A DNA stretch of 64,000 nt from Bacteroidota bacterium (GTDB lineage Bacteria; Bacteroidota; Bacteroidia; NS11-12g; UBA955), in contig JAEUUL010000009.1 in the NCBI GenBank assembly GCA_016787485.1, positions 91,916-155,915 of the forward strand, read 5' to 3'. Of the stretch, positions 1-64,000 are shown piece by piece. The notes under the pieces are model-generated. The model had not been told where the DNA came from. It was given only the letters and a program-made list of their open reading frames with translations, and did no database searches. The position numbers and the translations under genes are program-made. Each line of letters begins with the position of its first letter. The stretch's first letter is position 1.

Positions 1-65
1 ACAAGCAGGAAGATTCTGCTAAAAAAGCTGATCACGCGCCTGCAGAAGGCACAGAAAAAAAATGA
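1..65 (+). CDS. C-terminal tail of an upstream gene (partial)
   Basis: An open frame enters from the left edge and ends at a TGA at 63-65. It encodes a charged, low-complexity tail rich in Lys, Ala and Glu (ending EGTEKK). The stop overlaps the asd start codon as ATGA, which suggests translational coupling with asd. Too little is visible to name the protein. The tail resembles the disordered ends of many small Bacteroidota proteins. Confidence 0.55.
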   Translation, partial: KQEDSAKKADHAPAEGTEKK

Positions 66-1057
66 AAGTAGCAGTAGTAGGTGTTACCGGACTGGTGGGC
101 ACCAAAATGCTGCAAGTGCTGGAAGAACGTCATTTTCCGGTGACAGAGCTATTGCCTGTCGCATCAGAATCCAGCTTGGGAAAAGAAATTGTATTTGGTG
201 GCAAGCGCTGGACAGTGATGTCTATGCATGCAGCGGTAGAAGCCAAACCAGATATAGCACTTTTTAGCGCGGGCGGAAGCGTAAGTAAAGAATTTGCACC
301 CCAATTTGCCGCAGTTGGCACCTATGTCATAGATAACAGCAGCGCGTGGCGCATGGAAACAGGTGTACCACTAGTGGTGCCCGAAGTGAATGCGGATACC
401 ATTACACGCGACAACCACATCATCGCCAACCCCAATTGCTCAACCATACAAATGGTGGTGGCATTGAAACCCTTGCATGATGCGTTTGCCATTCGCCGTA
501 TAGTGGTGAGCACATACCAGAGCATTACCGGAACCGGGCAAAAGGCCGTGGCCCAGATGGAAGCCGAACGCAAAGGAGAAACGGCAACGATGGTGTATCC
601 GCATAGAATTGATTTAAACATTCTGCCACATATAGATTCATTCCTGGAGAATGGTTACACCAAGGAAGAAATGAAAATGGTGAATGAAACACGCAAAATC
701 ATGGGTACTCCCTCCATAGGTGTATCAGCAACCACGGTGCGGGTACCTACAACAGGCGGACACAGTGAAAGCATCAATGTGGAGTTTCACCGGGATTTTG
801 ATTTGAATGAAGTGCGTAATTTGTTAAAACATGCCCCCGGAGTGATTCTGCAAGATGACCCGGCGCAAAATGTGTACCCGATGCCCATGTGGAGCCATGA
901 CAAAGACGATGTGTTTGTGGGCAGATTGCGCAGGGACGAAAGTCAGCCAAATACGCTGAACATGTGGGTGGTTAGTGATAACCTTCGCAAAGGCGCGGCA
1001 ACCAATGCTGTACAAATCGCAGAAGCACTGCTGGCCAAAGGATTTGTGCGGCCTTAA
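62..1057 (+). CDS. asd: Aspartate-semialdehyde dehydrogenase
   Basis: Catalyses NADPH-dependent reductive dephosphorylation of aspartyl-4-phosphate to aspartate semialdehyde, the branch point to lysine/diaminopimelate, threonine and methionine; cytosolic. The 331-residue length fits the family. The N-terminal Rossmann motif GVTGLVG follows the start directly. The catalytic cysteine is C126 in NPNCSTIQ. The C-terminal-domain histidine is H234 in TGGHSES, where the acid/base residue is expected. The start is fixed by the Rossmann strand immediately after it and by ATGA overlap with the preceding frame. No other amino-acid biosynthesis gene is adjacent. Confidence 0.96.
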   Translation: MKVAVVGVTGLVGTKMLQVLEERHFPVTELLPVASESSLGKEIVFGGKRWTVMSMHAAVEAKPDIALFSAGGSVSKEFAPQFAAVGTYVIDNSSAWRMETGVPLVVPEVNADTITRDNHIIANPNCSTIQMVVALKPLHDAFAIRRIVVSTYQSITGTGQKAVAQMEAERKGETATMVYPHRIDLNILPHIDSFLENGYTKEEMKMVNETRKIMGTPSIGVSATTVRVPTTGGHSESINVEFHRDFDLNEVRNLLKHAPGVILQDDPAQNVYPMPMWSHDKDDVFVGRLRRDESQPNTLNMWVVSDNLRKGAATNAVQIAEALLAKGFVRP

Positions 1058-1113
1058 ATTGCCTTTGAGGTCATTCTGAATATTGAATCTATCGCAATTC
1101 TATTCTCTGTAAC

Positions 1114-2271
1114 TCAATACCATGATTTATTGTAAGCATCGTATATGGCATTTTGAGGATCTGTGGTACCCCCAGCGAAAACCATTCCCTGTGTATTGAA
1201 CATAACTACAATTTCTATCCCATTTGGAAAAGAAACCACCTGTTCCAACGTGCCTTGTCCGATGCTGCTTGAGATACTCCCGTTTTTACCATAATAATTT
1301 CCATGAATTTCTCTGGCGGGATCCAGCCTGTCTAAGCCATAACGGTTATCCTCCATCAACTTGCGGGATTCCTTTGACAGCAATACCTCAGTATGTTTGT
1401 AATAGGCCATAACCCGTGCAAGTTCCATGACCGTCATAAAGAATCCACCCCCACCGGCTGTGGAAGTCCAGCTGCCATAATATGCACCATTGTTTGCCTG
1501 CAAATCGGTAGTGGCATAATACAATGTGCTTGTGCCCCGGCTTTCAGGTTCACACGAAATATTGTTCAGACCAATGGGTTCAAAAACATGCTGCTGCATA
1601 TACAGAATGTAATTGTTTTCAGTGGTGGCACTGTCCAGAGCTGCGGAGATGGTGGGTGCATCATTCAATCCGCGCCAAAGGGAAGGGATAAGTATGCGGA
1701 ATAAGGCAAAGTTGGCATTGCGGTACAAATAGGTTTGTGTATTGATTACTCCGGTATCTATACACAACCGCAAACCCGTGTAACCCAGGGTCTTGGTAAA
1801 TTGGGCGTTTGCACTGCTAAGTCCGCTGGTATGGCCCAGCAAATGGCCAAATGTAAGATTATTTACTCCCGGCCCCTGATTCCATGATGGAGGAAGCCAT
1901 TGACCGATTTTGGATGTTTCATCCAGACCGCGTCTTTCCAGCAGTTGCAATACGGCGATGGCTGTAAGGAACTTTGTAACACTGGCAATATTTACCTTTT
2001 TATTCAGGGTAAAGGCAAGATTACCATCTGCATCGTTTCTGCTTTTTCCGTAGGCATTTCCTTTTACAAATAACCCATTCAGAGAAATGGCATATCCCCA
2101 GCCTATTGCTCCGGCAGGTTCCATTGAACTCCGGAGGTGGGCATCAAAACTGTCCAGAGAGAATTTTGGGCCGCCCTGTACTTTGTCGGTTGGTGTCTTT
2201 TTACATGCAATCTGAAAAAGTATTGCCGAAAGAAATCCTGCAAGGATGCAGTAACGCAGAGTTGTTTTCAT
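1114..2271 (-). CDS. Serine hydrolase lipoprotein, beta-lactamase/D-Ala-D-Ala carboxypeptidase fold
   Basis: A penicillin-binding-protein-like serine hydrolase of the beta-lactamase superfamily (class C/AmpC-like). From the ATG at 2271 the protein has 385 residues. A lipoprotein signal peptide ends at IAC (Cys23), so it is probably lipid-anchored in the periplasm or outer membrane. The catalytic SxxK is S97-V-T-K100. A Tyr motif YRN lies at 183-185. A KTG-like GKNG lies near the C-terminus. An upstream in-frame ATG at 2316 would put 15 extra residues before the signal peptide, so the later start is preferred. Substrate is unknown: peptidoglycan, peptide or ester are all possible. Confidence 0.85.
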   Translation of the reverse strand: MKTTLRYCILAGFLSAILFQIACKKTPTDKVQGGPKFSLDSFDAHLRSSMEPAGAIGWGYAISLNGLFVKGNAYGKSRNDADGNLAFTLNKKVNIASVTKFLTAIAVLQLLERRGLDETSKIGQWLPPSWNQGPGVNNLTFGHLLGHTSGLSSANAQFTKTLGYTGLRLCIDTGVINTQTYLYRNANFALFRILIPSLWRGLNDAPTISAALDSATTENNYILYMQQHVFEPIGLNNISCEPESRGTSTLYYATTDLQANNGAYYGSWTSTAGGGGFFMTVMELARVMAYYKHTEVLLSKESRKLMEDNRYGLDRLDPAREIHGNYYGKNGSISSSIGQGTLEQVVSFPNGIEIVVMFNTQGMVFAGGTTDPQNAIYDAYNKSWY

Positions 2272-2362
2272 AAATTCAAATATATAACGAAAAACCACCC
2301 CATTCGCAAACTGCATGAAGGAGGATGGAACAATTGGACCAGATATTTGTTAATTTTACAAC

Positions 2363-2803
2363 ATGACGGATAAGCCAGACCTGAGACCGGATTTTCTGAA
2401 AGACGCCTTGTATCAGGGCGAACTGAGTCAGGCACCCTATGCATTGTCTGTGAGTTCACCGAAAATAGAACCTGTAGACAAACGTCTGCTGAAGGCCAAT
2501 GCACACGAAGCCATGCAGCATCAGGCCCAGCAGCAGATAGACATGCTGCGCAAACAGGCAGCCCTGCTGATCCGTCAGGCGAGGGAAATAGAGCAACGGC
2601 TTGAGGTTTCCCATTCCATTTATCAGGCAGACATTCCTTTTGAGCCGGTTATCGGTGGGGTTTACCACCTGTACCAGCGCAATGACGGAAGCCAGGTGTT
2701 GAGTATGGTTGCACCCTATGAATGGGGCCGCACCATGCCTTTTGACCTGCACTTATACACAGTGCGCCTGCTGGCTGATAAAACCTGGGAAATCCTTGCT
2801 TAG
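2363..2803 (+). CDS. DUF2452 family protein
   Basis: A 146-residue cytosolic protein of the DUF2452 family, which is widespread in Bacteroidota and has no established function. Residues 40-90 form a predicted helical, Gln/Arg-rich stretch. It is followed by the family signature, FEPVIGGVYHLYQ then a short YEWG segment near the C-terminus. There is no signal peptide or membrane segment. It diverges from the serine hydrolase upstream and converges on murQ with no spacer: its TAG ends one base before the murQ stop codon. Confidence 0.8.
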   Translation: MTDKPDLRPDFLKDALYQGELSQAPYALSVSSPKIEPVDKRLLKANAHEAMQHQAQQQIDMLRKQAALLIRQAREIEQRLEVSHSIYQADIPFEPVIGGVYHLYQRNDGSQVLSMVAPYEWGRTMPFDLHLYTVRLLADKTWEILA

Positions 2804-3619
2804 TCAGTTATCTGATTTGATTGCTTTCACCGCTTTGCGCACAGAACCCATCCGGGTGAGCCAATTGCGGGCTTCTTCATAAGGCATTCCGGTTTCTTCC
2901 ATCACCATACGGGTGCCACGATCTATCAGTTTGTGGTTTGTAAGTTGCATATCCACCATTTTGTTGCCCTGCACCCTGCCAAGTTTAATCATTACAGATG
3001 TTGTGATCATATTCAGCACCATTTTGGTGGCGGTTCCTGCCTTCATGCGGGTACTACCGGTTACAAATTCGGGCCCGGTGATTACTTCCACCGGTGCATC
3101 GCAGTTCGAGGCAATGGCAGAGTGACCATTGCACACAATACATCCGGTGGCAATACCATGCTCTTTGCAGGAAATAAGGGCACCCAGCACATAGGGTGTC
3201 CGCCCGCTGGCCGAAATACCCACAACGACATCATTATTGCGTATTTCATGGGATTGCAAATCCAGCCACCCCTGTGCCATATCATCTTCCGCAAATTCCA
3301 CCGCTTTTCGCATAGCTCCATCGCCACCGGCCATAATTCCAACCACGAGACCATGCTCTACCCCGTAGGTGGGCGGACATTCACTGGCATCTACTATCCC
3401 AAGCCGGCCGCTGGTACCAGCTCCGATGTAGAAAAGCCGGCCTCCGGCCTGCATTCTGTCCAGCACCAGGCTGCAAAGTGTCTCAATCTGCGGTATTGCA
3501 ATCTGCACGGACAAAGCCAGAGTGCTGTCTTCGGCGTGAATTCCGTTGAGCAAATCCAGGATGGACTTCTTTTCCAGATGCTGATGTCTGCTGCCAGATT
3601 CAGTATGGTTGTCTGTCAT
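2804..3619 (-). CDS. murQ: N-acetylmuramic acid 6-phosphate etherase
   Basis: Cleaves the lactyl ether of MurNAc-6-phosphate to GlcNAc-6-phosphate and D-lactate in cell-wall recycling; cytosolic. The SIS sugar-phosphate-binding domain is recognisable from GAGTSGRLG and the following DASECPPTYG. A second conserved block reads TGSTRMKAGTATK. At 271 residues it is slightly shorter than the E. coli enzyme (about 298) but in the range for Bacteroidota. Its start overlaps the stop of the upstream GH3 gene by 4 bp, so the two are co-translated. No PTS or AmgK-type gene is nearby. Confidence 0.95.
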   Translation of the reverse strand: MTDNHTESGSRHQHLEKKSILDLLNGIHAEDSTLALSVQIAIPQIETLCSLVLDRMQAGGRLFYIGAGTSGRLGIVDASECPPTYGVEHGLVVGIMAGGDGAMRKAVEFAEDDMAQGWLDLQSHEIRNNDVVVGISASGRTPYVLGALISCKEHGIATGCIVCNGHSAIASNCDAPVEVITGPEFVTGSTRMKAGTATKMVLNMITTSVMIKLGRVQGNKMVDMQLTNHKLIDRGTRMVMEETGMPYEEARNWLTRMGSVRKAVKAIKSDN

Positions 3620-5157
3620 TGAGGCTGTGTATGGTTACTGAGATACTGGCACCAATCGTCGTACAGATGGTCCGCCAAAACCCGTGGGAACTTCGCCTGA
3701 CCGCCCAATTTGCCTTGTTTTTCCATCCAACCCAGAAACACGGATTCTGGCAACAGTTTCAACTCCATGCCTTTCAACACATGTTTTCGTTCCACGGCGT
3801 AATCATCATTTAGTTCGGCCAATACTTGATCCAGCCGGGTTTTCACTGCTTCCGCATCCAGGCCGTGCTTGTTGCATGCCAGATACCAGGAATGTCCGAA
3901 AGTGCCGTTCCAATTGCCGCCTTTGACGGTATACTCCGGAAACACGGCGCCAAATTCTGCAGCAACTCTGGCCAAACCATCGTTCATATTTTCCACACTC
4001 AGATGTTCACCACATATACTCAGAAACTGCCGGGTGCGCCCTGTAATTCTTATTTCACAGGCATCTGCATCGGTAAACCTGACGGTGTCACCAATGAGAT
4101 ATCGCCATGCTCCGGCTGGTGTGGTAATCAATATGGCATAATCCACATCCTCCCTCACATCTGCCAGGCTCACTGTTCTGGCTTCGGGCAAAGGCAATCC
4201 GTCCTCGCCAAAGTTATCATTGTTGAAAGGAATGAACTCATAGAACGTATTGTTTCTGAAAACCAGCCTCATTCCTTCCGAACCCTGCCGGGTCTGAAAG
4301 GCAATAAATCCTTCACTGGCCAGATATGTCTCGAAATATTTGATGGGCTGACCCAGCATACTGTCAATACTCGCCCGGTACGGTTTCAATGAAACGGCTC
4401 CCCATACATAGACACTGAAATTGGGCCATATCTCATGAATATGGTTCAGGCGATACCGTTCGATGATGCGTTCGAGCAATATTTTTATCCAGGCGGGACC
4501 GCCGGCAATCATCACTATATCCCACTCCCTGGCATGTTCCACCATCAATTCTATTTTCCGGTGCCAGTCCGTTTGGCTCGAAATTTCCTCACCGGGTTGT
4601 GCAAATCGGGCAAACCAGCCCGGCATGGTGGAAGTGGTGATGCCACTAAGATCTCCATAGTAGCTGGTGCCGTTGTAATTGAGGCTGGTGCTGCCGCCAA
4701 TAGCCAGATAATGTTTGGTAAAAAAATCTTTGGGAACATCGGTTCTCGCTACTGCAAAAAGCTGGCGGAGACTGGCGCGCTTAATGGATTTAAGCTGATC
4801 GCCGGTAACAGGAATAAACTTGCTGGATCCCTCGGTGGTGCCGCTGCTGAGTGCAAAATACTGCGGATGACCTGGCCATGTGATATCTGCCCCGCCCTCA
4901 AACTCGCGCTGCCAATATGGGTGCATGGTTCCATAGTGGTTTATGGGCACGCGCTTACAGAAATTCGCTACCGGATCACCGGATATAAGGATATGGTCAA
5001 ATCCGTGTTTTCTGCCATACTCTGTGTTTCTGGCTTTGTAAAGCATCTTTCTCAGTGTCTTTTCCTGCCACTTCACTGCACGCGCCCGGTTGAAACTGAG
5101 CACATCGGTAATGTTGCGCCCACGGTGAAACAACTGGGTGAGAAAATCCATTGCCAT
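3616..5157 (-). CDS. GH3 auxin-responsive-promoter family protein
   Basis: A 513-residue member of the GH3 family, an ANL-superfamily relative. The plant enzymes adenylate a carboxylic acid and conjugate it to an amino acid; the bacterial substrates are unknown. Family landmarks include LSSGTTEGSSKFIPV (ATP-binding P-loop-like motif, about residue 105), the YFETYLASEGF region, and ITGRTRQFLSICGEHLS in the C-terminal half. No signal peptide is seen. It lies directly upstream of murQ with a 4-bp overlap. That pairing hints at a link with peptidoglycan-derived metabolites, but this is inference only. Confidence 0.9.
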   Translation of the reverse strand: MAMDFLTQLFHRGRNITDVLSFNRARAVKWQEKTLRKMLYKARNTEYGRKHGFDHILISGDPVANFCKRVPINHYGTMHPYWQREFEGGADITWPGHPQYFALSSGTTEGSSKFIPVTGDQLKSIKRASLRQLFAVARTDVPKDFFTKHYLAIGGSTSLNYNGTSYYGDLSGITTSTMPGWFARFAQPGEEISSQTDWHRKIELMVEHAREWDIVMIAGGPAWIKILLERIIERYRLNHIHEIWPNFSVYVWGAVSLKPYRASIDSMLGQPIKYFETYLASEGFIAFQTRQGSEGMRLVFRNNTFYEFIPFNNDNFGEDGLPLPEARTVSLADVREDVDYAILITTPAGAWRYLIGDTVRFTDADACEIRITGRTRQFLSICGEHLSVENMNDGLARVAAEFGAVFPEYTVKGGNWNGTFGHSWYLACNKHGLDAEAVKTRLDQVLAELNDDYAVERKHVLKGMELKLLPESVFLGWMEKQGKLGGQAKFPRVLADHLYDDWCQYLSNHTQPQ

Positions 5158-5240
5158 AGCCTGGCAAAAATACAGGATTCAACGGTTTATGAATAAAGCC
5201 GTGTGGGTTTTATCCGGTTTAACCGAAATTTGCCGGTTCT

Positions 5241-5609
5241 ATGCAGTCTGGCGATACGCTTACAGGAGAATTGCGCGATAAGTGGCAAATGGTGGTTGAG
5301 TATGTGGAATCTCTTTTCCACCGCAAACCGGATTTGAATGCCATTTTGTTCCTCATTGGTATTCGCGAACTGGGGGAATTGCCAGAAAAGAAATTCAGCA
5401 AAGAGGAAAAGACACACCTCATGCATATTGCCACATGTAAGGTCCTTAGCTATTCCGGATACTACCATCAAAACGGGTTTGACCCGAAGGGCTGGCCGGT
5501 ATGGGAGGTACAGCAGAAATTACCGTCCCTGAGTCTGTTCGAACAGGAAATTCTCTTGCGGCAGCACATTGTCGAATATTTTGAAACCGAAGAAATTCTC
5601 ACTTTTTAA
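5241..5609 (+). CDS. Conserved hypothetical small protein
   Basis: A 122-residue cytosolic-looking protein, acidic and helical, with no signal peptide or membrane segment. Blocks such as FLIGIRELGE and HIATCKVLSYSGYY look like a Bacteroidota-conserved protein of unknown function. It ends 6 bp before the cyclophilin lipoprotein and probably shares its transcript. No function is proposed. Confidence 0.7.
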   Translation: MQSGDTLTGELRDKWQMVVEYVESLFHRKPDLNAILFLIGIRELGELPEKKFSKEEKTHLMHIATCKVLSYSGYYHQNGFDPKGWPVWEVQQKLPSLSLFEQEILLRQHIVEYFETEEILTF

Positions 5610-5615
5610 ACAGGA

Positions 5616-6500
5616 ATGAAACATAGCATCATACTCCTTCCACTGTGCATACTGGCCGCATGTGGAAGCAAACAAACCGGCACCGATGTGGTGGACAGCA
5701 CGAAAAAAGCTGCTGCCCGCGACAGTTGGACGGCAATCCATCCAGACACCCAGGCCATGAAAAGCCTGACAAGGGTGGAAATCCAAACCAGCATGGGCAA
5801 CCTTACTGTGGCTCTGTTCAACAGCACACCCAGGCACAGGGACAATTTCCTGAAACTGGCACGAAACGGGTTTTACAATGGCACATTGTTCCATCGGATC
5901 ATCCGCAATTTCATGATTCAGGCAGGAGATCCTGCTTCAAAAACTGCAAAACCAGGGCAAATGCTGGGAGATGGAGGGCCGGGATATGAAATCCCTGCGG
6001 AGTTTGTAGACACTTTGTACCATTATCGCGGAGCCCTTGCTGCAGCGCGCGAAGGAGATGAACGCAATCCGGAAAAGAAAAGCTCTGGCAGCCAGTTTTA
6101 TATCGTGCAGGGAGACAAGGTCAGCACGGACCAGTTAACCAAAATGGTAAAAAGCAGCCTCCTGATGAAATTGATCAGGGATCCGGACAACCTATCCTAT
6201 TCCATGCGCATGGAAGCTTACAAAAAACGGGGAGATGCCGCGGCAATGAATTTGCTGCAGGCCGAACTGGAAGGCAAAGTGGGACCTGCGGCAGACAGTA
6301 TGATAAATGCCATGCCACGCAGGGTAAAGCAAATGTATGCCACCTGGGGAGGTGCCCCTTTTCTGGACCGTGAATACACAGTATTTGGCTTTTTGATTTC
6401 CGGATATGATGTACTCGACAAATTGCAGGCAGTGCAGACTGCTGCCGAGGACCGCCCGGTTCAGGACATACGGATAACCGGAATGAAAGTGCTGGATTAA
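5616..6500 (+). CDS. Cyclophilin-type peptidyl-prolyl isomerase lipoprotein
   Basis: A prolyl cis-trans isomerase of the cyclophilin fold, 294 residues. The signal peptide ends at LAAC (Cys16), so it is a periplasm-facing lipoprotein. The catalytic Arg lies in LFHRIIRNFMIQAGDP (R94). GSQFYIVQG is the second active-site strand. Between that strand and the final PFLDREYTVFG block there is an insertion of about 85 helical, charged residues (roughly 155-240), well beyond a minimal cyclophilin. Similar insertions occur in Bacteroidota lipoprotein cyclophilins. It is probably cotranscribed with the small gene upstream. Confidence 0.9.
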   Translation: MKHSIILLPLCILAACGSKQTGTDVVDSTKKAAARDSWTAIHPDTQAMKSLTRVEIQTSMGNLTVALFNSTPRHRDNFLKLARNGFYNGTLFHRIIRNFMIQAGDPASKTAKPGQMLGDGGPGYEIPAEFVDTLYHYRGALAAAREGDERNPEKKSSGSQFYIVQGDKVSTDQLTKMVKSSLLMKLIRDPDNLSYSMRMEAYKKRGDAAAMNLLQAELEGKVGPAADSMINAMPRRVKQMYATWGGAPFLDREYTVFGFLISGYDVLDKLQAVQTAAEDRPVQDIRITGMKVLD

Positions 6501-6509
6501 AGTCCGGCA

Positions 6510-6541
6510 TTTGGAAAAATCCGGATTCTGTCTTATATTTG
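6510..6541 (+). promoter_or_regulatory. Bacteroidota sigma promoter for rimP-nusA
   Basis: A TTTG at 6510-6513 (-33) and TATATTTG at 6534-6541 (-7) are separated by 20 bp. This matches the Bacteroidota consensus TTTG-N19-21-TAnnTTTG exactly. The predicted transcription start is about 6546, just upstream of the terminator-like hairpin and about 50 nt before the rimP ATG. Confidence 0.8.
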
Positions 6542-6560
6542 CATCACTTTTCCATATGGA

Positions 6561-6594
6561 AGGGGACAAGCCAAAAGCAGTCCCCTTTTTTATT
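6561..6594 (+). terminator. Intrinsic terminator/attenuator in the rimP leader
   Basis: A 7-bp stem AGGGGAC (6561-6567) pairs with GTCCCCT (6580-6586), followed by TTTTTATT. It lies after the rimP promoter and only 5 bp before the rimP ATG. It could therefore act as an attenuator of rimP-nusA as well as terminating read-through from the cyclophilin gene. Confidence 0.75.
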
Positions 6595-6598
6595 GGGT

Positions 6599-7063
6599 AT
6601 GACAAAACTGACGGACAAACTGAAAACGCTGGTGGAGCAGGAAGCTCCGGCCTTTGGACTGTTTATGGTTGGGCACAGCAGCGGCTCAGATGGCCTGCAA
6701 CGGTTTTATGTGGATTCTGATGAAGTTTTATCCATGAAAGCCCTGTCAGACTTTTCGCGCCACGTGTCACACCTCATAGATGAAGGTGATTTTGGCGAAA
6801 ATGAGTTCACCTTTGAAGTAAGCAGTCCGGGTGCGGACAAACCCCTTACGGCGTTGCGTCAATTCAACAAACATGTGGGAAGGACTTTTGAAATTGTAAC
6901 TACAGACGACGAAAAATGGGAAGCCAAACTGACAGCCGTTGAAGGCAGCGTATTACAATTTGAAAAAACCGTGAAAGAAAAAGGCAAAAAACCGGTGCAG
7001 GTAACAGATTCCTTACCGTTTGAGAATATACAAACCGCAACAATAAAAATATCTTTTAAGTAA
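6599..7063 (+). CDS. rimP: Ribosome maturation factor RimP
   Basis: RimP assists 30S subunit assembly. From the ATG at 6599 the protein has 154 residues. FTFEVSSPGADKPL is the RimP signature (the GxSSPGxDRPL region), followed by the C-terminal small beta-barrel. An upstream in-frame ATG at 6539 lies within the promoter and would place the terminator hairpin inside the coding sequence, so it is rejected. The gene heads the classic rimP-nusA-infB transcription/translation cluster, with one base before nusA. Confidence 0.92.
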   Translation: MTKLTDKLKTLVEQEAPAFGLFMVGHSSGSDGLQRFYVDSDEVLSMKALSDFSRHVSHLIDEGDFGENEFTFEVSSPGADKPLTALRQFNKHVGRTFEIVTTDDEKWEAKLTAVEGSVLQFEKTVKEKGKKPVQVTDSLPFENIQTATIKISFK

Positions 7064-7064
7064 T

Positions 7065-8327
7065 ATGAAAAGCAAAGCCAGGGAATTGGGAATCAATCTC
7101 GTAGAGAGTTTTTCTGAGTTCAAGGAGTTTAAGAACATCGACAGGGCCACCATGATGCGTGTGCTTGAAGACGTGTTCCGCAGCATTTTGCGCAAAAAGT
7201 ATGGCCAGGACGCCAATTTTGACATCATTATCAATACCGAAACCGGGGATATAGAAATGTATCACCTGCGTTTAATTGTAGAAGAAGGAGAAGTTGAAGA
7301 CCCCAATTTGCAGATTACCGTTACCGAAGCCAGACAATTCGAACCCGATTACCAGGTGGGTGAAGATTGTATTCAGCAGGTATTTCTCGACGATTTCGGC
7401 AGAAGAAGCATTCTCAATGCCCGCCAGGCCCTTATGAGCCGGATTATTGAGCTGGAAAAAGACGAATTGTTCCGCAAGTATGCCGACAAACGGGGTGAAA
7501 TCATTGCAGGTGAGGTTTATAATGTATGGAAACGTGAAATCATGGTACTTGATGACGATGGCAACGAACTCATCCTGCCCAAGGAGCAAATGATACCGCG
7601 TGACATTTACAAAAAAGGCGACAACCTGCGCGCAGTGGTTCACGAGGTACAGATGGACAAAGGGGCTCCCCGCATCATTCTGTCCCGCACATCACCTGAG
7701 TTCCTTGAACGCCTGTTTGAACTTGAAGTTCCGGAAATTCTTGACGGTTTGATCACCATCAAAAAAGTGGTGCGCGAACCCGGAGAAAGGGCCAAAGTAG
7801 CCGTAGAAAGTTACGATGACCGCATTGATCCGGTGGGCGCATGTGTAGGCGTAAAAGGGGCCCGGATTCATGGCATTGTTCGCGAATTGCGCAATGAAAA
7901 CATTGACGTAATCAACTACACCACCAATACTGCCCTGTTTATCACACGTGCCCTGCAGCCTGCCAAAATCAGCCGCATGGAAATTGACGATGCAACCAAG
8001 AAAGTGGATGTATTTCTGGAAACAGACCAGGTATCTCTGGCCATAGGCAAAGGTGGACACAACATCAAACTGGCTGGCAAACTCACAGGCCATCAGATAG
8101 AGGTTTACCGTGTGAATGCAGCCGTAAATGATGAGGACGATGTGGAACTGGATGAATTCCTGGATGAAATTGATGAATGGATTATTGACGAATTCAAGAA
8201 AATCGGGCTCGACAGCGCCAAGGATGTTTTGCGCCACAGTGTTGAAGACCTGGTGAGCAGAACCCAACTTGAAGAAGAAACCATTCTGGAGGTGAAGAAA
8301 ATCCTTCAGAATGAGTTTGAAGAATAA
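7065..8327 (+). CDS. nusA: Transcription termination/antitermination factor NusA
   Basis: NusA binds RNA polymerase and nascent RNA and modulates pausing, termination and antitermination. The 420 residues comprise an N-terminal polymerase-binding domain (about 1-125), an S1 domain (about 130-200), then two KH domains. The latter include DPVGACVGVKGARIHGIV and the GKGGHNIKLA loop, both GxxG type. The C-terminus is short and acidic without the long E. coli AR repeats, as is usual outside Gammaproteobacteria. It follows rimP by 1 bp and is separated from infB by a 197-bp structured spacer. Confidence 0.95.
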   Translation: MKSKARELGINLVESFSEFKEFKNIDRATMMRVLEDVFRSILRKKYGQDANFDIIINTETGDIEMYHLRLIVEEGEVEDPNLQITVTEARQFEPDYQVGEDCIQQVFLDDFGRRSILNARQALMSRIIELEKDELFRKYADKRGEIIAGEVYNVWKREIMVLDDDGNELILPKEQMIPRDIYKKGDNLRAVVHEVQMDKGAPRIILSRTSPEFLERLFELEVPEILDGLITIKKVVREPGERAKVAVESYDDRIDPVGACVGVKGARIHGIVRELRNENIDVINYTTNTALFITRALQPAKISRMEIDDATKKVDVFLETDQVSLAIGKGGHNIKLAGKLTGHQIEVYRVNAAVNDEDDVELDEFLDEIDEWIIDEFKKIGLDSAKDVLRHSVEDLVSRTQLEEETILEVKKILQNEFEE

Positions 8328-8370
8328 TACGCCACGTGATGCTTTTGATTCCATGAAAAAAGCGTTGCGT

Positions 8371-8476
8371 ATTGCCATTTTTCTGCCCGGCAATGCAGAG
8401 AAAAGTGGCAAAAGGCACACCCTGTAAACGGTCGGTTCTGTTTCTGTAACTGCGGAAATGCCGACCCTTAACAGGG
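8371..8476 (+). other. Structured nusA-infB spacer (two long inverted repeats)
   Basis: The spacer holds two hairpin candidates. The first pairs 8374-8386 with 8395-8409 around an 8-nt loop, with one G-U pair and a 2-nt bulge. The second pairs 8420-8435 with 8461-8476 (14 of 16 positions) around a 25-nt loop. A competing 6-bp pairing, ATTGCC (8371-8376) with GGCAAT (8389-8394), would exclude the first hairpin. No U-tract follows, so neither is an ordinary terminator. It could be a regulatory RNA element or RNA-processing site. Confidence 0.5.
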
Positions 8477-8481
8477 GAGAA

Positions 8482-8512
8482 TTTGCATTGCCACAGATTA
8501 CACCTAATTTTG
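8482..8512 (+). promoter_or_regulatory. Promoter for infB
   Basis: TTTG at 8482-8485 and TAATTTTG at 8505-8512 are spaced by 19 bp, a full match to the Bacteroidota consensus. The predicted start near 8517 leaves a leader of only about 8 nt before the infB ATG at 8525. This makes infB transcribable independently of nusA. Confidence 0.7.
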
Positions 8513-8524
8513 AACACATATAGA

Positions 8525-11326
8525 ATGGCTGAATACCGTTTAGCGAAAGTTGCAAGTGAATTAAACCGGAGTACCCAGGCGCTGGCCGAGCACCTGAATG
8601 GAAAAGGGTTTGCCGTGGAGGCAAAGCCTACCACAAAAATCTCTCAGGAGATGTATGATGTGCTTGTGCAGGATTTCATGGCTGATAAAGCTGCCAAAGA
8701 AGAGGCAAACAAGCTCAAATCCGGGCGCGACCCCAAGGCTATTGCCGGACCACCGCCAAAAACAGTAGCGAAAGCACCTGCCAAAGAACCGGAAATTGTG
8801 GTACCTGAACCTCAGGCTACCCCTCCGGCACCCACAGAGCCACCAGCACCCGAAACGGTTTTGCCTCCGCCACCCCCGCCGGTAGCAGAAGAGAAACAGG
8901 AAAAGCCTCCTGCAGTGCCCGCAACTGAAGAAGTTCCGGTGAAAAAAGAAACCCGCAAGGAGGAACTTGCAGGACCCAAGATTCTGGGCAAAATAGAAAT
9001 ACCGGTAAAAGAGAAAAAAGGAAAGAAAAAGGACAAACCTGAAGAACCGGTAAAGATTGTAAAACAGGAGGATAAGAAAGAAAAAACCAAACCTGTAGCA
9101 CCGGAGCCCGTTGCAGAAGTGAAAAAACCGGAACCTGTGGCTCCGGCAGAGGAAACCGCTGAAGAGGAAGAAATAGAGAAAATCGATACCAAATTCGAGA
9201 AACTCAGTGGCCCCAAGGTACTTGGCAAAATAGAACTTCCCAAAGACAACCCTCAGGGGGTAAAAACCCTCGCTGATGCTGCCCGCGAAGATTTGCGCGA
9301 AAAACGCAAACGCAAGCGCAAAAAAGTGGGTGGGGAAAAAGTTGCCGTACAGGATAAAATCCGGGAAGAAGAACGCGTAAACCGTGATAAAAAACCCACT
9401 GAGAATAAGCCGGAAATTACCAAACAGGCGGTAAACGACAAGGTAAAAACCACCATGGGCCGCATGGGCTCAGCTGGTCAGAACCGCGGTCTGAAACAAA
9501 AAATAAAACGCCAGAACAAAGAGTACAGGCAAAACGAACGCAAAGAAGAGGAAGCAAAACGGCAAAAGGAAAGTAAAATCCTCAAGGTAACCGAATTCGT
9601 TACGGCGAATGAACTGGCTACCATGATGAACATACCGGTTACTGCCATTATTTCAGCCTGTTTCAAACTGGGATTGATGGTATCTATCAATCAGCGGTTG
9701 GATGCTGAAACCATTTCCATTGTAGCTGAAGATTTTGGATTCCAGTTCGAATTTGTAGACGCCGAAGCCCAGCTTGAAGCAGAAGACAACGAAGTGGATG
9801 AAGAGGGTGATCTGGTTCCCCGCCCGCCCATCGTTACCGTAATGGGTCACGTAGACCACGGTAAAACGAGCCTGCTCGACTATATACGCAAAGCCAATGT
9901 GATTGCCGGAGAAGCCGGAGGCATTACCCAGCATATCGGGGCTTATGAAGTAACCCTTGCAGATCAGCGTAAAATCACCTTCCTGGATACACCGGGTCAC
10001 GAAGCTTTCACCGCCATGCGTGCCAGGGGTGCCAAAGTAACAGATATTGCCATCATTGTTATCGCAGCAGACGACAGTGTGATGCCACAAACCCGCGAAG
10101 CCATTGCGCATGCGCAGGCCGCCGGCGTTCCTATGATTTTTGCCTTTAACAAGGTAGATAAAGAAGGTGCCAACCCGGACAAAATACGCGAACAGCTTGC
10201 CGCCATGAACGTGCTGGTGGAAGACTGGGGTGGTAAATTCCAGTGTCAGGAAATCAGTGCCAAAAAAGGACTGAACATAGACAAACTGCTGGACAAAGTA
10301 CTGCTGGAAGCCGAGATGATGGAGTTGAAAGCCAACCCCCATCGCCGGGCAAAGGGTACGGTCATTGAAGCCACCCTGGAAAAAGGCCGTGGTATTGTGT
10401 GCAGTATGCTGGTAGAAAATGGCACCCTGAATGTGGGTGACTTTATGGTAGCCGGCCCTTACTACGCCAAAGTGCGTGCATTGCTTAACGAACGCGGACA
10501 GAAAATTGACAACGCACCTCCGAGCACCCCGGTAAAAATGCTGGGCTTCAGCGACAACCCTACTGCAGGTGACACCTTTGTGGTAATGGCCGAAGAAAGT
10601 GAAGCCAAAGAACTGGCAAACCGCCGCCTTCAGCTTGTTCGCGAGCAGGGCATACGCACCAAACGCCATATTACACTGGATGAAATTGGCCGCCGTTTGG
10701 CCGTGGGCAACTTCAAAGAGCTGAAGCTGATTGTGAAAGGCGACGTGGATGGTTCTGTGGAAGCCCTTACAGATGCACTGATTAAACTGAGTACCGAAGA
10801 AGTGCTGGTAACTGTCATACACAGTGGTGTGGGACAAATTACAGAAAGCGATGTGCTTCTGGCCTCAGCATCGGATGCCATCATCGTTGGATTCCAGGTT
10901 CGTCCTTCATCCAAAGCCCGCCAACTGGCAGAGCAGGAAGAAATTGACATCCGTGCCTATTCCGTAATCTATCAGGCCATAGACGAGATAAAAGCTGCCA
11001 TGGAAGGTATGCTTAGTCCGGAAGTGGTAGAGAAAATTGTGGGCAATGTGGAAGTGCGGGATGTGTTCAAAATCAGCAAAGTGGGCACAATTGCCGGCTG
11101 CTATGTGACCGATGGCAAAATTGAACGCAAAAACAAACTCCGTGTAATTCGTGATGGCGTAGTGATCCACACAGGTGAGTTGTCCTCTCTGAAACGTTTT
11201 AAAGACGATGTGAAAGAAGTAACCAAAGGTTATGAGTGTGGTTTGCAGATCGATCGTTTCAACGATGTGGAAGTGGGTGATTATCTGGAAGTATATATTG
11301 AAGAGGAAGTGAAACGCAAACTCTGA
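8525..11326 (+). CDS. infB: Translation initiation factor IF-2
   Basis: A GTPase that delivers fMet-tRNA to the 30S subunit and promotes subunit joining. The protein has 933 residues: an IF2-N helical module at the start ([14 protein letters not shown]), a long Lys/Glu/Pro-rich disordered linker (about 60-340), a second IF2-N-like module, then the G domain from about residue 438. Motifs there are [12 protein letters not shown] (P-loop), DTPGHEAF (G3) and NKVDK (G4). The C-terminal barrel and IF2-C domains are complete. An in-frame ATG at 8483 lies within the promoter, so the ATG at 8525 is chosen. Confidence 0.96.
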
Positions 11327-11339
11327 TCATTCTGGGGCC

Positions 11340-11879
11340 ATGTCACTGCGCAACTTTGCAGGTGCAATATTCACCGTTTGCCTTACCGGAATTTTGTTTC
11401 CGGCATGCAATTGTGAACAGCCCCCTTGTCCGGAGGAGTATGTAAAAGGCCTGTTCTGGAAGTATACGGACTCAGTGGCAACCAAGGCAAACCCTACCCT
11501 TACGTTTTATGCCGATGTGCAGTTTGGTGAAATCAACTCAACACCTAAGAAACGCAAACTCAACATCAAACCGTGTTATAAAACACTGCAGGTATGCAAC
11601 AGGGTCATCACCCGTATACCTGTAGACAGCATCTTCATCAGCAGTTCACAGTATTTTCCGGGCTTTCCGGCCGGCAGTTTGCTAAACAATGCACCTTTTG
11701 TATATGTAAATCTGGCCGGGTCGAACGAAGACCATGGGCTGGTTGGAATTCAGGCAAACTTTAACCTGGGCGGCTTCAACCTGCAACACCTGCCCGACAG
11801 TACAGACCTCACCTTCCGGTTCAGGATAAGTACCGGCGAACTGCTTACCTACCGAAAACGAATGTACATTCACAAATAA
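11340..11879 (+). CDS. Hypothetical lipoprotein
   Basis: A 179-residue protein with a signal peptide ending in a lipobox-like FPAC (Cys23), followed by a Cys-containing region (CNCEQPPC). The remainder is beta-rich with no family I recognise. It starts 13 bp after infB and may ride on that transcript. It ends in front of a bidirectional terminator. Confidence 0.65.
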   Translation: MSLRNFAGAIFTVCLTGILFPACNCEQPPCPEEYVKGLFWKYTDSVATKANPTLTFYADVQFGEINSTPKKRKLNIKPCYKTLQVCNRVITRIPVDSIFISSSQYFPGFPAGSLLNNAPFVYVNLAGSNEDHGLVGIQANFNLGGFNLQHLPDSTDLTFRFRISTGELLTYRKRMYIHK

Positions 11880-11884
11880 ACAGA

Positions 11885-11919
11885 AAGGGCCGCAAGGATT
11901 TCCCTGCAGCCCTTCTTTG
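11885..11919. terminator. Bidirectional intrinsic terminator
   Basis: AAGGGC (11885-11890) pairs with GCCCTT (11909-11914), extended by inner pairs with two mismatches around a 4-nt loop. It lies between the convergent lipoprotein and LamG genes. Flanking T-richness is modest on both strands. Confidence 0.6.
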
Positions 11920-11936
11920 CTGAAAATACCGTTACC

Positions 11937-12932
11937 TCAATCCTTCAGTATTTTACCGGCAGCAATGCCTTTGACAGTTTGAACTTCTACCATATACAAT
12001 CCGGCTGCCCATCCCTGAACATCCATTATATACTGTGAACCGGAAAGATGATTCAATTGATGCACAACTGTTCCTGCACTGTTTCTCACAGTGAGAGACA
12101 ATATTTCTGCATCCGCTTCCACTTTGCATACAGCATTGGCCGGGTTGGGATATAGTTTTACTGAAGACCTGCTTATCTCTCCCACGGACGCGGTATTACT
12201 TTTATGAACGTACAGTTGCTTGATTTCTGCTATTGAAAGTGCTCTTCTATAAATAGCCACATCATCAATAAAGCCTTTGAATCCGTATCCGTTTGCATGA
12301 TGACCAATGTGGATTTCAGCGTTCATGCCCGAATAATCTATCAGACCTGATACCGCTGAGGAATTCATTAACTGCGAATCCAGATACAGTTTCAGATCTG
12401 TGCCATCATACGTCATCACTACATGGTGCCATTGGCCGGCAAATTGCGAACTTACAGAGGTGCTGGTGTATTTTGTAGATGAGAAACTTTTGGTGCCTAT
12501 ACCTGCATTGAGGGTCATGCCACCACTCAGGCCCAGACCTATGGTAAAAGCATTTTTTGTATTGGAACCATTGTTTAAAGTAACCACACCGGGATAGCTA
12601 TTGTCCTGAGTCACTTCAGCGAATCCCCAGAGAGCAATGGTGATGGCAGAGTCTGTGCGTAATCCGGTGAATGAATCCTTGTAGTTCAGCCGCAAACCGG
12701 AATTGTTGTTTGCATACAGCGCCGATTTGCTTCTGCCATTGTGGTCTGTTGCCCATCTGCCCAAATGGGTTGCGGGTTGCTGTCCGGACGGCAAAGCCCG
12801 TACAACCGGATTCTTACTTTCCATACTGCTGTCATCGAAAGAAAAATAGGCCAGCAGACCTTGTTGCGGAATTTGGGCAAATGCGCATACACCAGCAGAT
12901 GCAAACACAATAAAGAGAAGGTGTTTTTTCAT
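11937..12932 (-). CDS. Secreted LamG-domain protein with T9SS sorting domain
   Basis: A 331-residue exported protein. Its signal peptide ends in CAFAQ. A LamG/concanavalin-like jellyroll spans about residues 25-240, with the typical GQWHHVVMTYDGTDLKLYLD strand pair and GFIDDVAIYRRALSIAEI near its end. A type A T9SS C-terminal sorting domain begins at VKLYPNPAN (about 257) and ends in GKILKD. It is probably secreted across the outer membrane by the Por system and anchored or released. The ligand is likely a sugar or protein but is unknown. Confidence 0.88.
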   Translation of the reverse strand: MKKHLLFIVFASAGVCAFAQIPQQGLLAYFSFDDSSMESKNPVVRALPSGQQPATHLGRWATDHNGRSKSALYANNNSGLRLNYKDSFTGLRTDSAITIALWGFAEVTQDNSYPGVVTLNNGSNTKNAFTIGLGLSGGMTLNAGIGTKSFSSTKYTSTSVSSQFAGQWHHVVMTYDGTDLKLYLDSQLMNSSAVSGLIDYSGMNAEIHIGHHANGYGFKGFIDDVAIYRRALSIAEIKQLYVHKSNTASVGEISRSSVKLYPNPANAVCKVEADAEILSLTVRNSAGTVVHQLNHLSGSQYIMDVQGWAAGLYMVEVQTVKGIAAGKILKD

Positions 12933-13184
12933 AGTTTTTCAGTTAAGTAATTTCAAAATTGAGCTCATTCCAAAAAATACACTTGGCTTACTCCACGGCT
13001 GAAGCATATCAGTTCATGAAATGCTGCATTCAATGCTTAAACAGAATTTTCACAGAAAACGAGGAGATGACATTTTTCTGACAATATCAGCCACTTTAAC
13101 CCGTTTTAGAGGCAGTTATGAAGTTCTAACCCTATTTGTCAGTAAGGATTACTTATTTATTTTATTCGGTTTTGCACCCATTAT

Positions 13185-13226
13185 AAAAAAGCAGCAGCCA
13201 GCCCAACAAGCTGGCTGTTTGTTTAT
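13185..13226. terminator. Orphan intrinsic terminator hairpin
   Basis: A perfect 8-bp stem CAGCCAGC (13195-13202) pairs with GCTGGCTG (13210-13217) around a 7-nt loop. TTTGTTTATT follows on the plus strand, and a six-T run follows on the minus strand. No gene ends here on either strand. It may be the end of a short RNA or a leader attenuator for the downstream barrel gene. Confidence 0.55.
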
Positions 13227-13320
13227 TAATCCGGATTCAGTTTGGTCGATTATTTTCAGGGTATAATCCGCAGAGCTGTGCCGCTTATCGAAAGCAGCAA
13301 AATGGGAAAAACAGGAACTG

Positions 13321-13328
13321 TAGGTTTG
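13321..13328 (+). promoter_or_regulatory. -7 element immediately before the TonB-type barrel gene
   Basis: TAGGTTTG matches TAnnTTTG. The ATG follows after 5 bases, so the transcript would be essentially leaderless. I see no TTTG/TTG at the -33 distance, so the promoter is tentative. Confidence 0.4.
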
Positions 13329-13333
13329 CCGGT

Positions 13334-15769
13334 ATGCTGAAAAAACTACCCGCCTTATTCCTGCTTCTGGGAATCACCTCAACGACCAACCTGCTGCTGA
13401 GTCAAAAGCAAACCCTGCGCATTGTATGCCTGGCAGAAAACAACACAATTCCCGGAAAAACCCTGCATATTCAACCCCTTTGTGCCGGCATGCCCGCCTT
13501 TACGATACCATTCACGGATACTGCCGTTTCATTTCAAACAGCATCCTGCTCCGGCTATTCTATCCAGATTACTGCCGCCGGGTTTGATACTTTCCGTACT
13601 ACGGCAGATTCTGCATTGTTCATTTCAAATTCACTCCGTGCCATGTTGCGTCCTGCAGCGCAGACCATTGCAGAAACCGAAATCATCCGATACAATGAAG
13701 CCGTAAAAATCAGTGGGGATAAAACCATTATTGACGCGACCAAACTCAATCCCGGCGCTGTGGCCACCTTGCTTGACCTGCTTATAAAATGCCCGGGTGT
13801 GATGATTGATGAATCCAACAACGTAATCCGGCTGAAAGGGAAAACAGGAACGTATATCATGGTGGAAGGCCGGCTGCAACCCATGCAGGGGGAAACCCTG
13901 TTTAACTGGCTGAGGAATACCCCTGCACAACTGGTAGAAAAAATAGAACTTATTTCAAATCCATCTGCACGGTACGACGCATCCGGACAAGCAGGACTCA
14001 TCAATTTCCGGTTTAAACAAAACAAACAAAAGGGACAGAATGTCACACTCAGCAGCGGACTCGGCCAGGGCCGGTATGGCAAGCTCACAGAAGGCATTCA
14101 GTATAATTACCGAAAAAACAAATGGGCATTTACAGGCATTTATAATTATGCATTGCGTAAAGGTTTCAATCAACTATCTCTCACCAGGAAATTTTATAAC
14201 TATGACAGCCTCACAGGTGGATACGCACAAAGCAACTATTTGAGAATTCCGGTACAGGGCCATGCATTCCGCGCCAGTGCAGACAAATACATGAACACCA
14301 ACACCACTTTCGGTTTCAGTCTTACAGGAAATGCCACCCGATTAAAACCCAACGGAAAAAATTATTGCAACATACTTGATTCGCAATTAAATATAGAATC
14401 CTATTTCAGTACCATCAATCTATCCAGAGAAAAATGGCAAAACGGAACAGCCAACATATACCTGCGAAAAATAAGTGATACTCTTGGCAGCAGTTGGTCT
14501 TCCGATGCTGATGCCGCGGTTTATCACAGTGAAAACAAACAATTGTTTACCACAGAATATTTCGACAAGCAGTATATCAAAAACAAACCGGATTATTTGT
14601 TGGCAGGCAATTTTAAGGGACTGTTACAAATCCTTGCATTCAAGGCAGATCGTATAAAGAAATACAACAATGAAGCGGTTTTTGAAACCGGCATAAAAGC
14701 CAGCCATGTGGTTGCAGACAACGATGTGCAATTTGGCGATGCAAGTACGGGCATTTATATACCGGACAGCAGCCGCAGCAACCATTTCATTTATGAAGAA
14801 AATATTGGAGCCGCCTATGTACAATATGCCGGCAAACTCAGCAAATACCAATATCAACTGGGTTGCAGAGGAGAGCAAACCCTTGCCCGTGGAAACCAGA
14901 AAACAACCGGACAAACGTTCAGGCGCAGTTATGGCCAATTGTTTCCCACGTTTGCGCTGAGCACCATGCAGAAAAACGGAACCAACCGAAGCCTGAGTAT
15001 AAGCCGCAGAATAGAAAGACCGGATTACAGTCAGTTGAACCCATTTACCTTCTATCTGGATCCCAGCTTTTATAGGGTGGGCAATCCCACCCTGTCGCCG
15101 CAATTAACCTGGAGCATGGAACTGCAACAAATTTCAGCGCGGGGCAGATCTCTCACGTTCACAGTCAATCATGCCAACCGGTTAATAACCGAGGTACTGA
15201 TTCCCAGTGAACAGGACGTGCGTGTAACCATACAGACCAACAAAAACCTGAATTCTTTTTACAGTGTGTTCGGCACAATTGCGACACCACTGAATATCAG
15301 AAAATTCAGCAGCGGATACTGGACCGTAACCGGAGGGTATCAGCAATTCACCGGCAATCTGGGCAATACGCCCCTGTCGGGCGGCAGCATAGTGATTACG
15401 GCCAGCGGAAATCAGAGTTTTATGCTGAACAAAAAATGGACAGCAGATATCAATGGCAGTTTTCAAAGCGGGCAAATGTATGCCTACATGCATATACGGG
15501 CGTTGGGCCAGGTGGGTGTGGGCATACAGCGCAGCCTGTTCAACCGGCAGGGCACCATTAAACTCACAGCAAACGATCTGTTTTTTACCGGCAATCCGGT
15601 GGGCGAAAGCCGGTTCAGCAACTACAACGAAAAGTTCATTGTGCACCGTGAAACCCGCGTGGCCATGCTCAGTTTCAGCTACCGCATAGGGCCGAATCAA
15701 TCGGCCGTACAGCGCAGACAAGGCGGCGCTGAGGAAGAAAAACAAAGGGCGCAGAACAAGATGGGGTGA
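13334..15769 (+). CDS. TonB-dependent receptor-like outer-membrane beta-barrel protein
   Basis: An 811-residue outer-membrane protein of the OMP_b-brl/TonB-dependent class. A signal peptide (about 1-23) is followed by a short carboxypeptidase-regulatory-like domain (about 28-115). A plug domain with LLDLLIKCPGVMID and a YIMVEGR block leads to VEKIELISNPSARYDASGQAG, the typical plug end. The rest is a 22-strand-type barrel with alternating aromatic strands. Many relatives lack a known ligand. The final 20 or so residues are charged and Gln-rich rather than a clear terminal aromatic strand. Confidence 0.85.
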   Translation: MLKKLPALFLLLGITSTTNLLLSQKQTLRIVCLAENNTIPGKTLHIQPLCAGMPAFTIPFTDTAVSFQTASCSGYSIQITAAGFDTFRTTADSALFISNSLRAMLRPAAQTIAETEIIRYNEAVKISGDKTIIDATKLNPGAVATLLDLLIKCPGVMIDESNNVIRLKGKTGTYIMVEGRLQPMQGETLFNWLRNTPAQLVEKIELISNPSARYDASGQAGLINFRFKQNKQKGQNVTLSSGLGQGRYGKLTEGIQYNYRKNKWAFTGIYNYALRKGFNQLSLTRKFYNYDSLTGGYAQSNYLRIPVQGHAFRASADKYMNTNTTFGFSLTGNATRLKPNGKNYCNILDSQLNIESYFSTINLSREKWQNGTANIYLRKISDTLGSSWSSDADAAVYHSENKQLFTTEYFDKQYIKNKPDYLLAGNFKGLLQILAFKADRIKKYNNEAVFETGIKASHVVADNDVQFGDASTGIYIPDSSRSNHFIYEENIGAAYVQYAGKLSKYQYQLGCRGEQTLARGNQKTTGQTFRRSYGQLFPTFALSTMQKNGTNRSLSISRRIERPDYSQLNPFTFYLDPSFYRVGNPTLSPQLTWSMELQQISARGRSLTFTVNHANRLITEVLIPSEQDVRVTIQTNKNLNSFYSVFGTIATPLNIRKFSSGYWTVTGGYQQFTGNLGNTPLSGGSIVITASGNQSFMLNKKWTADINGSFQSGQMYAYMHIRALGQVGVGIQRSLFNRQGTIKLTANDLFFTGNPVGESRFSNYNEKFIVHRETRVAMLSFSYRIGPNQSAVQRRQGGAEEEKQRAQNKMG

Positions 15770-16039
15770 TAGTGAGTTGTTTGCAGATGACTGGTTACTA
15801 GCTGGTTTAAGAACGAAAGCTCCAGAAGGTGACCTCTGAAATCACACGCAATTACCCACCATATGGCTGCAGCATTCGGGAATTGGAGACAAAACCAGTA
15901 GTCTCTAAAATCTATCTGCCCATTTCATGTCCGTTTGTTATGCTTAGTTTCAAGAAATACAGACGAATTCAGTATTTTTGACTAAATTTCGATACGAACC
16001 GTTAGTATTCTACGTTAATATTGTAGCTGTTTAGACACT
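15770..16039 (+). promoter_or_regulatory. Intergenic region with candidate hicBA promoter
   Basis: No gene is seen. TATTTTTG at 15973-15980 fits TAnnTTTG on the plus strand, with a TTTC 21 bp upstream as a weak -33. The predicted leader is about 50 nt. AT-rich sequence between 15985 and 16030 would be a natural site for HicB autoregulation, but no clear palindrome was found. Confidence 0.4.
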
Positions 16040-16423
16040 ATGGCCAAGAATCTCAATTTGGATGGTACCTTTAAAGATGGCAAAAACACCATCCAATTAA
16101 AAATACCTGTTTGGTTATTCGAAGATGATGGAACTTGGGTAGCATATTGCCCTTTATTAGATTTAAGTGGTTACGCCAATGATGAACTGGCCGCAATGGA
16201 ATCCTTCAAAGTTGTTTTGGGTGAATTTCTATCCTATACAGTACATAAGAAAACCCTGGAAAAAGTATTAAATGATTTAGGTTGGACAAAACTTAAAAAG
16301 TCAAAAATTATTGCTCCGTCAATTTATGATATACTTTCAAAGAATGAGAATGCCCGTGAAATAGCGGAAAACTATCCATTTACTCAATCTTTTGAAGATA
16401 TTAGAATTCCAGAATTCGCATAA
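16040..16423 (+). CDS. hicB: HicB family antitoxin
   Basis: A 127-residue antitoxin of a type II HicAB module. The N-terminal half carries the partial-RNase-H-like HicB fold, with IPVWLFEDDGTWVAYCPLLDLSGYA. The C-terminal part (about 85-127) would be the DNA-binding or HicA-contacting tail. It overlaps hicA by one base (TAATG), so antitoxin and toxin are translationally coupled with the antitoxin first. The gene is AT-rich compared with the chromosome around it, consistent with horizontal gain. Confidence 0.82.
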   Translation: MAKNLNLDGTFKDGKNTIQLKIPVWLFEDDGTWVAYCPLLDLSGYANDELAAMESFKVVLGEFLSYTVHKKTLEKVLNDLGWTKLKKSKIIAPSIYDILSKNENAREIAENYPFTQSFEDIRIPEFA

Positions 16424-16641
16424 TGGTTAAACGAATTTCTAATATATCCTTAGCAGATATTCGAAATTTGTTAAAAAAGCACAATTGTAAATTGATTAGA
16501 ACAAGAGGCGGCCATGAAACTTGGACCAGGGCAGATTTATTGCGGCCAATCATCATTCAGACACATGTTGATCCAGTACCAAAGCATATAGTAAAACAAA
16601 TTCTCAGGCATTTGAGTTTAGATATAAGTGCACTGGGATAA
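16423..16641 (+). CDS. hicA: HicA family mRNA interferase toxin
   Basis: A 72-residue dsRBD-fold toxin that cleaves mRNA when not bound by HicB. The catalytic histidine lies in TRGGHETW (H31). The C-terminal IQTHVDPVPKHIVKQILRHL segment matches HicA's conserved helix. Length is typical. It is downstream of hicB with a 1-base overlap. Confidence 0.9.
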   Translation: MVKRISNISLADIRNLLKKHNCKLIRTRGGHETWTRADLLRPIIIQTHVDPVPKHIVKQILRHLSLDISALG

Positions 16642-16648
16642 GCATCTC

Positions 16649-17701
16649 TCAATAGTAGTTCACAGTAGCCTGGAGCTGAGCTGTAAACTTGTACAAATCG
16701 TCTAATGAAGTCAATTCTGATCTAATTTCCTTCTTTTCCTTATCAAACGTACCAATAAACTTTCTGTTTCCATCGAGATATACTCTGCAAATAGGCTTCC
16801 TATTATTATCATCAAAGAACACTGCAAAATATGACTGTGCATCTCTCCAGGTTATTCTACTACTGTCAACTACTGCTCTCATAATTGCTTTGATGATATA
16901 GAATGCCTCCATTTCCTCAACAGTTGTATCGACTTTGCCTTTACTTTCAGATGATACTATTGGTGTATTCTCCTTCTGCTCCTGTTCTTGTTCCCTATTC
17001 AATGCTGCTTTCAATCTATCACTTACGGAGTCAGTGATTATTTGTTGAGCTGTTCTTTGTACTAACGGACGAAATTGCTCCATCAATTTGGACGTAAGCC
17101 TGCCATTATAAATTTGCTTTGTAAAGTATTGAACTAATTCATCTGATGGATTAGACAGTTCACCTGCAATGACCGTGCGTAACTGGTTCATATACTTCAT
17201 TTCATTAGCACTATTCAATATTCCATCTAAATTGAAATGAGCCTTATGAAACTCCTTTAGTTTTTCAATCTGAATATCCTTAATTGTATCTATAGTAAAT
17301 TCAAAAAATGGCTTCTCGTCCATTTTATTGACTTGCTCCAAGTCAGTATAGAATCTGTATTGAATTCCATTCGTCAAAATTCCAAATTTCGCCTTAGATA
17401 CGTGAAAATATCTTAAAAGTTGGCCATCGTGTAAATCCAAATTCTTACTCCAGTGTTTACACTCAACCAATATTATTGGTTGTCCATCTTTAAAAATAGC
17501 ATAATCTATCTTTTCACCTTTTTTCGTTCCAATGTCTGTAATATACTCAGGGACAACTTCAAGAGGATTGAACACGTCATAACCCAATGACTGAAGAAAC
17601 GGCATAATAAACGCATTTTTTGTAGCCTCTTCGGTCAATATACTATCTTTTAATTTGTGCACTCTATCACCAAGAGTACGAACAACATCTTTGAATTCCA
17701 T
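16649..17701 (-). CDS. Predicted restriction endonuclease, HsdR-N type (COG4748-like)
   Basis: A 350-residue solitary nuclease-like protein. The N-terminal half matches the type I restriction HsdR N-terminal domain: E25 in LTEEATKN, then KIDYAIFKDGQPIILVECKHW, which supplies the PD-(D/E)xK residues D, E and K. The C-terminal third is a small domain with SYFAVFFDDNNRKPICRVYL, seen in predicted type IV enzymes. No methylase or specificity subunit is adjacent. It converges on hicA with 7 bp between them. The gene is AT-rich and probably acquired. A role in phage or plasmid defence is inference from family and neighbours. Confidence 0.8.
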   Translation of the reverse strand: MEFKDVVRTLGDRVHKLKDSILTEEATKNAFIMPFLQSLGYDVFNPLEVVPEYITDIGTKKGEKIDYAIFKDGQPIILVECKHWSKNLDLHDGQLLRYFHVSKAKFGILTNGIQYRFYTDLEQVNKMDEKPFFEFTIDTIKDIQIEKLKEFHKAHFNLDGILNSANEMKYMNQLRTVIAGELSNPSDELVQYFTKQIYNGRLTSKLMEQFRPLVQRTAQQIITDSVSDRLKAALNREQEQEQKENTPIVSSESKGKVDTTVEEMEAFYIIKAIMRAVVDSSRITWRDAQSYFAVFFDDNNRKPICRVYLDGNRKFIGTFDKEKKEIRSELTSLDDLYKFTAQLQATVNYY

Positions 17702-18055
17702 TTCAATACAATTTTAGCAAATGTATTAAAAACAAAACAAAAAGGCCAAATATTGGATTTTTATAAAAGAGAAACAACGTCAAAACCTATGACTGGATTC
17801 TTGCTCAAATAGCAAATGCATCAACCCTAACCAATTAAGTTGAAAGCAACCTTCTTAGGCTGATAATCGGGGATCCGGCCTCAGGGAATAAAGGCTGATA
17901 AGAGCAGCAAGCCGGCGCGAAATTTCAAGGAAGCTCCGAGGAATCGAGGAGATCACCGCAGAAATTCGACGGGTTGCAATCGTTCAGACTTTAGAACCTG
18001 AAGCCTTGACCTTTTGCTCCACTTTTGGGTCAAGCCAAAAGTGGAAAAAGCAAAA
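17702..18055. repeat. Non-coding stretch with a dispersed-repeat-like element
   Basis: No gene is supported. From about 17870 the sequence becomes GC-richer, and it ends in a perfect 10-bp inverted repeat CCACTTTTGG (18019-18028)/CCAAAAGTGG (18035-18044). Its ttttgggtcaagccaaaa core resembles short interspersed repeats I remember from several Bacteroidota genomes. Only one copy is in this window, so repeat status is inference. Confidence 0.4.
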
Positions 18056-18080
18056 AAAGCCCTGAAATGAGGGCTTTTTT
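18056..18080 (-). terminator. Displaced original ssrA terminator
   Basis: AAAGCCCT (18056-18063) pairs with AGGGCTTT (18070-18077), and both strands have T-runs. On the minus strand it directly follows the 15-bp copy of the ssrA 3' end. It is therefore best read as the chromosomal ssrA terminator pushed away by the inserted element. Confidence 0.65.
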
Positions 18081-18095
18081 GTGGAGCTGGGGGGA
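18081..18095. repeat. Attachment-site direct repeat (distal end)
   Basis: GTGGAGCTGGGGGGA, identical to the complement of the ssrA acceptor and T-arm sequence. On the minus strand it is followed by CA then A-rich sequence and a terminator. This is the remnant of the pre-insertion ssrA end. Confidence 0.8.
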
Positions 18096-18126
18096 CTAAA
18101 TATTTCTTTTTCGGGGTTATCTCAAC

Positions 18127-18232
18127 TTAACTAAACCTAACAGGCTCAATGGTACTATACTTTTGACAGCCATATTTATCATTCGGATATGTACAGATTA
18201 ATTAACTAAACCTGTACCCCTAACAGTACCCC
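18127..18232. repeat. Candidate integrase arm sites at the distal end
   Basis: TTAACTAAACCT occurs twice (18127-18138 and 18202-18213). A bipartite repeat CTGTACCCC...AGTACCCC spans 18212-18232 and matches, in the same orientation, the one at 23656-23676. Such short repeats flanking an integrase-bearing element are typical arm-type recombinase sites. The rest of 18096-18433 shows no supported gene. Confidence 0.45.
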
Positions 18233-18433
18233 CTTCAAAACAATTTTTCCCCGGGTGTGTGCGCGCCAGTCCGGCGGTTTAAAGAACCCTGCAGACGGCA
18301 AAACACATCCCCTACCCGGGTCAAATGAAGGGGATAGCAACTTTTTGCTGGAATATTACACGAAACACAGCCAAACGGTGAATTCCGGTCGCTGCAGCTG
18401 TATGGCCAGGCCTATGGGGGTTAAAAGGTTCCC

Positions 18434-18748
18434 CTATTGTTTCAGGCGGGGTTTTAACATCTCTGCCAGCCTGCCGGGCAGGTTAGTTTCCAGGGGCGCA
18501 GCCCGTTTGATTTGAATTTGCAGCGCCGGTTCCTGTTCAGATTCAAATTTCTGCAGGGGTTTGGGCAGAACGTAAGGAATCAGGCGGATAACAATATTCA
18601 GCCGTTCGGCGGGTGACATGGTGGAAAGGGTATCCTGCAGGCTGTCCAGTTCTGCACAGACAACGGCGGACAGCATTTCACGCACCTCGGCGGTGGTTTT
18701 GTTAGGGGTTCCGGCCTTTCGGCCCCCTGTTTTTAAACGACTAGACAT
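18434..18748 (-). CDS. Small element-encoded protein with GGRKAGTPNK-type N-terminus
   Basis: A 104-residue basic protein. Its N-terminal GGRKAGTPNKTTAEVREML resembles the start of phage terminase small-subunit-like and DUF5681-like proteins, a DNA-associated motif. The remainder is helical with no catalytic motif. It is last in the element's minus-strand gene array and GC-richer than the exonuclease upstream of it. Function is unknown; DNA binding is a guess from the N-terminus. Confidence 0.6.
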   Translation of the reverse strand: MSSRLKTGGRKAGTPNKTTAEVREMLSAVVCAELDSLQDTLSTMSPAERLNIVIRLIPYVLPKPLQKFESEQEPALQIQIKRAAPLETNLPGRLAEMLKPRLKQ

Positions 18749-18771
18749 ACTCTATTAGTTTCTATAATAGA

Positions 18772-19458
18772 TTATTTGAATAACTTTCGGAAAAACCTGC
18801 TAAAGGCATTTTCATTACTCGATTTGGATGAATCTTCGAATCCTTTGCTCAAACTAGCTAACAAATCATTTCTAATCGAATTACCTATGGTGAACTCTGG
18901 CACCTTCATTTTACTCTTTGACAACTTCAGAATGGTTTTTAATGTGGCCTTACAATCACCAAATGCAGAATGGTCTCCACCCACTAACTTTTGATGTAGG
19001 TAATCTCCATATTTGTCCGACCAAACGCCTTTAAATTTTGAATATTGAATCATAACACACTGTGATTCAAATGCGGGCAGTTCTAAACCCTCGGCGTCAA
19101 AAGTCTGTTTTAACAAACGTAAATCGAACTCGGCATTGTAAATCAAGACAATCTTATCTTGTAGAACCTTTAGAATGTCGTTGTAAATTTCACTCAACGC
19201 CGGTGCATCTGCCAAAGATTCAGCTGTAATCCCATGTATATCATATGCCTCTTTGGGAATATGAATAGAATCTGTAAGTTTTATACGGGTGTTTATAAGT
19301 GGTTTCTTATCTAAATCAATAACTGAAATCTCAATAACACGGTCATCATTCCCTATACCTGTGGTTTCAGTATCAAGAATTACATAGTTATTGGGTGATT
19401 CTAGAACACCTTGCGCCCATTTTATTGCATCATTGCAATCTTGAATGTATTGATTCAT
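18772..19458 (-). CDS. DEDDh 3'-5' exonuclease (DnaQ-like)
   Basis: A 228-residue DnaQ/RNase T-superfamily exonuclease. All catalytic motifs are visible: Exo I DTETTG (D29, E31), Exo II YNAEFD (about 99-104) and Exo III HSAFGDCKAT. The Exo III histidine marks the DEDDh subgroup. The C-terminal 60 residues are Ser/Lys-rich. The gene is strongly AT-rich compared with its element neighbours, suggesting a separately acquired cargo gene. It could act in element replication or as a defence nuclease; the sequence does not decide between them. Confidence 0.88.
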   Translation of the reverse strand: MNQYIQDCNDAIKWAQGVLESPNNYVILDTETTGIGNDDRVIEISVIDLDKKPLINTRIKLTDSIHIPKEAYDIHGITAESLADAPALSEIYNDILKVLQDKIVLIYNAEFDLRLLKQTFDAEGLELPAFESQCVMIQYSKFKGVWSDKYGDYLHQKLVGGDHSAFGDCKATLKTILKLSKSKMKVPEFTIGNSIRNDLLASLSKGFEDSSKSSNENAFSRFFRKLFK

Positions 19459-19467
19459 AAATCAAAT

Positions 19468-20718
19468 TTACAATTTCCCCCAATGAATCCAAACGGGAAA
19501 CAAGGTAGGCCCAGGGTACAAACGTTGTTCCCGCCGTTTCCGGCTGTTCCGTGGGTTGCTGTCCATGTTCCTGCACCTGTGGGCTGATTCCTTCCCAGCT
19601 GTCTTGTCACTACAGAATTTAGAATTCTTTCTTTGGTGTGAAATATCCCGTCCGCAACTTTGGCAGTACCTGTGAACTGTGGATGTAGAACATTCCGTTT
19701 CCTTACTATCTATATAAGTGTAAGAATCAGGAAAGTTGCAAAATACGGGTGTGATGGTTCGGTCTATTACACCCCCGTAAAATTCGGGAAAGTTGCTGTT
19801 TGGTTTTTCATTGAACAGGACATTCCATTTTTCGGCAATCAGAGACTTAATCTGCCCATGATAGTCCGCCGTTTTCTCGCTGTACAGCCTAGCAATCGCC
19901 TCAAATTGTGCGCCAAATAGGTCCGTGTTTCGTTTATACAGGTCTACCCAATAATCAGGATTCATACCATTAATAAAGTTTTCTCTGCTATCCCTTCGTT
20001 TAATGGACCCCGCGTCAATCAAACCCGCTGGACACAATAAAACACGGTCCCAGGTGACTAGTAATTTGGTAAGTAACGGAGCATACCATGCCCCCCCAAC
20101 AATATCCTGCAATGTCCATTTATCGCGGCCTAACAAATACTGCATCCGGTCCACATGAATTTCAAACCGCAGCAAGTATTCCCCTATTTCATTTTGCCTG
20201 CCCTTGTCATACAGTTTAACCCGGTATTGTGAAAATGAATAGGAACGCAGCAACCCCCGGCCATTGAATGTTTTTTGTTCATGGGTTCTGCCTGATAAGG
20301 TTTTGCAACCTTCAATTATAACCGCTGCAGGTAAGGGGGTTAAAATGTTTATTCCAAACTCTACTGAACAAACGGCCCACTGTAAGGGGTGAAAATTAAA
20401 AGTTTGGCAGAATAGGAATATCCATCTCCGCAGGTCGCAGAATGTAAAATCCTGCCAATTTCTCCCATTTCCTGCAGACTTGTGGAAACTACCTTTCACC
20501 TCTATCCGAATCGGTTCAGTGGGGTGGGTCCAGATAAGTATTTTCAGGTCATACCATTGGGCATAATTAAGACAGTATCCGCCCCGTGTTAAAATTACTT
20601 CCCCAGTTCGGTCATTAATACGCTGGACAAAATCAAGTTGTGAAGACTGTAGTAATTTCGGCCCTAATTCTTTTGCAACCTGCGGCGTTACTGGCTCAAT
20701 GTGTATATAGTCAAACAT
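19468..20718 (-). CDS. Rep-like protein with C-terminal zinc finger
   Basis: A 416-residue protein from the ATG at 20718 (MFDYIHIEPV); an ATG at 20745 is also in frame. The N-terminal half has features of a rolling-circle replication initiator: YSFSQYRVKLYDKG and LLRFEIHVDRM resemble strands of that fold in small Bacteroidota elements. A C-terminal zinc ribbon is clear from CQSCGRDISHQRKNSKFC with a following C near HRCRNMDSNPRNS. I infer a replication or mobilisation role. No canonical HUH motif was located with certainty, so the assignment is moderate. Confidence 0.55.
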   Translation of the reverse strand: MFDYIHIEPVTPQVAKELGPKLLQSSQLDFVQRINDRTGEVILTRGGYCLNYAQWYDLKILIWTHPTEPIRIEVKGSFHKSAGNGRNWQDFTFCDLRRWIFLFCQTFNFHPLQWAVCSVEFGINILTPLPAAVIIEGCKTLSGRTHEQKTFNGRGLLRSYSFSQYRVKLYDKGRQNEIGEYLLRFEIHVDRMQYLLGRDKWTLQDIVGGAWYAPLLTKLLVTWDRVLLCPAGLIDAGSIKRRDSRENFINGMNPDYWVDLYKRNTDLFGAQFEAIARLYSEKTADYHGQIKSLIAEKWNVLFNEKPNSNFPEFYGGVIDRTITPVFCNFPDSYTYIDSKETECSTSTVHRYCQSCGRDISHQRKNSKFCSDKTAGKESAHRCRNMDSNPRNSRKRREQRLYPGPTLFPVWIHWGKL

Positions 20719-20782
20719 AACGCAATACTTTATTATCATTGTCATACTGCAGGCAACTGCCCGCGGTGACTAATAAGAACGG

Positions 20783-20808
20783 GTGCAAGTGTTTAGCGGC
20801 TCTTGCAC
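20783..20808. other. Inverted repeat upstream of the Rep-like gene
   Basis: GTGCAAG (20783-20789) and CTTGCAC (20802-20808) lie in the short gap between the 149-aa gene and the Rep-like gene. TTTTG follows on the plus strand. It could be an origin-type hairpin or a transcript-processing structure inside the element operon. Confidence 0.35.
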
Positions 20809-20813
20809 TTTTG

Positions 20814-21263
20814 TTATCCAGCGGTTTCATTCTTCTGAATGTTTGATATGATACCACGAATGATTTTTTCCAATTTGGCCCGGTCCTGGAAATACCAACC
20901 TGTGAAATAGTAAACCATCAGACGACGGTCCCCATCCATCCAGCGGAACAGGCAAAGGGAATTCACCTTTTTACCTTGCCTGAATTCGTAATCATTGCCA
21001 TACTGCCAGTTCTGCCATCCGGTTTCCCTCAGGCCAGTATAGAAACTGTATTTCCCAGCCTTTTTGGGTCCGTGAATGATGGTATATGCCCCATTCTGTT
21101 TGGGTGCATTGGTTTGGGTATATTCCACCTTCAGCCATTCAGGCAAACGGGCAAAATGCACCCGGGCCGGGTCCTTTTCATACCTGCCAGTAATTGTATG
21201 AGTGTAACTGTAGGCCCACACGATAGCAGGCATAGGATAACTAATAAGAACTTTGTTTTCCAT
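20814..21263 (-). CDS. Hypothetical element protein
   Basis: A 149-residue protein rich in aromatics (YHFTGWYFQD-like and GWQNWQYGNDYEF segments), without signal peptide or membrane segment. I do not recognise a family. It lies 2 bp downstream of the HTH gene in the same operon, so it probably belongs to the element's core rather than its cargo. Confidence 0.6.
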   Translation of the reverse strand: MENKVLISYPMPAIVWAYSYTHTITGRYEKDPARVHFARLPEWLKVEYTQTNAPKQNGAYTIIHGPKKAGKYSFYTGLRETGWQNWQYGNDYEFRQGKKVNSLCLFRWMDGDRRLMVYYFTGWYFQDRAKLEKIIRGIISNIQKNETAG

Positions 21264-21265
21264 GT

Positions 21266-21556
21266 TTACCCCCTGTTCTTATATGTTTGCATGGCCTGCA
21301 GCGCGGATTCCACTTCATGCGATTTGTAACGGATACGGCCGGATATTCGATACCCTTTTACGATACCCGTTTTAGTCCAGCTGTGCAGCGTTACAAGGCT
21401 GACTTGCAACCGGGCTGCAGTTTGTTTCCGGGTTAGCCATTCCTGATTTGCCGTCGGCGTATCAGGTTGTTTCAGACCTGCCAGTTCAGAACGAACGGCG
21501 GCGGTTACAATTTCCCGCAGGTCTGCGGGGGTAGTCAGTATTAATTGATTTGTCAT
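21266..21556 (-). CDS. Helix-turn-helix excisionase-like protein
   Basis: A 96-residue protein from the ATG at 21556 (MTNQLILTTP); 21568 is also in frame. The winged-helix HTH_17/MerR-like domain occupies about residues 40-90: WLTRKQTAARLQVSLVTLHS for the helix-turn-helix, then a wing ending in RYKSHEVESAL. This fold is typical of recombination directionality factors and element regulators. Its place in the integrase operon supports an excisionase or regulator role. Confidence 0.75.
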   Translation of the reverse strand: MTNQLILTTPADLREIVTAAVRSELAGLKQPDTPTANQEWLTRKQTAARLQVSLVTLHSWTKTGIVKGYRISGRIRYKSHEVESALQAMQTYKNRG

Positions 21557-21619
21557 AATGGGGAGCAAATTGTCCCCACTTTACAGTCTGTACCTACTTA
21601 CTGTACCGGTACAATTTTA

Positions 21620-22291
21620 CTATTCATGCCCATCTTTTAACATTTGGTTTATTTTGTTTGTGATACTATCAATTCCCAAACTTTCAAAATATGTGCGGAT
21701 ATATTGTAAATCTTCACGTCTGAAATCTTTTGACACTACCTTTCCAACTGGATTAGAAAAAAACTGTTGTGCCTTAGTGGGATTATCACCGGTCAAAAAA
21801 TTGACGAACTTTCCCCATTCTGTTTTATTACTAGTTGCATTTAATTCAGTCAAAATCAAATACAGCGCTAATCTTTGCCTCGGCCTTGTGAATTCTTTGA
21901 TTCTTTCGGTTACAGGTTCCTTTGTTTCCAATGGTTTCAATACTGCATAATCCTGCGGATTAAGTGAATCTACAAATTCAATATATGGGGTCAACACGCC
22001 TTCAAACTCCTTATATTCTGATTCATTCATGATTTGTAAATTATGCAGATTTTTAAGTTCTTTTTTCAATTTGGTGAAAAGATACGGAATTTCCATAGGG
22101 GGAATTTGCCTGACAATTTCTCTGATTTCGCTAATTGTCTCGTTCACTACTTTTTGTGATTCAGTATAGGTATGTATTCTGTGAAAGTTTGGGTCATTCA
22201 CTGAACTTAAAACATATCTCTTTTTAGCCAATATCCGATGCAACAATGTGCCGTAATAATTGATGCTCCGATATTTTAATATATCACTCAT
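21620..22291 (-). CDS. Hypothetical protein coupled to the integrase
   Basis: A 223-residue, mostly helical cytosolic protein. The ATG at 22291 overlaps the integrase stop as ATGA, so it is preferred over an ATG at 22333 that would lie 46 bp inside the integrase. The C-terminal 90 residues (LALYLILTELNA through KFVNFLTG and QQFFSNP) resemble small helical domains in RteC-like Bacteroidota mobile-element proteins. That similarity is from memory and weak. The gene is AT-rich. No catalytic motif is visible. Confidence 0.55.
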   Translation of the reverse strand: MSDILKYRSINYYGTLLHRILAKKRYVLSSVNDPNFHRIHTYTESQKVVNETISEIREIVRQIPPMEIPYLFTKLKKELKNLHNLQIMNESEYKEFEGVLTPYIEFVDSLNPQDYAVLKPLETKEPVTERIKEFTRPRQRLALYLILTELNATSNKTEWGKFVNFLTGDNPTKAQQFFSNPVGKVVSKDFRREDLQYIRTYFESLGIDSITNKINQMLKDGHE

Positions 22292-23604
22292 TTTGCAATC
22301 TTTAATTCGTTTGTATTTCTGTGTATCCACCAATCCCGCATTACTTCTGCAGATTTTTTCGGGGTAATCTTTATATAGTGGTAAAATTGTTTCTCAGTAG
22401 TATGTCCGGTAATGGCCATAATCAAATTCACCGGCATTTCTGTAAGGAACATATTTGATGCAAATGACCGGCGGGCTGTATGGGTTGTGACCAATTGCCA
22501 TTTTTTGTACTTTGTTGTCACTTCAAACCCACCTTTGGTTTTAGAAATGGAATACTCTGCCTGCAGCGAAGGCAACAATTGCGCGATTTCTTTAAGGGCA
22601 TCATTCAATTTCTGATTTGAAATGGCCTTAGGCCATTCAATACTTGAACCATTCCGGTACTTTGAGATAACACGTTCCAATGGTGGCAAAATGGGAATGA
22701 CAACCTTTTTACGGGTTTTTTTTGTCTCAATTTCAATGTATTCACTATCTACTATTGCACGATGCAATTGGGTAAAATCACTGAACCGCAATCCGGTCCA
22801 ACACCCGATTAAAAACAAATCCCGCACCCGGTCCAAACCCGGGCGGCCTGAAAGGTTAAGGGTTTCCAATTCGTACAATTCTGATTCAGTCAGGTATATG
22901 GCGTCTACTTCTTCTTTAGAAACCAAGAATCCCCTTTTCCTAAAGTCCTGATTTGTCTTTATACCCCGTTCATTGGCATCCCCCATAATGTATTTCACAT
23001 TTGAAATGTGTTTTGCCACAGTATTGCCATGATACTTTAGGTCTGCCTGTAGAAACTTCTTAAATGATTCGTAGAAAATCAGGTCTATATTATCCCATCT
23101 CAGGAATTTGCCTTTCTGACTGCTGTATTCTTTTAATACCCGCAAGGTTTGCAGCAGACTGATTCGGAAATGTCGGGAAATGGGTTTTTTTGTTTTGCCA
23201 TTCGTCCGGTGTATGATATTCTCTGCTGTTTCTTTCCAGTAGGTAAACAAATCCTGCTCAGGGGCTGGTTTAACTACTTTAGGCCTGAATTGTTGCTCAA
23301 TGGCATCTTTAATTTCCCAGGGCGTTGGTTCCCGGTCCAGCTCTGCAAATAGTCGCTGCGTAATCTTTTTAGCCTCAACAATGATATTATCCAGGGCGGT
23401 GTTAAACTCAGGGGATTCTTTGAACTGGATTGATTTGATAGTCCTTTGATAGTATTTTGATTTCGGGTCATTGCACCAATCTTTTGGAAATACACTCCGA
23501 CCGGTGTAATACTTTGCCCGGTAATTCTGTGAACTGATTAAAAGGACTACAGCCGTTTTACCGGTAGCCTTTGGGTTTTTCAGGTAAAAATTGAACTCTG
23601 CCAT
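22288..23604 (-). CDS. int: Tyrosine recombinase/integrase
   Basis: A 438-residue site-specific recombinase. It has an arm-binding-like N-terminus (about 1-110), a SAM-like core-binding domain (about 118-215) and a catalytic domain. Active-site residues are R273 in GCWTGLRFSDF, a beta-hairpin Lys near 299, H375 and R378 in HTARRSF, H401 in TGHTTEKQF and nucleophile Y410. It is intact and sits about 130 bp from the ssrA-side attachment site, as expected for the enzyme that inserted the element. It belongs to the Bacteroidetes integrase group of small elements and CTns. Confidence 0.93.
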   Translation of the reverse strand: MAEFNFYLKNPKATGKTAVVLLISSQNYRAKYYTGRSVFPKDWCNDPKSKYYQRTIKSIQFKESPEFNTALDNIIVEAKKITQRLFAELDREPTPWEIKDAIEQQFRPKVVKPAPEQDLFTYWKETAENIIHRTNGKTKKPISRHFRISLLQTLRVLKEYSSQKGKFLRWDNIDLIFYESFKKFLQADLKYHGNTVAKHISNVKYIMGDANERGIKTNQDFRKRGFLVSKEEVDAIYLTESELYELETLNLSGRPGLDRVRDLFLIGCWTGLRFSDFTQLHRAIVDSEYIEIETKKTRKKVVIPILPPLERVISKYRNGSSIEWPKAISNQKLNDALKEIAQLLPSLQAEYSISKTKGGFEVTTKYKKWQLVTTHTARRSFASNMFLTEMPVNLIMAITGHTTEKQFYHYIKITPKKSAEVMRDWWIHRNTNELKIAK

Positions 23605-23655
23605 GGTGACGTTGTTAAGTAGAACAAAACAAAGTTAAGTGAAATAAAGTGAAAT

Positions 23656-23676
23656 CTGTACCCCATACTGTACCCC
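23656..23676. repeat. Candidate integrase arm site at the ssrA end
   Basis: CTGTACCCC followed after three bases by CTGTACCCC. This matches, in the same orientation, the bipartite repeat at 18212-18232 near the other end. It lies upstream of the integrase start codon, so integrase binding here could also regulate its own gene. Confidence 0.45.
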
Positions 23677-23689
23677 AAAGACTAAATAA

Positions 23690-23719
23690 AAAACAAAACC
23701 CTTATCCTGTAAGGGTTTT
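23690..23719 (-). terminator. Element-borne ssrA terminator
   Basis: AAAACCCTTA (23695-23704) pairs perfectly with TAAGGGTTTT (23710-23719) around a 5-nt loop. On the minus strand a T-rich run follows. It lies 12 bp beyond the ssrA 3' end but inside the element, so the element supplies its own terminator to the gene it interrupted. Confidence 0.8.
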
Positions 23720-23730
23720 GTTTAGTTTGG

Positions 23731-24098
23731 TGGTGGAGCTGGGGGGAATCGAACCCCCGTCCAGAGATGCGAGTACTGGCGCTTTCTACATGTTTATACC
23801 TGTTTGTTGTCGGGTGGCGGCAGGTACAGGAAAAACCTTATGTCACCTTATCCGGCGTGTTAATGGCTCACCTGGCCGGTGTGAGTGGCCATACCCGTGT
23901 CGGTCGATTGCTCCTGATCACCCCTGACACAGGCAGGAGGGGTGGGAACAACTGGATCTGTTAATTACTCGAATTAAGCAGCCAGGGCGTAGTTAGATTC
24001 GCCTCTTAAAAGTTTGAACATTGAGATTAAAGAGCCAACATCCAAAGCTCTACATGCTTACACCGTATTCAATCATCCTGTCAAATCCGGTCAACCCC
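23731..24098 (-). ncRNA. ssrA: Transfer-messenger RNA
   Basis: Rescues stalled ribosomes by acting as tRNA-Ala and then as mRNA for a degradation tag. The 368-nt gene begins GGGGTTG (24098-24092). It ends with a T-arm GGGTTCGATTCCCCC, acceptor strand CAGCTCC, discriminator A and CCA (23733-23731); the two acceptor strands pair with two G-U. The tag frame at 24003-23974 encodes GESNYALAA and a TAA, close to other Bacteroidota tags. The 3' acceptor/T-arm sequence is the attachment site of the element downstream. The last two bases of the encoded CCA come from the element. Confidence 0.93.
23733..23747. repeat. Attachment-site direct repeat (ssrA end)
   Basis: The 15-bp copy that forms part of the functional ssrA gene (acceptor strand and T-arm), identical to 18081-18095. 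Recombination anywhere in these 15 bp would excise the element and restore ssrA next to its original terminator. Confidence 0.8.
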
Positions 24099-24175
24099 AA
24101 AGAACTATTGATTGCAGTGCAAAAACCGTGCAAGATTCTCAGGAAAGAGGATATGAAAAGAAATAAAACCGGATA

Positions 24176-24943
24176 TCAGATGTTCTTGCGCCTGAAGATG
24201 CGCACCGATAGCCACAATGGCAGTAAAACCCACAGGGTGAGCACCACAAAGCCCATAGCGATACCCAGTCCGTTGCCGAAAATTTCCTGAAAAACCGCAC
24301 CGGTATACCCCATCAATGCAGAAATGTCCAGTTTGAGCAGCACCATAATCCGCGCCAGATCTATGGGATTACAGGCGGCCAAACCTATGACTACCTTTTC
24401 AAGGGGGTAATCGTTAAAGGCATAGAGGATGCCAATAAGAATGGCATCGTACAATATAGCCAGATAAAACCACAACAACAGGGACACACCGATTCCGCGT
24501 GCCTTGTCGCGGGTGAGCACACTGGCCAGAAAGGCAAATGCAGTGAAACTGAGGGTAAGCATGATACCTGCAAAAAGCAGAATAACCGAAACTTCTCCGG
24601 GGGCAAAAAGGAGCATCGGGATACCCACCCCAATCACATAAGCCAATACAAGACACAGCCCAATACCCATGTACTGAGCCAGTATAATGGTGCGGCGCTG
24701 CAGCGGCTGCGATACGAGCAATTCCATAAACTCGTAGGCATTGTAAAAATAGGTGGTACTGAAAACAATACTTACCAGGGGCAAAATAATCATGACGATA
24801 CTGAGCAGACTGATAATGGCCTTGGCCGGGTCGGTCTCCAGATTGAACAAGGCCATGGAGGCAATCCCCAGAAATGCAGTATATAAAATCAGCACTTTGC
24901 TGCGCAGGATATCGTAAACCACATATTTTGTAATTTTTAACAT
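24176..24943 (-). CDS. nosY: ABC transporter permease of the nos cluster
   Basis: A 255-residue inner-membrane permease with about six hydrophobic segments (for example SKVLILYTAFLGIASMALF at the start and FVVLTLWVLLPLWLSVRIF at the end). As NosY it would work with NosF and NosD to mature the Cu-Z centre of N2O reductase, probably by moving a sulfur species. It is the last gene of the nos operon, 4 bp after nosF, and ends 77 bp from ssrA. Confidence 0.88.
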   Translation of the reverse strand: MLKITKYVVYDILRSKVLILYTAFLGIASMALFNLETDPAKAIISLLSIVMIILPLVSIVFSTTYFYNAYEFMELLVSQPLQRRTIILAQYMGIGLCLVLAYVIGVGIPMLLFAPGEVSVILLFAGIMLTLSFTAFAFLASVLTRDKARGIGVSLLLWFYLAILYDAILIGILYAFNDYPLEKVVIGLAACNPIDLARIMVLLKLDISALMGYTGAVFQEIFGNGLGIAMGFVVLTLWVLLPLWLSVRIFRRKNI

Positions 24944-24947
24944 GATT

Positions 24948-25649
24948 TTATTTCAATAATGTGGCCAGTGCTTTGCTTATTTTTTCCTCTCCGGTTTCTT
25001 CTTTCAGCGCAGCAATGCTCTTGTAGAAACCCACAGTGCCATTGTGCAGATAAAGAATATCGTCTGCCAGTTCTTCCACTTCACTCATGATATGCGATGT
25101 AATGAGGATGGTGCGACCCGCTTTTTTGCTTTCTGTAATCTTGTCCTTGAGTATTTCACTGGCCACAGGATCCAGGCCAGCTGTGGGTTCATCCAGTATG
25201 AGTATATCCGGACTGAACATAAATGCCAGTGCAGCACTCACCTTCTGCCGTGTTCCTCCACTCAGTGTGCGCATGCTTTTCTTTCCCAATTCACCCAATG
25301 CATATTTATGCACCAATTCCTCATCCAATCCCGGCTGGAAACGACCACGGATGTCCTTCATCATTCCCAGAACCTGATTGATACGCATATTGTCCGGATA
25401 CCTGCCAATCTGAGGCATATAGCCTATGCGGTTGCGATATTCCCACTGATTGCGAATCTCCTGATCATCTATTTTTATGCTACCACTGTCGGGAATGACC
25501 ATGCCCAAAATGCACTTAATGAGGGTGGTTTTTCCACTGCCGTTGTGCCCTATCACAGCGGTTGCCCTGCCGGCGGGTAAGGTGGCGGAAAGATTGCGCA
25601 ATACAGGCAATTTCCCAAAGGTTTTACAAAGTGAATCTATTTCAATCAT
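24948..25649 (-). CDS. nosF: ABC transporter ATPase of the nos cluster
   Basis: A 233-residue nucleotide-binding subunit. Walker A is GHNGSGKTTLIKC (about 34-46), the signature is LSGGTRQKV, Walker B is ILILDEPTAGLD, and the switch histidine follows in ITSHIM. It partners NosY and NosD in Cu-Z centre assembly. The start overlaps nosD by 8 bp and the stop lies 4 bp before nosY. Confidence 0.93.
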   Translation of the reverse strand: MIEIDSLCKTFGKLPVLRNLSATLPAGRATAVIGHNGSGKTTLIKCILGMVIPDSGSIKIDDQEIRNQWEYRNRIGYMPQIGRYPDNMRINQVLGMMKDIRGRFQPGLDEELVHKYALGELGKKSMRTLSGGTRQKVSAALAFMFSPDILILDEPTAGLDPVASEILKDKITESKKAGRTILITSHIMSEVEELADDILYLHNGTVGFYKSIAALKEETGEEKISKALATLLK

Positions 25650-26883
25650 TCAATTCCAATTCTTTCATCCGGGGGGTGACATCAACAATATTTTCAGGTA
25701 TCAGACTGGGCACATTTCTTTCTGAAGTATCGAGTAAATCGATGATAAAACTGCGCAACAGAAAAATCATAAACGGCATTTTTTCCACCATTAAACTATA
25801 CAGGCTTACAGGCCGGTGCGGGACGTCCCCGTTTCGGTCCCGGTTCAGGTCATATCCGTCATATTTCTCCCAGTAATTCTGTTGAAAATAGTTCATATAC
25901 AAAGTTCCATTCGTGGAAATATCAAAAGTATTTGCAATAAAATTATTGCAGGTAAATGTATCCTGCTGGCAACTGGCGAGCAACTTTACGGCCCAGCCAT
26001 TGGAAACAAAACGGTTTGAATCTACCTTAACCCTGCTGGAACCTTCTACATACATGGCCGTGGTATTTTTCTCAAAACGGTTGCCACGGATATGGCTGTC
26101 TTTGATATCTTTCAACAAAATGCCGTAAGCAGAACCACCCCAGTTTTCTGCAAAATCATTATGCAGCATTTGTATTTGTGTACTGTACATGACTGCCACA
26201 CCGGTGCCGTTTTTCACAAACTGATTGTTGTGAAATATATTGCTGTCGCTGAACATAAAATGCAAACCATACCGGTGGTTTTTTTCACTCACATTTTTTT
26301 CGATAAAACCATGGCGTGCAAATTCAAAATATATACCATCGCGGTGACCGGTAATGTGGTTGCCCGTTATCACGGAATTTGCGCACTGCCACAGGTGTAT
26401 TCCGTTTCCGCTGCTGGACTGGTCCGGTGCTTCGCCTTTCAGTTTATTGTTCGTTACATGTACGTTGCGTGCATCACTGAGATAAATGCCAAAAAATGCA
26501 TTGATCAATTGGTTGCCCGAAATAACAATGTTGCTGGCTTTAAATACCCGGATACCGGCATAATCTTTCAGGCTGCCGCGGTTGGTATTTTTAATCACCA
26601 GCCCTTTCACAGTCACATCACTGCAAAGGATGGCTATTCCGTCGTCTTTGCCTTTGGCATCCAGCACTGGCCAGTCTTTCCCTTCGATGGTAAGTGGTTT
26701 TTCTATTTTGAGGTTTATAGCTTCATATGTTCCGGGATAAACCAGAATCCGATCCCCCGGCTTCGCTTTATCAACTGCTGACTGCAGTGTAGAAAAACCC
26801 TTTCCACGCCCCACTTCCAGGTCAGATGCAAAAAGGCAACTCCCATGCAAAAGCAGTGAAAACCAAATAAGAATCCGAATCAT
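25642..26883 (-). CDS. nosD: Periplasmic copper-site maturation protein NosD
   Basis: A 413-residue exported right-handed parallel beta-helix protein (PbH1 repeats). The signal peptide (about 1-19, ending LFAS) is followed by a GKGFSTLQSAVDKAKPGDRI cap and then many NxI/GNxI turns typical of NosD/CASH repeats. The C-terminal segment with a Trp/Tyr-rich stretch (YFQQNYWEKYDGYDLN) and a hydrophobic anchor-like helix is also NosD-like. It overlaps nosL by 4 bp and nosF by 8 bp. Confidence 0.93.
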   Translation of the reverse strand: MIRILIWFSLLLHGSCLFASDLEVGRGKGFSTLQSAVDKAKPGDRILVYPGTYEAINLKIEKPLTIEGKDWPVLDAKGKDDGIAILCSDVTVKGLVIKNTNRGSLKDYAGIRVFKASNIVISGNQLINAFFGIYLSDARNVHVTNNKLKGEAPDQSSSGNGIHLWQCANSVITGNHITGHRDGIYFEFARHGFIEKNVSEKNHRYGLHFMFSDSNIFHNNQFVKNGTGVAVMYSTQIQMLHNDFAENWGGSAYGILLKDIKDSHIRGNRFEKNTTAMYVEGSSRVKVDSNRFVSNGWAVKLLASCQQDTFTCNNFIANTFDISTNGTLYMNYFQQNYWEKYDGYDLNRDRNGDVPHRPVSLYSLMVEKMPFMIFLLRSFIIDLLDTSERNVPSLIPENIVDVTPRMKELELND

Positions 26884-27299
26884 TCAGAAACAAGAAACTG
26901 ATCCCAGGTAAGCACCTCTCCACCCAGTTTTTGTTGGGCAGCAGTCGCTTTGACCTTATCTGCATAGGCGGCCAGATTCCCTCCCATGGGGCTCTTCATT
27001 TTGGGGCTGTGCAGAAAAAAGGCGGTTTTCCCGTCAATCAATGTTCCGGGTTTTTCATAATTTGTTACCAGATATTGGGCACCTGCATTGGCGCTTGCCT
27101 TCAGATAATCGCGCATGCACTCATCGCTGTCAAAGGTGAAAATTTTGCCCTTGGGCGTAATTAACTCAGTGCCAAATTTGTTGTCCATGATGGTCATTTT
27201 GCAAAGGGCGCAGTTGTCTTTTCCGTATCTGATGGGCACGGGACCGGAAGTACAGGCTACCATTACAAGGCAAAGCGGTTTAAGCAAATAGGGTTTCAT
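26880..27299 (-). CDS. nosL: Copper chaperone lipoprotein NosL
   Basis: A 139-residue lipoprotein (lipobox VMVAC, Cys16) that delivers Cu(I) to apo-N2O reductase. The NosL metal-site block is present: C-A-L-C-K-M-T-I-M-D then F-G-T-E, with FDSDECMRDYL further on. Length is in the short range for the family. It overlaps nosD by 4 bp. Confidence 0.92.
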   Translation of the reverse strand: MKPYLLKPLCLVMVACTSGPVPIRYGKDNCALCKMTIMDNKFGTELITPKGKIFTFDSDECMRDYLKASANAGAQYLVTNYEKPGTLIDGKTAFFLHSPKMKSPMGGNLAAYADKVKATAAQQKLGGEVLTWDQFLVSE

Positions 27300-27313
27300 A
27301 TGGGTTTACGAAG

Positions 27314-27913
27314 TTATTGTTTCCTTTTGAAAATGCGTTGAGAAAATCTCTCCATGAAATAGACACCACCAATGAGAAAGCCTCCGCCGATGATAAGCCA
27401 GCCACCCACATCAGGCAGGCTGCCGGCCAGAAAATTGAGCAATTGTTTATACCCCAGAAAAGGAGGCTGATAGCTCATTCCGGGTAATTTTATTGCGGCA
27501 TGAGGATCCAGCTCATGGCCATATTTGTATTCCCAGCGCCAGAAATCGTAACTGGCAACCAGAGCAATTAAAATGAGGCACACCAGGTACCAAAAAAGCA
27601 CTTTCCGGGAATTGCGCCAGGCTACGAAGAGGCCGCCGGCAATCATGCAGCCCAACAGCCAGGGCAGAATCACAAACTCGGGAAATTCATCCGTATGCAG
27701 GGTGGCCATGCCTATATAGTGGTTCAGGTTGTTGATGGAATCCAGGTCGCCTTTCAGGCCATTTACCCAGATTTCCAATCCCAAACCTTCGGGATATTGC
27801 GGGGCCGACAAATCGATATACCACACAGAGGTAAAATAGGCACCAATCATGGCCAGCGAAGACAGGGCTATAATCCAGCGGCTGAAGTTTTTAAGCGGTA
27901 TGCGGGGTTGCAT
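27314..27913 (-). CDS. Nos-cluster integral membrane protein (NosB-like candidate)
   Basis: A 199-residue membrane protein with four or five hydrophobic helices (WIIALSSLAMIGAYF at the N-terminus; VILPWLLGCMIAGGLFV; VLFWYLVCLILIALVAS; WLIIGGGFLIGGVYF). Conserved-looking His and Glu residues (NLNHYIGM, HTDEF) face between helices. It lies directly downstream of nosZ. That is where clade II clusters carry the membrane protein called NosB, proposed to link quinones or cytochromes to NosZ. The NosB assignment rests on position, size and topology. Confidence 0.65.
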   Translation of the reverse strand: MQPRIPLKNFSRWIIALSSLAMIGAYFTSVWYIDLSAPQYPEGLGLEIWVNGLKGDLDSINNLNHYIGMATLHTDEFPEFVILPWLLGCMIAGGLFVAWRNSRKVLFWYLVCLILIALVASYDFWRWEYKYGHELDPHAAIKLPGMSYQPPFLGYKQLLNFLAGSLPDVGGWLIIGGGFLIGGVYFMERFSQRIFKRKQ

Positions 27914-27940
27914 GGGTATTGTGTGTTTTTAAAGTTTTTA

Positions 27941-27971
27941 TAAAAAAGGGGAGGCTCATCACCTCCCCTTT
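27941..27971 (-). terminator. Intrinsic terminator after nosZ
   Basis: On the minus strand AAAGGGGAGG pairs perfectly with CCTCCCCTTT (+ strand positions 27962-27971 and 27945-27954) around a 7-nt loop, followed by TTTTTTA. It lies between nosZ and the maturation genes. It would terminate part of the transcripts and raise nosZ mRNA relative to downstream nos genes. Confidence 0.8.
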
Positions 27972-28001
27972 CACATTTGAATCAGGAAGTCAAGAATTTG
28001 T

Positions 28002-29978
28002 TTATTTGGCCGGTTGTTCGCCGTTGTTGCTTCCTGTTGAGAAGCTCAGAGGCACACTCGAACCAGCGGGTGACACCCGTACATATCCCTGCATTTCCTG
28101 GTGCAAAGCAGAACAGAAGTCGGTGCAATACATGGGGTACACTCCTGCAAATGTGGGTGTCCATTTCAGGGTCTGGGTTTCGCCGGGCATGATTAGCAAT
28201 TCTGCATTTCCTGCACCTTTCACAGCAAAACCGTGAGGTACATCCCAGTCCTGTTCCAGATTGGTAATATGGAAGTACACATTGTCGCCCACACGCACAC
28301 CTTCAATATTATCCGGGGTAAAGTGAGACCGTATTGCGGTTGCGTAAATGTGCACATCGTTGCCGTTGCGAACCACTTTGGTTGCTTTTTCATTTTTGGC
28401 CACATACTGGTGTTTATTATCATCCAGCTTGAAAATTTTCACCTGATTTTTTGTAATCAGATCGGCCTGAATCATCTGCGCATAGTGCGGTTCGCCTATG
28501 GTGGGGAAGTCAAGCAATAATTTCATTTTTTCACCACTGATATCAATCAACTGAGCACTCTGGCACAATTCAGGGCCTGTAGGCAGGTAGCGGTCTTTGG
28601 TGATTTTATTCATAGCCACCAGGTACTTGCCAAATGGCTCTTTGCTGTCGCCCTGCACTACGCACAGGTGACCGATAGAATAGTAGGTGGGAATACGGTC
28701 AACTACCTGACGGGTTTCTACATTCCATTTTACAACTTCAGAACTTACAAAGAAACTGGTGTAGGCAAATCCCTTGCTGTCAAATTCGGTATGCAGAGGG
28801 CCAAGACCGGGTTTTTCCACTTCACCGGCAATCACACTGCTGTATTTGAGCACAGGAATACCGTCAAACTCTCCTTCTACATCGTTCTTGGCAATGGCAT
28901 CCTGCATTTTTTTGAAAGAGAAAACGGGAATAGTGGCAGCCAATTTACCAGAGGCTACAATGTATTCCCCGGTGGGGTTCACATCGCAACCGTGGGGAGA
29001 TTTAGGGCAAGGCATGAAGTAGCAGATCCCTTTGAGTGTTTTGGCGTCCAGGGTCATTACTTCTTTCAGCATTTCGCTGGTAGCAGTATGGGTAGATTCA
29101 TTGTACCTGTTATGCACATAACTGGCAGCCTTTTTCACCCCTTTTCCCTGGGCCAGGTATTCTTCAGCTTTTTTCCAGTTCACGGCCATAATAAAGTCTT
29201 TGTCTTTTTGTGAAGCATTTACTTCCAGCAGGGTATTGGCCTGCTCTGTGTTGTAGCAGCTAAAGAACACCCAGCCATGACTCATGCCTTTACCGGCGCG
29301 TGCAAGGTCAAAGTTTACAGCCGGTGCGTTCACCTGAAAAGCCATAGACATGTTACCACTCTCTTTATCCACTTTTACAAAGTTGACAGTACCCACGAAG
29401 TTCTTCTTATAGGTATTGATGGCTACGTCTTCATTGTCTGAAGGAACACTGAAACGGGTAGCACCTACCACGTATTCGGTATTTTCAGTGCAGAACGGAC
29501 TGGCGTGGTTACCACCGGTATTGGGCAACTCGATGATTTCATCGGTGCGGAATGTTTTCAGGTTGATACGTGCAATACGGGGGGTATTGTTGCCATTGAT
29601 AAACAGCCAGCGGCCATCATCGTTGCCGGCAGTTTTACTCAGCACAGGGTGGTGGGAATCGTCCCAGGGCACAAATCCTTTGGAAGTGTTGAGCATGGGT
29701 TTGGTTTCTTCCGAGTACCCCCAGCCTTTTTCCGGATCCACGCTGAATACGGGGATAACGCGGAACAGACGGCCCGAAGGAACGCCATACACACCTACCT
29801 GACCACTGTATCCACCACTGGTGAACAAGTACACCTCATCGTATTTTCCGGGCGCCACATACACCTTACTCGCGGCATCGCCACTTACCACATTGCCGGC
29901 CTGCTTGGGTTTGCAGGCGGTGAACAGGACTGCTGCAGACAACGCTGCAGGAATCCATTGCATACATTTGGTTTTCAT
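28002..29978 (-). CDS. nosZ: Nitrous-oxide reductase, clade II (atypical)
   Basis: Reduces N2O to N2 at a Cu4S (Cu-Z) site fed from a binuclear CuA site; periplasmic. The 658 residues start with a Sec-type lipoprotein signal (LFTAC, Cys22) instead of a twin-arginine signal, the hallmark of clade II. The beta-propeller carries DDSHHPV (H109, H110), part of the Cu-Z ligand set, and further His-containing blades such as SPHGCDVNPTGEY. The C-terminal cupredoxin domain has the CuA motif CTDFCSALHQEM (C618, C622, H626, M629). It follows the cytochrome c gene by 28 bp. Confidence 0.96.
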   Translation of the reverse strand: MKTKCMQWIPAALSAAVLFTACKPKQAGNVVSGDAASKVYVAPGKYDEVYLFTSGGYSGQVGVYGVPSGRLFRVIPVFSVDPEKGWGYSEETKPMLNTSKGFVPWDDSHHPVLSKTAGNDDGRWLFINGNNTPRIARINLKTFRTDEIIELPNTGGNHASPFCTENTEYVVGATRFSVPSDNEDVAINTYKKNFVGTVNFVKVDKESGNMSMAFQVNAPAVNFDLARAGKGMSHGWVFFSCYNTEQANTLLEVNASQKDKDFIMAVNWKKAEEYLAQGKGVKKAASYVHNRYNESTHTATSEMLKEVMTLDAKTLKGICYFMPCPKSPHGCDVNPTGEYIVASGKLAATIPVFSFKKMQDAIAKNDVEGEFDGIPVLKYSSVIAGEVEKPGLGPLHTEFDSKGFAYTSFFVSSEVVKWNVETRQVVDRIPTYYSIGHLCVVQGDSKEPFGKYLVAMNKITKDRYLPTGPELCQSAQLIDISGEKMKLLLDFPTIGEPHYAQMIQADLITKNQVKIFKLDDNKHQYVAKNEKATKVVRNGNDVHIYATAIRSHFTPDNIEGVRVGDNVYFHITNLEQDWDVPHGFAVKGAGNAELLIMPGETQTLKWTPTFAGVYPMYCTDFCSALHQEMQGYVRVSPAGSSVPLSFSTGSNNGEQPAK

Positions 29979-30006
29979 TTTTTATTGTTTTGTTTTAATA
30001 CTGCTA

Positions 30007-30498
30007 TTATTTGGCACCATCATTCTGCCTCAGATACTGGAGCAGGGCAATAGCATCATCATCGCTGATATCCTGATTGGTCATCTGTGTGAGGTGTTCT
30101 GCCAGCAAAGCCTGTCCTATCGGATCGGATTTGGTCATTTCTACAGGATTGGTAATCATGTTCAGAATCCATTGGGCTTTTCGTCTTTCGGTTACCCCTT
30201 TCAGACCAGGACCTACCACCTTGTCTTCGGTGGTTTTATGGCAGGCACTGCATTTGTTTTCAAAAATGGTTTTGCCAACTGTTGCCTTTGCAGCATCGAA
30301 TGCGGCTACTTCCTTGCCTGCAAAACGGCCAATTCCGTCTTCACTGGCAGAAGCCTCAGGTTTGGCCTCCGGTTTTACTTCCGTTTTTCCGCTGGTGTCT
30401 TCGGTTTTGTTCCCACTTCCGCCGCAGCCGGGAAGACTGTACACAAGCACAATGGCAGAAGCCATAAGGAAAGTTTTGGTGAGCATTTGGGTTTTCAT
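30007..30498 (-). CDS. Class I cytochrome c lipoprotein of the nos operon
   Basis: A 163-residue lipoprotein from the ATG at 30498. The lipobox is LPGC (Cys25), followed by a Lys/Glu/Pro linker (about 30-58). A single cytochrome c domain binds haem through CSACH (C83, C86, H87), with a probable axial Met at 139 in HLTQMTNQ. As first gene of the nos operon it probably donates electrons to NosZ, like the nosC genes of clade II clusters. The longer frame from 30522 starts upstream of the predicted transcription start, so it is not used. Confidence 0.85.
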   Translation of the reverse strand: MKTQMLTKTFLMASAIVLVYSLPGCGGSGNKTEDTSGKTEVKPEAKPEASASEDGIGRFAGKEVAAFDAAKATVGKTIFENKCSACHKTTEDKVVGPGLKGVTERRKAQWILNMITNPVEMTKSDPIGQALLAEHLTQMTNQDISDDDAIALLQYLRQNDGAK

Positions 30499-30519
30499 AT
30501 TCGTTCTGTTTTGTTGTAG

Positions 30520-30563
30520 CAAAGTTTTACTTCACGGGGTACCCGTTTTTTGATGTGCATCAA
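30520..30563 (-). promoter_or_regulatory. FNR-type box and promoter of the nos operon
   Basis: TTGATGTGCATCAA at 30550-30563 is a perfect FNR/CRP-family palindrome (TTGAT-N4-ATCAA). On the minus strand, TAAAACTTTG (a degenerate -7) ends at 30520. The predicted start near 30515 puts the box centre at about -41.5, a classic class II activator position. The leader to the cytochrome c ATG is about 17 nt. The box also overlaps the 5' region of the divergent crp/fnr gene, allowing autoregulation. Confidence 0.8.
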
Positions 30564-30605
30564 CTTATGTGGTTTTTTTTCAGAAATCTGTTTTATCATT
30601 GTGCC

Positions 30606-31316
30606 ATGGGGACATTTGCCCGCTGCCAACTGGACTGTCTGAACTGCCAAACCATTGCATTATCGGTATTTGGCACTCTGAAACGGGACGAACTCAGCGA
30701 CCTGAATAAGCACAAGATGAGTCTTGAAGTGAAAAAAGGTTCAGTAATCTTTTACGAAAACAACTTGCCCAGTGGATTCTACTGTGTGCATAAAGGGAAA
30801 GTGAAAGTGTATAAAACCGCCGATAATGGAGATATACAAATCACCCGACTGGCAAAGGATGGCAACATTATCGGCTACCGCAGCATGCTGGCCAATGAAC
30901 CGTATAAAGGCACGGCAGAAACCATCGAAGACAGCATAATTTGCTTTATTCCCCGACACGCCATTCTTGAACTCATCGGTAAAAACCTTGATTTCTCCCT
31001 GAAGATTATGGAGAGTTTTGCCGAGGAACTGGATCTTGCCCAAAAAAGATCGCTGGATATATTGTACAAAAGCAGCAAGGAAAGACTCGCCGAAGCACTG
31101 ATTCTGCTAAGCGAATCCTTTGGGGTTGATGCCCGCGGATTTATTCAGATTAAACTTACCCGTGCCGAACTGGCCGCAATCACCGGTATGGTGCACGAAA
31201 CGGTAGTACGCACGCTTACTGAATGGGAAAAAGACGGGCTTCTGGAACTGGACAAAAAACTCATCCGTATCGCAGACCGGAGAAAACTCCTGAAACTGAC
31301 CCAACTGGAAGACTAG
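30606..31316 (+). CDS. Crp/Fnr family transcriptional regulator
   Basis: A 236-residue regulator: cyclic-nucleotide-binding-like barrel (about 20-140), dimerisation helix and winged-helix HTH (LTRAELAAITGMVHETVVRTL, about 175-197). Cysteines at 7, 11 and 14, plus others in the barrel, could bind an iron-sulfur cluster, but the spacing (x3, x2) differs from E. coli FNR. The recognition helix has E and R in VHETVVR, fitting TTGA-type half sites. An ATG at 30555 overlaps the FNR box, so the ATG at 30606 is chosen. It probably controls the nos and nor genes around it. Confidence 0.88.
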   Translation: MGTFARCQLDCLNCQTIALSVFGTLKRDELSDLNKHKMSLEVKKGSVIFYENNLPSGFYCVHKGKVKVYKTADNGDIQITRLAKDGNIIGYRSMLANEPYKGTAETIEDSIICFIPRHAILELIGKNLDFSLKIMESFAEELDLAQKRSLDILYKSSKERLAEALILLSESFGVDARGFIQIKLTRAELAAITGMVHETVVRTLTEWEKDGLLELDKKLIRIADRRKLLKLTQLED

Positions 31317-32071
31317 GCAATGAAATGCCGGAACCGGCCGCACATTTCTTCCACTTTTGGAAATAATATATTGTTTTCCAAATGCATGTGCAGCGCAAGG
31401 TCATCATCAAATTCATTCAACTTTGCATAATACACCCTGTAGGTGAGGCAGGCATCATCCGGCACCGAGTAAAAATCTGTCAATTCCCGGATCTGATTGA
31501 GCCAGCCCGTAACCTCATGGTGCTCCTTTTCCAATTGTGCCAACTGTGTTTCTGAAATGAGTATTTTCAAATCAGGACCCATTTGAGAATACTCCCGGTT
31601 CCATGCAGAGAACAGACGACCAATAGCCGGAAACAAAACCGTTTCTTCCGTTTGTAAATGATTGTGCAATGCTGAAAACATTCTCTCAAGAACCACTTCC
31701 AATTCAAGCAATTCAGGATGATTTTTTGCATGATTTTTTGAAACTTGCCCGGCATAGTCAGGCAGGTACCGTTTTGATTCCCGGATATAATTGTGATGGG
31801 TATGTACAATATAACTGCATAGAAAATCCACATCCCAATAAATAAGATTTTGTGATGGCAAAATAGGAGCTTGTTCCAGCGAAGAAAGCGATTTCATTAC
31901 GTCCTGCAGACTCACATGGGCATCTTTGCAGGCCTCTGCCAGAGTGAGTTTCCCGTTGCAGCTGAAATCCAGGTGAAAACGCTGCATGATAGCAGCTTTG
32001 CGCACATCGGCAGACACAATTTGTGCCAATGCACGCTGAGATAAATCTACGGTATTCTGCCGAATGGCCAT
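31313..32071 (-). CDS. ric: Di-iron iron-sulfur cluster repair protein (RIC/YtfE/ScdA)
   Basis: Repairs Fe-S clusters damaged by NO or oxidants. The 252 residues have an N-terminal ScdA_N/DUF542-type domain (about 20-65, FHLDFSCNGKLTLAEAC) and a hemerythrin-like four-helix domain. Di-iron ligands are visible in HTHHNYIRE, HNHLQTEETVLFPAI, EKEHHEV and HMHLENNILFPKVE. It converges on the regulator gene with a 4-bp overlap of the ends. It is the last gene of the fasciclin operon, downstream of a shared FNR-like box. Confidence 0.93.
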   Translation of the reverse strand: MAIRQNTVDLSQRALAQIVSADVRKAAIMQRFHLDFSCNGKLTLAEACKDAHVSLQDVMKSLSSLEQAPILPSQNLIYWDVDFLCSYIVHTHHNYIRESKRYLPDYAGQVSKNHAKNHPELLELEVVLERMFSALHNHLQTEETVLFPAIGRLFSAWNREYSQMGPDLKILISETQLAQLEKEHHEVTGWLNQIRELTDFYSVPDDACLTYRVYYAKLNEFDDDLALHMHLENNILFPKVEEMCGRFRHFIA

Positions 32072-32079
32072 GTATTTTT

Positions 32080-32511
32080 TTACTTCAATCCAAACTCATT
32101 TACCCATTTCTGCTGCAATTCCCACAGGGTTTTGTGTGCAGTTTCCCGCGATTTTGCATCGGTACTGCGCAATTCTTTTACCAAACCATCCACTGAACGC
32201 ATTGCCTTCGTAAATTCCGGATATTTTCCATAAATATCCTCGCCCAGATCTCGAACTCTGCCCAGCTTATTTTCCAGCAAATCGGCATACCCGATATAGG
32301 CTTCTCTATTAGGGTCTTTCTTCAACAGATCATTGAAACTGAGGATGGCATCGCAAATACCCCGAACTTCCGTATTCAGTGACCCCTTCACCTCTTCGGA
32401 CTCACCTGTGTCCGTATTCACCTGTTGGCAAGCACTCTGAATAATAATACTACCACAGTACAAAATCACTATGAGCAACCTGCCAGTCCAACTCACCGGG
32501 CGGTATTGCAA
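32080..32511 (-). CDS. Hypothetical helical lipoprotein, start uncertain
   Basis: A secreted helical protein whose signal peptide ends at QSAC. The only ATG in frame (32628) lies inside the fasciclin gene and would add an implausible 39-residue extension. A TTG at 32511 or a GTG at 32496 gives a normal signal peptide and is preferred. The mature part is Lys/Glu-rich helices (LENKLGRVRDLGEDIYGKY) with no metal or catalytic motif. It lies between the fasciclin and RIC genes, so a role in NO stress is possible but unproven. Confidence 0.55.
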   Translation of the reverse strand: MQYRPVSWTGRLLIVILYCGSIIIQSACQQVNTDTGESEEVKGSLNTEVRGICDAILSFNDLLKKDPNREAYIGYADLLENKLGRVRDLGEDIYGKYPEFTKAMRSVDGLVKELRSTDAKSRETAHKTLWELQQKWVNEFGLK

Positions 32512-32545
32512 GGTTAAGGGGTTCACTGTACGGATTATCTTTATT

Positions 32546-33121
32546 TTATTTGGAAGCAGGCAACAGAACCTTGTCAATGACATAAACAATGCCATTGCTG
32601 GCAGGAACGGCCGCAACAATATTTGCATCGTTCACCATCCATTTGTCGCCTTTTTTGTGCATGGTGAGACTTCCGCTGCTCGCTGTACCCAAAATTTGCC
32701 CGTCACTGAACATTTCTTCTTTATATACTCCCAGCGCCACATGGTATTGAAGAATGTCTGAGAGCTTGCCTTTGTTTTCGGCTTTCAGTAAATCTTCAAC
32801 TGTGCCTTTGGGCAAAGCATCAAATGCTGCATTTACCGGCGCAAATACTGTAAACGGGCCGGCATTGGCCAACACATTTACCAAATCTGCAGCTTTCACC
32901 GCGGCAACAAGGGTGGTGTGGTCTTTTGAACCCACTGCCACTTTTACAATGTCGTTTGCAGAGGCATCGTCTTTTACAGAGGCCTGTCCACCACCGGGAT
33001 TTTGTTCCTGCCCTGCGGCAGCATTGTTGCTATTTTCAGCTTCGGCTCCGGAGCCACAGGACAGCAGACCCAGACTCAATGCAGCAGTGAGAATCACGGA
33101 AAAAATCATCATCTTTTTCAT
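32546..33121 (-). CDS. Fasciclin-domain lipoprotein
   Basis: A 191-residue lipoprotein (lipobox LLSC, Cys22) with a Gly/Ala/Asn-rich linker. One complete FAS1 domain (about 58-190) shows the H1 block LANAGPFTVFAPVNAAFDALP and the H2-like region ending in NGIVYVIDKVLLP. FAS1 lipoproteins mediate surface or envelope adhesion. Their appearance near denitrification genes is recurrent in Bacteroidota but unexplained. It heads the operon controlled by the box at 33178-33191. Confidence 0.9.
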   Translation of the reverse strand: MKKMMIFSVILTAALSLGLLSCGSGAEAENSNNAAAGQEQNPGGGQASVKDDASANDIVKVAVGSKDHTTLVAAVKAADLVNVLANAGPFTVFAPVNAAFDALPKGTVEDLLKAENKGKLSDILQYHVALGVYKEEMFSDGQILGTASSGSLTMHKKGDKWMVNDANIVAAVPASNGIVYVIDKVLLPASK

Positions 33122-33147
33122 GTCTTGGTTTATTAGGTTTCCGGATT

Positions 33148-33221
33148 CAAAGGAATATCAACCTTAAAACCTAAAATTTGACCTGCAACAACTTTTCAAA
33201 AAATCTGCAAATTCAACTTTG
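33148..33221. promoter_or_regulatory. Divergent promoter region with one central FNR-like box
   Basis: TTGACCTGCAACAA at 33178-33191 fits TTGAC-N4-xxCAA with two mismatches in the right half. The -7 elements end at 33148 on the minus strand (TATTCCTTTG) and at 33221 on the plus strand (CAACTTTG). Each is 30 bp from the nearest box edge, the same spacing as the nos promoter. A single site could therefore act at about -41.5 for both the fasciclin-RIC and tnaA-norCB operons. Confidence 0.6.
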
Positions 33222-33232
33222 TGCCATTCTTT

Positions 33233-34618
33233 ATGTATTTCGAAAATCAGAAAACACTGGCCGAGCCATTCCGTATAAAAATGGTGGAACCACTGAAAGT
33301 GACAAATGAAGCCTATCGCCTGAGCAAATTGCGCCAAGCGGGTTACAATCCATTCCTGCTCAACTCAGAGGATGTTTTTATTGATTTACTCACAGACAGC
33401 GGTACCGGTGCAATGAGTGACCGGCAGTGGGCCGGGCTGATGATGGGAGATGAAAGCTATGCCGGGGCCCGCAGCTGGCACCATCTGGAAGACGAAGTAA
33501 AAGACCTTACCGGTATGCCCTATGTATTGCCCACACACCAGGGCAGGGCTGCCGAACGGATTTTATATGGCCTGCTGGGTGGAAAAGACAAGGTCTTCAT
33601 CAGCAACACGCATTTTGACACCACCCGTGCAAATATTGAATTTACCGGTGCAACGGCAATAGATATACCCTGCGCCGAAAGTACAGATACAGAAACCTGG
33701 GCCGCATTTAAAGGCAATATGGATATTGAAAAACTGGAATCATTAATAAATGAATATGGCAGCGAACAGGTTGGCGCAGTCATACTTACTGTTACAAACA
33801 ACTCAGCCGGCGGACAGCCCGTGAGCATGGCCAATGCAAAAGCGGTGCGGGATGTTTGTTCTCAATACGGTGTTCTCTTGGTTCTGGATGGATGCCGCAT
33901 TGCCGAAAACAGTTATTATATAAGGCATAGGGAGGCGGGATTTGGAGAAAAAACATACCGGGAAATTGCTTCCGGAATGTTTGCAATAGCGGATGCCTTT
34001 ATCATGAGTGCCAAAAAAGATGGCCTGGTAAATATGGGTGGTCTGCTCACATTGCGCAGCAAGGATTTGGCCGAACGGTGCACCAATCTGCTGATTATAT
34101 CAGAAGGGTTTGCCACCTACGGAGGTTTAACAGGCCGGGATATGGAAGCACTCGCTATAGGGTTGCGGGAAGTATTTAACCCGGATTATCTGGAGTACCG
34201 GATTAAAAGTACCGAATACCTGGGCAATCACCTGCGGGAGGCTGGAATTCCCTTGCTATGGCCTACCGGCGGACATGCCATTTATATCGATGCGCAAAAA
34301 ATGTATCCGCATATACCTGTACATGAATATCCGGGGCAGGCACTGGTGTGCAGTCTTTACCAAACCGGTGCCATACGCAGTGTGGAAGTTGGCAGTGTCA
34401 TGTTTGGTAAAACCACAGATGACGGCATGCTGATACCTGCAGCGAAAGAACTGGTGCGACTTGCCATTCCGCGAAGGGTTTATACCCAAAGCCATATTGA
34501 TTATGTGGTGGAAGTATTTACACGTCTGAAAGAAACAGCCGCAGCCACACGTGGCTATCGTATCGTTTGGGAGCCTCCGTTCCTGCGGCATTTCACAGCC
34601 CGATTTGAACCCGTGTAG
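33233..34618 (+). CDS. tnaA: Tryptophanase
   Basis: A PLP-dependent beta-eliminating lyase giving indole, pyruvate and ammonia from tryptophan. The PLP lysine lies in SAKKDGLVNMGG (K262 from the ATG at 33233). The C-terminal LRHFTARFEPV carries His where tyrosine phenol-lyase has Phe (LRFFTARF), favouring tryptophanase. Length (461) is typical. The ATG at 33221 overlaps the predicted -7 element, so 33233 is chosen. Only 3 bp separate it from norC, so it heads a tnaA-norC-norB operon. Confidence 0.9.
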   Translation: MYFENQKTLAEPFRIKMVEPLKVTNEAYRLSKLRQAGYNPFLLNSEDVFIDLLTDSGTGAMSDRQWAGLMMGDESYAGARSWHHLEDEVKDLTGMPYVLPTHQGRAAERILYGLLGGKDKVFISNTHFDTTRANIEFTGATAIDIPCAESTDTETWAAFKGNMDIEKLESLINEYGSEQVGAVILTVTNNSAGGQPVSMANAKAVRDVCSQYGVLLVLDGCRIAENSYYIRHREAGFGEKTYREIASGMFAIADAFIMSAKKDGLVNMGGLLTLRSKDLAERCTNLLIISEGFATYGGLTGRDMEALAIGLREVFNPDYLEYRIKSTEYLGNHLREAGIPLLWPTGGHAIYIDAQKMYPHIPVHEYPGQALVCSLYQTGAIRSVEVGSVMFGKTTDDGMLIPAAKELVRLAIPRRVYTQSHIDYVVEVFTRLKETAAATRGYRIVWEPPFLRHFTARFEPV

Positions 34619-34621
34619 CCC

Positions 34622-35011
34622 ATGATCTCTTCATACCGGTTGGTACTATTGGTTCTTGCAGCTCTTTTCCTGGCCTATACAGCCTGGCTGCTCACATTAC
34701 CCACCCCGTATTACAATGAGAATTTTGTGCGTGGCAGGAGGGTTTGGCAAAAATACAATTGCCAGGCCTGCCATCAATTGTACGGACTTGGCGGATTTCT
34801 CGGGCCAGACCTTACCCATGTAGTGCGAAAAGGCGGCAAACCTTACCTGAAGGCTATGGTCGAAACCGGCAGCCCCAACATGCCCGTTTTTAAAATGAAC
34901 GACACAGAACTTTCTGATTTGTTTCTCTTTCTCCGGGGCATGGACAGCAGCGGTTGTGCAGATCCTTCCAGATTCCTTACAACACCCGATGGAAACATAA
35001 CTCCGCCATGA
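34622..35011 (+). CDS. norC: Nitric oxide reductase cytochrome c subunit
   Basis: A 129-residue membrane-anchored monohaem cytochrome that passes electrons to NorB. An uncleaved N-terminal helix (about 5-25) is followed by YNCQACHQLYGLGGFLGPDL, whose CxxCH is C47-C50-H51 and whose sequence is a NorC signature. The axial Met is probably M87 in SPNMPVF. The stop overlaps the norB start (ATGA). Confidence 0.93.
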   Translation: MISSYRLVLLVLAALFLAYTAWLLTLPTPYYNENFVRGRRVWQKYNCQACHQLYGLGGFLGPDLTHVVRKGGKPYLKAMVETGSPNMPVFKMNDTELSDLFLFLRGMDSSGCADPSRFLTTPDGNITPP

Positions 35012-36336
35012 AAAAATTAAAATTCCCGGATCCGGATAGATTGCAGGTTTCTTTGGCAATTGTACTACTGATTTGTGGTGTATTTTTTGGAGTAATGGCT
35101 TCACACAGTTACAGTGCTCCAGGGTTTTGGAAAAGCTGGCTGGGGTTCATCAAACTGCGGCCATTGCACGTAAGTTCAGTGGTATTCTGGATTCTACTTT
35201 CTGCCCAGGCACTTGTAAATATTGCCCTTAAAAATATCACACAACGCAAAATTCCTGCATGGATCAATTGGTCGCGAATTGTGCTGATTTTTATTGGAAT
35301 AATTTCTATTTTTATTTGTTATTTCAATCTGCAGTTTGGCGGACGGGAATACTGGGAATTTCCTGCATGGATCGCCATTCCCCTGCTACTCGTATGGCTA
35401 TTGCAACTCGCAGGCATGCTCTTTCATTTGCGGCATATACCGTCGCCACCTGTATATATCTGGATGTGGTACACGGGTTGTACTTTTCTTGTATTTACCT
35501 TTCTTGAAAATTACCTGTGGCTGGTTCCCGGCATTCAAAATACGCCGGTACGGGACCTGATGTTTCAGTGGAAAAGTGCGGGCAGCCTGGTGGGTTCCTG
35601 GAATCAGATGATATACGGACTGGGCATGTATGCAATGGTGCAGATTACAGGTAATACAAAACCGGCAAGCAGTCCCCTGGCATTCTCCATGTATTTTCTG
35701 GGCTTGGTTAATCTCATGTTCAACTGGGGTCACCACATCTATATTCTGCCTTCACACGGTGCTGTTCGCACAATCAGTTATGTGGTAAGCATGACAGAGT
35801 GGATTATATTATTGCGATTGTTCTATCTCTGGCTGAAGGAATTCAAACGCAAGCGCCCGGAAGCCGTAGGGATGGCTTTGCAATTCCTGATGGCAGCAGA
35901 CCGCTGGGTTCTCATAAACCTTTTACTGGCTTTGCTGATGAGTGTTCCGGCACTGAACCTGTACACCCATGGCACACAGGTTACTCTGGCTCACAGCATG
36001 GGCACTACCATTGGCATAAATACCATGCTATTACTGGGTATCATTTGCCAATTTATGGTACCCATGCAAATGCAGTATGGCCGTTGGTTTCGTGCAGGTT
36101 TCAGGCTTTTACAAGCAGGGCTTATCATTTTCTGGGCCATCCTTCTACTGTCTGGCATAAGCAGGGGGTACTGGCAAATGCAACCGGGAATAAGCAGCTT
36201 TCAAAGCATGATGCTGCAGCACACTATGTATTTCCGCATTATGGCATGGTCTGGCAGCCTGATGATGTCAGGGTTCTATCTGATATTGTTTCCGTTGCTA
36301 ATGAAGTGGTTAAAAAACAAACTTCCAACTGTATAA
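35008..36336 (+). CDS. norB: Nitric oxide reductase catalytic subunit
   Basis: Reduces two NO to N2O at a haem b3/non-haem Fe site; inner membrane. The 442 residues hold about 12 helices of the haem-copper oxidase superfamily. Metal and haem ligands appear as LRPLHVSS, NWGHHIYILP (FeB histidines) and HGTQVTLAHSMGTT (haem ligands). The glutamates typical of NOR over oxidases fit GGREYWEFPAW. An in-frame ATG at 34954 lies in norC, so 35008 is used. With NosZ the region converts NO through N2O to N2. Confidence 0.93.
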   Translation: MKKLKFPDPDRLQVSLAIVLLICGVFFGVMASHSYSAPGFWKSWLGFIKLRPLHVSSVVFWILLSAQALVNIALKNITQRKIPAWINWSRIVLIFIGIISIFICYFNLQFGGREYWEFPAWIAIPLLLVWLLQLAGMLFHLRHIPSPPVYIWMWYTGCTFLVFTFLENYLWLVPGIQNTPVRDLMFQWKSAGSLVGSWNQMIYGLGMYAMVQITGNTKPASSPLAFSMYFLGLVNLMFNWGHHIYILPSHGAVRTISYVVSMTEWIILLRLFYLWLKEFKRKRPEAVGMALQFLMAADRWVLINLLLALLMSVPALNLYTHGTQVTLAHSMGTTIGINTMLLLGIICQFMVPMQMQYGRWFRAGFRLLQAGLIIFWAILLLSGISRGYWQMQPGISSFQSMMLQHTMYFRIMAWSGSLMMSGFYLILFPLLMKWLKNKLPTV

Positions 36337-36352
36337 ATAATTTTTGGCGTTT

Positions 36353-36397
36353 TTGACTCAAGTCAAATTTATCACAATCATGGCCAACTTACCTTTG
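36353..36397 (+). promoter_or_regulatory. FNR/DNR-type box and -7 element upstream of the 36406 gene
   Basis: TTGACTCAAGTCAA at 36353-36366 is a perfect TTGAC-N4-GTCAA palindrome. TACCTTTG at 36390-36397 is a perfect TAnnTTTG. The G of the -7 lies 31 bp past the box, so the box sits near -42 from a start at about 36402. The ATG at 36406 would then have a leader of only a few bases. Confidence 0.75.
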
Positions 36398-36405
36398 TTG
36401 CAGAA

Positions 36406-37284
36406 ATGAAATTCACAACCCTCATCATCGCTATTTTCATCCTATCGGCTTCCAGAGCCTGCGATGTTTGTCCATGTGTGCCGGGAGGGGGCATGTCAGG
36501 TATATACCCGCAATTCCGACAGCATTTTGCAGGATTAAGATATCAGTTTCGCAGCTTTTCCTATAAGCAACCCGGAGATCCCAGCGCAGATGCCCGCATG
36601 ATCTGGCATGGTGCCGACCTGATGGGCAGATATACCCCGGTAAAAAATGTACAACTGATGGCAACCATCCCATTGTTGTATGGCATACGGAAGGAGAATA
36701 CACAAATCTATCACAATTCGGGATTGGGAGATATCAGTTTACAAGGCTCAGTATTTTTAATTAACCCGGGTGAAAATAAAATCTGGAAACATTTTCTCTC
36801 GGCAGGAGCAGGAATTAAACTACCCACCGGATTCAGCCGTGTGCAGGGCGTACCGGCCAGCTTGCAAACCACTACAGGGGCCTTTGACTATATGATAAAC
36901 AGCACCTGGATACTACGCCACCGCCGCACCGGATTGATGCAGGATATCAATTACCGGTATGCATGCAAAGATGCCAGAAATTACCAGGGCGGGCAACGAC
37001 TTACCTGGTCTGCACGTCTGTTCTACTGGAAGACCATGGGAATAAATCAGCATTTTGTTCCTCATATTTTCAGTTCAGTGGAATATGCAGGCAAAGACGT
37101 GAACAGAAATTATTATGTAAAAAAGACAGGTGGTTATTCGGTATTTTCCGGTGCAGGTGTGGATTATTTTACTACGGTCTTTTCCCTTTCCCTGCAGGGA
37201 AGTATACCGGTTTTCAGCAAAATGAATGATGGAATCACCCTTCCAGAACCCCGTTTTCAGACTTCATTTCTATTTTATTTTTAA
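36406..37284 (+). CDS. Outer-membrane beta-barrel protein, FNR-box controlled
   Basis: A 292-residue exported protein. A signal peptide (about 1-18) is followed by a Cys cluster CDVCPC (C19, C22, C24) that could bind metal or form disulfides. The body is amphipathic beta-strands ending in FLFYF, a typical C-terminal outer-membrane signature. Similar CDxCxC-starting barrels sit near copper or NO genes in other Bacteroidota. Transport of copper for NosZ is possible but unproven. Confidence 0.75.
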   Translation: MKFTTLIIAIFILSASRACDVCPCVPGGGMSGIYPQFRQHFAGLRYQFRSFSYKQPGDPSADARMIWHGADLMGRYTPVKNVQLMATIPLLYGIRKENTQIYHNSGLGDISLQGSVFLINPGENKIWKHFLSAGAGIKLPTGFSRVQGVPASLQTTTGAFDYMINSTWILRHRRTGLMQDINYRYACKDARNYQGGQRLTWSARLFYWKTMGINQHFVPHIFSSVEYAGKDVNRNYYVKKTGGYSVFSGAGVDYFTTVFSLSLQGSIPVFSKMNDGITLPEPRFQTSFLFYF

Positions 37285-37303
37285 TAACACAAATCCAATA
37301 CAT

Positions 37304-37699
37304 ATGAAAATGAAAATATTTCTTGCCTCAGCAGCATTGCTTGCTCTCACTTTTTCAGCTTGTAAAAAACACGATGAAGACAAAGATGCTCCTGTAATCA
37401 GCATTGCTTCTCCCGCATCAAATCAAATGTTCAAAGTCGGAGATACGGTGCATATTACCGGCACGGTCACTGACCATTCCCTGCACGAATTTCATGGCAT
37501 GATTCACAATACCGACAGTGCCGACAAAACAGTATGGGAATATATGCCCACCGTGCATGATTTGGAAAAATTCGATTTTGACCAAATCTGGGTGGTACCT
37601 GCAGTGCGCGACACCTGCGACATGAAGTTGCACCTGGAAGTGCATGACCACGATGAGAACCAAGCCGAAAAAATGGTAATGTTCCGCATCCGGCCCTGA
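37304..37699 (+). CDS. Small lipoprotein with an Ig-like (DUF4625-like) domain
   Basis: A 131-residue lipoprotein (TFSAC, Cys19) with a single beta-sandwich-like domain. PVISIASPASNQMFKVGDTV is the typical first strand pair, and LEVHDHDENQAEKMVMF the end. It is rich in His and Asp (HEFHGMIHN, EVHDHDEN), so metal binding is conceivable. It lies 19 bp after the barrel gene and precedes a strong terminator, so it should share the FNR-box promoter. Confidence 0.75.
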   Translation: MKMKIFLASAALLALTFSACKKHDEDKDAPVISIASPASNQMFKVGDTVHITGTVTDHSLHEFHGMIHNTDSADKTVWEYMPTVHDLEKFDFDQIWVVPAVRDTCDMKLHLEVHDHDENQAEKMVMFRIRP

Positions 37700-37724
37700 T
37701 ATTAATTCATACTCGTTGGCATAT

Positions 37725-37755
37725 AAAATCAACCCTTACCAGGTTGATTTTTTTA
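37725..37755 (+). terminator. Intrinsic terminator
   Basis: AAAATCAACC (37725-37734) pairs with GGTTGATTTT (37742-37751), followed by a T-run. It ends the barrel-lipoprotein unit and overlaps the 3' end of the convergent yqgE gene. Confidence 0.85.
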
Positions 37756-38295
37756 ATTCAGTCCGGGGTCCTTTGGCGCAGAACTCAGCCAGCTGAATTC
37801 GCCACCCATTTCCCTTAATACTCTTTTCCAGAGTTCGGGTTCGGTGCTGAATATATATTCCACTTTTGCATGAGCCACTATCCATGATTTTTGCCGCATT
37901 TCCTGGTCCAGTTGTCCGGAACCCCAACCGCTGTAACCTAAGAAAAAACGCAGCTCATTTTTTGGGATCAAATCTTCCTGAAGATAGAATTTCAATTGTT
38001 CAAAGTCACCTCCCCAGAATATTCCGGGCAGTATCTCCCTGGCACCATTCAGAGAAGACAAAGTGTGCACAAAAAAGAGACTGTCCTTGCCCACCGGTCC
38101 ACCGATGTGAATAAGCCAATCCCAGTCCGTTTCATCAAAAAAATCGGATAGCTGAAATGGAGTTTCCTGATTCAACACAAAGCCCAGACTGCCTTCTGAA
38201 TCATGCTCCACCAGCAAAATCACCGTGCGGTGAAAATTGGGATCCTCCAGAAAAGGTTCGCTGATGAGAAGGGTTCCTTTTGCCGGATCTATCAT
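37753..38295 (-). CDS. YqgE/AlgH family protein
   Basis: A 180-residue cytosolic UPF0301 protein of unknown biochemical role. Family blocks include GTLLISEPFLEDPNFHRTVILL at the start, GSLGFVLNQ, then HIGGPVGKDSLFFVHT and GYSGWGSGQLDQE. No signal peptide is present. It lies 4 bp from the membrane-protein gene upstream and probably shares its transcript. Confidence 0.92.
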   Translation of the reverse strand: MIDPAKGTLLISEPFLEDPNFHRTVILLVEHDSEGSLGFVLNQETPFQLSDFFDETDWDWLIHIGGPVGKDSLFFVHTLSSLNGAREILPGIFWGGDFEQLKFYLQEDLIPKNELRFFLGYSGWGSGQLDQEMRQKSWIVAHAKVEYIFSTEPELWKRVLREMGGEFSWLSSAPKDPGLN

Positions 38296-38299
38296 TGCC

Positions 38300-38989
38300 T
38301 TAGTTTATGGTTTTTTCGTCCTGCAAATCTGCGAAACTCACACCCAGACTTTGTATGTATTCCATAAACAATTCCAGAACCGTTTTACAAATGGCGAGTA
38401 CAACAAATACACCCAGATAAGAGCCCGTAATGCCGCTGACAAAACTGCCGATAATGATGGCGATATGAATGGGAATCACCCGCAAATAGGGCAGAAACAT
38501 AAAATCGTTGGCATTGTATTTCCCATTGTTTTCCCTGCTGTAATGCCGTATGGTATTGGCTATGAGCAATACAGCAAAAATAGCTGCACCTTCCAGCACC
38601 ACGGACCAGTCTGCCTTTTTAGGTGGCATGAAAAACGCATAAACAAAATGAAAAAAACCGTAATGAAACAAAAAGAATACACCCAGTGCGCGGGGATTGC
38701 TCCAGTCTTCGGGCCGGGTGGGTGGTCCAAATTTGTAGAAAAACAATTTTAACATATGCACCAGCCCAATCATCAGACTCTGCACAATGTAAATCCATAC
38801 AAATGAATAGGCATTTTCAGAGAGGTTGATTCCCGGAATGAAAAACACCAGCAGATTTCCGGCAATGATGATGATATAGGCCGGTTGCGTAAAAAGTTGT
38901 TTTACAAAGTGTCCTTTGCCGGCACCTTTGGCCCTGAGATTTGCGAACAGCTGGTCCCATCCATACGTTTTTTCCACCACAGGGTTCAA
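38300..38989 (-). CDS. DUF6498-like integral membrane protein
   Basis: A 229-residue membrane protein with about five to six hydrophobic segments (YIIIIAGNLLVFFIPG; GVFFLFHYGFFHFVYAFF; VVLEGAAIFAVLLIANTI; IAIIIGSFVSGITGSYLGVF). The His-rich FLFHYGFFHFVY helix is characteristic of the DUF6498 group as I recall it. Function is unknown. Confidence 0.7.
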   Translation of the reverse strand: MNPVVEKTYGWDQLFANLRAKGAGKGHFVKQLFTQPAYIIIIAGNLLVFFIPGINLSENAYSFVWIYIVQSLMIGLVHMLKLFFYKFGPPTRPEDWSNPRALGVFFLFHYGFFHFVYAFFMPPKKADWSVVLEGAAIFAVLLIANTIRHYSRENNGKYNANDFMFLPYLRVIPIHIAIIIGSFVSGITGSYLGVFVVLAICKTVLELFMEYIQSLGVSFADLQDEKTIN

Positions 38990-39086
38990 ATTACAGGGTT
39001 TTGGGTCAAATTTTATAACTGGAGTTGCCCACGATACAATCCGGTGCGGTTATACGGCTTTCCGGTTGTAAAATTGCACCCCGACA

Positions 39087-40493
39087 GTGCTTTTCAATTC
39101 GGTAGAATACTGGCTTTTTCTCCCTCTTGTGTGGCTGCTCTACTTTGGGCTGCCTTTTAAAATAAGGTGGATATGGCTGCTCGTGTGCAGTTATTTCTTC
39201 TACGGATTCTGGAAAGCAGAGTTTGCCGCACTCATGGCATTTACCAGCCTGATTGACTGGTGGTGTGCCAGGCAAACAGAAAAGCAGGAAAAACCCGGTT
39301 TACGCAAATTTTGGTTATGGTTTAGTATTCTGAGCAATGTGGCCATGCTGTTCATGTTCAAATACTTCGATTTTGCCCTGGGTGGCAGTGAGCTTGCCAA
39401 CAAACTATACCATAATCCCTACACAGCCTGGCTGATTGAACTGGGGAAATACACTATACCTGCCGGCATCAGTTTTTACACTTTTCAAAGCATAAGTTAT
39501 GTGGTTGATGTATACCGCAAAAAGGAAAAGGCAGAAAAAAACCTGTTTCGTTTTATGCTGTATGTTTCGTTCTTCCCGCAACTTGTTGCCGGCCCCATTG
39601 AACGGTTCGGGAAACTGCACACCCAATTGTTTCAGAAGTACATGCCGGTATGGGAAGACATTCGCGCCGGTGGCCGGCTCCTGCTCTATGGTTTGTTTTT
39701 AAAGGTTTGTGTGGCAGACAATCTGGCGGGTGTCGTGGATACCTGGTATCACAGTCCGGAACAATATACCCTGTTTTCCGCATGGATGGCTGTCTTTTGC
39801 TTTGCTTTTCAGGTGTATGCCGATTTCTTTGGATATAGTCTGTTGGCGCAGGGAAGTGCCCTGCTGTTCGGAGTACACCTCATGGACAATTTCACCAAAC
39901 CATACATTGCCAAAAGTGTACCTGAGTTCTGGCACCGCTGGCATATCAGCCTCAGCACCTGGTTCCGCGATTATATTTTCATTCCGGTGGGTGGCAACAA
40001 GCAGGGGGTGATTGTTCTTTCATTTTCAGTGCTCCTGGTATTTTTCACAAGCGGGCTTTGGCATGGCGCCAACACAACCATGATAGTTTTCGGCCTGTCG
40101 CAGGGCATTTTGTATTTGTTTGACAGGTTTGCGTTTTCCCGCATTCCCTTCAATGGCCGTATATGGGATGTATTCAGACAGGTAAAAACATTTGCCTTTT
40201 TTATGCTTACCCTGGTGTGGTTTCGCAGTCCGGATTTACCCATGAGCAGCCGCGTTTTCTCTTTGTTACAGGGAAAAAACACCGGAACCATGCAATTGGA
40301 ATTGCAATGGACAGTTCTGGGAATGCTGGCTCTGTTTATTGTGCTGGATTTGTTCCTTGTTCCCGGCCGCATTGATGTTTGGTTTCAGCGGTTTCCACTG
40401 CCGGTGCGATGGGCGATGTATGCCATTCTTGCAGTATGTATAGCCTGGTTGGGTGGGGCTGCCGATCACCCCTTTGTATACTTCCAGTTCTGA
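39087..40493 (+). CDS. MBOAT O-acyltransferase (AlgI-like)
   Basis: A 468-residue membrane-bound O-acyltransferase that moves acetyl groups across the membrane for polysaccharide or peptidoglycan modification. It starts with a GTG (MLFNSVEYWLFLPLV), a family-typical N-terminus. The active-site region is FWHRWHISLSTWFRDYIF (about 280-297), and the catalytic histidine is in SGLWHGAN (about 325). It is followed by one bp and the SGNH-like gene, the usual two-part acetylation arrangement. The target polymer is not evident from neighbours. Confidence 0.92.
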   Translation: MLFNSVEYWLFLPLVWLLYFGLPFKIRWIWLLVCSYFFYGFWKAEFAALMAFTSLIDWWCARQTEKQEKPGLRKFWLWFSILSNVAMLFMFKYFDFALGGSELANKLYHNPYTAWLIELGKYTIPAGISFYTFQSISYVVDVYRKKEKAEKNLFRFMLYVSFFPQLVAGPIERFGKLHTQLFQKYMPVWEDIRAGGRLLLYGLFLKVCVADNLAGVVDTWYHSPEQYTLFSAWMAVFCFAFQVYADFFGYSLLAQGSALLFGVHLMDNFTKPYIAKSVPEFWHRWHISLSTWFRDYIFIPVGGNKQGVIVLSFSVLLVFFTSGLWHGANTTMIVFGLSQGILYLFDRFAFSRIPFNGRIWDVFRQVKTFAFFMLTLVWFRSPDLPMSSRVFSLLQGKNTGTMQLELQWTVLGMLALFIVLDLFLVPGRIDVWFQRFPLPVRWAMYAILAVCIAWLGGAADHPFVYFQF

Positions 40494-40494
40494 T

Positions 40495-41619
40495 ATGAAA
40501 ATACTGTTGCGCATATTGGCCAGATTGGGATTTGCAGCGCTGCTGTTTATAGCGGCAAACCACTATTATTCACGGCACCAGTATGCACAGGATGTGCGCA
40601 AATATTCCAGGGTTAAAAACAGGATAGATTCTGCATTCCGTTTTGGAGATATTGTTTATCTGGGAGAAAGCAGCAACACTTCCTTTAATCCCTGGACAGA
40701 TACACTGGCATACAGCATCAGCGAATTTTTGCAGATGTACCTGCCCGGACAGAAAATAGAGGCGGTTACACACGAAGGGTACCATCCCGGATTATTCAGG
40801 CAGATGCTCAATCTCTGGCCCGAAGACAATAAAAAAAGAACACTGATAGTAACCCTGAATATGCGCACCTGTGGCCCATCTGCCCTTTACAGCAGCAATG
40901 AAGCCAGCAACCAGCAGGAAGCGCTGTTTTACAGCAGAAGGCCTCCACTGCTCACCCGAATGTATCTCAGTCTGCACCATTACGACAACAGGAATGCAAA
41001 CGAAATGGAACGACTGAAATTGCAAGGATGGAGAACAGAATCGCTGCGCAAACAACAGTCAGGATTTCCATGGGCTACAGTCAGGGACTGGTATGACCAA
41101 AATCCGTATTCTCAAGCCGGGGCTCCTGAAAAAATCCGACATATGGCGGATGCCTATATCAAGGAATTTGCCTTTTTATTGGATGATAAAAATCCGCGCA
41201 TAAAAGACCTGGATGAGATCGCAGCATTTTGTAAAAAGAAAAATATAAGGCTGATATACCATCTGTTGCCCGAAAACAGGGATTATGCCAAACAATTATT
41301 CGGTCCGTATCTGATCAGTTTTATGGATGCCAACGCACTTTTTATAGCCAGCAGATATCAAAAAATGGGTGTGGAATTAATAAATAATTATCCGGGATTA
41401 TCCGGATTGAATTATACCGATCAATGGTATCCTACGGAGCATTTTAATGCAACCATACGCCAACAGATTGCACTATCCATCGCTGAGAAAATCAATGCGA
41501 AAGAAGTTCATCGTGTGATTCATCCGGCAAGGAACAATTCGCCAAATCCTCACATTTTGCAACCCATGGCAGATACACTGTTGAAGGAATGGAGAGAAAA
41601 GGTAAAATTGCCCTGGTGA
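40495..41619 (+). CDS. SGNH/AlgX-like partner of the MBOAT acyltransferase
   Basis: A 374-residue protein with one N-terminal membrane anchor (LLRILARLGFAALLFIAA) and a large periplasmic domain. IVYLGESSNTSFNP resembles the GDSL-type nucleophile block, and a late DQWYPTEHFNA resembles the DxxH block of SGNH O-acetyltransferases. Such proteins receive the acetyl group delivered by MBOAT proteins. The ATG at 40495 immediately follows the MBOAT stop. A longer frame from 40453 lies inside the upstream gene. Confidence 0.75.
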   Translation: MKILLRILARLGFAALLFIAANHYYSRHQYAQDVRKYSRVKNRIDSAFRFGDIVYLGESSNTSFNPWTDTLAYSISEFLQMYLPGQKIEAVTHEGYHPGLFRQMLNLWPEDNKKRTLIVTLNMRTCGPSALYSSNEASNQQEALFYSRRPPLLTRMYLSLHHYDNRNANEMERLKLQGWRTESLRKQQSGFPWATVRDWYDQNPYSQAGAPEKIRHMADAYIKEFAFLLDDKNPRIKDLDEIAAFCKKKNIRLIYHLLPENRDYAKQLFGPYLISFMDANALFIASRYQKMGVELINNYPGLSGLNYTDQWYPTEHFNATIRQQIALSIAEKINAKEVHRVIHPARNNSPNPHILQPMADTLLKEWREKVKLPW

Positions 41620-41649
41620 TCAGGTATTTTGGAATGAAACAATTCCAAA

Positions 41650-44097
41650 TCAGAAACGAAACACGATACCACCCATGCAATGCCGGCCGGCCTGTGGGAA
41701 TAGACTCACTTCCTGAATGCGTTGCGGACTGCCATAGGTGTATACATAGGAATATCCGTTGCTGCTATACAAGGAGTTGAACAGATTCAGCACCTGAAAC
41801 TGCAGATCAAATGTTCCTCCGTTTTTAATACCAATTGTTTTTTGCAACCATAATTCCGAAAAATAATAGGGCTCCAGGCTCCGTGATTTATTGCCCGTAT
41901 TATCCAGATACTGCCGGCTCACAAACTTATGTACCCAGCGCAATTGCGTGTGCCACGGACCATTGTACTGCAACCAGACACCCGCTGTAATAGCTGGCGA
42001 ATAAGCAATGGGAACCTTTTTATAAACGGTATCAAATGAAACATTTGTAAAATAATCCGGTATGGATATCTGAATGGATTTGATCTGATTCGTGCTGAAG
42101 GCAACATTGCCTCCCAACTGAATCCCTGAATTCACCCGGTATGCACCGGACAATTCCACCCCTGCGCGTTGACTGGAAGCGGCATTGCGGCGAAGAGCAG
42201 TGCCTACATCGTTCACCGCACCGGTGAGTACCAGTTGATTTTTGTAAAGCATTGCATACGCATTTATTTCAAATAGAAATTTTGAATTGCCGGTGCGATA
42301 CCCTGCTTCGAAATCCGTCATTTGCTCTGGTTCCGGCACTGCACAGCTCTGATTGTCGGTAAAATCACTGCGTGAAGGTTCACGGTTTGCCATGGCCACT
42401 GATGCAAATAATGTATGTGACCCTTTTGAATAAAACAAACCGGCTTTGGGATTAAAAAACAGATAATCACCGGTAAATCGTACTGTTCTCAAATCATTGT
42501 CTGTGCCCCGTCCTTCATGATATACACGCCGGAGTTGGAGGTCAGCAAATGCGGTGATTCCATTGCGGAAGCGGTACTCAGTTTTTGCAAAAATATTTCC
42601 ATCGATTTTATCGCCTGTAGCGTTGTAATAATTGCTTTCATAATTGGCGGCGAGTATGTTTCTGGCCCAGATAATTTTTCCGAAATGATCACCGTAATAC
42701 TGACTGTAGGCGGCGCCGGCAACGACATGCACATTGCGTTTCTGATAATTCCAGTTCACATTCAGTCCGTATAAATCATTCTGCAGCCAGCGTTGGCGAA
42801 TGACATCGCTGTACTTCAGTGTATCTGTACCTATGATAGAATTTGGCAGGTTGTATTTAGCGATTTGATCATTGGGTCTCCATTGCTCGAAATAGCCTTC
42901 CCCATGCGTGAGATAAAGGGTAGCCGCCAGTTGGCTGTGATTTCCTGTTTGCCAGTTCAGATAGGCATGGGTATGGGTTTGCCGGTAATGGTCGGTTTCA
43001 TTTTTGTAGGTATAATAATTGTAACGTCGCGGATCCGATTGAAAGAGGTTGAGAGAATCCTGCGCGTTGCGATAAGTTACACCGGCATTGCGCCAGTAAT
43101 GATCGGTTAATTGCGTCTGGGTTCCATTCAGCTTTTCGACTGGCACTCCCCACCAGGCCTGATAGGTTTTTTCAGTGCCACTGAATTGCAGGAGTTTTGC
43201 ACTCCATTTTTTTGACTGGTAACCCACCGAAAAAAGGTAAGACCGCAGATTGCTAGTGGCACTGTTTACAAATCCGTCTGAACTGATCTGAGACAGGCGC
43301 ATATCCATTGTCCAGTGATTGGCAAGCAATCCTGTACCTGCGGACAGGGTTTTTTTCATTGTTCTGAAACTACCTGCGCTGACGGCTGCCATTCCATATG
43401 GTTTTACACTGTTGGCCGTTTGCATATTGACACTGGCTCCAAATGCACCGGCACCATTTGTGCTGGTACCCACACCGCGTTGAATCTGTATGCTTTGCAG
43501 GCTGGATGCAAGGTCCGGCATATTTACCCAAAAGGTACCCTGACTTTCGGCATCATTGATCGGGACACCATTCACCGTAATGTTGGTGCGTGTGGCATCA
43601 CTGCCGCGCACCCGGATGCCGGTATAACCCACACCGGCACCGGCGTCTGTGGTAACCACCACAGAGGGCTGCAGTTGGAGTAAAACGGGAATATCCCTGC
43701 CCGAATTCTGTATATGAATTTCCTCTCTGCTCATCACGGTTCTGGCCACAGGCATGGATTCACCTGCCCGGGTGGCCCGAACAATGGCTTCTTCAATGCC
43801 TACCGGGGCAAGAATAAGTACATAGAGCACCCCATCAGGCCGGGTTGCTTTCTCTGCCACATCAAAATCGCGGAGGTTGCCCTCCAGTTGCAATTGCAGC
43901 AATTCAGGCACAGTGATTTTGTAAGAAACAGCGGCATTGCCCATTGAATCTGTAGTGGCACAAATGGTTGCTCCGTTGAGGATGCGCACACCTGAAGCAG
44001 CACTCAGGTCGGGCTGTTGAATTTTAAAAAAAGTGTTGGTCTGGGCTTCCAGGCGCATTGCAATGGAGGCGAGAAGCAGCAGGATTGCGTATTTCAT
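41650..44097 (-). CDS. TonB-dependent receptor under TPP-riboswitch control
   Basis: An 815-residue outer-membrane receptor. A signal peptide (about 1-19, ending EAQ) is followed by a short regulatory-like domain and a plug from about residue 105: PVARTVMSREEI, GYTGIRVRGSDATRTNITVNG and IQIQRGVGTSTNGAGAFG. The barrel ends in MGGIVFRF, a C-terminal aromatic strand. The start is the ATG at 44097, which is part of a riboswitch-linked hairpin; a frame from 44139 would run into the aptamer. Control by thiamine pyrophosphate implies import of thiamine, TPP or a precursor. Confidence 0.92.
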   Translation of the reverse strand: MKYAILLLLASIAMRLEAQTNTFFKIQQPDLSAASGVRILNGATICATTDSMGNAAVSYKITVPELLQLQLEGNLRDFDVAEKATRPDGVLYVLILAPVGIEEAIVRATRAGESMPVARTVMSREEIHIQNSGRDIPVLLQLQPSVVVTTDAGAGVGYTGIRVRGSDATRTNITVNGVPINDAESQGTFWVNMPDLASSLQSIQIQRGVGTSTNGAGAFGASVNMQTANSVKPYGMAAVSAGSFRTMKKTLSAGTGLLANHWTMDMRLSQISSDGFVNSATSNLRSYLFSVGYQSKKWSAKLLQFSGTEKTYQAWWGVPVEKLNGTQTQLTDHYWRNAGVTYRNAQDSLNLFQSDPRRYNYYTYKNETDHYRQTHTHAYLNWQTGNHSQLAATLYLTHGEGYFEQWRPNDQIAKYNLPNSIIGTDTLKYSDVIRQRWLQNDLYGLNVNWNYQKRNVHVVAGAAYSQYYGDHFGKIIWARNILAANYESNYYNATGDKIDGNIFAKTEYRFRNGITAFADLQLRRVYHEGRGTDNDLRTVRFTGDYLFFNPKAGLFYSKGSHTLFASVAMANREPSRSDFTDNQSCAVPEPEQMTDFEAGYRTGNSKFLFEINAYAMLYKNQLVLTGAVNDVGTALRRNAASSQRAGVELSGAYRVNSGIQLGGNVAFSTNQIKSIQISIPDYFTNVSFDTVYKKVPIAYSPAITAGVWLQYNGPWHTQLRWVHKFVSRQYLDNTGNKSRSLEPYYFSELWLQKTIGIKNGGTFDLQFQVLNLFNSLYSSNGYSYVYTYGSPQRIQEVSLFPQAGRHCMGGIVFRF

Positions 44098-44120
44098 TTG
44101 TCTGTAGGGTTGCAGACAAA
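44095..44120 (-). promoter_or_regulatory. Start-codon-sequestering hairpin
   Basis: On the minus strand TTTGTCTG pairs perfectly with CAGACAAA (+ positions 44113-44120 and 44097-44104). The A of the receptor's ATG is the last paired base. It lies about 20 nt downstream of the TPP aptamer, so it is a likely expression platform acting on translation initiation. Confidence 0.65.
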
Positions 44121-44135
44121 CGGAGGTGAGAATGA

Positions 44136-44215
44136 CCATTTCCCTGCGCAGGCATTATCCTTATCAGGTATTGCGGGTATCATCTCAGCCGGCAAAAGCA
44201 GGCACCCCGAAAGTC
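44136..44215 (-). promoter_or_regulatory. TPP riboswitch (THI element)
   Basis: The minus strand reads TTTCGGGGTGCC, then GGCTGAGATGATACCC, CCTGATAAGGATAATGCC and TGCGCAGGGAA. All conserved THI-box blocks are present: GGGGTGC, CUGAGA, ACCUGAU, GGAUAAUGCC and GCGNAGGGAA. It should repress the downstream receptor when TPP is plentiful. Confidence 0.93.
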
Positions 44216-44292
44216 TGATGCAAAGTAAAGGCAAGAAATGAATGATTTGTTCAAAAACCTGAAATAAAGGCCCTTGACAAATTCAAAACAGA

Positions 44293-44360
44293 GTTTCATG
44301 TGCTGAAAACGGGGTTTCGTAAAGTGACAAGATTTGTGAATTATAAAACTTATAGCTTGC
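44293..44360 (+). promoter_or_regulatory. Shared adhesin-locus control module, copy 1
   Basis: GTTTC direct repeats start at 44293 and 44314 (21 bp apart). They are followed by GGGGTTT overlapping the second repeat, AAAGTG (44321-44326), exactly 25 bp, then ATAGCTTGC (44352-44360). The same blocks with the same 25-bp spacing precede the 48031 adhesin. The ATG of the first gene is 24 bp after the last block. Confidence 0.6.
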
Positions 44361-44383
44361 CTCTCCATTTTAAAACTCACAGT

Positions 44384-44806
44384 ATGAAAAACAAATCCCA
44401 AAAAGCAGAATTGATGGCCCTACCTGTCATTATTCTGTTCGTAGCTGCACTTTTCTCTTTTGAAAGCGCCAGTGCCAGCCGTCAGGAAGGTTTCCTCAAG
44501 ACCTACACGGATACCAGTCATCTGGATATCCAGGATTCAATTGACAGCAATTGTCCGAACCTCCCACCAGTAGCTCACTACAAAAGTGGAAGGGCATTTT
44601 ACGGTTTCGGCCAAATGTATGACTCGGCAGACATGCACGAAATCGAACATTGGATTGAAGATTTCCCATCAGAAGCAGATGAATTTTCAAGACTTGTTTC
44701 TGCTTTCGCAAGCTCTACAGACTTGTCGACCCTAACATACACGCAGAGAGGTATTTACAACGATCTTCATACCATTTGGATTGCCATCCGTCATGGTCAT
44801 CATTAA
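44384..44806 (+). CDS. Small exported protein preceding the adhesin
   Basis: A 140-residue protein with an N-terminal hydrophobic signal or anchor (LMALPVIILFVAALFSF) from the ATG at 44384. The mature part is acidic and helical (HEIEHWIEDFPSEADEF) and ends in a His-rich tail. I recognise no family. It lies 22 bp before the 960-residue T9SS protein and shares its control module, so it may be an accessory to that protein. A longer frame from 44300 would begin inside the control region. Confidence 0.6.
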   Translation: MKNKSQKAELMALPVIILFVAALFSFESASASRQEGFLKTYTDTSHLDIQDSIDSNCPNLPPVAHYKSGRAFYGFGQMYDSADMHEIEHWIEDFPSEADEFSRLVSAFASSTDLSTLTYTQRGIYNDLHTIWIAIRHGHH

Positions 44807-44828
44807 TATCAAATAATGTAAAAACAAA

Positions 44829-47711
44829 ATGAAAACTTTCATTAACAACATCAAAGCACTGGCAATTTTTACTATCAGTGCTATATCCGGTCCTATGCTG
44901 AAATCCCAATGTACGGTGCCGGTAATAACAACCATTGGCAACAACGGACCGCTTTGTGAAGGTGGCACTTTACTTTTGAATGCTGCAGGCACAGTAGGTG
45001 GTGTTTCATCTTCTTTTGTCCGCATGGCTGGTATCGGGGGAAATTATGGCTACCGTGAATTCAATGTGGTATTTTCTTCAGGCGATCGTGCAGGTTCTAT
45101 TGCACGCCTTACCAATGCACAATTTAATGCCATTTTTGCAAGTGCATCTGGCAATACAGCAAAGGCCCAAGCCATTAAAGCTCAATATGATGTGTTGCTC
45201 TTTACCTGGGCATCAGATCAAAATACTGCACTAAATTGGGGTTTGATCGAAGCTTATCTGAATGAAGGTGGTTCCGTATTCTGGGAAGATGATTCCAACA
45301 TAGGCAGGTTGTATGACGGCACTGGAAACAGCGTAAATGGTCAGGCATTCGGAGGCTCTAGTGGTTGTGGATATACTATAGTGGCGCCACCTCCATTTCC
45401 AACCCTCATTGCCAATGGTATAAATGGCTGTTTCACCAATCACCATTTACGCATTAATGCCATGCCCAGTTGGATGCAAACGTACATTAAATCGGGCACG
45501 AACAATATGGCCGTTGCTGGAATTTACCCCAATGGAAACCACGGTCGCCTTATCGTTCAGGGTCCAGATCAGGATTACCACGCCAAAAGAGGATCGTCCA
45601 ATTCTACCGAGCAGAATCAATATAAAATTCTTTTAAATCAACTCGACTTTTTGGTTGCCAATCAGGCAGGATTCACCTGGTCTGGCCCCAACGGATTTAC
45701 TTCCAATGATGCGAGCCCTGTAATCACCAATGTAACCAGTGCCAATGCTGGAACATATACCGCTACTCTAACCAATATTACTGGTGGCGGATGCTCTACA
45801 TCATCAACAACTACCGTGGTGATAAACACAGCACCTACGATTTCAGGAACTGCCGACATTTCACAAAATACCGATGCAGACGTATGTGGTGCCAATGTAA
45901 ATTACTCACCCACAATTTCAGGCGGAACTGTTACCCATTCATTCTCCGGAGCTACCACAGGAAGTGGAAGCGGAACAGGTTCGGGTGCCTTCTTCAATCG
46001 CGGAGAAACAGTAGTTACCATCAGCTCTGCCAACAATTGTGGTGCATCTACAGCGGTATTTACCGTGACTGTGATTGATGCTGAAGCTCCAGTTTCTCCA
46101 AGTATTGCCGATGTTACCGGCGAATGTGATGCAACTGTAACTATGGCTCCTGTTGCCACCGATGCCTGTGATGGAAGCATTACCGGAACTACAACCGACC
46201 CTTTGACTTACAATACGCAGGGCACTCATACCATTACCTGGACTTTTACTGATGGAAGCGGAAACTCAAGCACTGCAACCCAAAATGTGGTGATTGATGA
46301 TGTAACAGCTCCTGCTGCTCCTACATTGACAGATGCTACCGGTGAGTGTGGCGTTGCGGTTTCAGCTCCTACAGCAGAAGATGCTTGTGCAGGCACTATT
46401 ACCGGTACCACTTCTGACCCTACTTCTTACACCACACAGGGAACTTATACTGTTACCTGGACTTTCGACGATGGCAATGGCAACACATCTAATGCCACTC
46501 AAACTGTAATTGTTGATGATGTTACTGCACCGGTTGCGCCTACCCTTTCCGATGCTACAGGTGAGTGCAGCGTAACCCTTACCGCCCCTACAGCAGAAGA
46601 TGCTTGTGCAGGCACTATTGCCGGTACCACTTCTGACCCTACCTCATTTACAGTTCAGGGCTCCTACACCGTTACCTGGTCTTTCAATGACGGCAATGGC
46701 AACACTTCTACCGCTACCCAAAACGTAATTGTGAAAGACGCTACCGCACCCACAGCATTGTGCAAAAACATCAATCTGACCCTGAGCAGTGGTGCTGGCA
46801 GCATTTCAGCTTCCGACATTAACAACGGCAGCTACGACAACTGCAGCATCGCTTCATGGACCCTGAGCAAATCCAGCTTCAACTGCAGCAACAACGGCGG
46901 CAACACCGTTACCCTTACTATAACTGACCCAGCCGGAAACTCCAGTTCCTGCACTGCCAATGTGGCCATCAGCGTCATTTCTGCTGCCGATGCCGGAATG
47001 GACCGCGTTGTTTATTATGGTGCACCTTCTGCCTATAGCTGCGCTGCCCTCACAGGCACTGGTACCGGCGGATCTGGCTACACCTATTCTTGGACCAATG
47101 GCGCTACCACACAAACCACTACTGTGTGCCCCACTGCTACCACCACCTACACCGTTACCATTACCGATAACCAGGGTTGCAGCCAGTCTGACGCCGTTAA
47201 GGTTTGTTCCTTCGACGTACGATGCAGCGCAGGAAAGAGTGGCAAGATGGACAAAGTGCTGGTTTGCCACAAAACCGGCAGCACCAAAAACCCCACCGAA
47301 CAGATTTGCATTGCAGCTTCTGCAGTAGCAGACCACCTGAACAACCACAACGACTACCTGGGCACCTGCGGCAGCACTTACACCTGCGGTGGTTCTGCTC
47401 CGGCACCTGCGGATGTTACCGATGTGAACGGATACGCCCTGGGAAGCCATGCTACCCTGAATGCATTCCCCAACCCTTTCAACACCAACACCAACATCCT
47501 GTTCAGCGTTCCCGCAGAGCAGCGTGTAACCATCAAGGTGTATGACATGGCAGGCAAAGAACTGATGACCGCCTTTGATGATGTGGCGCCGGCCAATCTG
47601 GGTATGGTTATCAGCCTGAACCCCGAAAAACTGGGTTATGGTACATTCATCCTGAAAATGACCACTGCCAGCGGAGAAAACCTGAACAACAAACTGTTCA
47701 GAACCCGCTAA
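44829..47711 (+). CDS. Large T9SS-secreted protein with HYR-like repeats
   Basis: A 960-residue secreted protein. Signal peptide about 1-26; an N-terminal globular region (about 30-275) with WGLIEAYLNEGGSVFWEDD; Ig/PKD-like domains (about 280-415); three tandem HYR-like modules of 73-75 residues (DDVTAPxAPTLxDATGEC); one further module with LCKNINLTL; then KVLVCHKTGS...HLNNHNDYLGTC, a Cys/His motif seen in other bacterial surface proteins. A type A T9SS sorting domain begins near LNAFPNPFN (about 878). It is probably a surface adhesin or matrix protein. Confidence 0.85.
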   Translation: MKTFINNIKALAIFTISAISGPMLKSQCTVPVITTIGNNGPLCEGGTLLLNAAGTVGGVSSSFVRMAGIGGNYGYREFNVVFSSGDRAGSIARLTNAQFNAIFASASGNTAKAQAIKAQYDVLLFTWASDQNTALNWGLIEAYLNEGGSVFWEDDSNIGRLYDGTGNSVNGQAFGGSSGCGYTIVAPPPFPTLIANGINGCFTNHHLRINAMPSWMQTYIKSGTNNMAVAGIYPNGNHGRLIVQGPDQDYHAKRGSSNSTEQNQYKILLNQLDFLVANQAGFTWSGPNGFTSNDASPVITNVTSANAGTYTATLTNITGGGCSTSSTTTVVINTAPTISGTADISQNTDADVCGANVNYSPTISGGTVTHSFSGATTGSGSGTGSGAFFNRGETVVTISSANNCGASTAVFTVTVIDAEAPVSPSIADVTGECDATVTMAPVATDACDGSITGTTTDPLTYNTQGTHTITWTFTDGSGNSSTATQNVVIDDVTAPAAPTLTDATGECGVAVSAPTAEDACAGTITGTTSDPTSYTTQGTYTVTWTFDDGNGNTSNATQTVIVDDVTAPVAPTLSDATGECSVTLTAPTAEDACAGTIAGTTSDPTSFTVQGSYTVTWSFNDGNGNTSTATQNVIVKDATAPTALCKNINLTLSSGAGSISASDINNGSYDNCSIASWTLSKSSFNCSNNGGNTVTLTITDPAGNSSSCTANVAISVISAADAGMDRVVYYGAPSAYSCAALTGTGTGGSGYTYSWTNGATTQTTTVCPTATTTYTVTITDNQGCSQSDAVKVCSFDVRCSAGKSGKMDKVLVCHKTGSTKNPTEQICIAASAVADHLNNHNDYLGTCGSTYTCGGSAPAPADVTDVNGYALGSHATLNAFPNPFNTNTNILFSVPAEQRVTIKVYDMAGKELMTAFDDVAPANLGMVISLNPEKLGYGTFILKMTTASGENLNNKLFRTR
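46371..46660 (+). repeat. Near-identical coding repeats in the first adhesin
   Basis: A stretch of about 55 bp starting acagcagaagatgcttgtgc at 46371 recurs at 46590 with one or two changes, a period of 219 bp (73 codons). This reflects recent duplication or gene conversion of HYR-like modules and is a recombination hot-spot candidate. Confidence 0.75.
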
Positions 47712-47731
47712 GCGAGAACATTCTATTGACT

Positions 47732-47763
47732 AAAAGGGCGGCCTCAGGGTCGCCCTTTTTTGT
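47732..47763 (+). terminator. Intrinsic terminator after the first adhesin
   Basis: AAAGGGCG (47733-47740) pairs with CGCCCTTT (47751-47758) around a 10-nt loop, followed by a T-run. It lies 20 bp after the stop codon. Confidence 0.85.
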
Positions 47764-47935
47764 TAGGAAAACAATCCGCACCACATTCAGTTTGTGTCCG
47801 TATAAATCTCCGATACTTTACTCAGCCATAGCAACAAGTGTTACAGTTGTATACAAAATGCAACACAATCCATGACAAATTCGAGCACTTAGGTATAAAA
47901 TACTAAACCACATAGAATTCACAAAGTCAAACCAA

Positions 47936-48004
47936 GGTTTTGTATCAGAAAATGGGGTTTTCACAAAGTGGAGTGCCATATGACTGTAATATGACATAGC
48001 TTGC
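47936..48004 (+). promoter_or_regulatory. Shared adhesin-locus control module, copy 2
   Basis: GGTTTT direct repeats start at 47936 and 47956 (20 bp apart). They are followed by AAAGTG (47965-47970), 25 bp, and ATAGCTTGC (47996-48004). The ATG is 27 bp further. Block order and the 25-bp spacing equal copy 1 at 44293-44360. The rest of 47764-48030 shows no gene. Confidence 0.6.
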
Positions 48005-48030
48005 AAAGCTAAACTCAATCTCAAAAAGAT

Positions 48031-51000
48031 ATGAAACTAAAAACTACAAGTACATGGCTGCGTCGAAATTTGCCGGCCATGTTTTTAGTATTACTGTGCA
48101 CATTCACAGTTGTACTGAATGCTACGCATTACCGCTATGGCAACATCACATGGAGCCGAACCAACGATGCGACACGGACAGTTACAATTAAAGTTAATCA
48201 ATCATGGCGTGCGACTTTTTTCACAGCCAGTCCCCTTACGGTGGGGCAAGTGATCAACAACACTACAACTCTTAATATAGGTGGTCAGATATCAGTACCC
48301 GTTAACATCACAGTTACTTCGTACAATCAGGCCGAGGACTGGTTCTACGGTACTTTTACATATACCTATACATTTACCGGCACAGCCACCAGTTTTCAGG
48401 TTGGCTATAACAGCAATGCGCGCATTAACAATGCCAATATGCAGAACAACAACAATGGGCAGTTTTCTGCGTTTACCCAAGTACGGCTCGTAAGCGGCAA
48501 TACCGGCTCTCCCATATCCAGCATGCCGCCGATTATTGCAGTGCCTACAGGACAATCAGCGTTTCAGTTTAATGTAACAGCTGCCGACCCTGATGGAGGT
48601 TCACTCACCTTTTTGAAGCCGACCACAACCACTTCACCCACTGGAGCCAGTTTATTCGGAACGGGTTGGGTAAATGCTTCACAATTCAGCCTCACCTCTT
48701 CAGGAGTCGGCACATTTAACTCTACTGGTCTCACAATCGGACACCTGTACAATTGTGGTGTTTTGGTAACTGATGCAACGGGTTCGACAACCACTCTGGA
48801 CTTTTTGGTTCAGATTGTAGCTGCTAATACTCCCCCCATTTTTGATTACACAATTACACCGGCCGACAATTCAAGCTTTAGTCTGAATCCGGGTGCTAGT
48901 CTGAGCCTTACATTCAAGGCGACCTGTCCGGATGCGGGCAGTACTGTCGCGTTATCTGCAGTAGGTTTACCTACATCCAACATCAGTTTCTCTCCCGGAT
49001 TACCCACCTCAGCAGCCAATCCGGTAAGTACAACCATGACCTTTACACCCACCAACAGCAACCTGGGTGTTTACGTAGTTACATTTACCGCAACCCGAAA
49101 CGGAGGAGTACAGACTACAACCTCGGTTTCCATTAATGTCAATACAAATCCTTTCTTTATAGACCCCAGCCCTATTGAGGGTGGCACGTATATCATCCCT
49201 ACAGGCTCTGTGCATAAAGATACATTGACAGCAACCAACCCGGATGTGAATGTAACCACACGAATGGAATCAGCTACCTACCCTTCAGGTGCAAGTCTGG
49301 ACAAATCGCTGCCTACCTCATATGCACAATACCCTTCTGTTGTAATGAACTGGACTCCTACTGCAGCAGACTATGGAATCCATACTGTGAGTTTTACCGC
49401 CAAGGATGGAAATGGAAGAACTGCAACCCGGACTTATTATCTGGCCCCTAATACACTTCCGGCATTCACGAGCAGTCCTGTAGAAACGGGACATGAATTG
49501 GTAACCTACACCTACAATATCACCGCGGAAGACGATGATGTTCCGTACGGAGATGAAATCCATATTGATGCCACCGGATTGCCTTCGTGGCTGACTTTAA
49601 CTGACAACGGAGATGGAACTGCTACCCTGACAGGGACTCCTGGTATAGGAGATGCAGGCACTTACCACATACACCTGCATGTTGCTGATATTTATCACCA
49701 TGCTATGGGCCACGATGAACAGGAAATTGAACTGGTAATCGATGCCTGCGATGTGGCTATTACCCACACCGTAACCCCAACTTCCTGTCCTGCATCGTCA
49801 GATGGGTCTATAGAGGTGGAAGTCACCAGCAACGGAACTTCTTCTTCGGTAGAATGGGGTGGAGGCGAAACCACAACAACCCTGAGTGGCCTGGTTGCCG
49901 GCGACTATACAGTAACTGCAACCGACAACTTCGGCTGTACTTCGACTGAAACCATCACCGTAACTGCCACACCCGACATCACTGCACCCACTGTAATTAC
50001 ACAGAACATTACAGTGACACTGAGCAATACGGGTTCTGCTTCCATCGGCACAGCTGATATTGACAACGGTTCTTCTGATGCCTGCGGTATTGCCAGCATG
50101 AGTCTGGACAAAACCAGTTTCAGCTGCAGTGATTTGGGCAATCAAACTGTTACCCTCACTGTAACCGATGTGAATGGAAACAGCAGCACCGGTACCGCTA
50201 CTGTGACTGTAAAAGATGTAACTGCACCTGCAAGTGTTACTTTATCTGACCTCACCGATGAGTGTGAAGTAACCGCCACTGCACCCACTACCTCAGACGC
50301 GTGCTCTGGCACCATTACCGGAACCACTACCGACCCCCTGTACTATGCAGCACAGGGCAGCTATGTTATTCACTGGACGTTTACCGATGGCAGTGGTAAC
50401 AGCACCACCGCAAATCAGAACGTAATCATTTCCGATGCAACGGATCCGGTAATTGTATGCCCGGATGACATTGAAGTTGGCAATGACAATGGTTCCTGCG
50501 GTGCAAGTGTAACCGTATCACAACCCAGCGTTAGTGACAACTGCACCAGCAATTTTACAGGCGCAACCGAACTGGTAAGCAATGGCGGATTCAGCAGCGG
50601 AGCAACTGGCTGGAATGCCTGCAGCAATGCAGTAGAAGCCTATTGTACTGAACAATGTTATGGCTCAAGTAGCACCAATCAGGTCGCAGAAGTGGATGTA
50701 CAGGTTAGCCTGTGCCAAACCCTTAGCGGACTTACACCCGGCAAAGCCTATGTGCTGAGTTTCAAAGCCAGCAGAAGATCAACCGGTGGAACCCCGAATC
50801 CTATCCGTATGAACGTGGCAGTAAGTGGCGGTGCACTGAGCACTACCGTGACCCGCACCAATACCACATTCGGATTGACCCCCGAGAGCTTTATCTTCAT
50901 CGCAAACAGCAGCAGCCATACCATCTCTTTCACCCCCGGCAGTGGCAACACCTCTACCCTGGGTATGATTGTGGATGATATCTCAGTGAAAGAAAAAACC

Positions 51001-53445
51001 GGTACACTCACCAACAGCTACACTGGTACTTCCAATGCATCCGGCAACTACCCTGTGGGTACCACCACTGTAACCTGGACTGCCACGGATGCTGCTGGAA
51101 ACTCTTCTACCTGCACCCAGAATGTAACAGTGAAAGACACAGAAAAACCTGTGATTACCTGCCCCGCAGCGGCTACCGTAAGCTGCGATGCCGATCACAC
51201 TTCTGCTTCTACCGGTGTGGCCACCGCTACAGACAACTGCACCACCTCGCCCACCATCACCCAGAGTGATGCAAGCACCCAGGATGCAGATGATACCAAA
51301 TACGCACACTACAACTACACCATCACCCGCACCTGGACCGCCACCGATGCCAAAGGCAACAGCTCGTCCTGCGATCAGGTGATTACCGTGCAGGATGTAA
51401 CAGCCCCCACAGCCGCCTGCAAATCCATCAGCATAGACTTGTCTGCCACCGGTGCGGCCTCAATTACTGCTGCCGACATCAACAACGGTAGCAATGACAA
51501 CTGTGACCCCAATGTTTCCATTTCAGCATCTCAAACCAGTTTTGACTGCAGCGATGTAGGTGACCAAACCGTTACGCTGACTGTGACTGATGCCAGTGGC
51601 AACAGCAGTACCTGCGATGCTACAGTGACTGTAAATGATGTAACTGCCCCTGTGGTGGCTACCCAGAACATCTCTGTAAACCTCAACAGCAGCGGAACAG
51701 CTTCTATCACTGCTTCGCAGATTGACAACGGTTCTTCCGATGCCTGCGGTATTGCCAGCATGAGTCTGGACAACTCCAGCTTTACCTGCGCCAATGTGGG
51801 TTCAAACAACACTGTGACCCTGACTGTAACCGATGTGAATGGAAACTCAAGCACCGGCACTGCAACCGTTACCGTGATTGATGAAGTGGCCCCTGTGGTG
51901 GTTACCCAAACCGTTACCGTTACTTTGTCCGGTGGAACTGCCTCAGTGACCGCTGCACAGGTGGACAACGGCTCTTCCGATGCCTGCGGTATCGCCGGCA
52001 TGAGCCTGAGCAAAACCAGCTTTGATTGCAGCAACATTGGCAACAATACTGTTACCCTCACTGTAACCGATGTAAATGGAAATATAGCCAGCAACACCGC
52101 TACTGTGGTTGTGGTGGGTACCATTCCTACCGTTTCTGTGGCCCAAAGCAATCTGGCTCCTTTCTGCCAGGGTGGCAAAATTGTGCTTACCGCTTCTGCC
52201 AATGAAGCTGTAACCTACGCCTGGAGCAACAGCGCCACCAATAACCCTACTCAGGTGGATGCCAGCGGTACTTACTCTGTTACTGTAACCAACAGCAACG
52301 GTTGTACTGCTTCTGCTTCTACCACAGTTGTATACAGCCAGACCGATCTGCTTTCTTCTTACACCATCATCGGCGCTGCCGATGAAGTGGAAATTGAAAA
52401 ATACTCCAAAGTAGAAACCGGCGGTGTGGCCTCTCTGGGTCGCTGCAACAGCAAGAACAGCGAGATTGAAGTGGAAGACAACAGCACCATCACCGGAAGC
52501 ACCACCTTTGCCAAAGCCAAAAAGATTGAGGTAAAAGGCGGCAGCAGCGTAACCAACGCCTACTCCGGCTCTGTACCCACACTTACACTCCCCGTCTTCC
52601 GCGCCAATCCCTACTGCGATGACAAAAAGTGCAAGCACGATCGCTGTGACCATAAAGGTTGCGGCAAAAAAGACTGCAAGCATGACAACTGCAACCATGG
52701 AAAAGACGATGTGAAGGTGAAAAAAGGAACTACTGTTACCCTCACAGACTCTGTGTATGCAAAAATTCACATTGAAAGTGATGCTACTGTAACCTTTACC
52801 AATCCTGTGGTCTATTGCGATCAGTTTGAGACTCAGGAAGGTGCTACTGTAAAATTCAGCGGTTGCACCAAAATGTCTGTGTGCAAAGAATTCAAACTGC
52901 ATGAAGGTAACAGCTTTAACCCCGATGCCAAAGGCGTGGTGGTGTATGCTGAAGGTAAAATCGACATCAAGAAAGGAACTACCGTAGTGTCCAACTTCTA
53001 CGGCCTGGAAGATTTCGATACCAAAGCTGACAAGAACAAACGCAACAGCATAACTGGTCTGGTTATCGCCGACAAGGTACATGCACACTACACCACATTC
53101 AACTGGAACACCAATTGCACCAACTGCAATTCTCTGCTGAACCGTGCCGGAACAGACGAAAACCAGGCAGACAACCTGCGTGAAAACGGAAAGACCTTCT
53201 TCTCCGTATTCCCCAACCCCTCTGAAGGAAACTTCCGCATGACCCTGAACGGCAACCTCAGCGGTGCCCTGAATGTAACCGTGTACAACAGCACCGGAAT
53301 GGTGGTATATACCCACACTGCCAAAGACTTTACCGGTCTGTATGAACTGCCCATCGACCTGACCCGCAACGGCGGTGGTGTGTACATCGTGCGCGCTACC
53401 GTGGGTGAGCAGGTATTTACCCAAAGAATTCAGAACATCAGATAA
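48031..53445 (+). CDS. Giant T9SS adhesin with interrupted HYR domain and Cys/His repeat
   Basis: 1804 residues. Signal peptide about 1-32; N-terminal THYRYGNITW domain (about 32-180); Ig/cadherin-like domains (about 180-570); HYR-like modules (about 575-1400). One HYR module is split by a jelly-roll, carbohydrate-binding-like insert at about 848-988 (starting LVSNGGFSSG, ending IVDDISVKE). A beta-solenoid-like region (about 1450-1690) carries a Cys/His/Lys-rich segment at about 1528-1560 with duplicated CKHDxCxH units. A type A T9SS sorting domain starts at FSVFPNPSEG (about 1727). Surface adhesion or polymer binding is likely. Confidence 0.85.
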   Translation: MKLKTTSTWLRRNLPAMFLVLLCTFTVVLNATHYRYGNITWSRTNDATRTVTIKVNQSWRATFFTASPLTVGQVINNTTTLNIGGQISVPVNITVTSYNQAEDWFYGTFTYTYTFTGTATSFQVGYNSNARINNANMQNNNNGQFSAFTQVRLVSGNTGSPISSMPPIIAVPTGQSAFQFNVTAADPDGGSLTFLKPTTTTSPTGASLFGTGWVNASQFSLTSSGVGTFNSTGLTIGHLYNCGVLVTDATGSTTTLDFLVQIVAANTPPIFDYTITPADNSSFSLNPGASLSLTFKATCPDAGSTVALSAVGLPTSNISFSPGLPTSAANPVSTTMTFTPTNSNLGVYVVTFTATRNGGVQTTTSVSINVNTNPFFIDPSPIEGGTYIIPTGSVHKDTLTATNPDVNVTTRMESATYPSGASLDKSLPTSYAQYPSVVMNWTPTAADYGIHTVSFTAKDGNGRTATRTYYLAPNTLPAFTSSPVETGHELVTYTYNITAEDDDVPYGDEIHIDATGLPSWLTLTDNGDGTATLTGTPGIGDAGTYHIHLHVADIYHHAMGHDEQEIELVIDACDVAITHTVTPTSCPASSDGSIEVEVTSNGTSSSVEWGGGETTTTLSGLVAGDYTVTATDNFGCTSTETITVTATPDITAPTVITQNITVTLSNTGSASIGTADIDNGSSDACGIASMSLDKTSFSCSDLGNQTVTLTVTDVNGNSSTGTATVTVKDVTAPASVTLSDLTDECEVTATAPTTSDACSGTITGTTTDPLYYAAQGSYVIHWTFTDGSGNSTTANQNVIISDATDPVIVCPDDIEVGNDNGSCGASVTVSQPSVSDNCTSNFTGATELVSNGGFSSGATGWNACSNAVEAYCTEQCYGSSSTNQVAEVDVQVSLCQTLSGLTPGKAYVLSFKASRRSTGGTPNPIRMNVAVSGGALSTTVTRTNTTFGLTPESFIFIANSSSHTISFTPGSGNTSTLGMIVDDISVKEKTGTLTNSYTGTSNASGNYPVGTTTVTWTATDAAGNSSTCTQNVTVKDTEKPVITCPAAATVSCDADHTSASTGVATATDNCTTSPTITQSDASTQDADDTKYAHYNYTITRTWTATDAKGNSSSCDQVITVQDVTAPTAACKSISIDLSATGAASITAADINNGSNDNCDPNVSISASQTSFDCSDVGDQTVTLTVTDASGNSSTCDATVTVNDVTAPVVATQNISVNLNSSGTASITASQIDNGSSDACGIASMSLDNSSFTCANVGSNNTVTLTVTDVNGNSSTGTATVTVIDEVAPVVVTQTVTVTLSGGTASVTAAQVDNGSSDACGIAGMSLSKTSFDCSNIGNNTVTLTVTDVNGNIASNTATVVVVGTIPTVSVAQSNLAPFCQGGKIVLTASANEAVTYAWSNSATNNPTQVDASGTYSVTVTNSNGCTASASTTVVYSQTDLLSSYTIIGAADEVEIEKYSKVETGGVASLGRCNSKNSEIEVEDNSTITGSTTFAKAKKIEVKGGSSVTNAYSGSVPTLTLPVFRANPYCDDKKCKHDRCDHKGCGKKDCKHDNCNHGKDDVKVKKGTTVTLTDSVYAKIHIESDATVTFTNPVVYCDQFETQEGATVKFSGCTKMSVCKEFKLHEGNSFNPDAKGVVVYAEGKIDIKKGTTVVSNFYGLEDFDTKADKNKRNSITGLVIADKVHAHYTTFNWNTNCTNCNSLLNRAGTDENQADNLRENGKTFFSVFPNPSEGNFRMTLNGNLSGALNVTVYNSTGMVVYTHTAKDFTGLYELPIDLTRNGGGVYIVRATVGEQVFTQRIQNIR
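50062..52025 (+). repeat. Dispersed coding repeats in the giant adhesin
   Basis: A segment of about 55 bp starting gacaacggttcttc recurs at about 50062 and 51722, with a slightly diverged third copy near 51963. All encode DNGSSDACGIA-type strands of HYR-like modules. The high identity suggests module shuffling within the gene. Confidence 0.7.
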
Positions 53446-53468
53446 TCTCTGATTCGTTCCATTTTCAA

Positions 53469-53500
53469 AAAAGGCCACCCAGTCGGGTGGCCTTTTGTAT
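53469..53500 (+). terminator. Intrinsic terminator after the giant adhesin
   Basis: A perfect 12-bp stem AAAAGGCCACCC (53469-53480) pairs with GGGTGGCCTTTT (53485-53496) around a 4-nt loop, followed by GTAT. It is strong and nearly symmetric. Confidence 0.85.
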
Positions 53501-53583
53501 GATAGTACCCAACCTTTTGGGGGGTATCACCGTCATGTTGGTATACAATTTGCACATTTACTGATAACCGGAACTGAAAAACC

Positions 53584-55191
53584 ATGAAAAACATTACCCT
53601 CAGTGCATTCCTGCTTGCAGGAATTGTGGCTTCCTCCTTTGTACAAGCCCAAAATAAGGAAATCCCTTCCAAAAAACCCACCGTGCAAAACCCACCTGCA
53701 GGTACAGGAGGAACACCCAGAAGCCGCACCAACATTCCGGAGAGCAACAGCGGGAAATCGGGTGGAACCGGCGAAATACCGCAGCGCAGACCCGCACCTG
53801 TTTACCGCCCACCGGTTTACGTACCACCTCCGGTTTACTATCCTACCTTCGGCTCCCAAAACACAGGGGGCAACACACAAACCGGCAACAACAGCAATCC
53901 TGTACAGGTAAGCCAGCGTGCAGAAGCAAAACGCGTAGTACTTGAACTGTTAAAAACCATAGAACCCACCCCACAGGCATTCAAAATCACTGATGCAACG
54001 AAACCCAGCACTTTTAAAGGCAGCAAAGGGTTTACGGTAGAAATACCGGCAATGGCTTTTGTAGATCAGGAGGGCAACCCTGTTTTGGGTGAAGTTGAGG
54101 TGAAACTTACAGAATATACAGATTATGGCGATTTTGCAGCAGCCGGACTAACCACACAAACAACAGATGGTCAGATTCTGGAAACAGGAGGCATGGTGAA
54201 TCTGGAGGCCTTCAGCGGCACAGACAAACTGAGTCTGGCGCAAGGGAAAGAAGTAACCATTCGCACCCCGGAATTAAAAGACACCAAAGATTTTCAAACC
54301 TTTTACGGTGTTCGTGGCAACAACGTGCAATGGACCACGGATGCACAAGCTGCACAAAATGCAGATACCATAAAAGCCGAATCAGATGGTTACACCATTC
54401 GCATGCTGCCGGTCCGGTATGCTGTAAATGGTAAAAATGTAGAACTGGCTCTCTGGAAAAATTACAAACCATTGGCTGGTTACGTAAACAGCAAACTGGA
54501 AGTGAACCGCAGTATCCGCGAGAAAATTCTGAAAGCCGGGATTCCATTTACTTACACCATCCGTGTAAATGCGGCCGGACAGATTACCGAAGTTTCTCCC
54601 AAAAACCGGGAAGCCGGAGAAAAAACACTGATATCGCCGCTGGAAAACGACATTCGTGAAGTCCTCAAAGGAGCACCGGCATTGGATGTGGCCGATCTGC
54701 CCCTGGAAACCACAAAGACATTTGATATCTTATTTGTTACAGCACCCAACTATATCGGAACTCCCTCTGTCCTTCCGCGCCCTCCCGCTATTGTAAGCGA
54801 AATGAGCAAGACAGAAACCTCAGCATCTTCCACAAACGTGAACGAAGTGGCACTGAAATCCAGCGGCATGGGGCTCATCAACTGTGACCGGTTTACTCAA
54901 ACCAGTAAAAAAGACACGATGACATACCATTTTGACCGTGCCGATGCGCTGGTATACATCGTAGTAAAGGATATGCGCAGCATGATTCAGCCCAGCGGTA
55001 GTAACGGTGATTACAAAATGGTTGGAATCCCTGCCGGTAAGGAAGTTCGCAGTGTAGCTGTGGTATATGATGACCTGGGCGGTGTAAACATGATGGTTCG
55101 TGACCATGAAGTAAAAACGGGTGCCATTACTTTCACCGATGTGCGTCCTTTCAGCGCAAACAACCTGAAGGCAGCTCTGAACGGGAAATAA
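53584..55191 (+). CDS. Exported protein with ZU5-like domain
   Basis: A 535-residue secreted protein. Signal peptide about 1-22 (ending VQAQ); a Pro/Thr/Asn-rich disordered stretch (about 24-105) with a PVYVPPPVYYP motif; then a ZU5-like beta domain (about 145-235) with FTVEIPAMAFVDQEGNPVLGEVEVK and EYTDYGDF. The C-terminal 300 residues contain further beta domains I cannot name. No sorting domain or lipobox is seen, so it is probably periplasmic or surface-exposed by another route. Confidence 0.7.
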   Translation: MKNITLSAFLLAGIVASSFVQAQNKEIPSKKPTVQNPPAGTGGTPRSRTNIPESNSGKSGGTGEIPQRRPAPVYRPPVYVPPPVYYPTFGSQNTGGNTQTGNNSNPVQVSQRAEAKRVVLELLKTIEPTPQAFKITDATKPSTFKGSKGFTVEIPAMAFVDQEGNPVLGEVEVKLTEYTDYGDFAAAGLTTQTTDGQILETGGMVNLEAFSGTDKLSLAQGKEVTIRTPELKDTKDFQTFYGVRGNNVQWTTDAQAAQNADTIKAESDGYTIRMLPVRYAVNGKNVELALWKNYKPLAGYVNSKLEVNRSIREKILKAGIPFTYTIRVNAAGQITEVSPKNREAGEKTLISPLENDIREVLKGAPALDVADLPLETTKTFDILFVTAPNYIGTPSVLPRPPAIVSEMSKTETSASSTNVNEVALKSSGMGLINCDRFTQTSKKDTMTYHFDRADALVYIVVKDMRSMIQPSGSNGDYKMVGIPAGKEVRSVAVVYDDLGGVNMMVRDHEVKTGAITFTDVRPFSANNLKAALNGK

Positions 55192-55210
55192 GACCGCTTA
55201 ACCTGCAAAC

Positions 55211-55684
55211 CTACACCCCGAACTGCCTCAAATGATGGTCTGTATGCTTGTACAGCAAATTGTTCCATTCCTCCACATTCAGGGCACCCAGGGTTAACTG
55301 TTTTTTACCATTGAAAAAGTCTTTTCCCTTTTTCTCGGTTTGCTGAATCAGATCTTTTAATCGGGCTTTTTCCTTCTCGAATTCCCTGCGGTCTGCGACA
55401 ATAAAAGAAGGTGCGGTGGGAAGATTTCTGGAATAAGGCTTTGTGTTCGTCATAGGTTTTTTATAGAACAACCTCAACATCAGCTTCATCACCGGATTCG
55501 GCCCGTCATTTCTGTGGCCCAGGGCTTGCTCGTAAGGAGTACAGGCATGTGCGAGCATTTGGTCTACCCGCATTTTACCCCACAACGCCGGTGTTTCCGG
55601 TGTGAGTTTGTCCAAACGGGCCCATAGATCTGCTGTTGCTTCAGGGGTAAAGATATCAGGAAAATTCTCTGTGATTTCTGCCAT
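55211..55684 (-). CDS. DUF1569 family (DinB-like fold) protein
   Basis: A 157-residue cytosolic helical-bundle protein of the DUF1569 group, related to DinB/YfiT-like putative metalloenzymes. WGKMRVDQMLAHAC holds a candidate metal His, and the C-terminal LYKHTDHHLRQFGV gives the His pair typical of the bundle. The ATG at 55684 (MAEITENFP) fits the family start better than the one at 55714. Function is unknown; a thiol-transferase-like activity is only a family-level suggestion. Confidence 0.8.
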   Translation of the reverse strand: MAEITENFPDIFTPEATADLWARLDKLTPETPALWGKMRVDQMLAHACTPYEQALGHRNDGPNPVMKLMLRLFYKKPMTNTKPYSRNLPTAPSFIVADRREFEKEKARLKDLIQQTEKKGKDFFNGKKQLTLGALNVEEWNNLLYKHTDHHLRQFGV

Positions 55685-55746
55685 GCCACAAAGGTACTTA
55701 CTGCAAGTTTTCATACATCAGTTCCACACGGGAACTTTGCAACCTG

Positions 55747-57609
55747 ATGCGGTACATTCTGATCTCTCTTTTTTCACTTTCCCTGCTGGCATGTCAGTAT
55801 AGAAACAAACCAAATATCAACGCTTCTAACCACTCGTTCAGCAATTACAATGAGGTAAAGGTCAACCATTTGAATCTGTTTCTGGATGTGAAATTTGGCA
55901 AAAAGGAAATCTGGGGAACCGCAACATTGAAAATCCGCAATGAGGCCAAAGCCCATCAAATCATCCTTGATACCAAAGGCCTATCCATTGACCATGTTGC
56001 TGCAGGTGCCAAAAACAAACTGACAGAAACGACTTTCACACTGGGGCCTGAAGATTCAATTCTTGGACGGGCCCTGATTATACCCATTACAGATTCCACC
56101 ACAGAAGTCTCAGTGGCATACCACACATTACCTGCCTCAGAGGCATTGCAGTGGTTGAGTCCTGAACAAACCCATGATAAAAAACATCCGTTTTTATTCA
56201 GCCAGAGTGAGGCCATTCTGGCCCGCAGCTGGATACCTCTGATGGATGTGCCGGCGCACCGTTTTACTTATGAAGCGACAGTAAAGGTACCCAAAGAGCT
56301 TATGGCTCTGATGAGTGCCACCAATCCCACAGTACGGAACGACAGCGGGCTATATCATTTCCGGCAGGAAAGACCCATTCCCTCTTACCTGATTGCATTG
56401 GCTGTGGGTGATGTGGGTTTCAAACCGCTGGGGCGCAATACCGGAGTCTATGCCGAAACCGGTTTTCTGGACAGTTGCGCCTGGGAGTTACAATCCATGC
56501 AGGCAATGGTAGACAGTGCAGAGGCACTTTATGGACCTTACGCCTGGGGTCGTTATGATCTGCTGGTTTTGCCACCCTCTTTTCCCTTTGGCGGCATGGA
56601 AAACCCATGTCTCACCTTTGCAACGCCTACTATCATTGCCGGAGACCGCAGTCTTGTGAGTCTGGTGGCACACGAACTGGCACATAGCTGGAGTGGGAAC
56701 CTGGTCACTACAGCCACATGGAATGATTTCTGGCTGAATGAAGGATTTACGGTGTATTTCGAACAGCGGATCATGGAAAAAGTGTATGGACAGAAGTACG
56801 CCGAAATGCTCGCCGCCCTTGGACGTGGTGAACTGGACCTTACCCTGAAGGAATTGATGGCCGATCCGGCAAGGCGTGCTGATACCCGTTTGCGCCTGAA
56901 CCTCGACGGTCGAAACCCCGACGATGGTATGTCTGACATTGCCTACGAAAAAGGCCGGTTTTTTCTGCGGCATCTGGAACAAACCACTGGCCGCAGGGAT
57001 TGGGACAGGTTTCTGAAAAACTACTTCAGCGATCTCGCATTCAAATCCACCACTACCAGCCTGTTTCTGGACAAGTTGAATAAAGAATTGCTCATGACCC
57101 CGGAACTACATCAAAAAGCCGATGTGCGCACCTGGGTATACGGAGAAGGTTTGCCCGCCTATGCCACACCTGTGGTTTCCGAAGAACTGGAAAGGGTAAA
57201 TGCCGATCTGGCAATGAGCAGGCGGGGTTTTACCGCCATGCTGAACCACATGAAACCGGAAACATACACCACTCATCACTGGCTCCATTTTCTGCGTAAC
57301 CTTCACACATCCATCGATGCAAAAGGAATGAAAGTCCTGGACGACCGGTTTCACTTTACACAAAGCGGAAATGCAGAAATCCAGTGTGACTGGTATCAAT
57401 TGGCCATCAAACACCAATACAAACCAGCTTATCCGGCATTGGAACAGTTTCTTAAGAAAGTGGGCCGCCGTAAATTTTTAATGCCCTTGTACAAAGCATT
57501 GATACAAACGCCCGAAGGTAAAAAGTGGGCCCTGGATATCTTCAGGCAGGCCAGATCTGGGTATCATTCAGTAAGTGCAAACTCGGTGGAAGAACTTTTG
57601 CAGCATTAA
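55747..57609 (+). CDS. M1 family metallopeptidase lipoprotein
   Basis: A 620-residue zinc aminopeptidase related to leukotriene A4 hydrolase/aminopeptidase B, probably lipid-anchored (LLAC, Cys16). The exopeptidase motif is GGMENP (about 282), the zinc site HELAHSWSGN (about 309) with the third ligand in LNEGFTVYFE. The C-terminal armadillo-like domain (about 470-610) is complete. It should trim peptides in the periplasm or at the surface. Confidence 0.93.
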   Translation: MRYILISLFSLSLLACQYRNKPNINASNHSFSNYNEVKVNHLNLFLDVKFGKKEIWGTATLKIRNEAKAHQIILDTKGLSIDHVAAGAKNKLTETTFTLGPEDSILGRALIIPITDSTTEVSVAYHTLPASEALQWLSPEQTHDKKHPFLFSQSEAILARSWIPLMDVPAHRFTYEATVKVPKELMALMSATNPTVRNDSGLYHFRQERPIPSYLIALAVGDVGFKPLGRNTGVYAETGFLDSCAWELQSMQAMVDSAEALYGPYAWGRYDLLVLPPSFPFGGMENPCLTFATPTIIAGDRSLVSLVAHELAHSWSGNLVTTATWNDFWLNEGFTVYFEQRIMEKVYGQKYAEMLAALGRGELDLTLKELMADPARRADTRLRLNLDGRNPDDGMSDIAYEKGRFFLRHLEQTTGRRDWDRFLKNYFSDLAFKSTTTSLFLDKLNKELLMTPELHQKADVRTWVYGEGLPAYATPVVSEELERVNADLAMSRRGFTAMLNHMKPETYTTHHWLHFLRNLHTSIDAKGMKVLDDRFHFTQSGNAEIQCDWYQLAIKHQYKPAYPALEQFLKKVGRRKFLMPLYKALIQTPEGKKWALDIFRQARSGYHSVSANSVEELLQH

Positions 57610-57612
57610 AGC

Positions 57613-58500
57613 ATGAAAAGGCGATATCCCCATCATCAGCCTTCCCAATTTCACCTGCTGGAAACGGACTGCCTGCCCTCGCAGAACCTTTGGATGAAAC
57701 GGGATGATCTCATTCACCCCATTGCCAGTGGCAACAAATGGCGAAAACTCAAATTCCTGGTTGAAAAAGCCCACAGAGAAGGAAAATCAAAACTGGTCAC
57801 TTTTGGAGGCGCCTACAGCAACCATATGGTGGCAACCGCTGCCACAGGAGCAGCATGCGGTCTCCAGACCCACTGTTTCATTCGTGGAGATGAGCCACTC
57901 CAGAACCATTATCTGAGTACTGCCCGCCTGTTTGGTATGCAGCTCATTCCCGTGTCGAGGGCAGATTACAAAAACAAAGAACTGCTGTTTCACACCCATT
58001 TTGGCAGCGATGCACACGCTTTGTATGTGGCAGAAGGTGGCGAAAGTGAGGAGGCAAGAAAGGGGGTAGCCGAAATCATACAGGAATTGCCCACTGAACC
58101 GGCTTTTATCATCCACGCAAGTGCCACTGCAACCACTGCCTGTGGCCTGGGTTACGGCATCCGCGATCTCGGATGGAAAACAAAAGTACTATCGGTGGCT
58201 GTGCTGAAAAATGCGGAAGAACAAACAGAAAAAGCAAGAGAAGCGGGTTTATCCGGCACAGTAACCGTAATACGCGGCGATATGGGGGGCTATGCCAAAA
58301 CCAATCCCGAATTCTTAGGCTGGGTAAAGCAATTCATTGCTCTCACAGGAATTTTCATTGACCCCGTTTACACCGGAAAAGCTTTGTGGACCTTAAAACA
58401 ACAATTGGAATCAGGAGCAATACCTTGCGATAAACCGGTGGTGTTTCTGCACACCGGTGGCACCCTGGGTATTTTCAGTCCGGAGTTTTTGAATGCCTAA
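57613..58500 (+). CDS. PLP-dependent ACC deaminase/D-cysteine desulfhydrase-like protein
   Basis: A 295-residue fold type II PLP enzyme. MKRDDLIHPIASGNKWRKLK holds the PLP lysine (K42). Next come GAYSNHMVATAATGAACG and the C-terminal FLHTGGTLGIF phosphate loop. The family includes 1-aminocyclopropane-1-carboxylate deaminase and D-cysteine desulfhydrase; the sequence read alone does not separate these. It starts 3 bp after the peptidase and overlaps the convergent DUF1573 gene by 4 bp. Confidence 0.88.
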   Translation: MKRRYPHHQPSQFHLLETDCLPSQNLWMKRDDLIHPIASGNKWRKLKFLVEKAHREGKSKLVTFGGAYSNHMVATAATGAACGLQTHCFIRGDEPLQNHYLSTARLFGMQLIPVSRADYKNKELLFHTHFGSDAHALYVAEGGESEEARKGVAEIIQELPTEPAFIIHASATATTACGLGYGIRDLGWKTKVLSVAVLKNAEEQTEKAREAGLSGTVTVIRGDMGGYAKTNPEFLGWVKQFIALTGIFIDPVYTGKALWTLKQQLESGAIPCDKPVVFLHTGGTLGIFSPEFLNA

Positions 58501-58889
58501 GGCACAATTACATCGCCACTGATTTTGATCACCTGCATACTGCCATCCTCAAAAACCACATTGATGCTTTTGATAAACCCTCCGGGCCTGTTTTTGGTGG
58601 AATAGGTAGCTGTAACAAAACCCGACTTGTTCTTCCCTATCGGTGTTCTTGTAAAATCAGATACCGTGCAACTGCATCCCGGCTCGGCAGAAGTAATCAG
58701 CACAGGCTTTTTTCCCTTGTTTTTCAGTTTAAAAGTAAAAACAGCATCAGGTCCCATGGTCACATTGCCAAATTTGTGGGTGGTTTCGTTCCATTGAACC
58801 TGATCTGCCATTTTGGAGCCAACTCCCTGGGTTTGTGCTTGCAATGCAAATGCACAGACTACACTGACTAAGAGGAACAAATGCTTCAT
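58497..58889 (-). CDS. DUF1573 exported protein, copy 1
   Basis: A 130-residue secreted protein from the ATG at 58889 with a short signal peptide (ending LQAQ). The DUF1573 core is visible: WNETTHKFGNVTMGPDA, then EPGCSCTVSDFTRTPI and the final strand VIKISGDVIV. The fold is ASPM/SPD-2/hydin-like (Ig). Copy 4 is closest in its N-terminal half. Function of the family is unknown. Confidence 0.85.
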   Translation of the reverse strand: MKHLFLLVSVVCAFALQAQTQGVGSKMADQVQWNETTHKFGNVTMGPDAVFTFKLKNKGKKPVLITSAEPGCSCTVSDFTRTPIGKNKSGFVTATYSTKNRPGGFIKSINVVFEDGSMQVIKISGDVIVP

Positions 58890-58893
58890 CCTA

Positions 58894-59352
58894 TTATTTC
58901 TGCAAGAGTAATGCCACATCTTCTTTATACAAACGCGTATTATAAATTCTGTATTTACGGGGTTTTCTTCCCTTGGGCTGCGGTTTGGTAATGGTCCCGG
59001 TGAGCAGAAGATTTCTTTCTCCCAGCGGATTCAGCACAATGGCACCCTTCTCAAAATACCCGGGAGGGGTGTGCGCACTGTAAAACGCGAGCACTACAGA
59101 ATCTGTTCGAAAGGGTGAAAGTGAATCTGGGTAAACCGGAACAGTACACTGGCAACCAGGGTGTACCTGCCAGATAGGAATGGTGTGTGCACTGGTGTTC
59201 ACTATATAAAACACAGCTTCGACCGTATCCCCCAATACAACATAATTGTATTGAATTGTGTCGTAGCCCAGACAGGCCAGTTCCTCTTTGTCCTTTTGTG
59301 CCTTCAGGTTCAGCACAGCAGTGAAAAGCAGCAATGAAAATAAAAATTTCAT
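58894..59352 (-). CDS. DUF1573 exported protein, copy 2 (divergent)
   Basis: 152 residues from the ATG at 59352; signal peptide ending LKAQ. The Ig-like core is diverged: YVVLGDTVEAVFYIVN replaces the FGTV strand, and HPGCQCTVPVYPD is the Cys block. The C-terminal 30 residues are a basic extension (PKGRKPRKYRI). The longer frame from 59421 would overlap copy 3 and precede the signal peptide. Confidence 0.75.
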   Translation of the reverse strand: MKFLFSLLLFTAVLNLKAQKDKEELACLGYDTIQYNYVVLGDTVEAVFYIVNTSAHTIPIWQVHPGCQCTVPVYPDSLSPFRTDSVVLAFYSAHTPPGYFEKGAIVLNPLGERNLLLTGTITKPQPKGRKPRKYRIYNTRLYKEDVALLLQK

Positions 59353-59367
59353 ACTGTGTATGGACAA

Positions 59368-59410
59368 AACAGGCCGGACAATGTTGCCCGGCCTGTTGTT
59401 TTTATTTTTT
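59368..59410. terminator. Terminator between DUF1573 copies 2 and 3
   Basis: AACAGGCCGG (59368-59377) pairs with CCGGCCTGTT (59388-59397) around a 10-nt loop. A long T-rich run follows on the plus strand and a short TTTT on the minus strand. It suggests that copy 3 transcripts may end before copy 2. Confidence 0.65.
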
Positions 59411-59417
59411 AATCCAA

Positions 59418-59897
59418 TCAACCCTTGATGATTACGGGTGACTTTGGTTTTTCGGGCTCTTTGCTCACGATACCGGTTATGGTAAGGGTCGCATCGCCAC
59501 CGTTGCTGTATACAAAAATGTTCTTTGTAAAGGTACCGGGGCGGCCGTTTGAATTATACTCTGCTGTTATCACAGCAGAAGCACCGGGTGCCAGGGGTTC
59601 ACGGGGCCATTTGGGTGTAGTGCAACCGCAGCTTGCCTGCACATTGCTCAGCACCAGAGGCTCTGTACCTTCATTGGTAAACTTAAAGTCATAGCGGGCA
59701 ATCTGACCCTCAATCACCGTACCGAAGTTGTGAGAAACGGTCTCCATCTTCAGTTTGGCATTGCTCTGGGGAGTGCTGGCAGCCGGGGCAGCCACAGCAG
59801 GAGTTGGGGTCGGTTGAGCAGGATTTACAGGCTGGGGCTGGGCAAGTGCCACTCCCATTCCTGCAACACAAATCAGGCTTAATACAATCTTTTTCAT
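59418..59897 (-). CDS. DUF1573 exported protein, copy 3
   Basis: 159 residues from the ATG at 59897. Signal peptide (ending ALAQ), then a Pro/Ala/Thr linker (about 22-45) and the DUF1573 domain: METVSHNFGTVIEGQIARYDFKF, ASCGCTTPKWPREPLAPG and LTITGIVSK. The C-terminal tail is Pro/Lys-rich. Confidence 0.88.
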   Translation of the reverse strand: MKKIVLSLICVAGMGVALAQPQPVNPAQPTPTPAVAAPAASTPQSNAKLKMETVSHNFGTVIEGQIARYDFKFTNEGTEPLVLSNVQASCGCTTPKWPREPLAPGASAVITAEYNSNGRPGTFTKNIFVYSNGGDATLTITGIVSKEPEKPKSPVIIKG

Positions 59898-59918
59898 CTT
59901 TTGATGCAATTATACAAA

Positions 59919-60341
59919 TTACTTCAGTTCGTTTCCACCTGCTCCACCGGCATCGGTATTTACAGTGCCTGTGATGGTAAGTGTCTGACTGGTTCCGTTG
60001 TCAAAGGTAACGTTAATGGTCTTCTGGAAATAACCGGGACGGCCTTCTGTGCCATAGCTGGCCTTCACCTCACCGGTTTTGCCGGGCATTACCGGCGTTT
60101 TGGTCCATGTAGGGGTAGTGCAACCACAGCTTGGCTGGGCAGCAGTAACAACCAACGGGGTTTTACCCATGTTGGTAAACTTGAATACCACTTCAGCCGG
60201 AGGTCCCATTTTCACAGTTCCAAAGTCATGACTGGTTTTGTTCCATTTTACCGGATCTACGGTTTTTGCAGGCGTGTTTTGTGCAAGTGCTGCAGCGCTG
60301 AATGCCAGAGCTACAAATCCGAGGGTAAGTATCTTTTTCAT
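59919..60341 (-). CDS. DUF1573 exported protein, copy 4
   Basis: 140 residues; signal peptide ending ALAQ and a canonical DUF1573 domain with WNKTSHDFGTVKMGPPAEVV, PSCGCTTPTWTKTPVMPGK and LTITGTVN. It is the first gene of the four-copy minus-strand array, 21 bp before copy 3. Confidence 0.88.
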   Translation of the reverse strand: MKKILTLGFVALAFSAAALAQNTPAKTVDPVKWNKTSHDFGTVKMGPPAEVVFKFTNMGKTPLVVTAAQPSCGCTTPTWTKTPVMPGKTGEVKASYGTEGRPGYFQKTINVTFDNGTSQTLTITGTVNTDAGGAGGNELK

Positions 60342-60665
60342 GTTATCTTGATGTTTGATTACACTTTTTACAACATCTGTACCAAAAAATCATATCCCCG
60401 CAAAAAAGGCACACGGGTCTGGATATAAAAACATTATTTTGCTGATATTCTTTATGTTGCAAAATTTACCCCGTGTGTCCTGCCTGCTGTATTTCGCGGC
60501 ATAACGGTGGTTGGAATCCCGGTGGTGTCCACTCTCAGTTCCGGGTTTTTACACGAATCCTTCCGCCATTCCCTGAAAAAAACCCATTTTGTGGCCTGAG
60601 TCACTGTTCAATTTCATTAAAAATGGCTATTTCGCTGCTTTCAATTACAGACTCCATTTAAATTC
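60342..60665. other. Intergenic region with an imperfect inverted repeat
   Basis: Divergent gap between the DUF1573 array and the acyl-CoA synthetase. GGCACACGGGT (60408-60418) and ACCCCGTGTGTCC (60468-60480) pair with two bulges around about 50 nt. TTATTTTG at 60434-60441 is one base off the -7 consensus. No supported gene. Confidence 0.35.
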
Positions 60666-62717
60666 ATGATTCACCCTCATCTTTCAGACCCCCGCAGCAT
60701 TGCAGTGGTAGGCGCTTCGGAAAACAATACCAAACCCGGAGGCAAGGTCATCACAAACCTCATAGCCGGTGGATTCAAAGGAGAAGTATACGCTGTCAAC
60801 AAGAATAAGGTAAACATTCCCGGAGCTGCTTATTACGCCGATATCGCTTCCATGCCTGCTGCCGACCTGGCTATTCTCTCCGTTCCGGCCCACGATTCTG
60901 TGCACTGTGTGCAGCAACTATGCGAGAAAGGGACCCGGGCATTTATCATGTACTCCGCCGGGTTTGGTGAAGCCGGCGAAGAAGGCAAAGAGCTGGAAAA
61001 TGCGTTGAAACAACTCCTGGAAAAGTACGATGCAACCTTAATCGGCCCTAACTGCATCGGCATCATCAACCAGCACTATAAAGGCGTATTCACCTCTCCC
61101 ATACCCGAATACGACCCTATGGGCTGTGAACTCATCTCCAGCTCAGGAGCCACAGCTGTGTTTATTATGGAAGCCGCCATGTCCACCGGACTTCGTTTTT
61201 CAAACATCTATTCCATTGGCAACGCATTGCAAACCGGCATAGAAGACATACTGGAACATCTGGATACACACTTTACTGCGGACAGTCCTAAAGTAAAACT
61301 GTTGTATCTGGAAGACATACGCAATCCGTTCAAGTTCCTGCGGCATGCTTCCAGCCTCATCCGCAAGGGTTGTCACATAGCTGCTATCAAAGCTGGATAT
61401 TCCCAGGCAGGCAGTCGTGCAGCTTCTTCCCACACAGGAGCTATGGCCTCGGCAGACCATGTGGTGCGGGCCCTGTTTGCCAAAGCAGGAATTATGTATT
61501 GCAGTGGCCGGGATGAACTCATTACCGCCGGTTGCATTTTCCAGAGCAAAACCCTGACCGGAGAAAATCTGGCCATCATTACACATGCCGGGGGCAGTGC
61601 AGTAATGCTCACCGATGCACTGGAGAGTGGCGGGCTGAAAGTACCCCATCTGCCTGCAGAAGACACTGCCGGCTTGCTTGCCAGCCTGCATCCCGGTTCT
61701 TCCGTAGCTAATCCCATCGATTTTCTGGCAACCGGCACCGCCACCCAACTGGAACAAATCATTGATTTTTGCGAAGCCCACCCCGGGATTGATGCCATGA
61801 TTGTGGTTTTTGGCAGTCCGGGCCTGTTTAACAATGTGCATGATGTGTACCATGTGATTCATGACAAAATGGACACTTGTACCAAACCCATTTATCCGGT
61901 TCTGCCCAGCCTGATCAATGCAAGGGAAGAGATAGACGCATTTCTGGACCAGGGCCATGTAAACTTCCCGGACGAGGTCGTGCTTGGCAAAGCCCTGCCC
62001 CATGTGTATTTCCGGCCACGCCCCACCTTTGGCATGACCCACCTTGAACCTATGCAGACTGCCACCATCCGCAATATGATGGCACAGGCCGGCAATGGCT
62101 ACCTGGATCCGGTGGAAACAAATCAGTTGCTTCAGGCCGCAGGCATCCGGGTGGCACCGCTGAGCCTCTGTTACAACAGGGAACAACTTTCACTGGCACT
62201 GGCAAATGTGGCTTTTCCTCTGGTGCTGAAAGTTTACGGGCCGGTGCACAAGTCCGACACAGGCGGTGTATCGCTAAACCTGCTGAATGCGGATGCTGTT
62301 TACACAGAATATGACCGAATGATGCAAATACCAGGTGCAAAGGGTGTGGTTATCCAACCCATGTTGCAGGGAGAGGAACTTTATTGTGGTGCTGTCAAAC
62401 AAGGGCAGTTCGGCCATCTGGTGATATGCGGGTTGGGTGGGATTTTTCTGGAATTACTGAATGATGTTGCGTATGGCCTGGCCCCACTGGATCTACCCGA
62501 AAGCAGTGCTATGATCCGGTCTTTGAAAGGTTACAAAATCTTCACTGGTTACCGCAACAAAGCCGGGGTAAATGAAGCCCTGTTTGCCGATGCCATTGCC
62601 AAAGTAGCTTCACTGGTGCATCTGGCACCCGAAATTGCCGAAATGGACATCAACCCCTTTAAAGGCAGCCCAAACGAATTGATTGCCATAGATGCGAGAA
62701 TACGAATTGAAAAGTAA
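60666..62717 (+). CDS. ADP-forming acetate/acyl-CoA synthetase (fused alpha-beta)
   Basis: Interconverts acyl-CoA, ADP and phosphate with the free acid and ATP. The 683 residues hold a CoA-binding Rossmann domain (PRSIAVVGASENNTKPGGKV), the ligase domain with the phosphorylated His in SSHTGAMAS (about 256), and from about 475 an ATP-grasp domain (FPLVLKVYGPVHKSDTGGV, late EMDINPF). The order is alpha then beta as in the fused enzymes. It would give substrate-level ATP from acyl-CoA in low-oxygen growth; substrate range is unknown. Confidence 0.9.
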   Translation: MIHPHLSDPRSIAVVGASENNTKPGGKVITNLIAGGFKGEVYAVNKNKVNIPGAAYYADIASMPAADLAILSVPAHDSVHCVQQLCEKGTRAFIMYSAGFGEAGEEGKELENALKQLLEKYDATLIGPNCIGIINQHYKGVFTSPIPEYDPMGCELISSSGATAVFIMEAAMSTGLRFSNIYSIGNALQTGIEDILEHLDTHFTADSPKVKLLYLEDIRNPFKFLRHASSLIRKGCHIAAIKAGYSQAGSRAASSHTGAMASADHVVRALFAKAGIMYCSGRDELITAGCIFQSKTLTGENLAIITHAGGSAVMLTDALESGGLKVPHLPAEDTAGLLASLHPGSSVANPIDFLATGTATQLEQIIDFCEAHPGIDAMIVVFGSPGLFNNVHDVYHVIHDKMDTCTKPIYPVLPSLINAREEIDAFLDQGHVNFPDEVVLGKALPHVYFRPRPTFGMTHLEPMQTATIRNMMAQAGNGYLDPVETNQLLQAAGIRVAPLSLCYNREQLSLALANVAFPLVLKVYGPVHKSDTGGVSLNLLNADAVYTEYDRMMQIPGAKGVVIQPMLQGEELYCGAVKQGQFGHLVICGLGGIFLELLNDVAYGLAPLDLPESSAMIRSLKGYKIFTGYRNKAGVNEALFADAIAKVASLVHLAPEIAEMDINPFKGSPNELIAIDARIRIEK

Positions 62718-62722
62718 GCGAC

Positions 62723-63124
62723 TCAGCCGGCATCCCATTCCCTCAAGGCAATAACAATGCGGCGCGGATTCTGAATCCTGAATCCTTCTTCCAAATCCTG
62801 AAGATCATCAGCAATCATTTGTTGCATCTGGGGATTACAAAACGGACTTTCGGGCCTGCGGCTTTCTGCAAGAAAATACTGCATCAACTGTTGTATTGCT
62901 GCGGTATCTGTATCCAGCTCATAATTCCGCCAGGATTTACCCGTTGCCTTCTGAAACGGAAACTTGTTCCATAAAAATTGCAAATCCCACCATACCAGCG
63001 ACACACGGTGTACGGGTGATTTTGCCCTGCCTTTGTAAAACTCCACATAGCGTATAAACGAGCCCTGCAATGGTTCATGCATGGCCAATGAGATAAAATT
63101 TCGGGGCCACAACCTCAATTCCAT
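62723..63124 (-). CDS. Hypothetical protein
   Basis: A 133-residue cytosolic protein, Arg/Gln/Trp-rich, without signal or membrane segment. Blocks such as RVSLVWWDLQFLWNKFPF suggest a compact alpha/beta domain that I cannot name. It ends 5 bp from the acyl-CoA synthetase stop (convergent). Confidence 0.6.
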   Translation of the reverse strand: MELRLWPRNFISLAMHEPLQGSFIRYVEFYKGRAKSPVHRVSLVWWDLQFLWNKFPFQKATGKSWRNYELDTDTAAIQQLMQYFLAESRRPESPFCNPQMQQMIADDLQDLEEGFRIQNPRRIVIALREWDAG

Positions 63125-63293
63125 ATTCTTTCATGTTGAATCATCGTTGCAAAATGAGTCTGTCATTACGCATTGTATTTGCGGACCGCAATTTGAACCC
63201 GGCACTGAAGTTCATTTTCACGGAAATCCGTGATTTTCGGATGTAAATCTGCAGTTTGCAGCTTTCAATTGTCACAGCGATTTTTTCGTAAAC

Positions 63294-63330
63294 CCAAACC
63301 GGCAATACACAAAGTCATATGCCGGTTTGG
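63294..63330. other. Long inverted repeat upstream of the terminal gene
   Basis: A perfect 11-bp stem CCAAACCGGCA (63294-63304) pairs with TGCCGGTTTGG (63320-63330) around 15 nt. No T-run follows on either strand. It lies about 25 bp upstream of the -33 element of the next gene and could be an operator or structured upstream element. Confidence 0.45.
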
Positions 63331-63353
63331 TGTCAGTGGTGACCCGGGTCACA

Positions 63354-63383
63354 TTGCCGGCCTTCCATCGGCCCGTATTTTTG
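63354..63383 (+). promoter_or_regulatory. Promoter of the terminal secreted-protein gene
   Basis: TTG at 63354-63356 and TATTTTTG at 63376-63383 with 19 bp between fit the Bacteroidota consensus. The predicted start at about 63388 is only a few bases before the ATG at 63391. Confidence 0.65.
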
Positions 63384-63390
63384 AAACGTT

Positions 63391-64000
63391 ATGTATACAC
63401 GTTTTTTCCCTCCAGTCAACAAAACCTGGGTGCTTCTCGGAGCATTAGCTATCTCAGCGTTTTTGTCCAATGCCTTTGCAGGCGACCTCACGGTAAATGC
63501 AAATTCAAGCAGTGGCGGCAGCCTTACGGGTGCCACCTACAAAGTGTTTAACGGTCCCAATTATGTCGGCGAATTCGCTGCAGGTACCACCCAATCCTTA
63601 ACCACAGGCAGCACTTACACCGTTTTTGCCATTTACGCAAACACCAGCACAAGCAGGTACACATTTGTATCTGCAGCAGGTGGAAACACCTACAATTTCA
63701 AAACCACCCTGGTTACCTTCCATTTTTCCGGTGGTTATCTGAATTTCGGCAACCCAAACGGTGGCTGGTCTTCTTTTGGTAAAACTTCCGGCGTATGGAA
63801 TTCCCGCGAGCTGTTTCCAAAAGACTACTATGGCAATGTACTTTATATAAACACCGGGTATGTGTGGAATGACGTTCGGGGTTACACTTTCCAACCTGAT
63901 TTTGAAGGCAAAACCACCTTTGAAAAAACCATCTCCATCCTGAGTGTGAAAGACCACAATGGCAACCCCATTGCCGGTGTTTCATTCCGCGGCGGTGCAG
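63391..64000 (+). CDS. Secreted protein, N-terminal part (runs off the window)
   Basis: Open from the ATG at 63391 to the window end (203 codons). A signal peptide with a hydrophobic core (WVLLGALAISAFLSNAFAG, cleavage about residue 31) precedes small beta-rich domains: GSLTGATYKVFNG and a TTFEKTISILSVKDHNGNPI strand, the latter resembling a carboxypeptidase-like or Big domain start. The composition (Gly, Thr, Asn, Ser) matches surface proteins secreted by T9SS, but the C-terminus is not visible. No stop codon is seen. Confidence 0.75.
   Translation, partial: MYTRFFPPVNKTWVLLGALAISAFLSNAFAGDLTVNANSSSGGSLTGATYKVFNGPNYVGEFAAGTTQSLTTGSTYTVFAIYANTSTSRYTFVSAAGGNTYNFKTTLVTFHFSGGYLNFGNPNGGWSSFGKTSGVWNSRELFPKDYYGNVLYINTGYVWNDVRGYTFQPDFEGKTTFEKTISILSVKDHNGNPIAGVSFRGGA

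What the first reader, a model, noticed from the sequence alone, without database searches (positions are those of the whole stretch)
18081..23747. Complete small integrative element in ssrA with both attachment repeats
A 15-bp sequence identical to the tmRNA acceptor/T-arm end occurs at both ends of a seven-gene, single-strand gene array that starts with an intact integrase next to ssrA. It has HTH and Rep-like core genes but no phage structural, relaxase or conjugation genes. Boundaries are seen in the sequence; the element type (satellite or cryptic replicating island) is inference and may be undescribed.
Basis: partly seen in the sequence, partly recalled or inferred. Interest (0 to 1): 0.8.

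Follow-up and report, generated by a model that had tools for sequence, protein, structure and literature searches.

The report
Self-replicating integrative element in ssrA
A complete 5.65-kb seven-gene DNA element sits in the end of a bacterium's tmRNA gene between matching 15-base repeats; it belongs to a family whose Rep gene turned up in 23 of 395 sampled genomes of the same phylum, often with antiphage defence genes next to it, and that is predicted to copy itself with a rolling-circle enzyme that matched no known family in the databases searched.

The parts
18081..23747 (.). whole integrative element including both 15-bp repeats (unit length 5652 bp)
   Evidence: exact repeat at both ends and seven collinear genes
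18081..18095 (.). distal attachment repeat
   Evidence: 15/15 identity to the ssrA 3' end
23733..23747 (.). attachment repeat inside the ssrA 3' end
   Evidence: inside tmRNA 23731-24098
23731..24098 (-). ssrA (tmRNA), intact after insertion, tag GESNYALAA
   Evidence: ARAGORN and Rfam RF00023, 125.8 bits
23691..23723 (-). terminator-like hairpin supplied by the element next to ssrA
   Evidence: 14-nt perfect inverted repeat; terminator role inferred
18053..18080 (-). terminator-like hairpin outside the distal repeat, taken as the original ssrA terminator
   Evidence: 11-nt perfect inverted repeat; similar hairpin directly after ssrA in G012 and across the predicted join in at least 12 of 146 other genomes
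23652..23676 (.). putative integrase arm sites, ssrA side (two GTACCCC words 12 bp apart)
   Evidence: 84% repeat of 18208-18232; words located; arm-site role inferred
18208..18232 (.). putative integrase arm sites, distal side
   Evidence: role inferred
22288..23604 (-). tyrosine recombinase (integrase), 438 aa
   Evidence: PF00589 8e-9, PF13102 7.6e-8; R273, K296, R378, H401, Y410 kept in 12 or 13 of 13 family members
21620..22291 (-). 223-aa protein of unknown function in the variable slot after the integrase
   Evidence: no family match above cut-off; no relative among the family proteins compared
21266..21556 (-). HTH_17 protein, excisionase-like
   Evidence: PF12728 8.7e-8; PHROG excisionase and transcriptional regulator family 1.4e-8
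20814..21263 (-). 149-aa accessory protein conserved in a subset of sister elements
   Evidence: related ORF in 5 of 19 sister loci; confident model, pLDDT 85, no clear fold match
19468..20718 (-). Rep: Rep_trans-like rolling-circle initiator (predicted fold) with C-terminal CxxC-C-C zinc-finger-like tail
18772..19458 (-). DEDDh 3'-5' exonuclease (DnaQ-like) in the cargo slot
   Evidence: PF00929 3.8e-18
18434..18748 (-). 104-aa protein, recurrent near rep in sister elements
   Evidence: relatives in 6 sister loci in the clustering

Best explanation
This is a complete 5,652-bp integrative element, bounded by 15-bp repeats of the ssrA 3' end, whose tyrosine integrase likely inserts it there and, helped by its excisionase-like HTH protein, would excise it, and whose Rep protein, predicted to fold like Rep_trans rolling-circle initiators, would then nick and copy the excised circle. 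Shown: the repeats, the open genes, the conserved core order in relatives, the RNA-gene repeats flanking sister elements, and the conserved residues at Rep_trans spacing. Predicted: the Rep fold. Inferred: excision, nicking by Tyr170, rolling-circle copying, the roles of the HTH protein and of the GTACCCC words. Transfer between cells is not encoded in full; the most likely route is use of another element's conjugation system with Rep acting as a MOBT-like relaxase, which is untested. The slot beside rep carries cargo, in several sister loci restriction or other defence genes, here a DEDDh exonuclease.
Against: No attP junction and no empty site from the same species was seen. Rep matches no PF02486 model (at E up to 1), and the residue correspondence was read from sequence, not from superposed coordinates. 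In the more distant sister Reps the motif I acid is not invariant (9 of 10; L128 lacks it). No origin was identified: hairpins upstream of rep are stronger in the family (mean z -2.28, n=23) than upstream of hth (-1.21, n=32) or int (-0.78, n=29), but the window's own is weak (z -1.1), and some may be terminators. 9 of the 23 loci with an RNA gene gave no exact repeat, among them the ssrA locus L055, where an approximate search also failed; no shuffle control was run for the sister repeats. One of 30 loci breaks the core order (L124). 4 of the 32 places listed carry an internal stop. The Mantel correlation could reflect shared vertical descent. The contig-length peak may also come from repeats collapsing in assembly.
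Confidence: 0.74

Rival explanations
1. It is an integrative and mobilizable element in the strict sense: Rep acts mainly as a MOBT-like relaxase at an oriT and the single strand leaves through a helper's conjugation pore.
For: Rep shares the predicted Rep_trans/MOBT fold and catalytic positions; PMC5704250 (passages) reports 45 streptococcal IMEs with MobT/Rep_Trans proteins, and that those of Tn916 and ICEBs1 do both jobs.
Against: No N-terminal HTH as in MOBT relaxases (the catalytic domain starts at residue 2), no coupling protein among the seven genes, no TraG-type ATPase match in the host genome (though no control genome passed the cut-off there, so this is weak).
Confidence: 0.4
2. It is a cryptic integrating plasmid: it excises and replicates by itself but has no dedicated transfer route beyond natural uptake.
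For: Only integration, control, Rep, cargo and unknown genes are present.
Against: Presence in many families at several different RNA genes asks for some transfer route; no relative in 72,556 plasmid records for two family Reps.
Confidence: 0.3
3. It is a phage satellite, packaged by a helper phage, for example a filamentous one that uses the same initiator class.
For: Size, integrase and defence cargo fit satellites; the top viral fold hit is A0A345MNV4, which PMC13107129 (passages) names an Inoviridae Rep_trans protein.
Against: No packaging or structural family in PHROGs beyond a weak cross-hit of the HTH protein, no Zot in the genome, no relative in two pattern-based scans of viral contigs, no match to the window's Rep in 50,697 phage records. 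One sister Rep matched one unverified 28-kb faecal scaffold that carries the same integrase-HTH-Rep module, which could be read either way.
Confidence: 0.12
4. It is a decayed remnant of a larger prophage or ICE.
For: Some family copies have internal stops (4 of 32 places).
Against: All seven ORFs are open, both repeats are intact, and the same short anatomy recurs.
Confidence: 0.04

Closest known systems
MOBT/Rep_trans IMEs and ICEs of Firmicutes (ICEBs1, Tn916, streptococcal IMEs)
   Same: integrase, site-specific integration (3' ends of genes for several listed in PMC5704250, passages), Rep_trans-fold initiator expected to replicate the excised circle
   Different: Different phylum; Rep outside PF02486 detection; no N-terminal HTH, C-terminal zinc-finger-like tail instead; no coupling protein
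NBU1-type mobilizable units of Bacteroides
   Same: Bacteroidota, integrase followed by an excisionase-like HTH protein, tRNA target (NBU gene order and target recalled)
   Different: NBU1 uses a MobP relaxase (PMC5704250, passages); none found here
pT181-family plasmids (RepD, RepDE) and RepSTK1
   Same: Rep fold (predicted) and catalytic spacing
   Different: Not integrative (recalled); Rep only 11-12% identical in the structural alignment
P4-like satellites with defence hotspots (PMC9122126, listing and start of abstract only)
   Same: small integrative element with a variable defence slot
   Different: No packaging functions or helper link found here
Riemerella 10K genomic island (PMC6764341, passages)
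   Same: tRNA-Arg island of a Bacteroidota species with 12 ORFs, a tyrosine integrase likened to intN1 and PCR-shown excision
   Different: 53-bp repeat; whether it holds a Rep of this family was not tested

Membership tests
Rep_trans rolling-circle initiators (PF02486) | Match to the PF02486 profile | tested here: not met
   no hit at E up to 1 for the window Rep; none in the own genome while the control found Bacillus subtilis
Rep_trans rolling-circle initiators (PF02486) | TBP-like catalytic fold shared with RepDE and RepSTK1 | tested here: met
Rep_trans rolling-circle initiators (PF02486) | Three metal-binding acids and YxK tyrosine motif | tested here: met
   D3, E120, Y170, K172, R184, E186 invariant or nearly so in 81 rows, with E in place of D at motif I; matched by order and spacing, not superposition; motif I acid missing in the sister Rep of L128
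Rep_trans rolling-circle initiators (PF02486) | Nicking and religation of an origin | not testable with these tools
   needs biochemistry
MOBT relaxases | N-terminal HTH before the Rep_trans domain | tested here: not met
   the first strand of the catalytic domain is residues 2-9 of the model; architecture from PMC6499999 passages, which also mention NicK proteins without the HTH
Integrative and mobilizable element | Own integrase and att repeats | tested here: met
Integrative and mobilizable element | oriT and mobilization by a helper | not testable with these tools
   no oriT identified; transfer needs experiment
NBU-type element | canonical MobP relaxase | tested here: not met
   no relaxase domain in the seven proteins
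Phage satellite | Packaging or capsid-redirecting genes | tested here: not met
   PHROGs scan of seven proteins: integrase, HTH/excisionase and exonuclease families plus weak or unknown ones; a terminase-small-subunit hit of the HTH protein (9.5e-4) and a tail-chaperone hit of Rep (0.12) are taken as chance or cross-hits
Inovirus | Zot morphogenesis ATPase | tested here: not met
   no Zot match in the element or in the genome

The most novel reading that the evidence does not exclude
The element represents a phylum-wide class of self-copying integrative elements of Bacteroidota built on an unrecognised branch of Rep_trans initiators with a zinc-finger tail; one enzyme both replicates the excised circle and serves as relaxase, and the slot beside it is a moving shelf for antiphage defence systems.
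Probability: 0.4. Interest if true: 0.76.

Novelty: new variant of a known kind. Interest (0 to 1): 0.58.

Why it matters
It turns scattered 'hypothetical protein' islands at tRNA and tmRNA genes into one recognisable family with a named core (integrase, HTH, Rep), gives a marker for annotating them, and offers a testable carrier for defence genes in Bacteroidota. If Rep also works as a relaxase, the MOBT principle known from Firmicutes would extend to a second phylum and a different protein architecture. No title or start of abstract describing such a Bacteroidota family appeared in the listings of the nine text searches made, which cover open-licence papers only.

Tried and rejected

A cargo control was run: 10 int-side neighbours from 10 loci gave no restriction gene and two other PADLOC matches (a CARF-fusion model, a homing endonuclease) at 1e-10, against defence-type matches in 8 of 16 loci on the rep side (at 1e-3 and 114 at 1e-10; all eight pass 1e-10). 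Cargo and control proteins were chosen by hand as large ORFs, and only some loci have proven ends, so enrichment is indicated, not measured. The rep, int and hth profiles were built from 13-14 of the loci later counted, so those loci match by construction. 80 of 92 Rep homologues went into the alignment used for the model and the residue counts; 12 were left out.
Full report
Observation. The 15-bp repeat is real and confined to two places in the window. One copy is inside the 3' end of ssrA; the other lies 5,652 bp away, just beyond a terminator-like hairpin. In 300 shuffles no match was longer than 13. The tmRNA stays intact: the element brings its own terminator-like hairpin next to ssrA, and another hairpin, at 18053-18080, lies on the far side. 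Near both ends, pairs of GTACCCC words sit 12 bp apart, a pattern that fits integrase arm sites (inference).

Gene content. From the ssrA side: integrase (PF00589), a 223-aa protein of unknown function, an HTH_17 protein whose best PHROG match is an excisionase and regulator family, a 149-aa protein, Rep, a DEDDh exonuclease, and a 104-aa protein. No structural, relaxase or conjugation domain was found in the seven proteins.

Rep. No Pfam match was better than E 0.32 and no PHROG match better than 0.016, the latter to families of unknown function. Of 92 homologues one bears a Pfam number, and the names given by sources are 'hypothetical protein' or, once, a Zn-ribbon protein. The AlphaFold model, from the window's Rep and 80 homologues, is confident over the first 300 residues. 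Its only PDB matches at E 0.001 or better are the Rep_trans initiators RepDE and RepSTK1 (second look); the next family, TBP, is the fold that Rep_trans enzymes are said to share (PMC13107129, passages). Residues at the published catalytic spacing (PMC4797284 and PMC6499999, passages) are near-invariant in these 81 sequences: D3, E120, K168-x-Y170-x-K172-x-x-Q175, R184-x-E186. In ten distant sister Reps the D, KxYxK and RxE positions hold throughout and the motif I acid in nine. Four cysteines near the C terminus (352, 355, 369, 382) are kept in 78-79 of 81 rows, a zinc-finger-like tail that the MOBT passages I read do not mention; many sister Reps are shorter, 280-330 aa.

Family. A profile search of 395 genomes of the phylum gave matches in 29, own genome included; six of these cover only a short stretch, so 23 match over 200 or more profile positions. 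A search with the single protein gave 9 of 147 relatives, own genome included. The records of the 11 loci found by a pattern scan of named genomes all carry Bacteroidota names (placement of the genera recalled). The host is placed in the same class as Runella aurantiaca because G332, 'same class', shares the contig length 737,425 and the gene layout with that record (inference). I examined 42 rep loci, dropping L019 and L134 as duplicates, and L056 and L132, where no rep ORF was called: 31 have an integrase and 37 an HTH gene on the same strand within 6 kb, 30 have both, and 29 of these 30 keep the order. Some of the rest lie at contig ends.

Attachment sites. Of 23 loci with both a rep and a detected RNA gene, 14, the window included, have an exact repeat of the RNA gene's 3' end on the other side of rep: three at tmRNA (window, L014, L115), the others at tRNA-Leu (2), Glu, Arg (2), Phe, Lys, Met (3) and Cys. 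Lengths run from 4.7 to 11.7 kb. The 14-bp repeat of L129 is the weakest, and no integrase was called there. L055 has the element beside tmRNA but no repeat, even with mismatches. The integrase is next to tmRNA in the window and L055 and far from it in L014 and L115, so orientation is not fixed.

Occupied and empty sites. I fetched 20 ssrA regions of relatives out of 45 genomes with an ssrA over the cut-off. The profiles found no rep in them and an integrase of this type in two; 14 of the 20 reach at least 5 kb beyond ssrA, the other six 0.9-3.9 kb, too short to exclude the element. The predicted join of ssrA with the far-side terminator aligned through by at least 10 bases in at least 12 of 146 other genomes (list cut). 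Seven of the 12 places are full tmRNA genes (G002, G012, G028, G080; G036, G040, G056); G016's place holds no full tmRNA and may itself be a displaced copy of the ssrA end; G062, G117, G139 and G145 were not checked. Because terminators are similar hairpins, this is modest support. At least 12 of the 45 ssrA genes over the cut-off end within 250 bp of a contig end on the 3' side, which fits an insertion hotspot but has other possible causes.

Cargo. On the rep side, 20 proteins from 16 loci were scanned with PADLOC: 8 loci have defence-type matches (type III RM in L020 and L121, type I RM in L116 and L128, an Eco57I-like methylase in L123, DruF/DruL models, recalled as Druantia, in L117, PDC-S49 in L111, a TIR-effector model in L126); the other 8 have none at the thresholds used. 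L020, L111 and L126 are bounded by repeats; for the other five loci the ends are not established. Two loci without a match (L053, L112) have secreted-protein genes that may lie outside the element. On the int side, 10 control proteins gave no restriction gene and two other matches. The window's exonuclease matches defence models only at domain level, so a defence role here is a guess.

Mechanism. The anatomy supports excision, circularisation and Rep-initiated rolling-circle copying, with re-integration at ssrA. Rolling-circle initiators of this fold also act as relaxases in Tn916 and ICEBs1 (PMC5704250, passages), so the same protein could launch transfer through a helper's pore. None of these steps has been observed for this family here.

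Novelty. Integrative elements with Rep_trans proteins are known from Firmicutes. What differs is the phylum, the Rep branch (outside Pfam detection), its domain architecture, and the recurrent core with a rep-side cargo slot. That makes it a new variant of a known kind, not a new kind. Papers: passages only were seen of PMC5704250, PMC13107129, PMC4797284, PMC6499999, PMC12324425, PMC11389934 and PMC6764341; the rest were seen as listings.

Noticed in passing
window 17875-18048: A roughly 173-bp stretch abutting the far-side terminator has three more copies elsewhere in the same genome at 85-91% identity; one end forms a short inverted repeat.
   Followed up: partly
window 16040-17701: A HicA-like toxin gene with an upstream partner ORF and an HsdR_N-domain protein lie in a low-GC stretch (35-36%) just outside the element; G088 has relatives of both the element's exonuclease and this HsdR_N protein near its ssrA.
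   Followed up: partly
window 24176-29978: Genes next to ssrA look like a nitrous oxide reductase cluster (nos propeller repeat, NosD, ABC transporter).
   Followed up: no
window 44124-44219: TPP riboswitch, minus strand.
   Followed up: no
L152 4631-6119: Second integrase of this type in the same genome (34% identical) right after a tRNA-Cys gene, without HTH or Rep in the 12 kb fetched.
   Followed up: partly
L135 11362-15011: An unverified 'Bacteriophage sp.' faecal scaffold (MT835707.1) carries an integrase, two HTH genes and a Rep of this family.
   Followed up: partly
L142 (G016:C59): A sequence like the ssrA 3' end plus terminator without a full tmRNA gene in the 1.7 kb held, while G016's ssrA lies on another contig; possibly the far attachment copy of another ssrA element.
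   Followed up: no
homologue list: 45 of 92 Rep homologues have a longest contig of 4-8 kb, the element's own size, which may be free circles or collapsed repeats.
   Followed up: partly
window 20814-21263: The 149-aa protein has a confident, mostly beta model without a clear match in the PDB; function unknown.
   Followed up: yes
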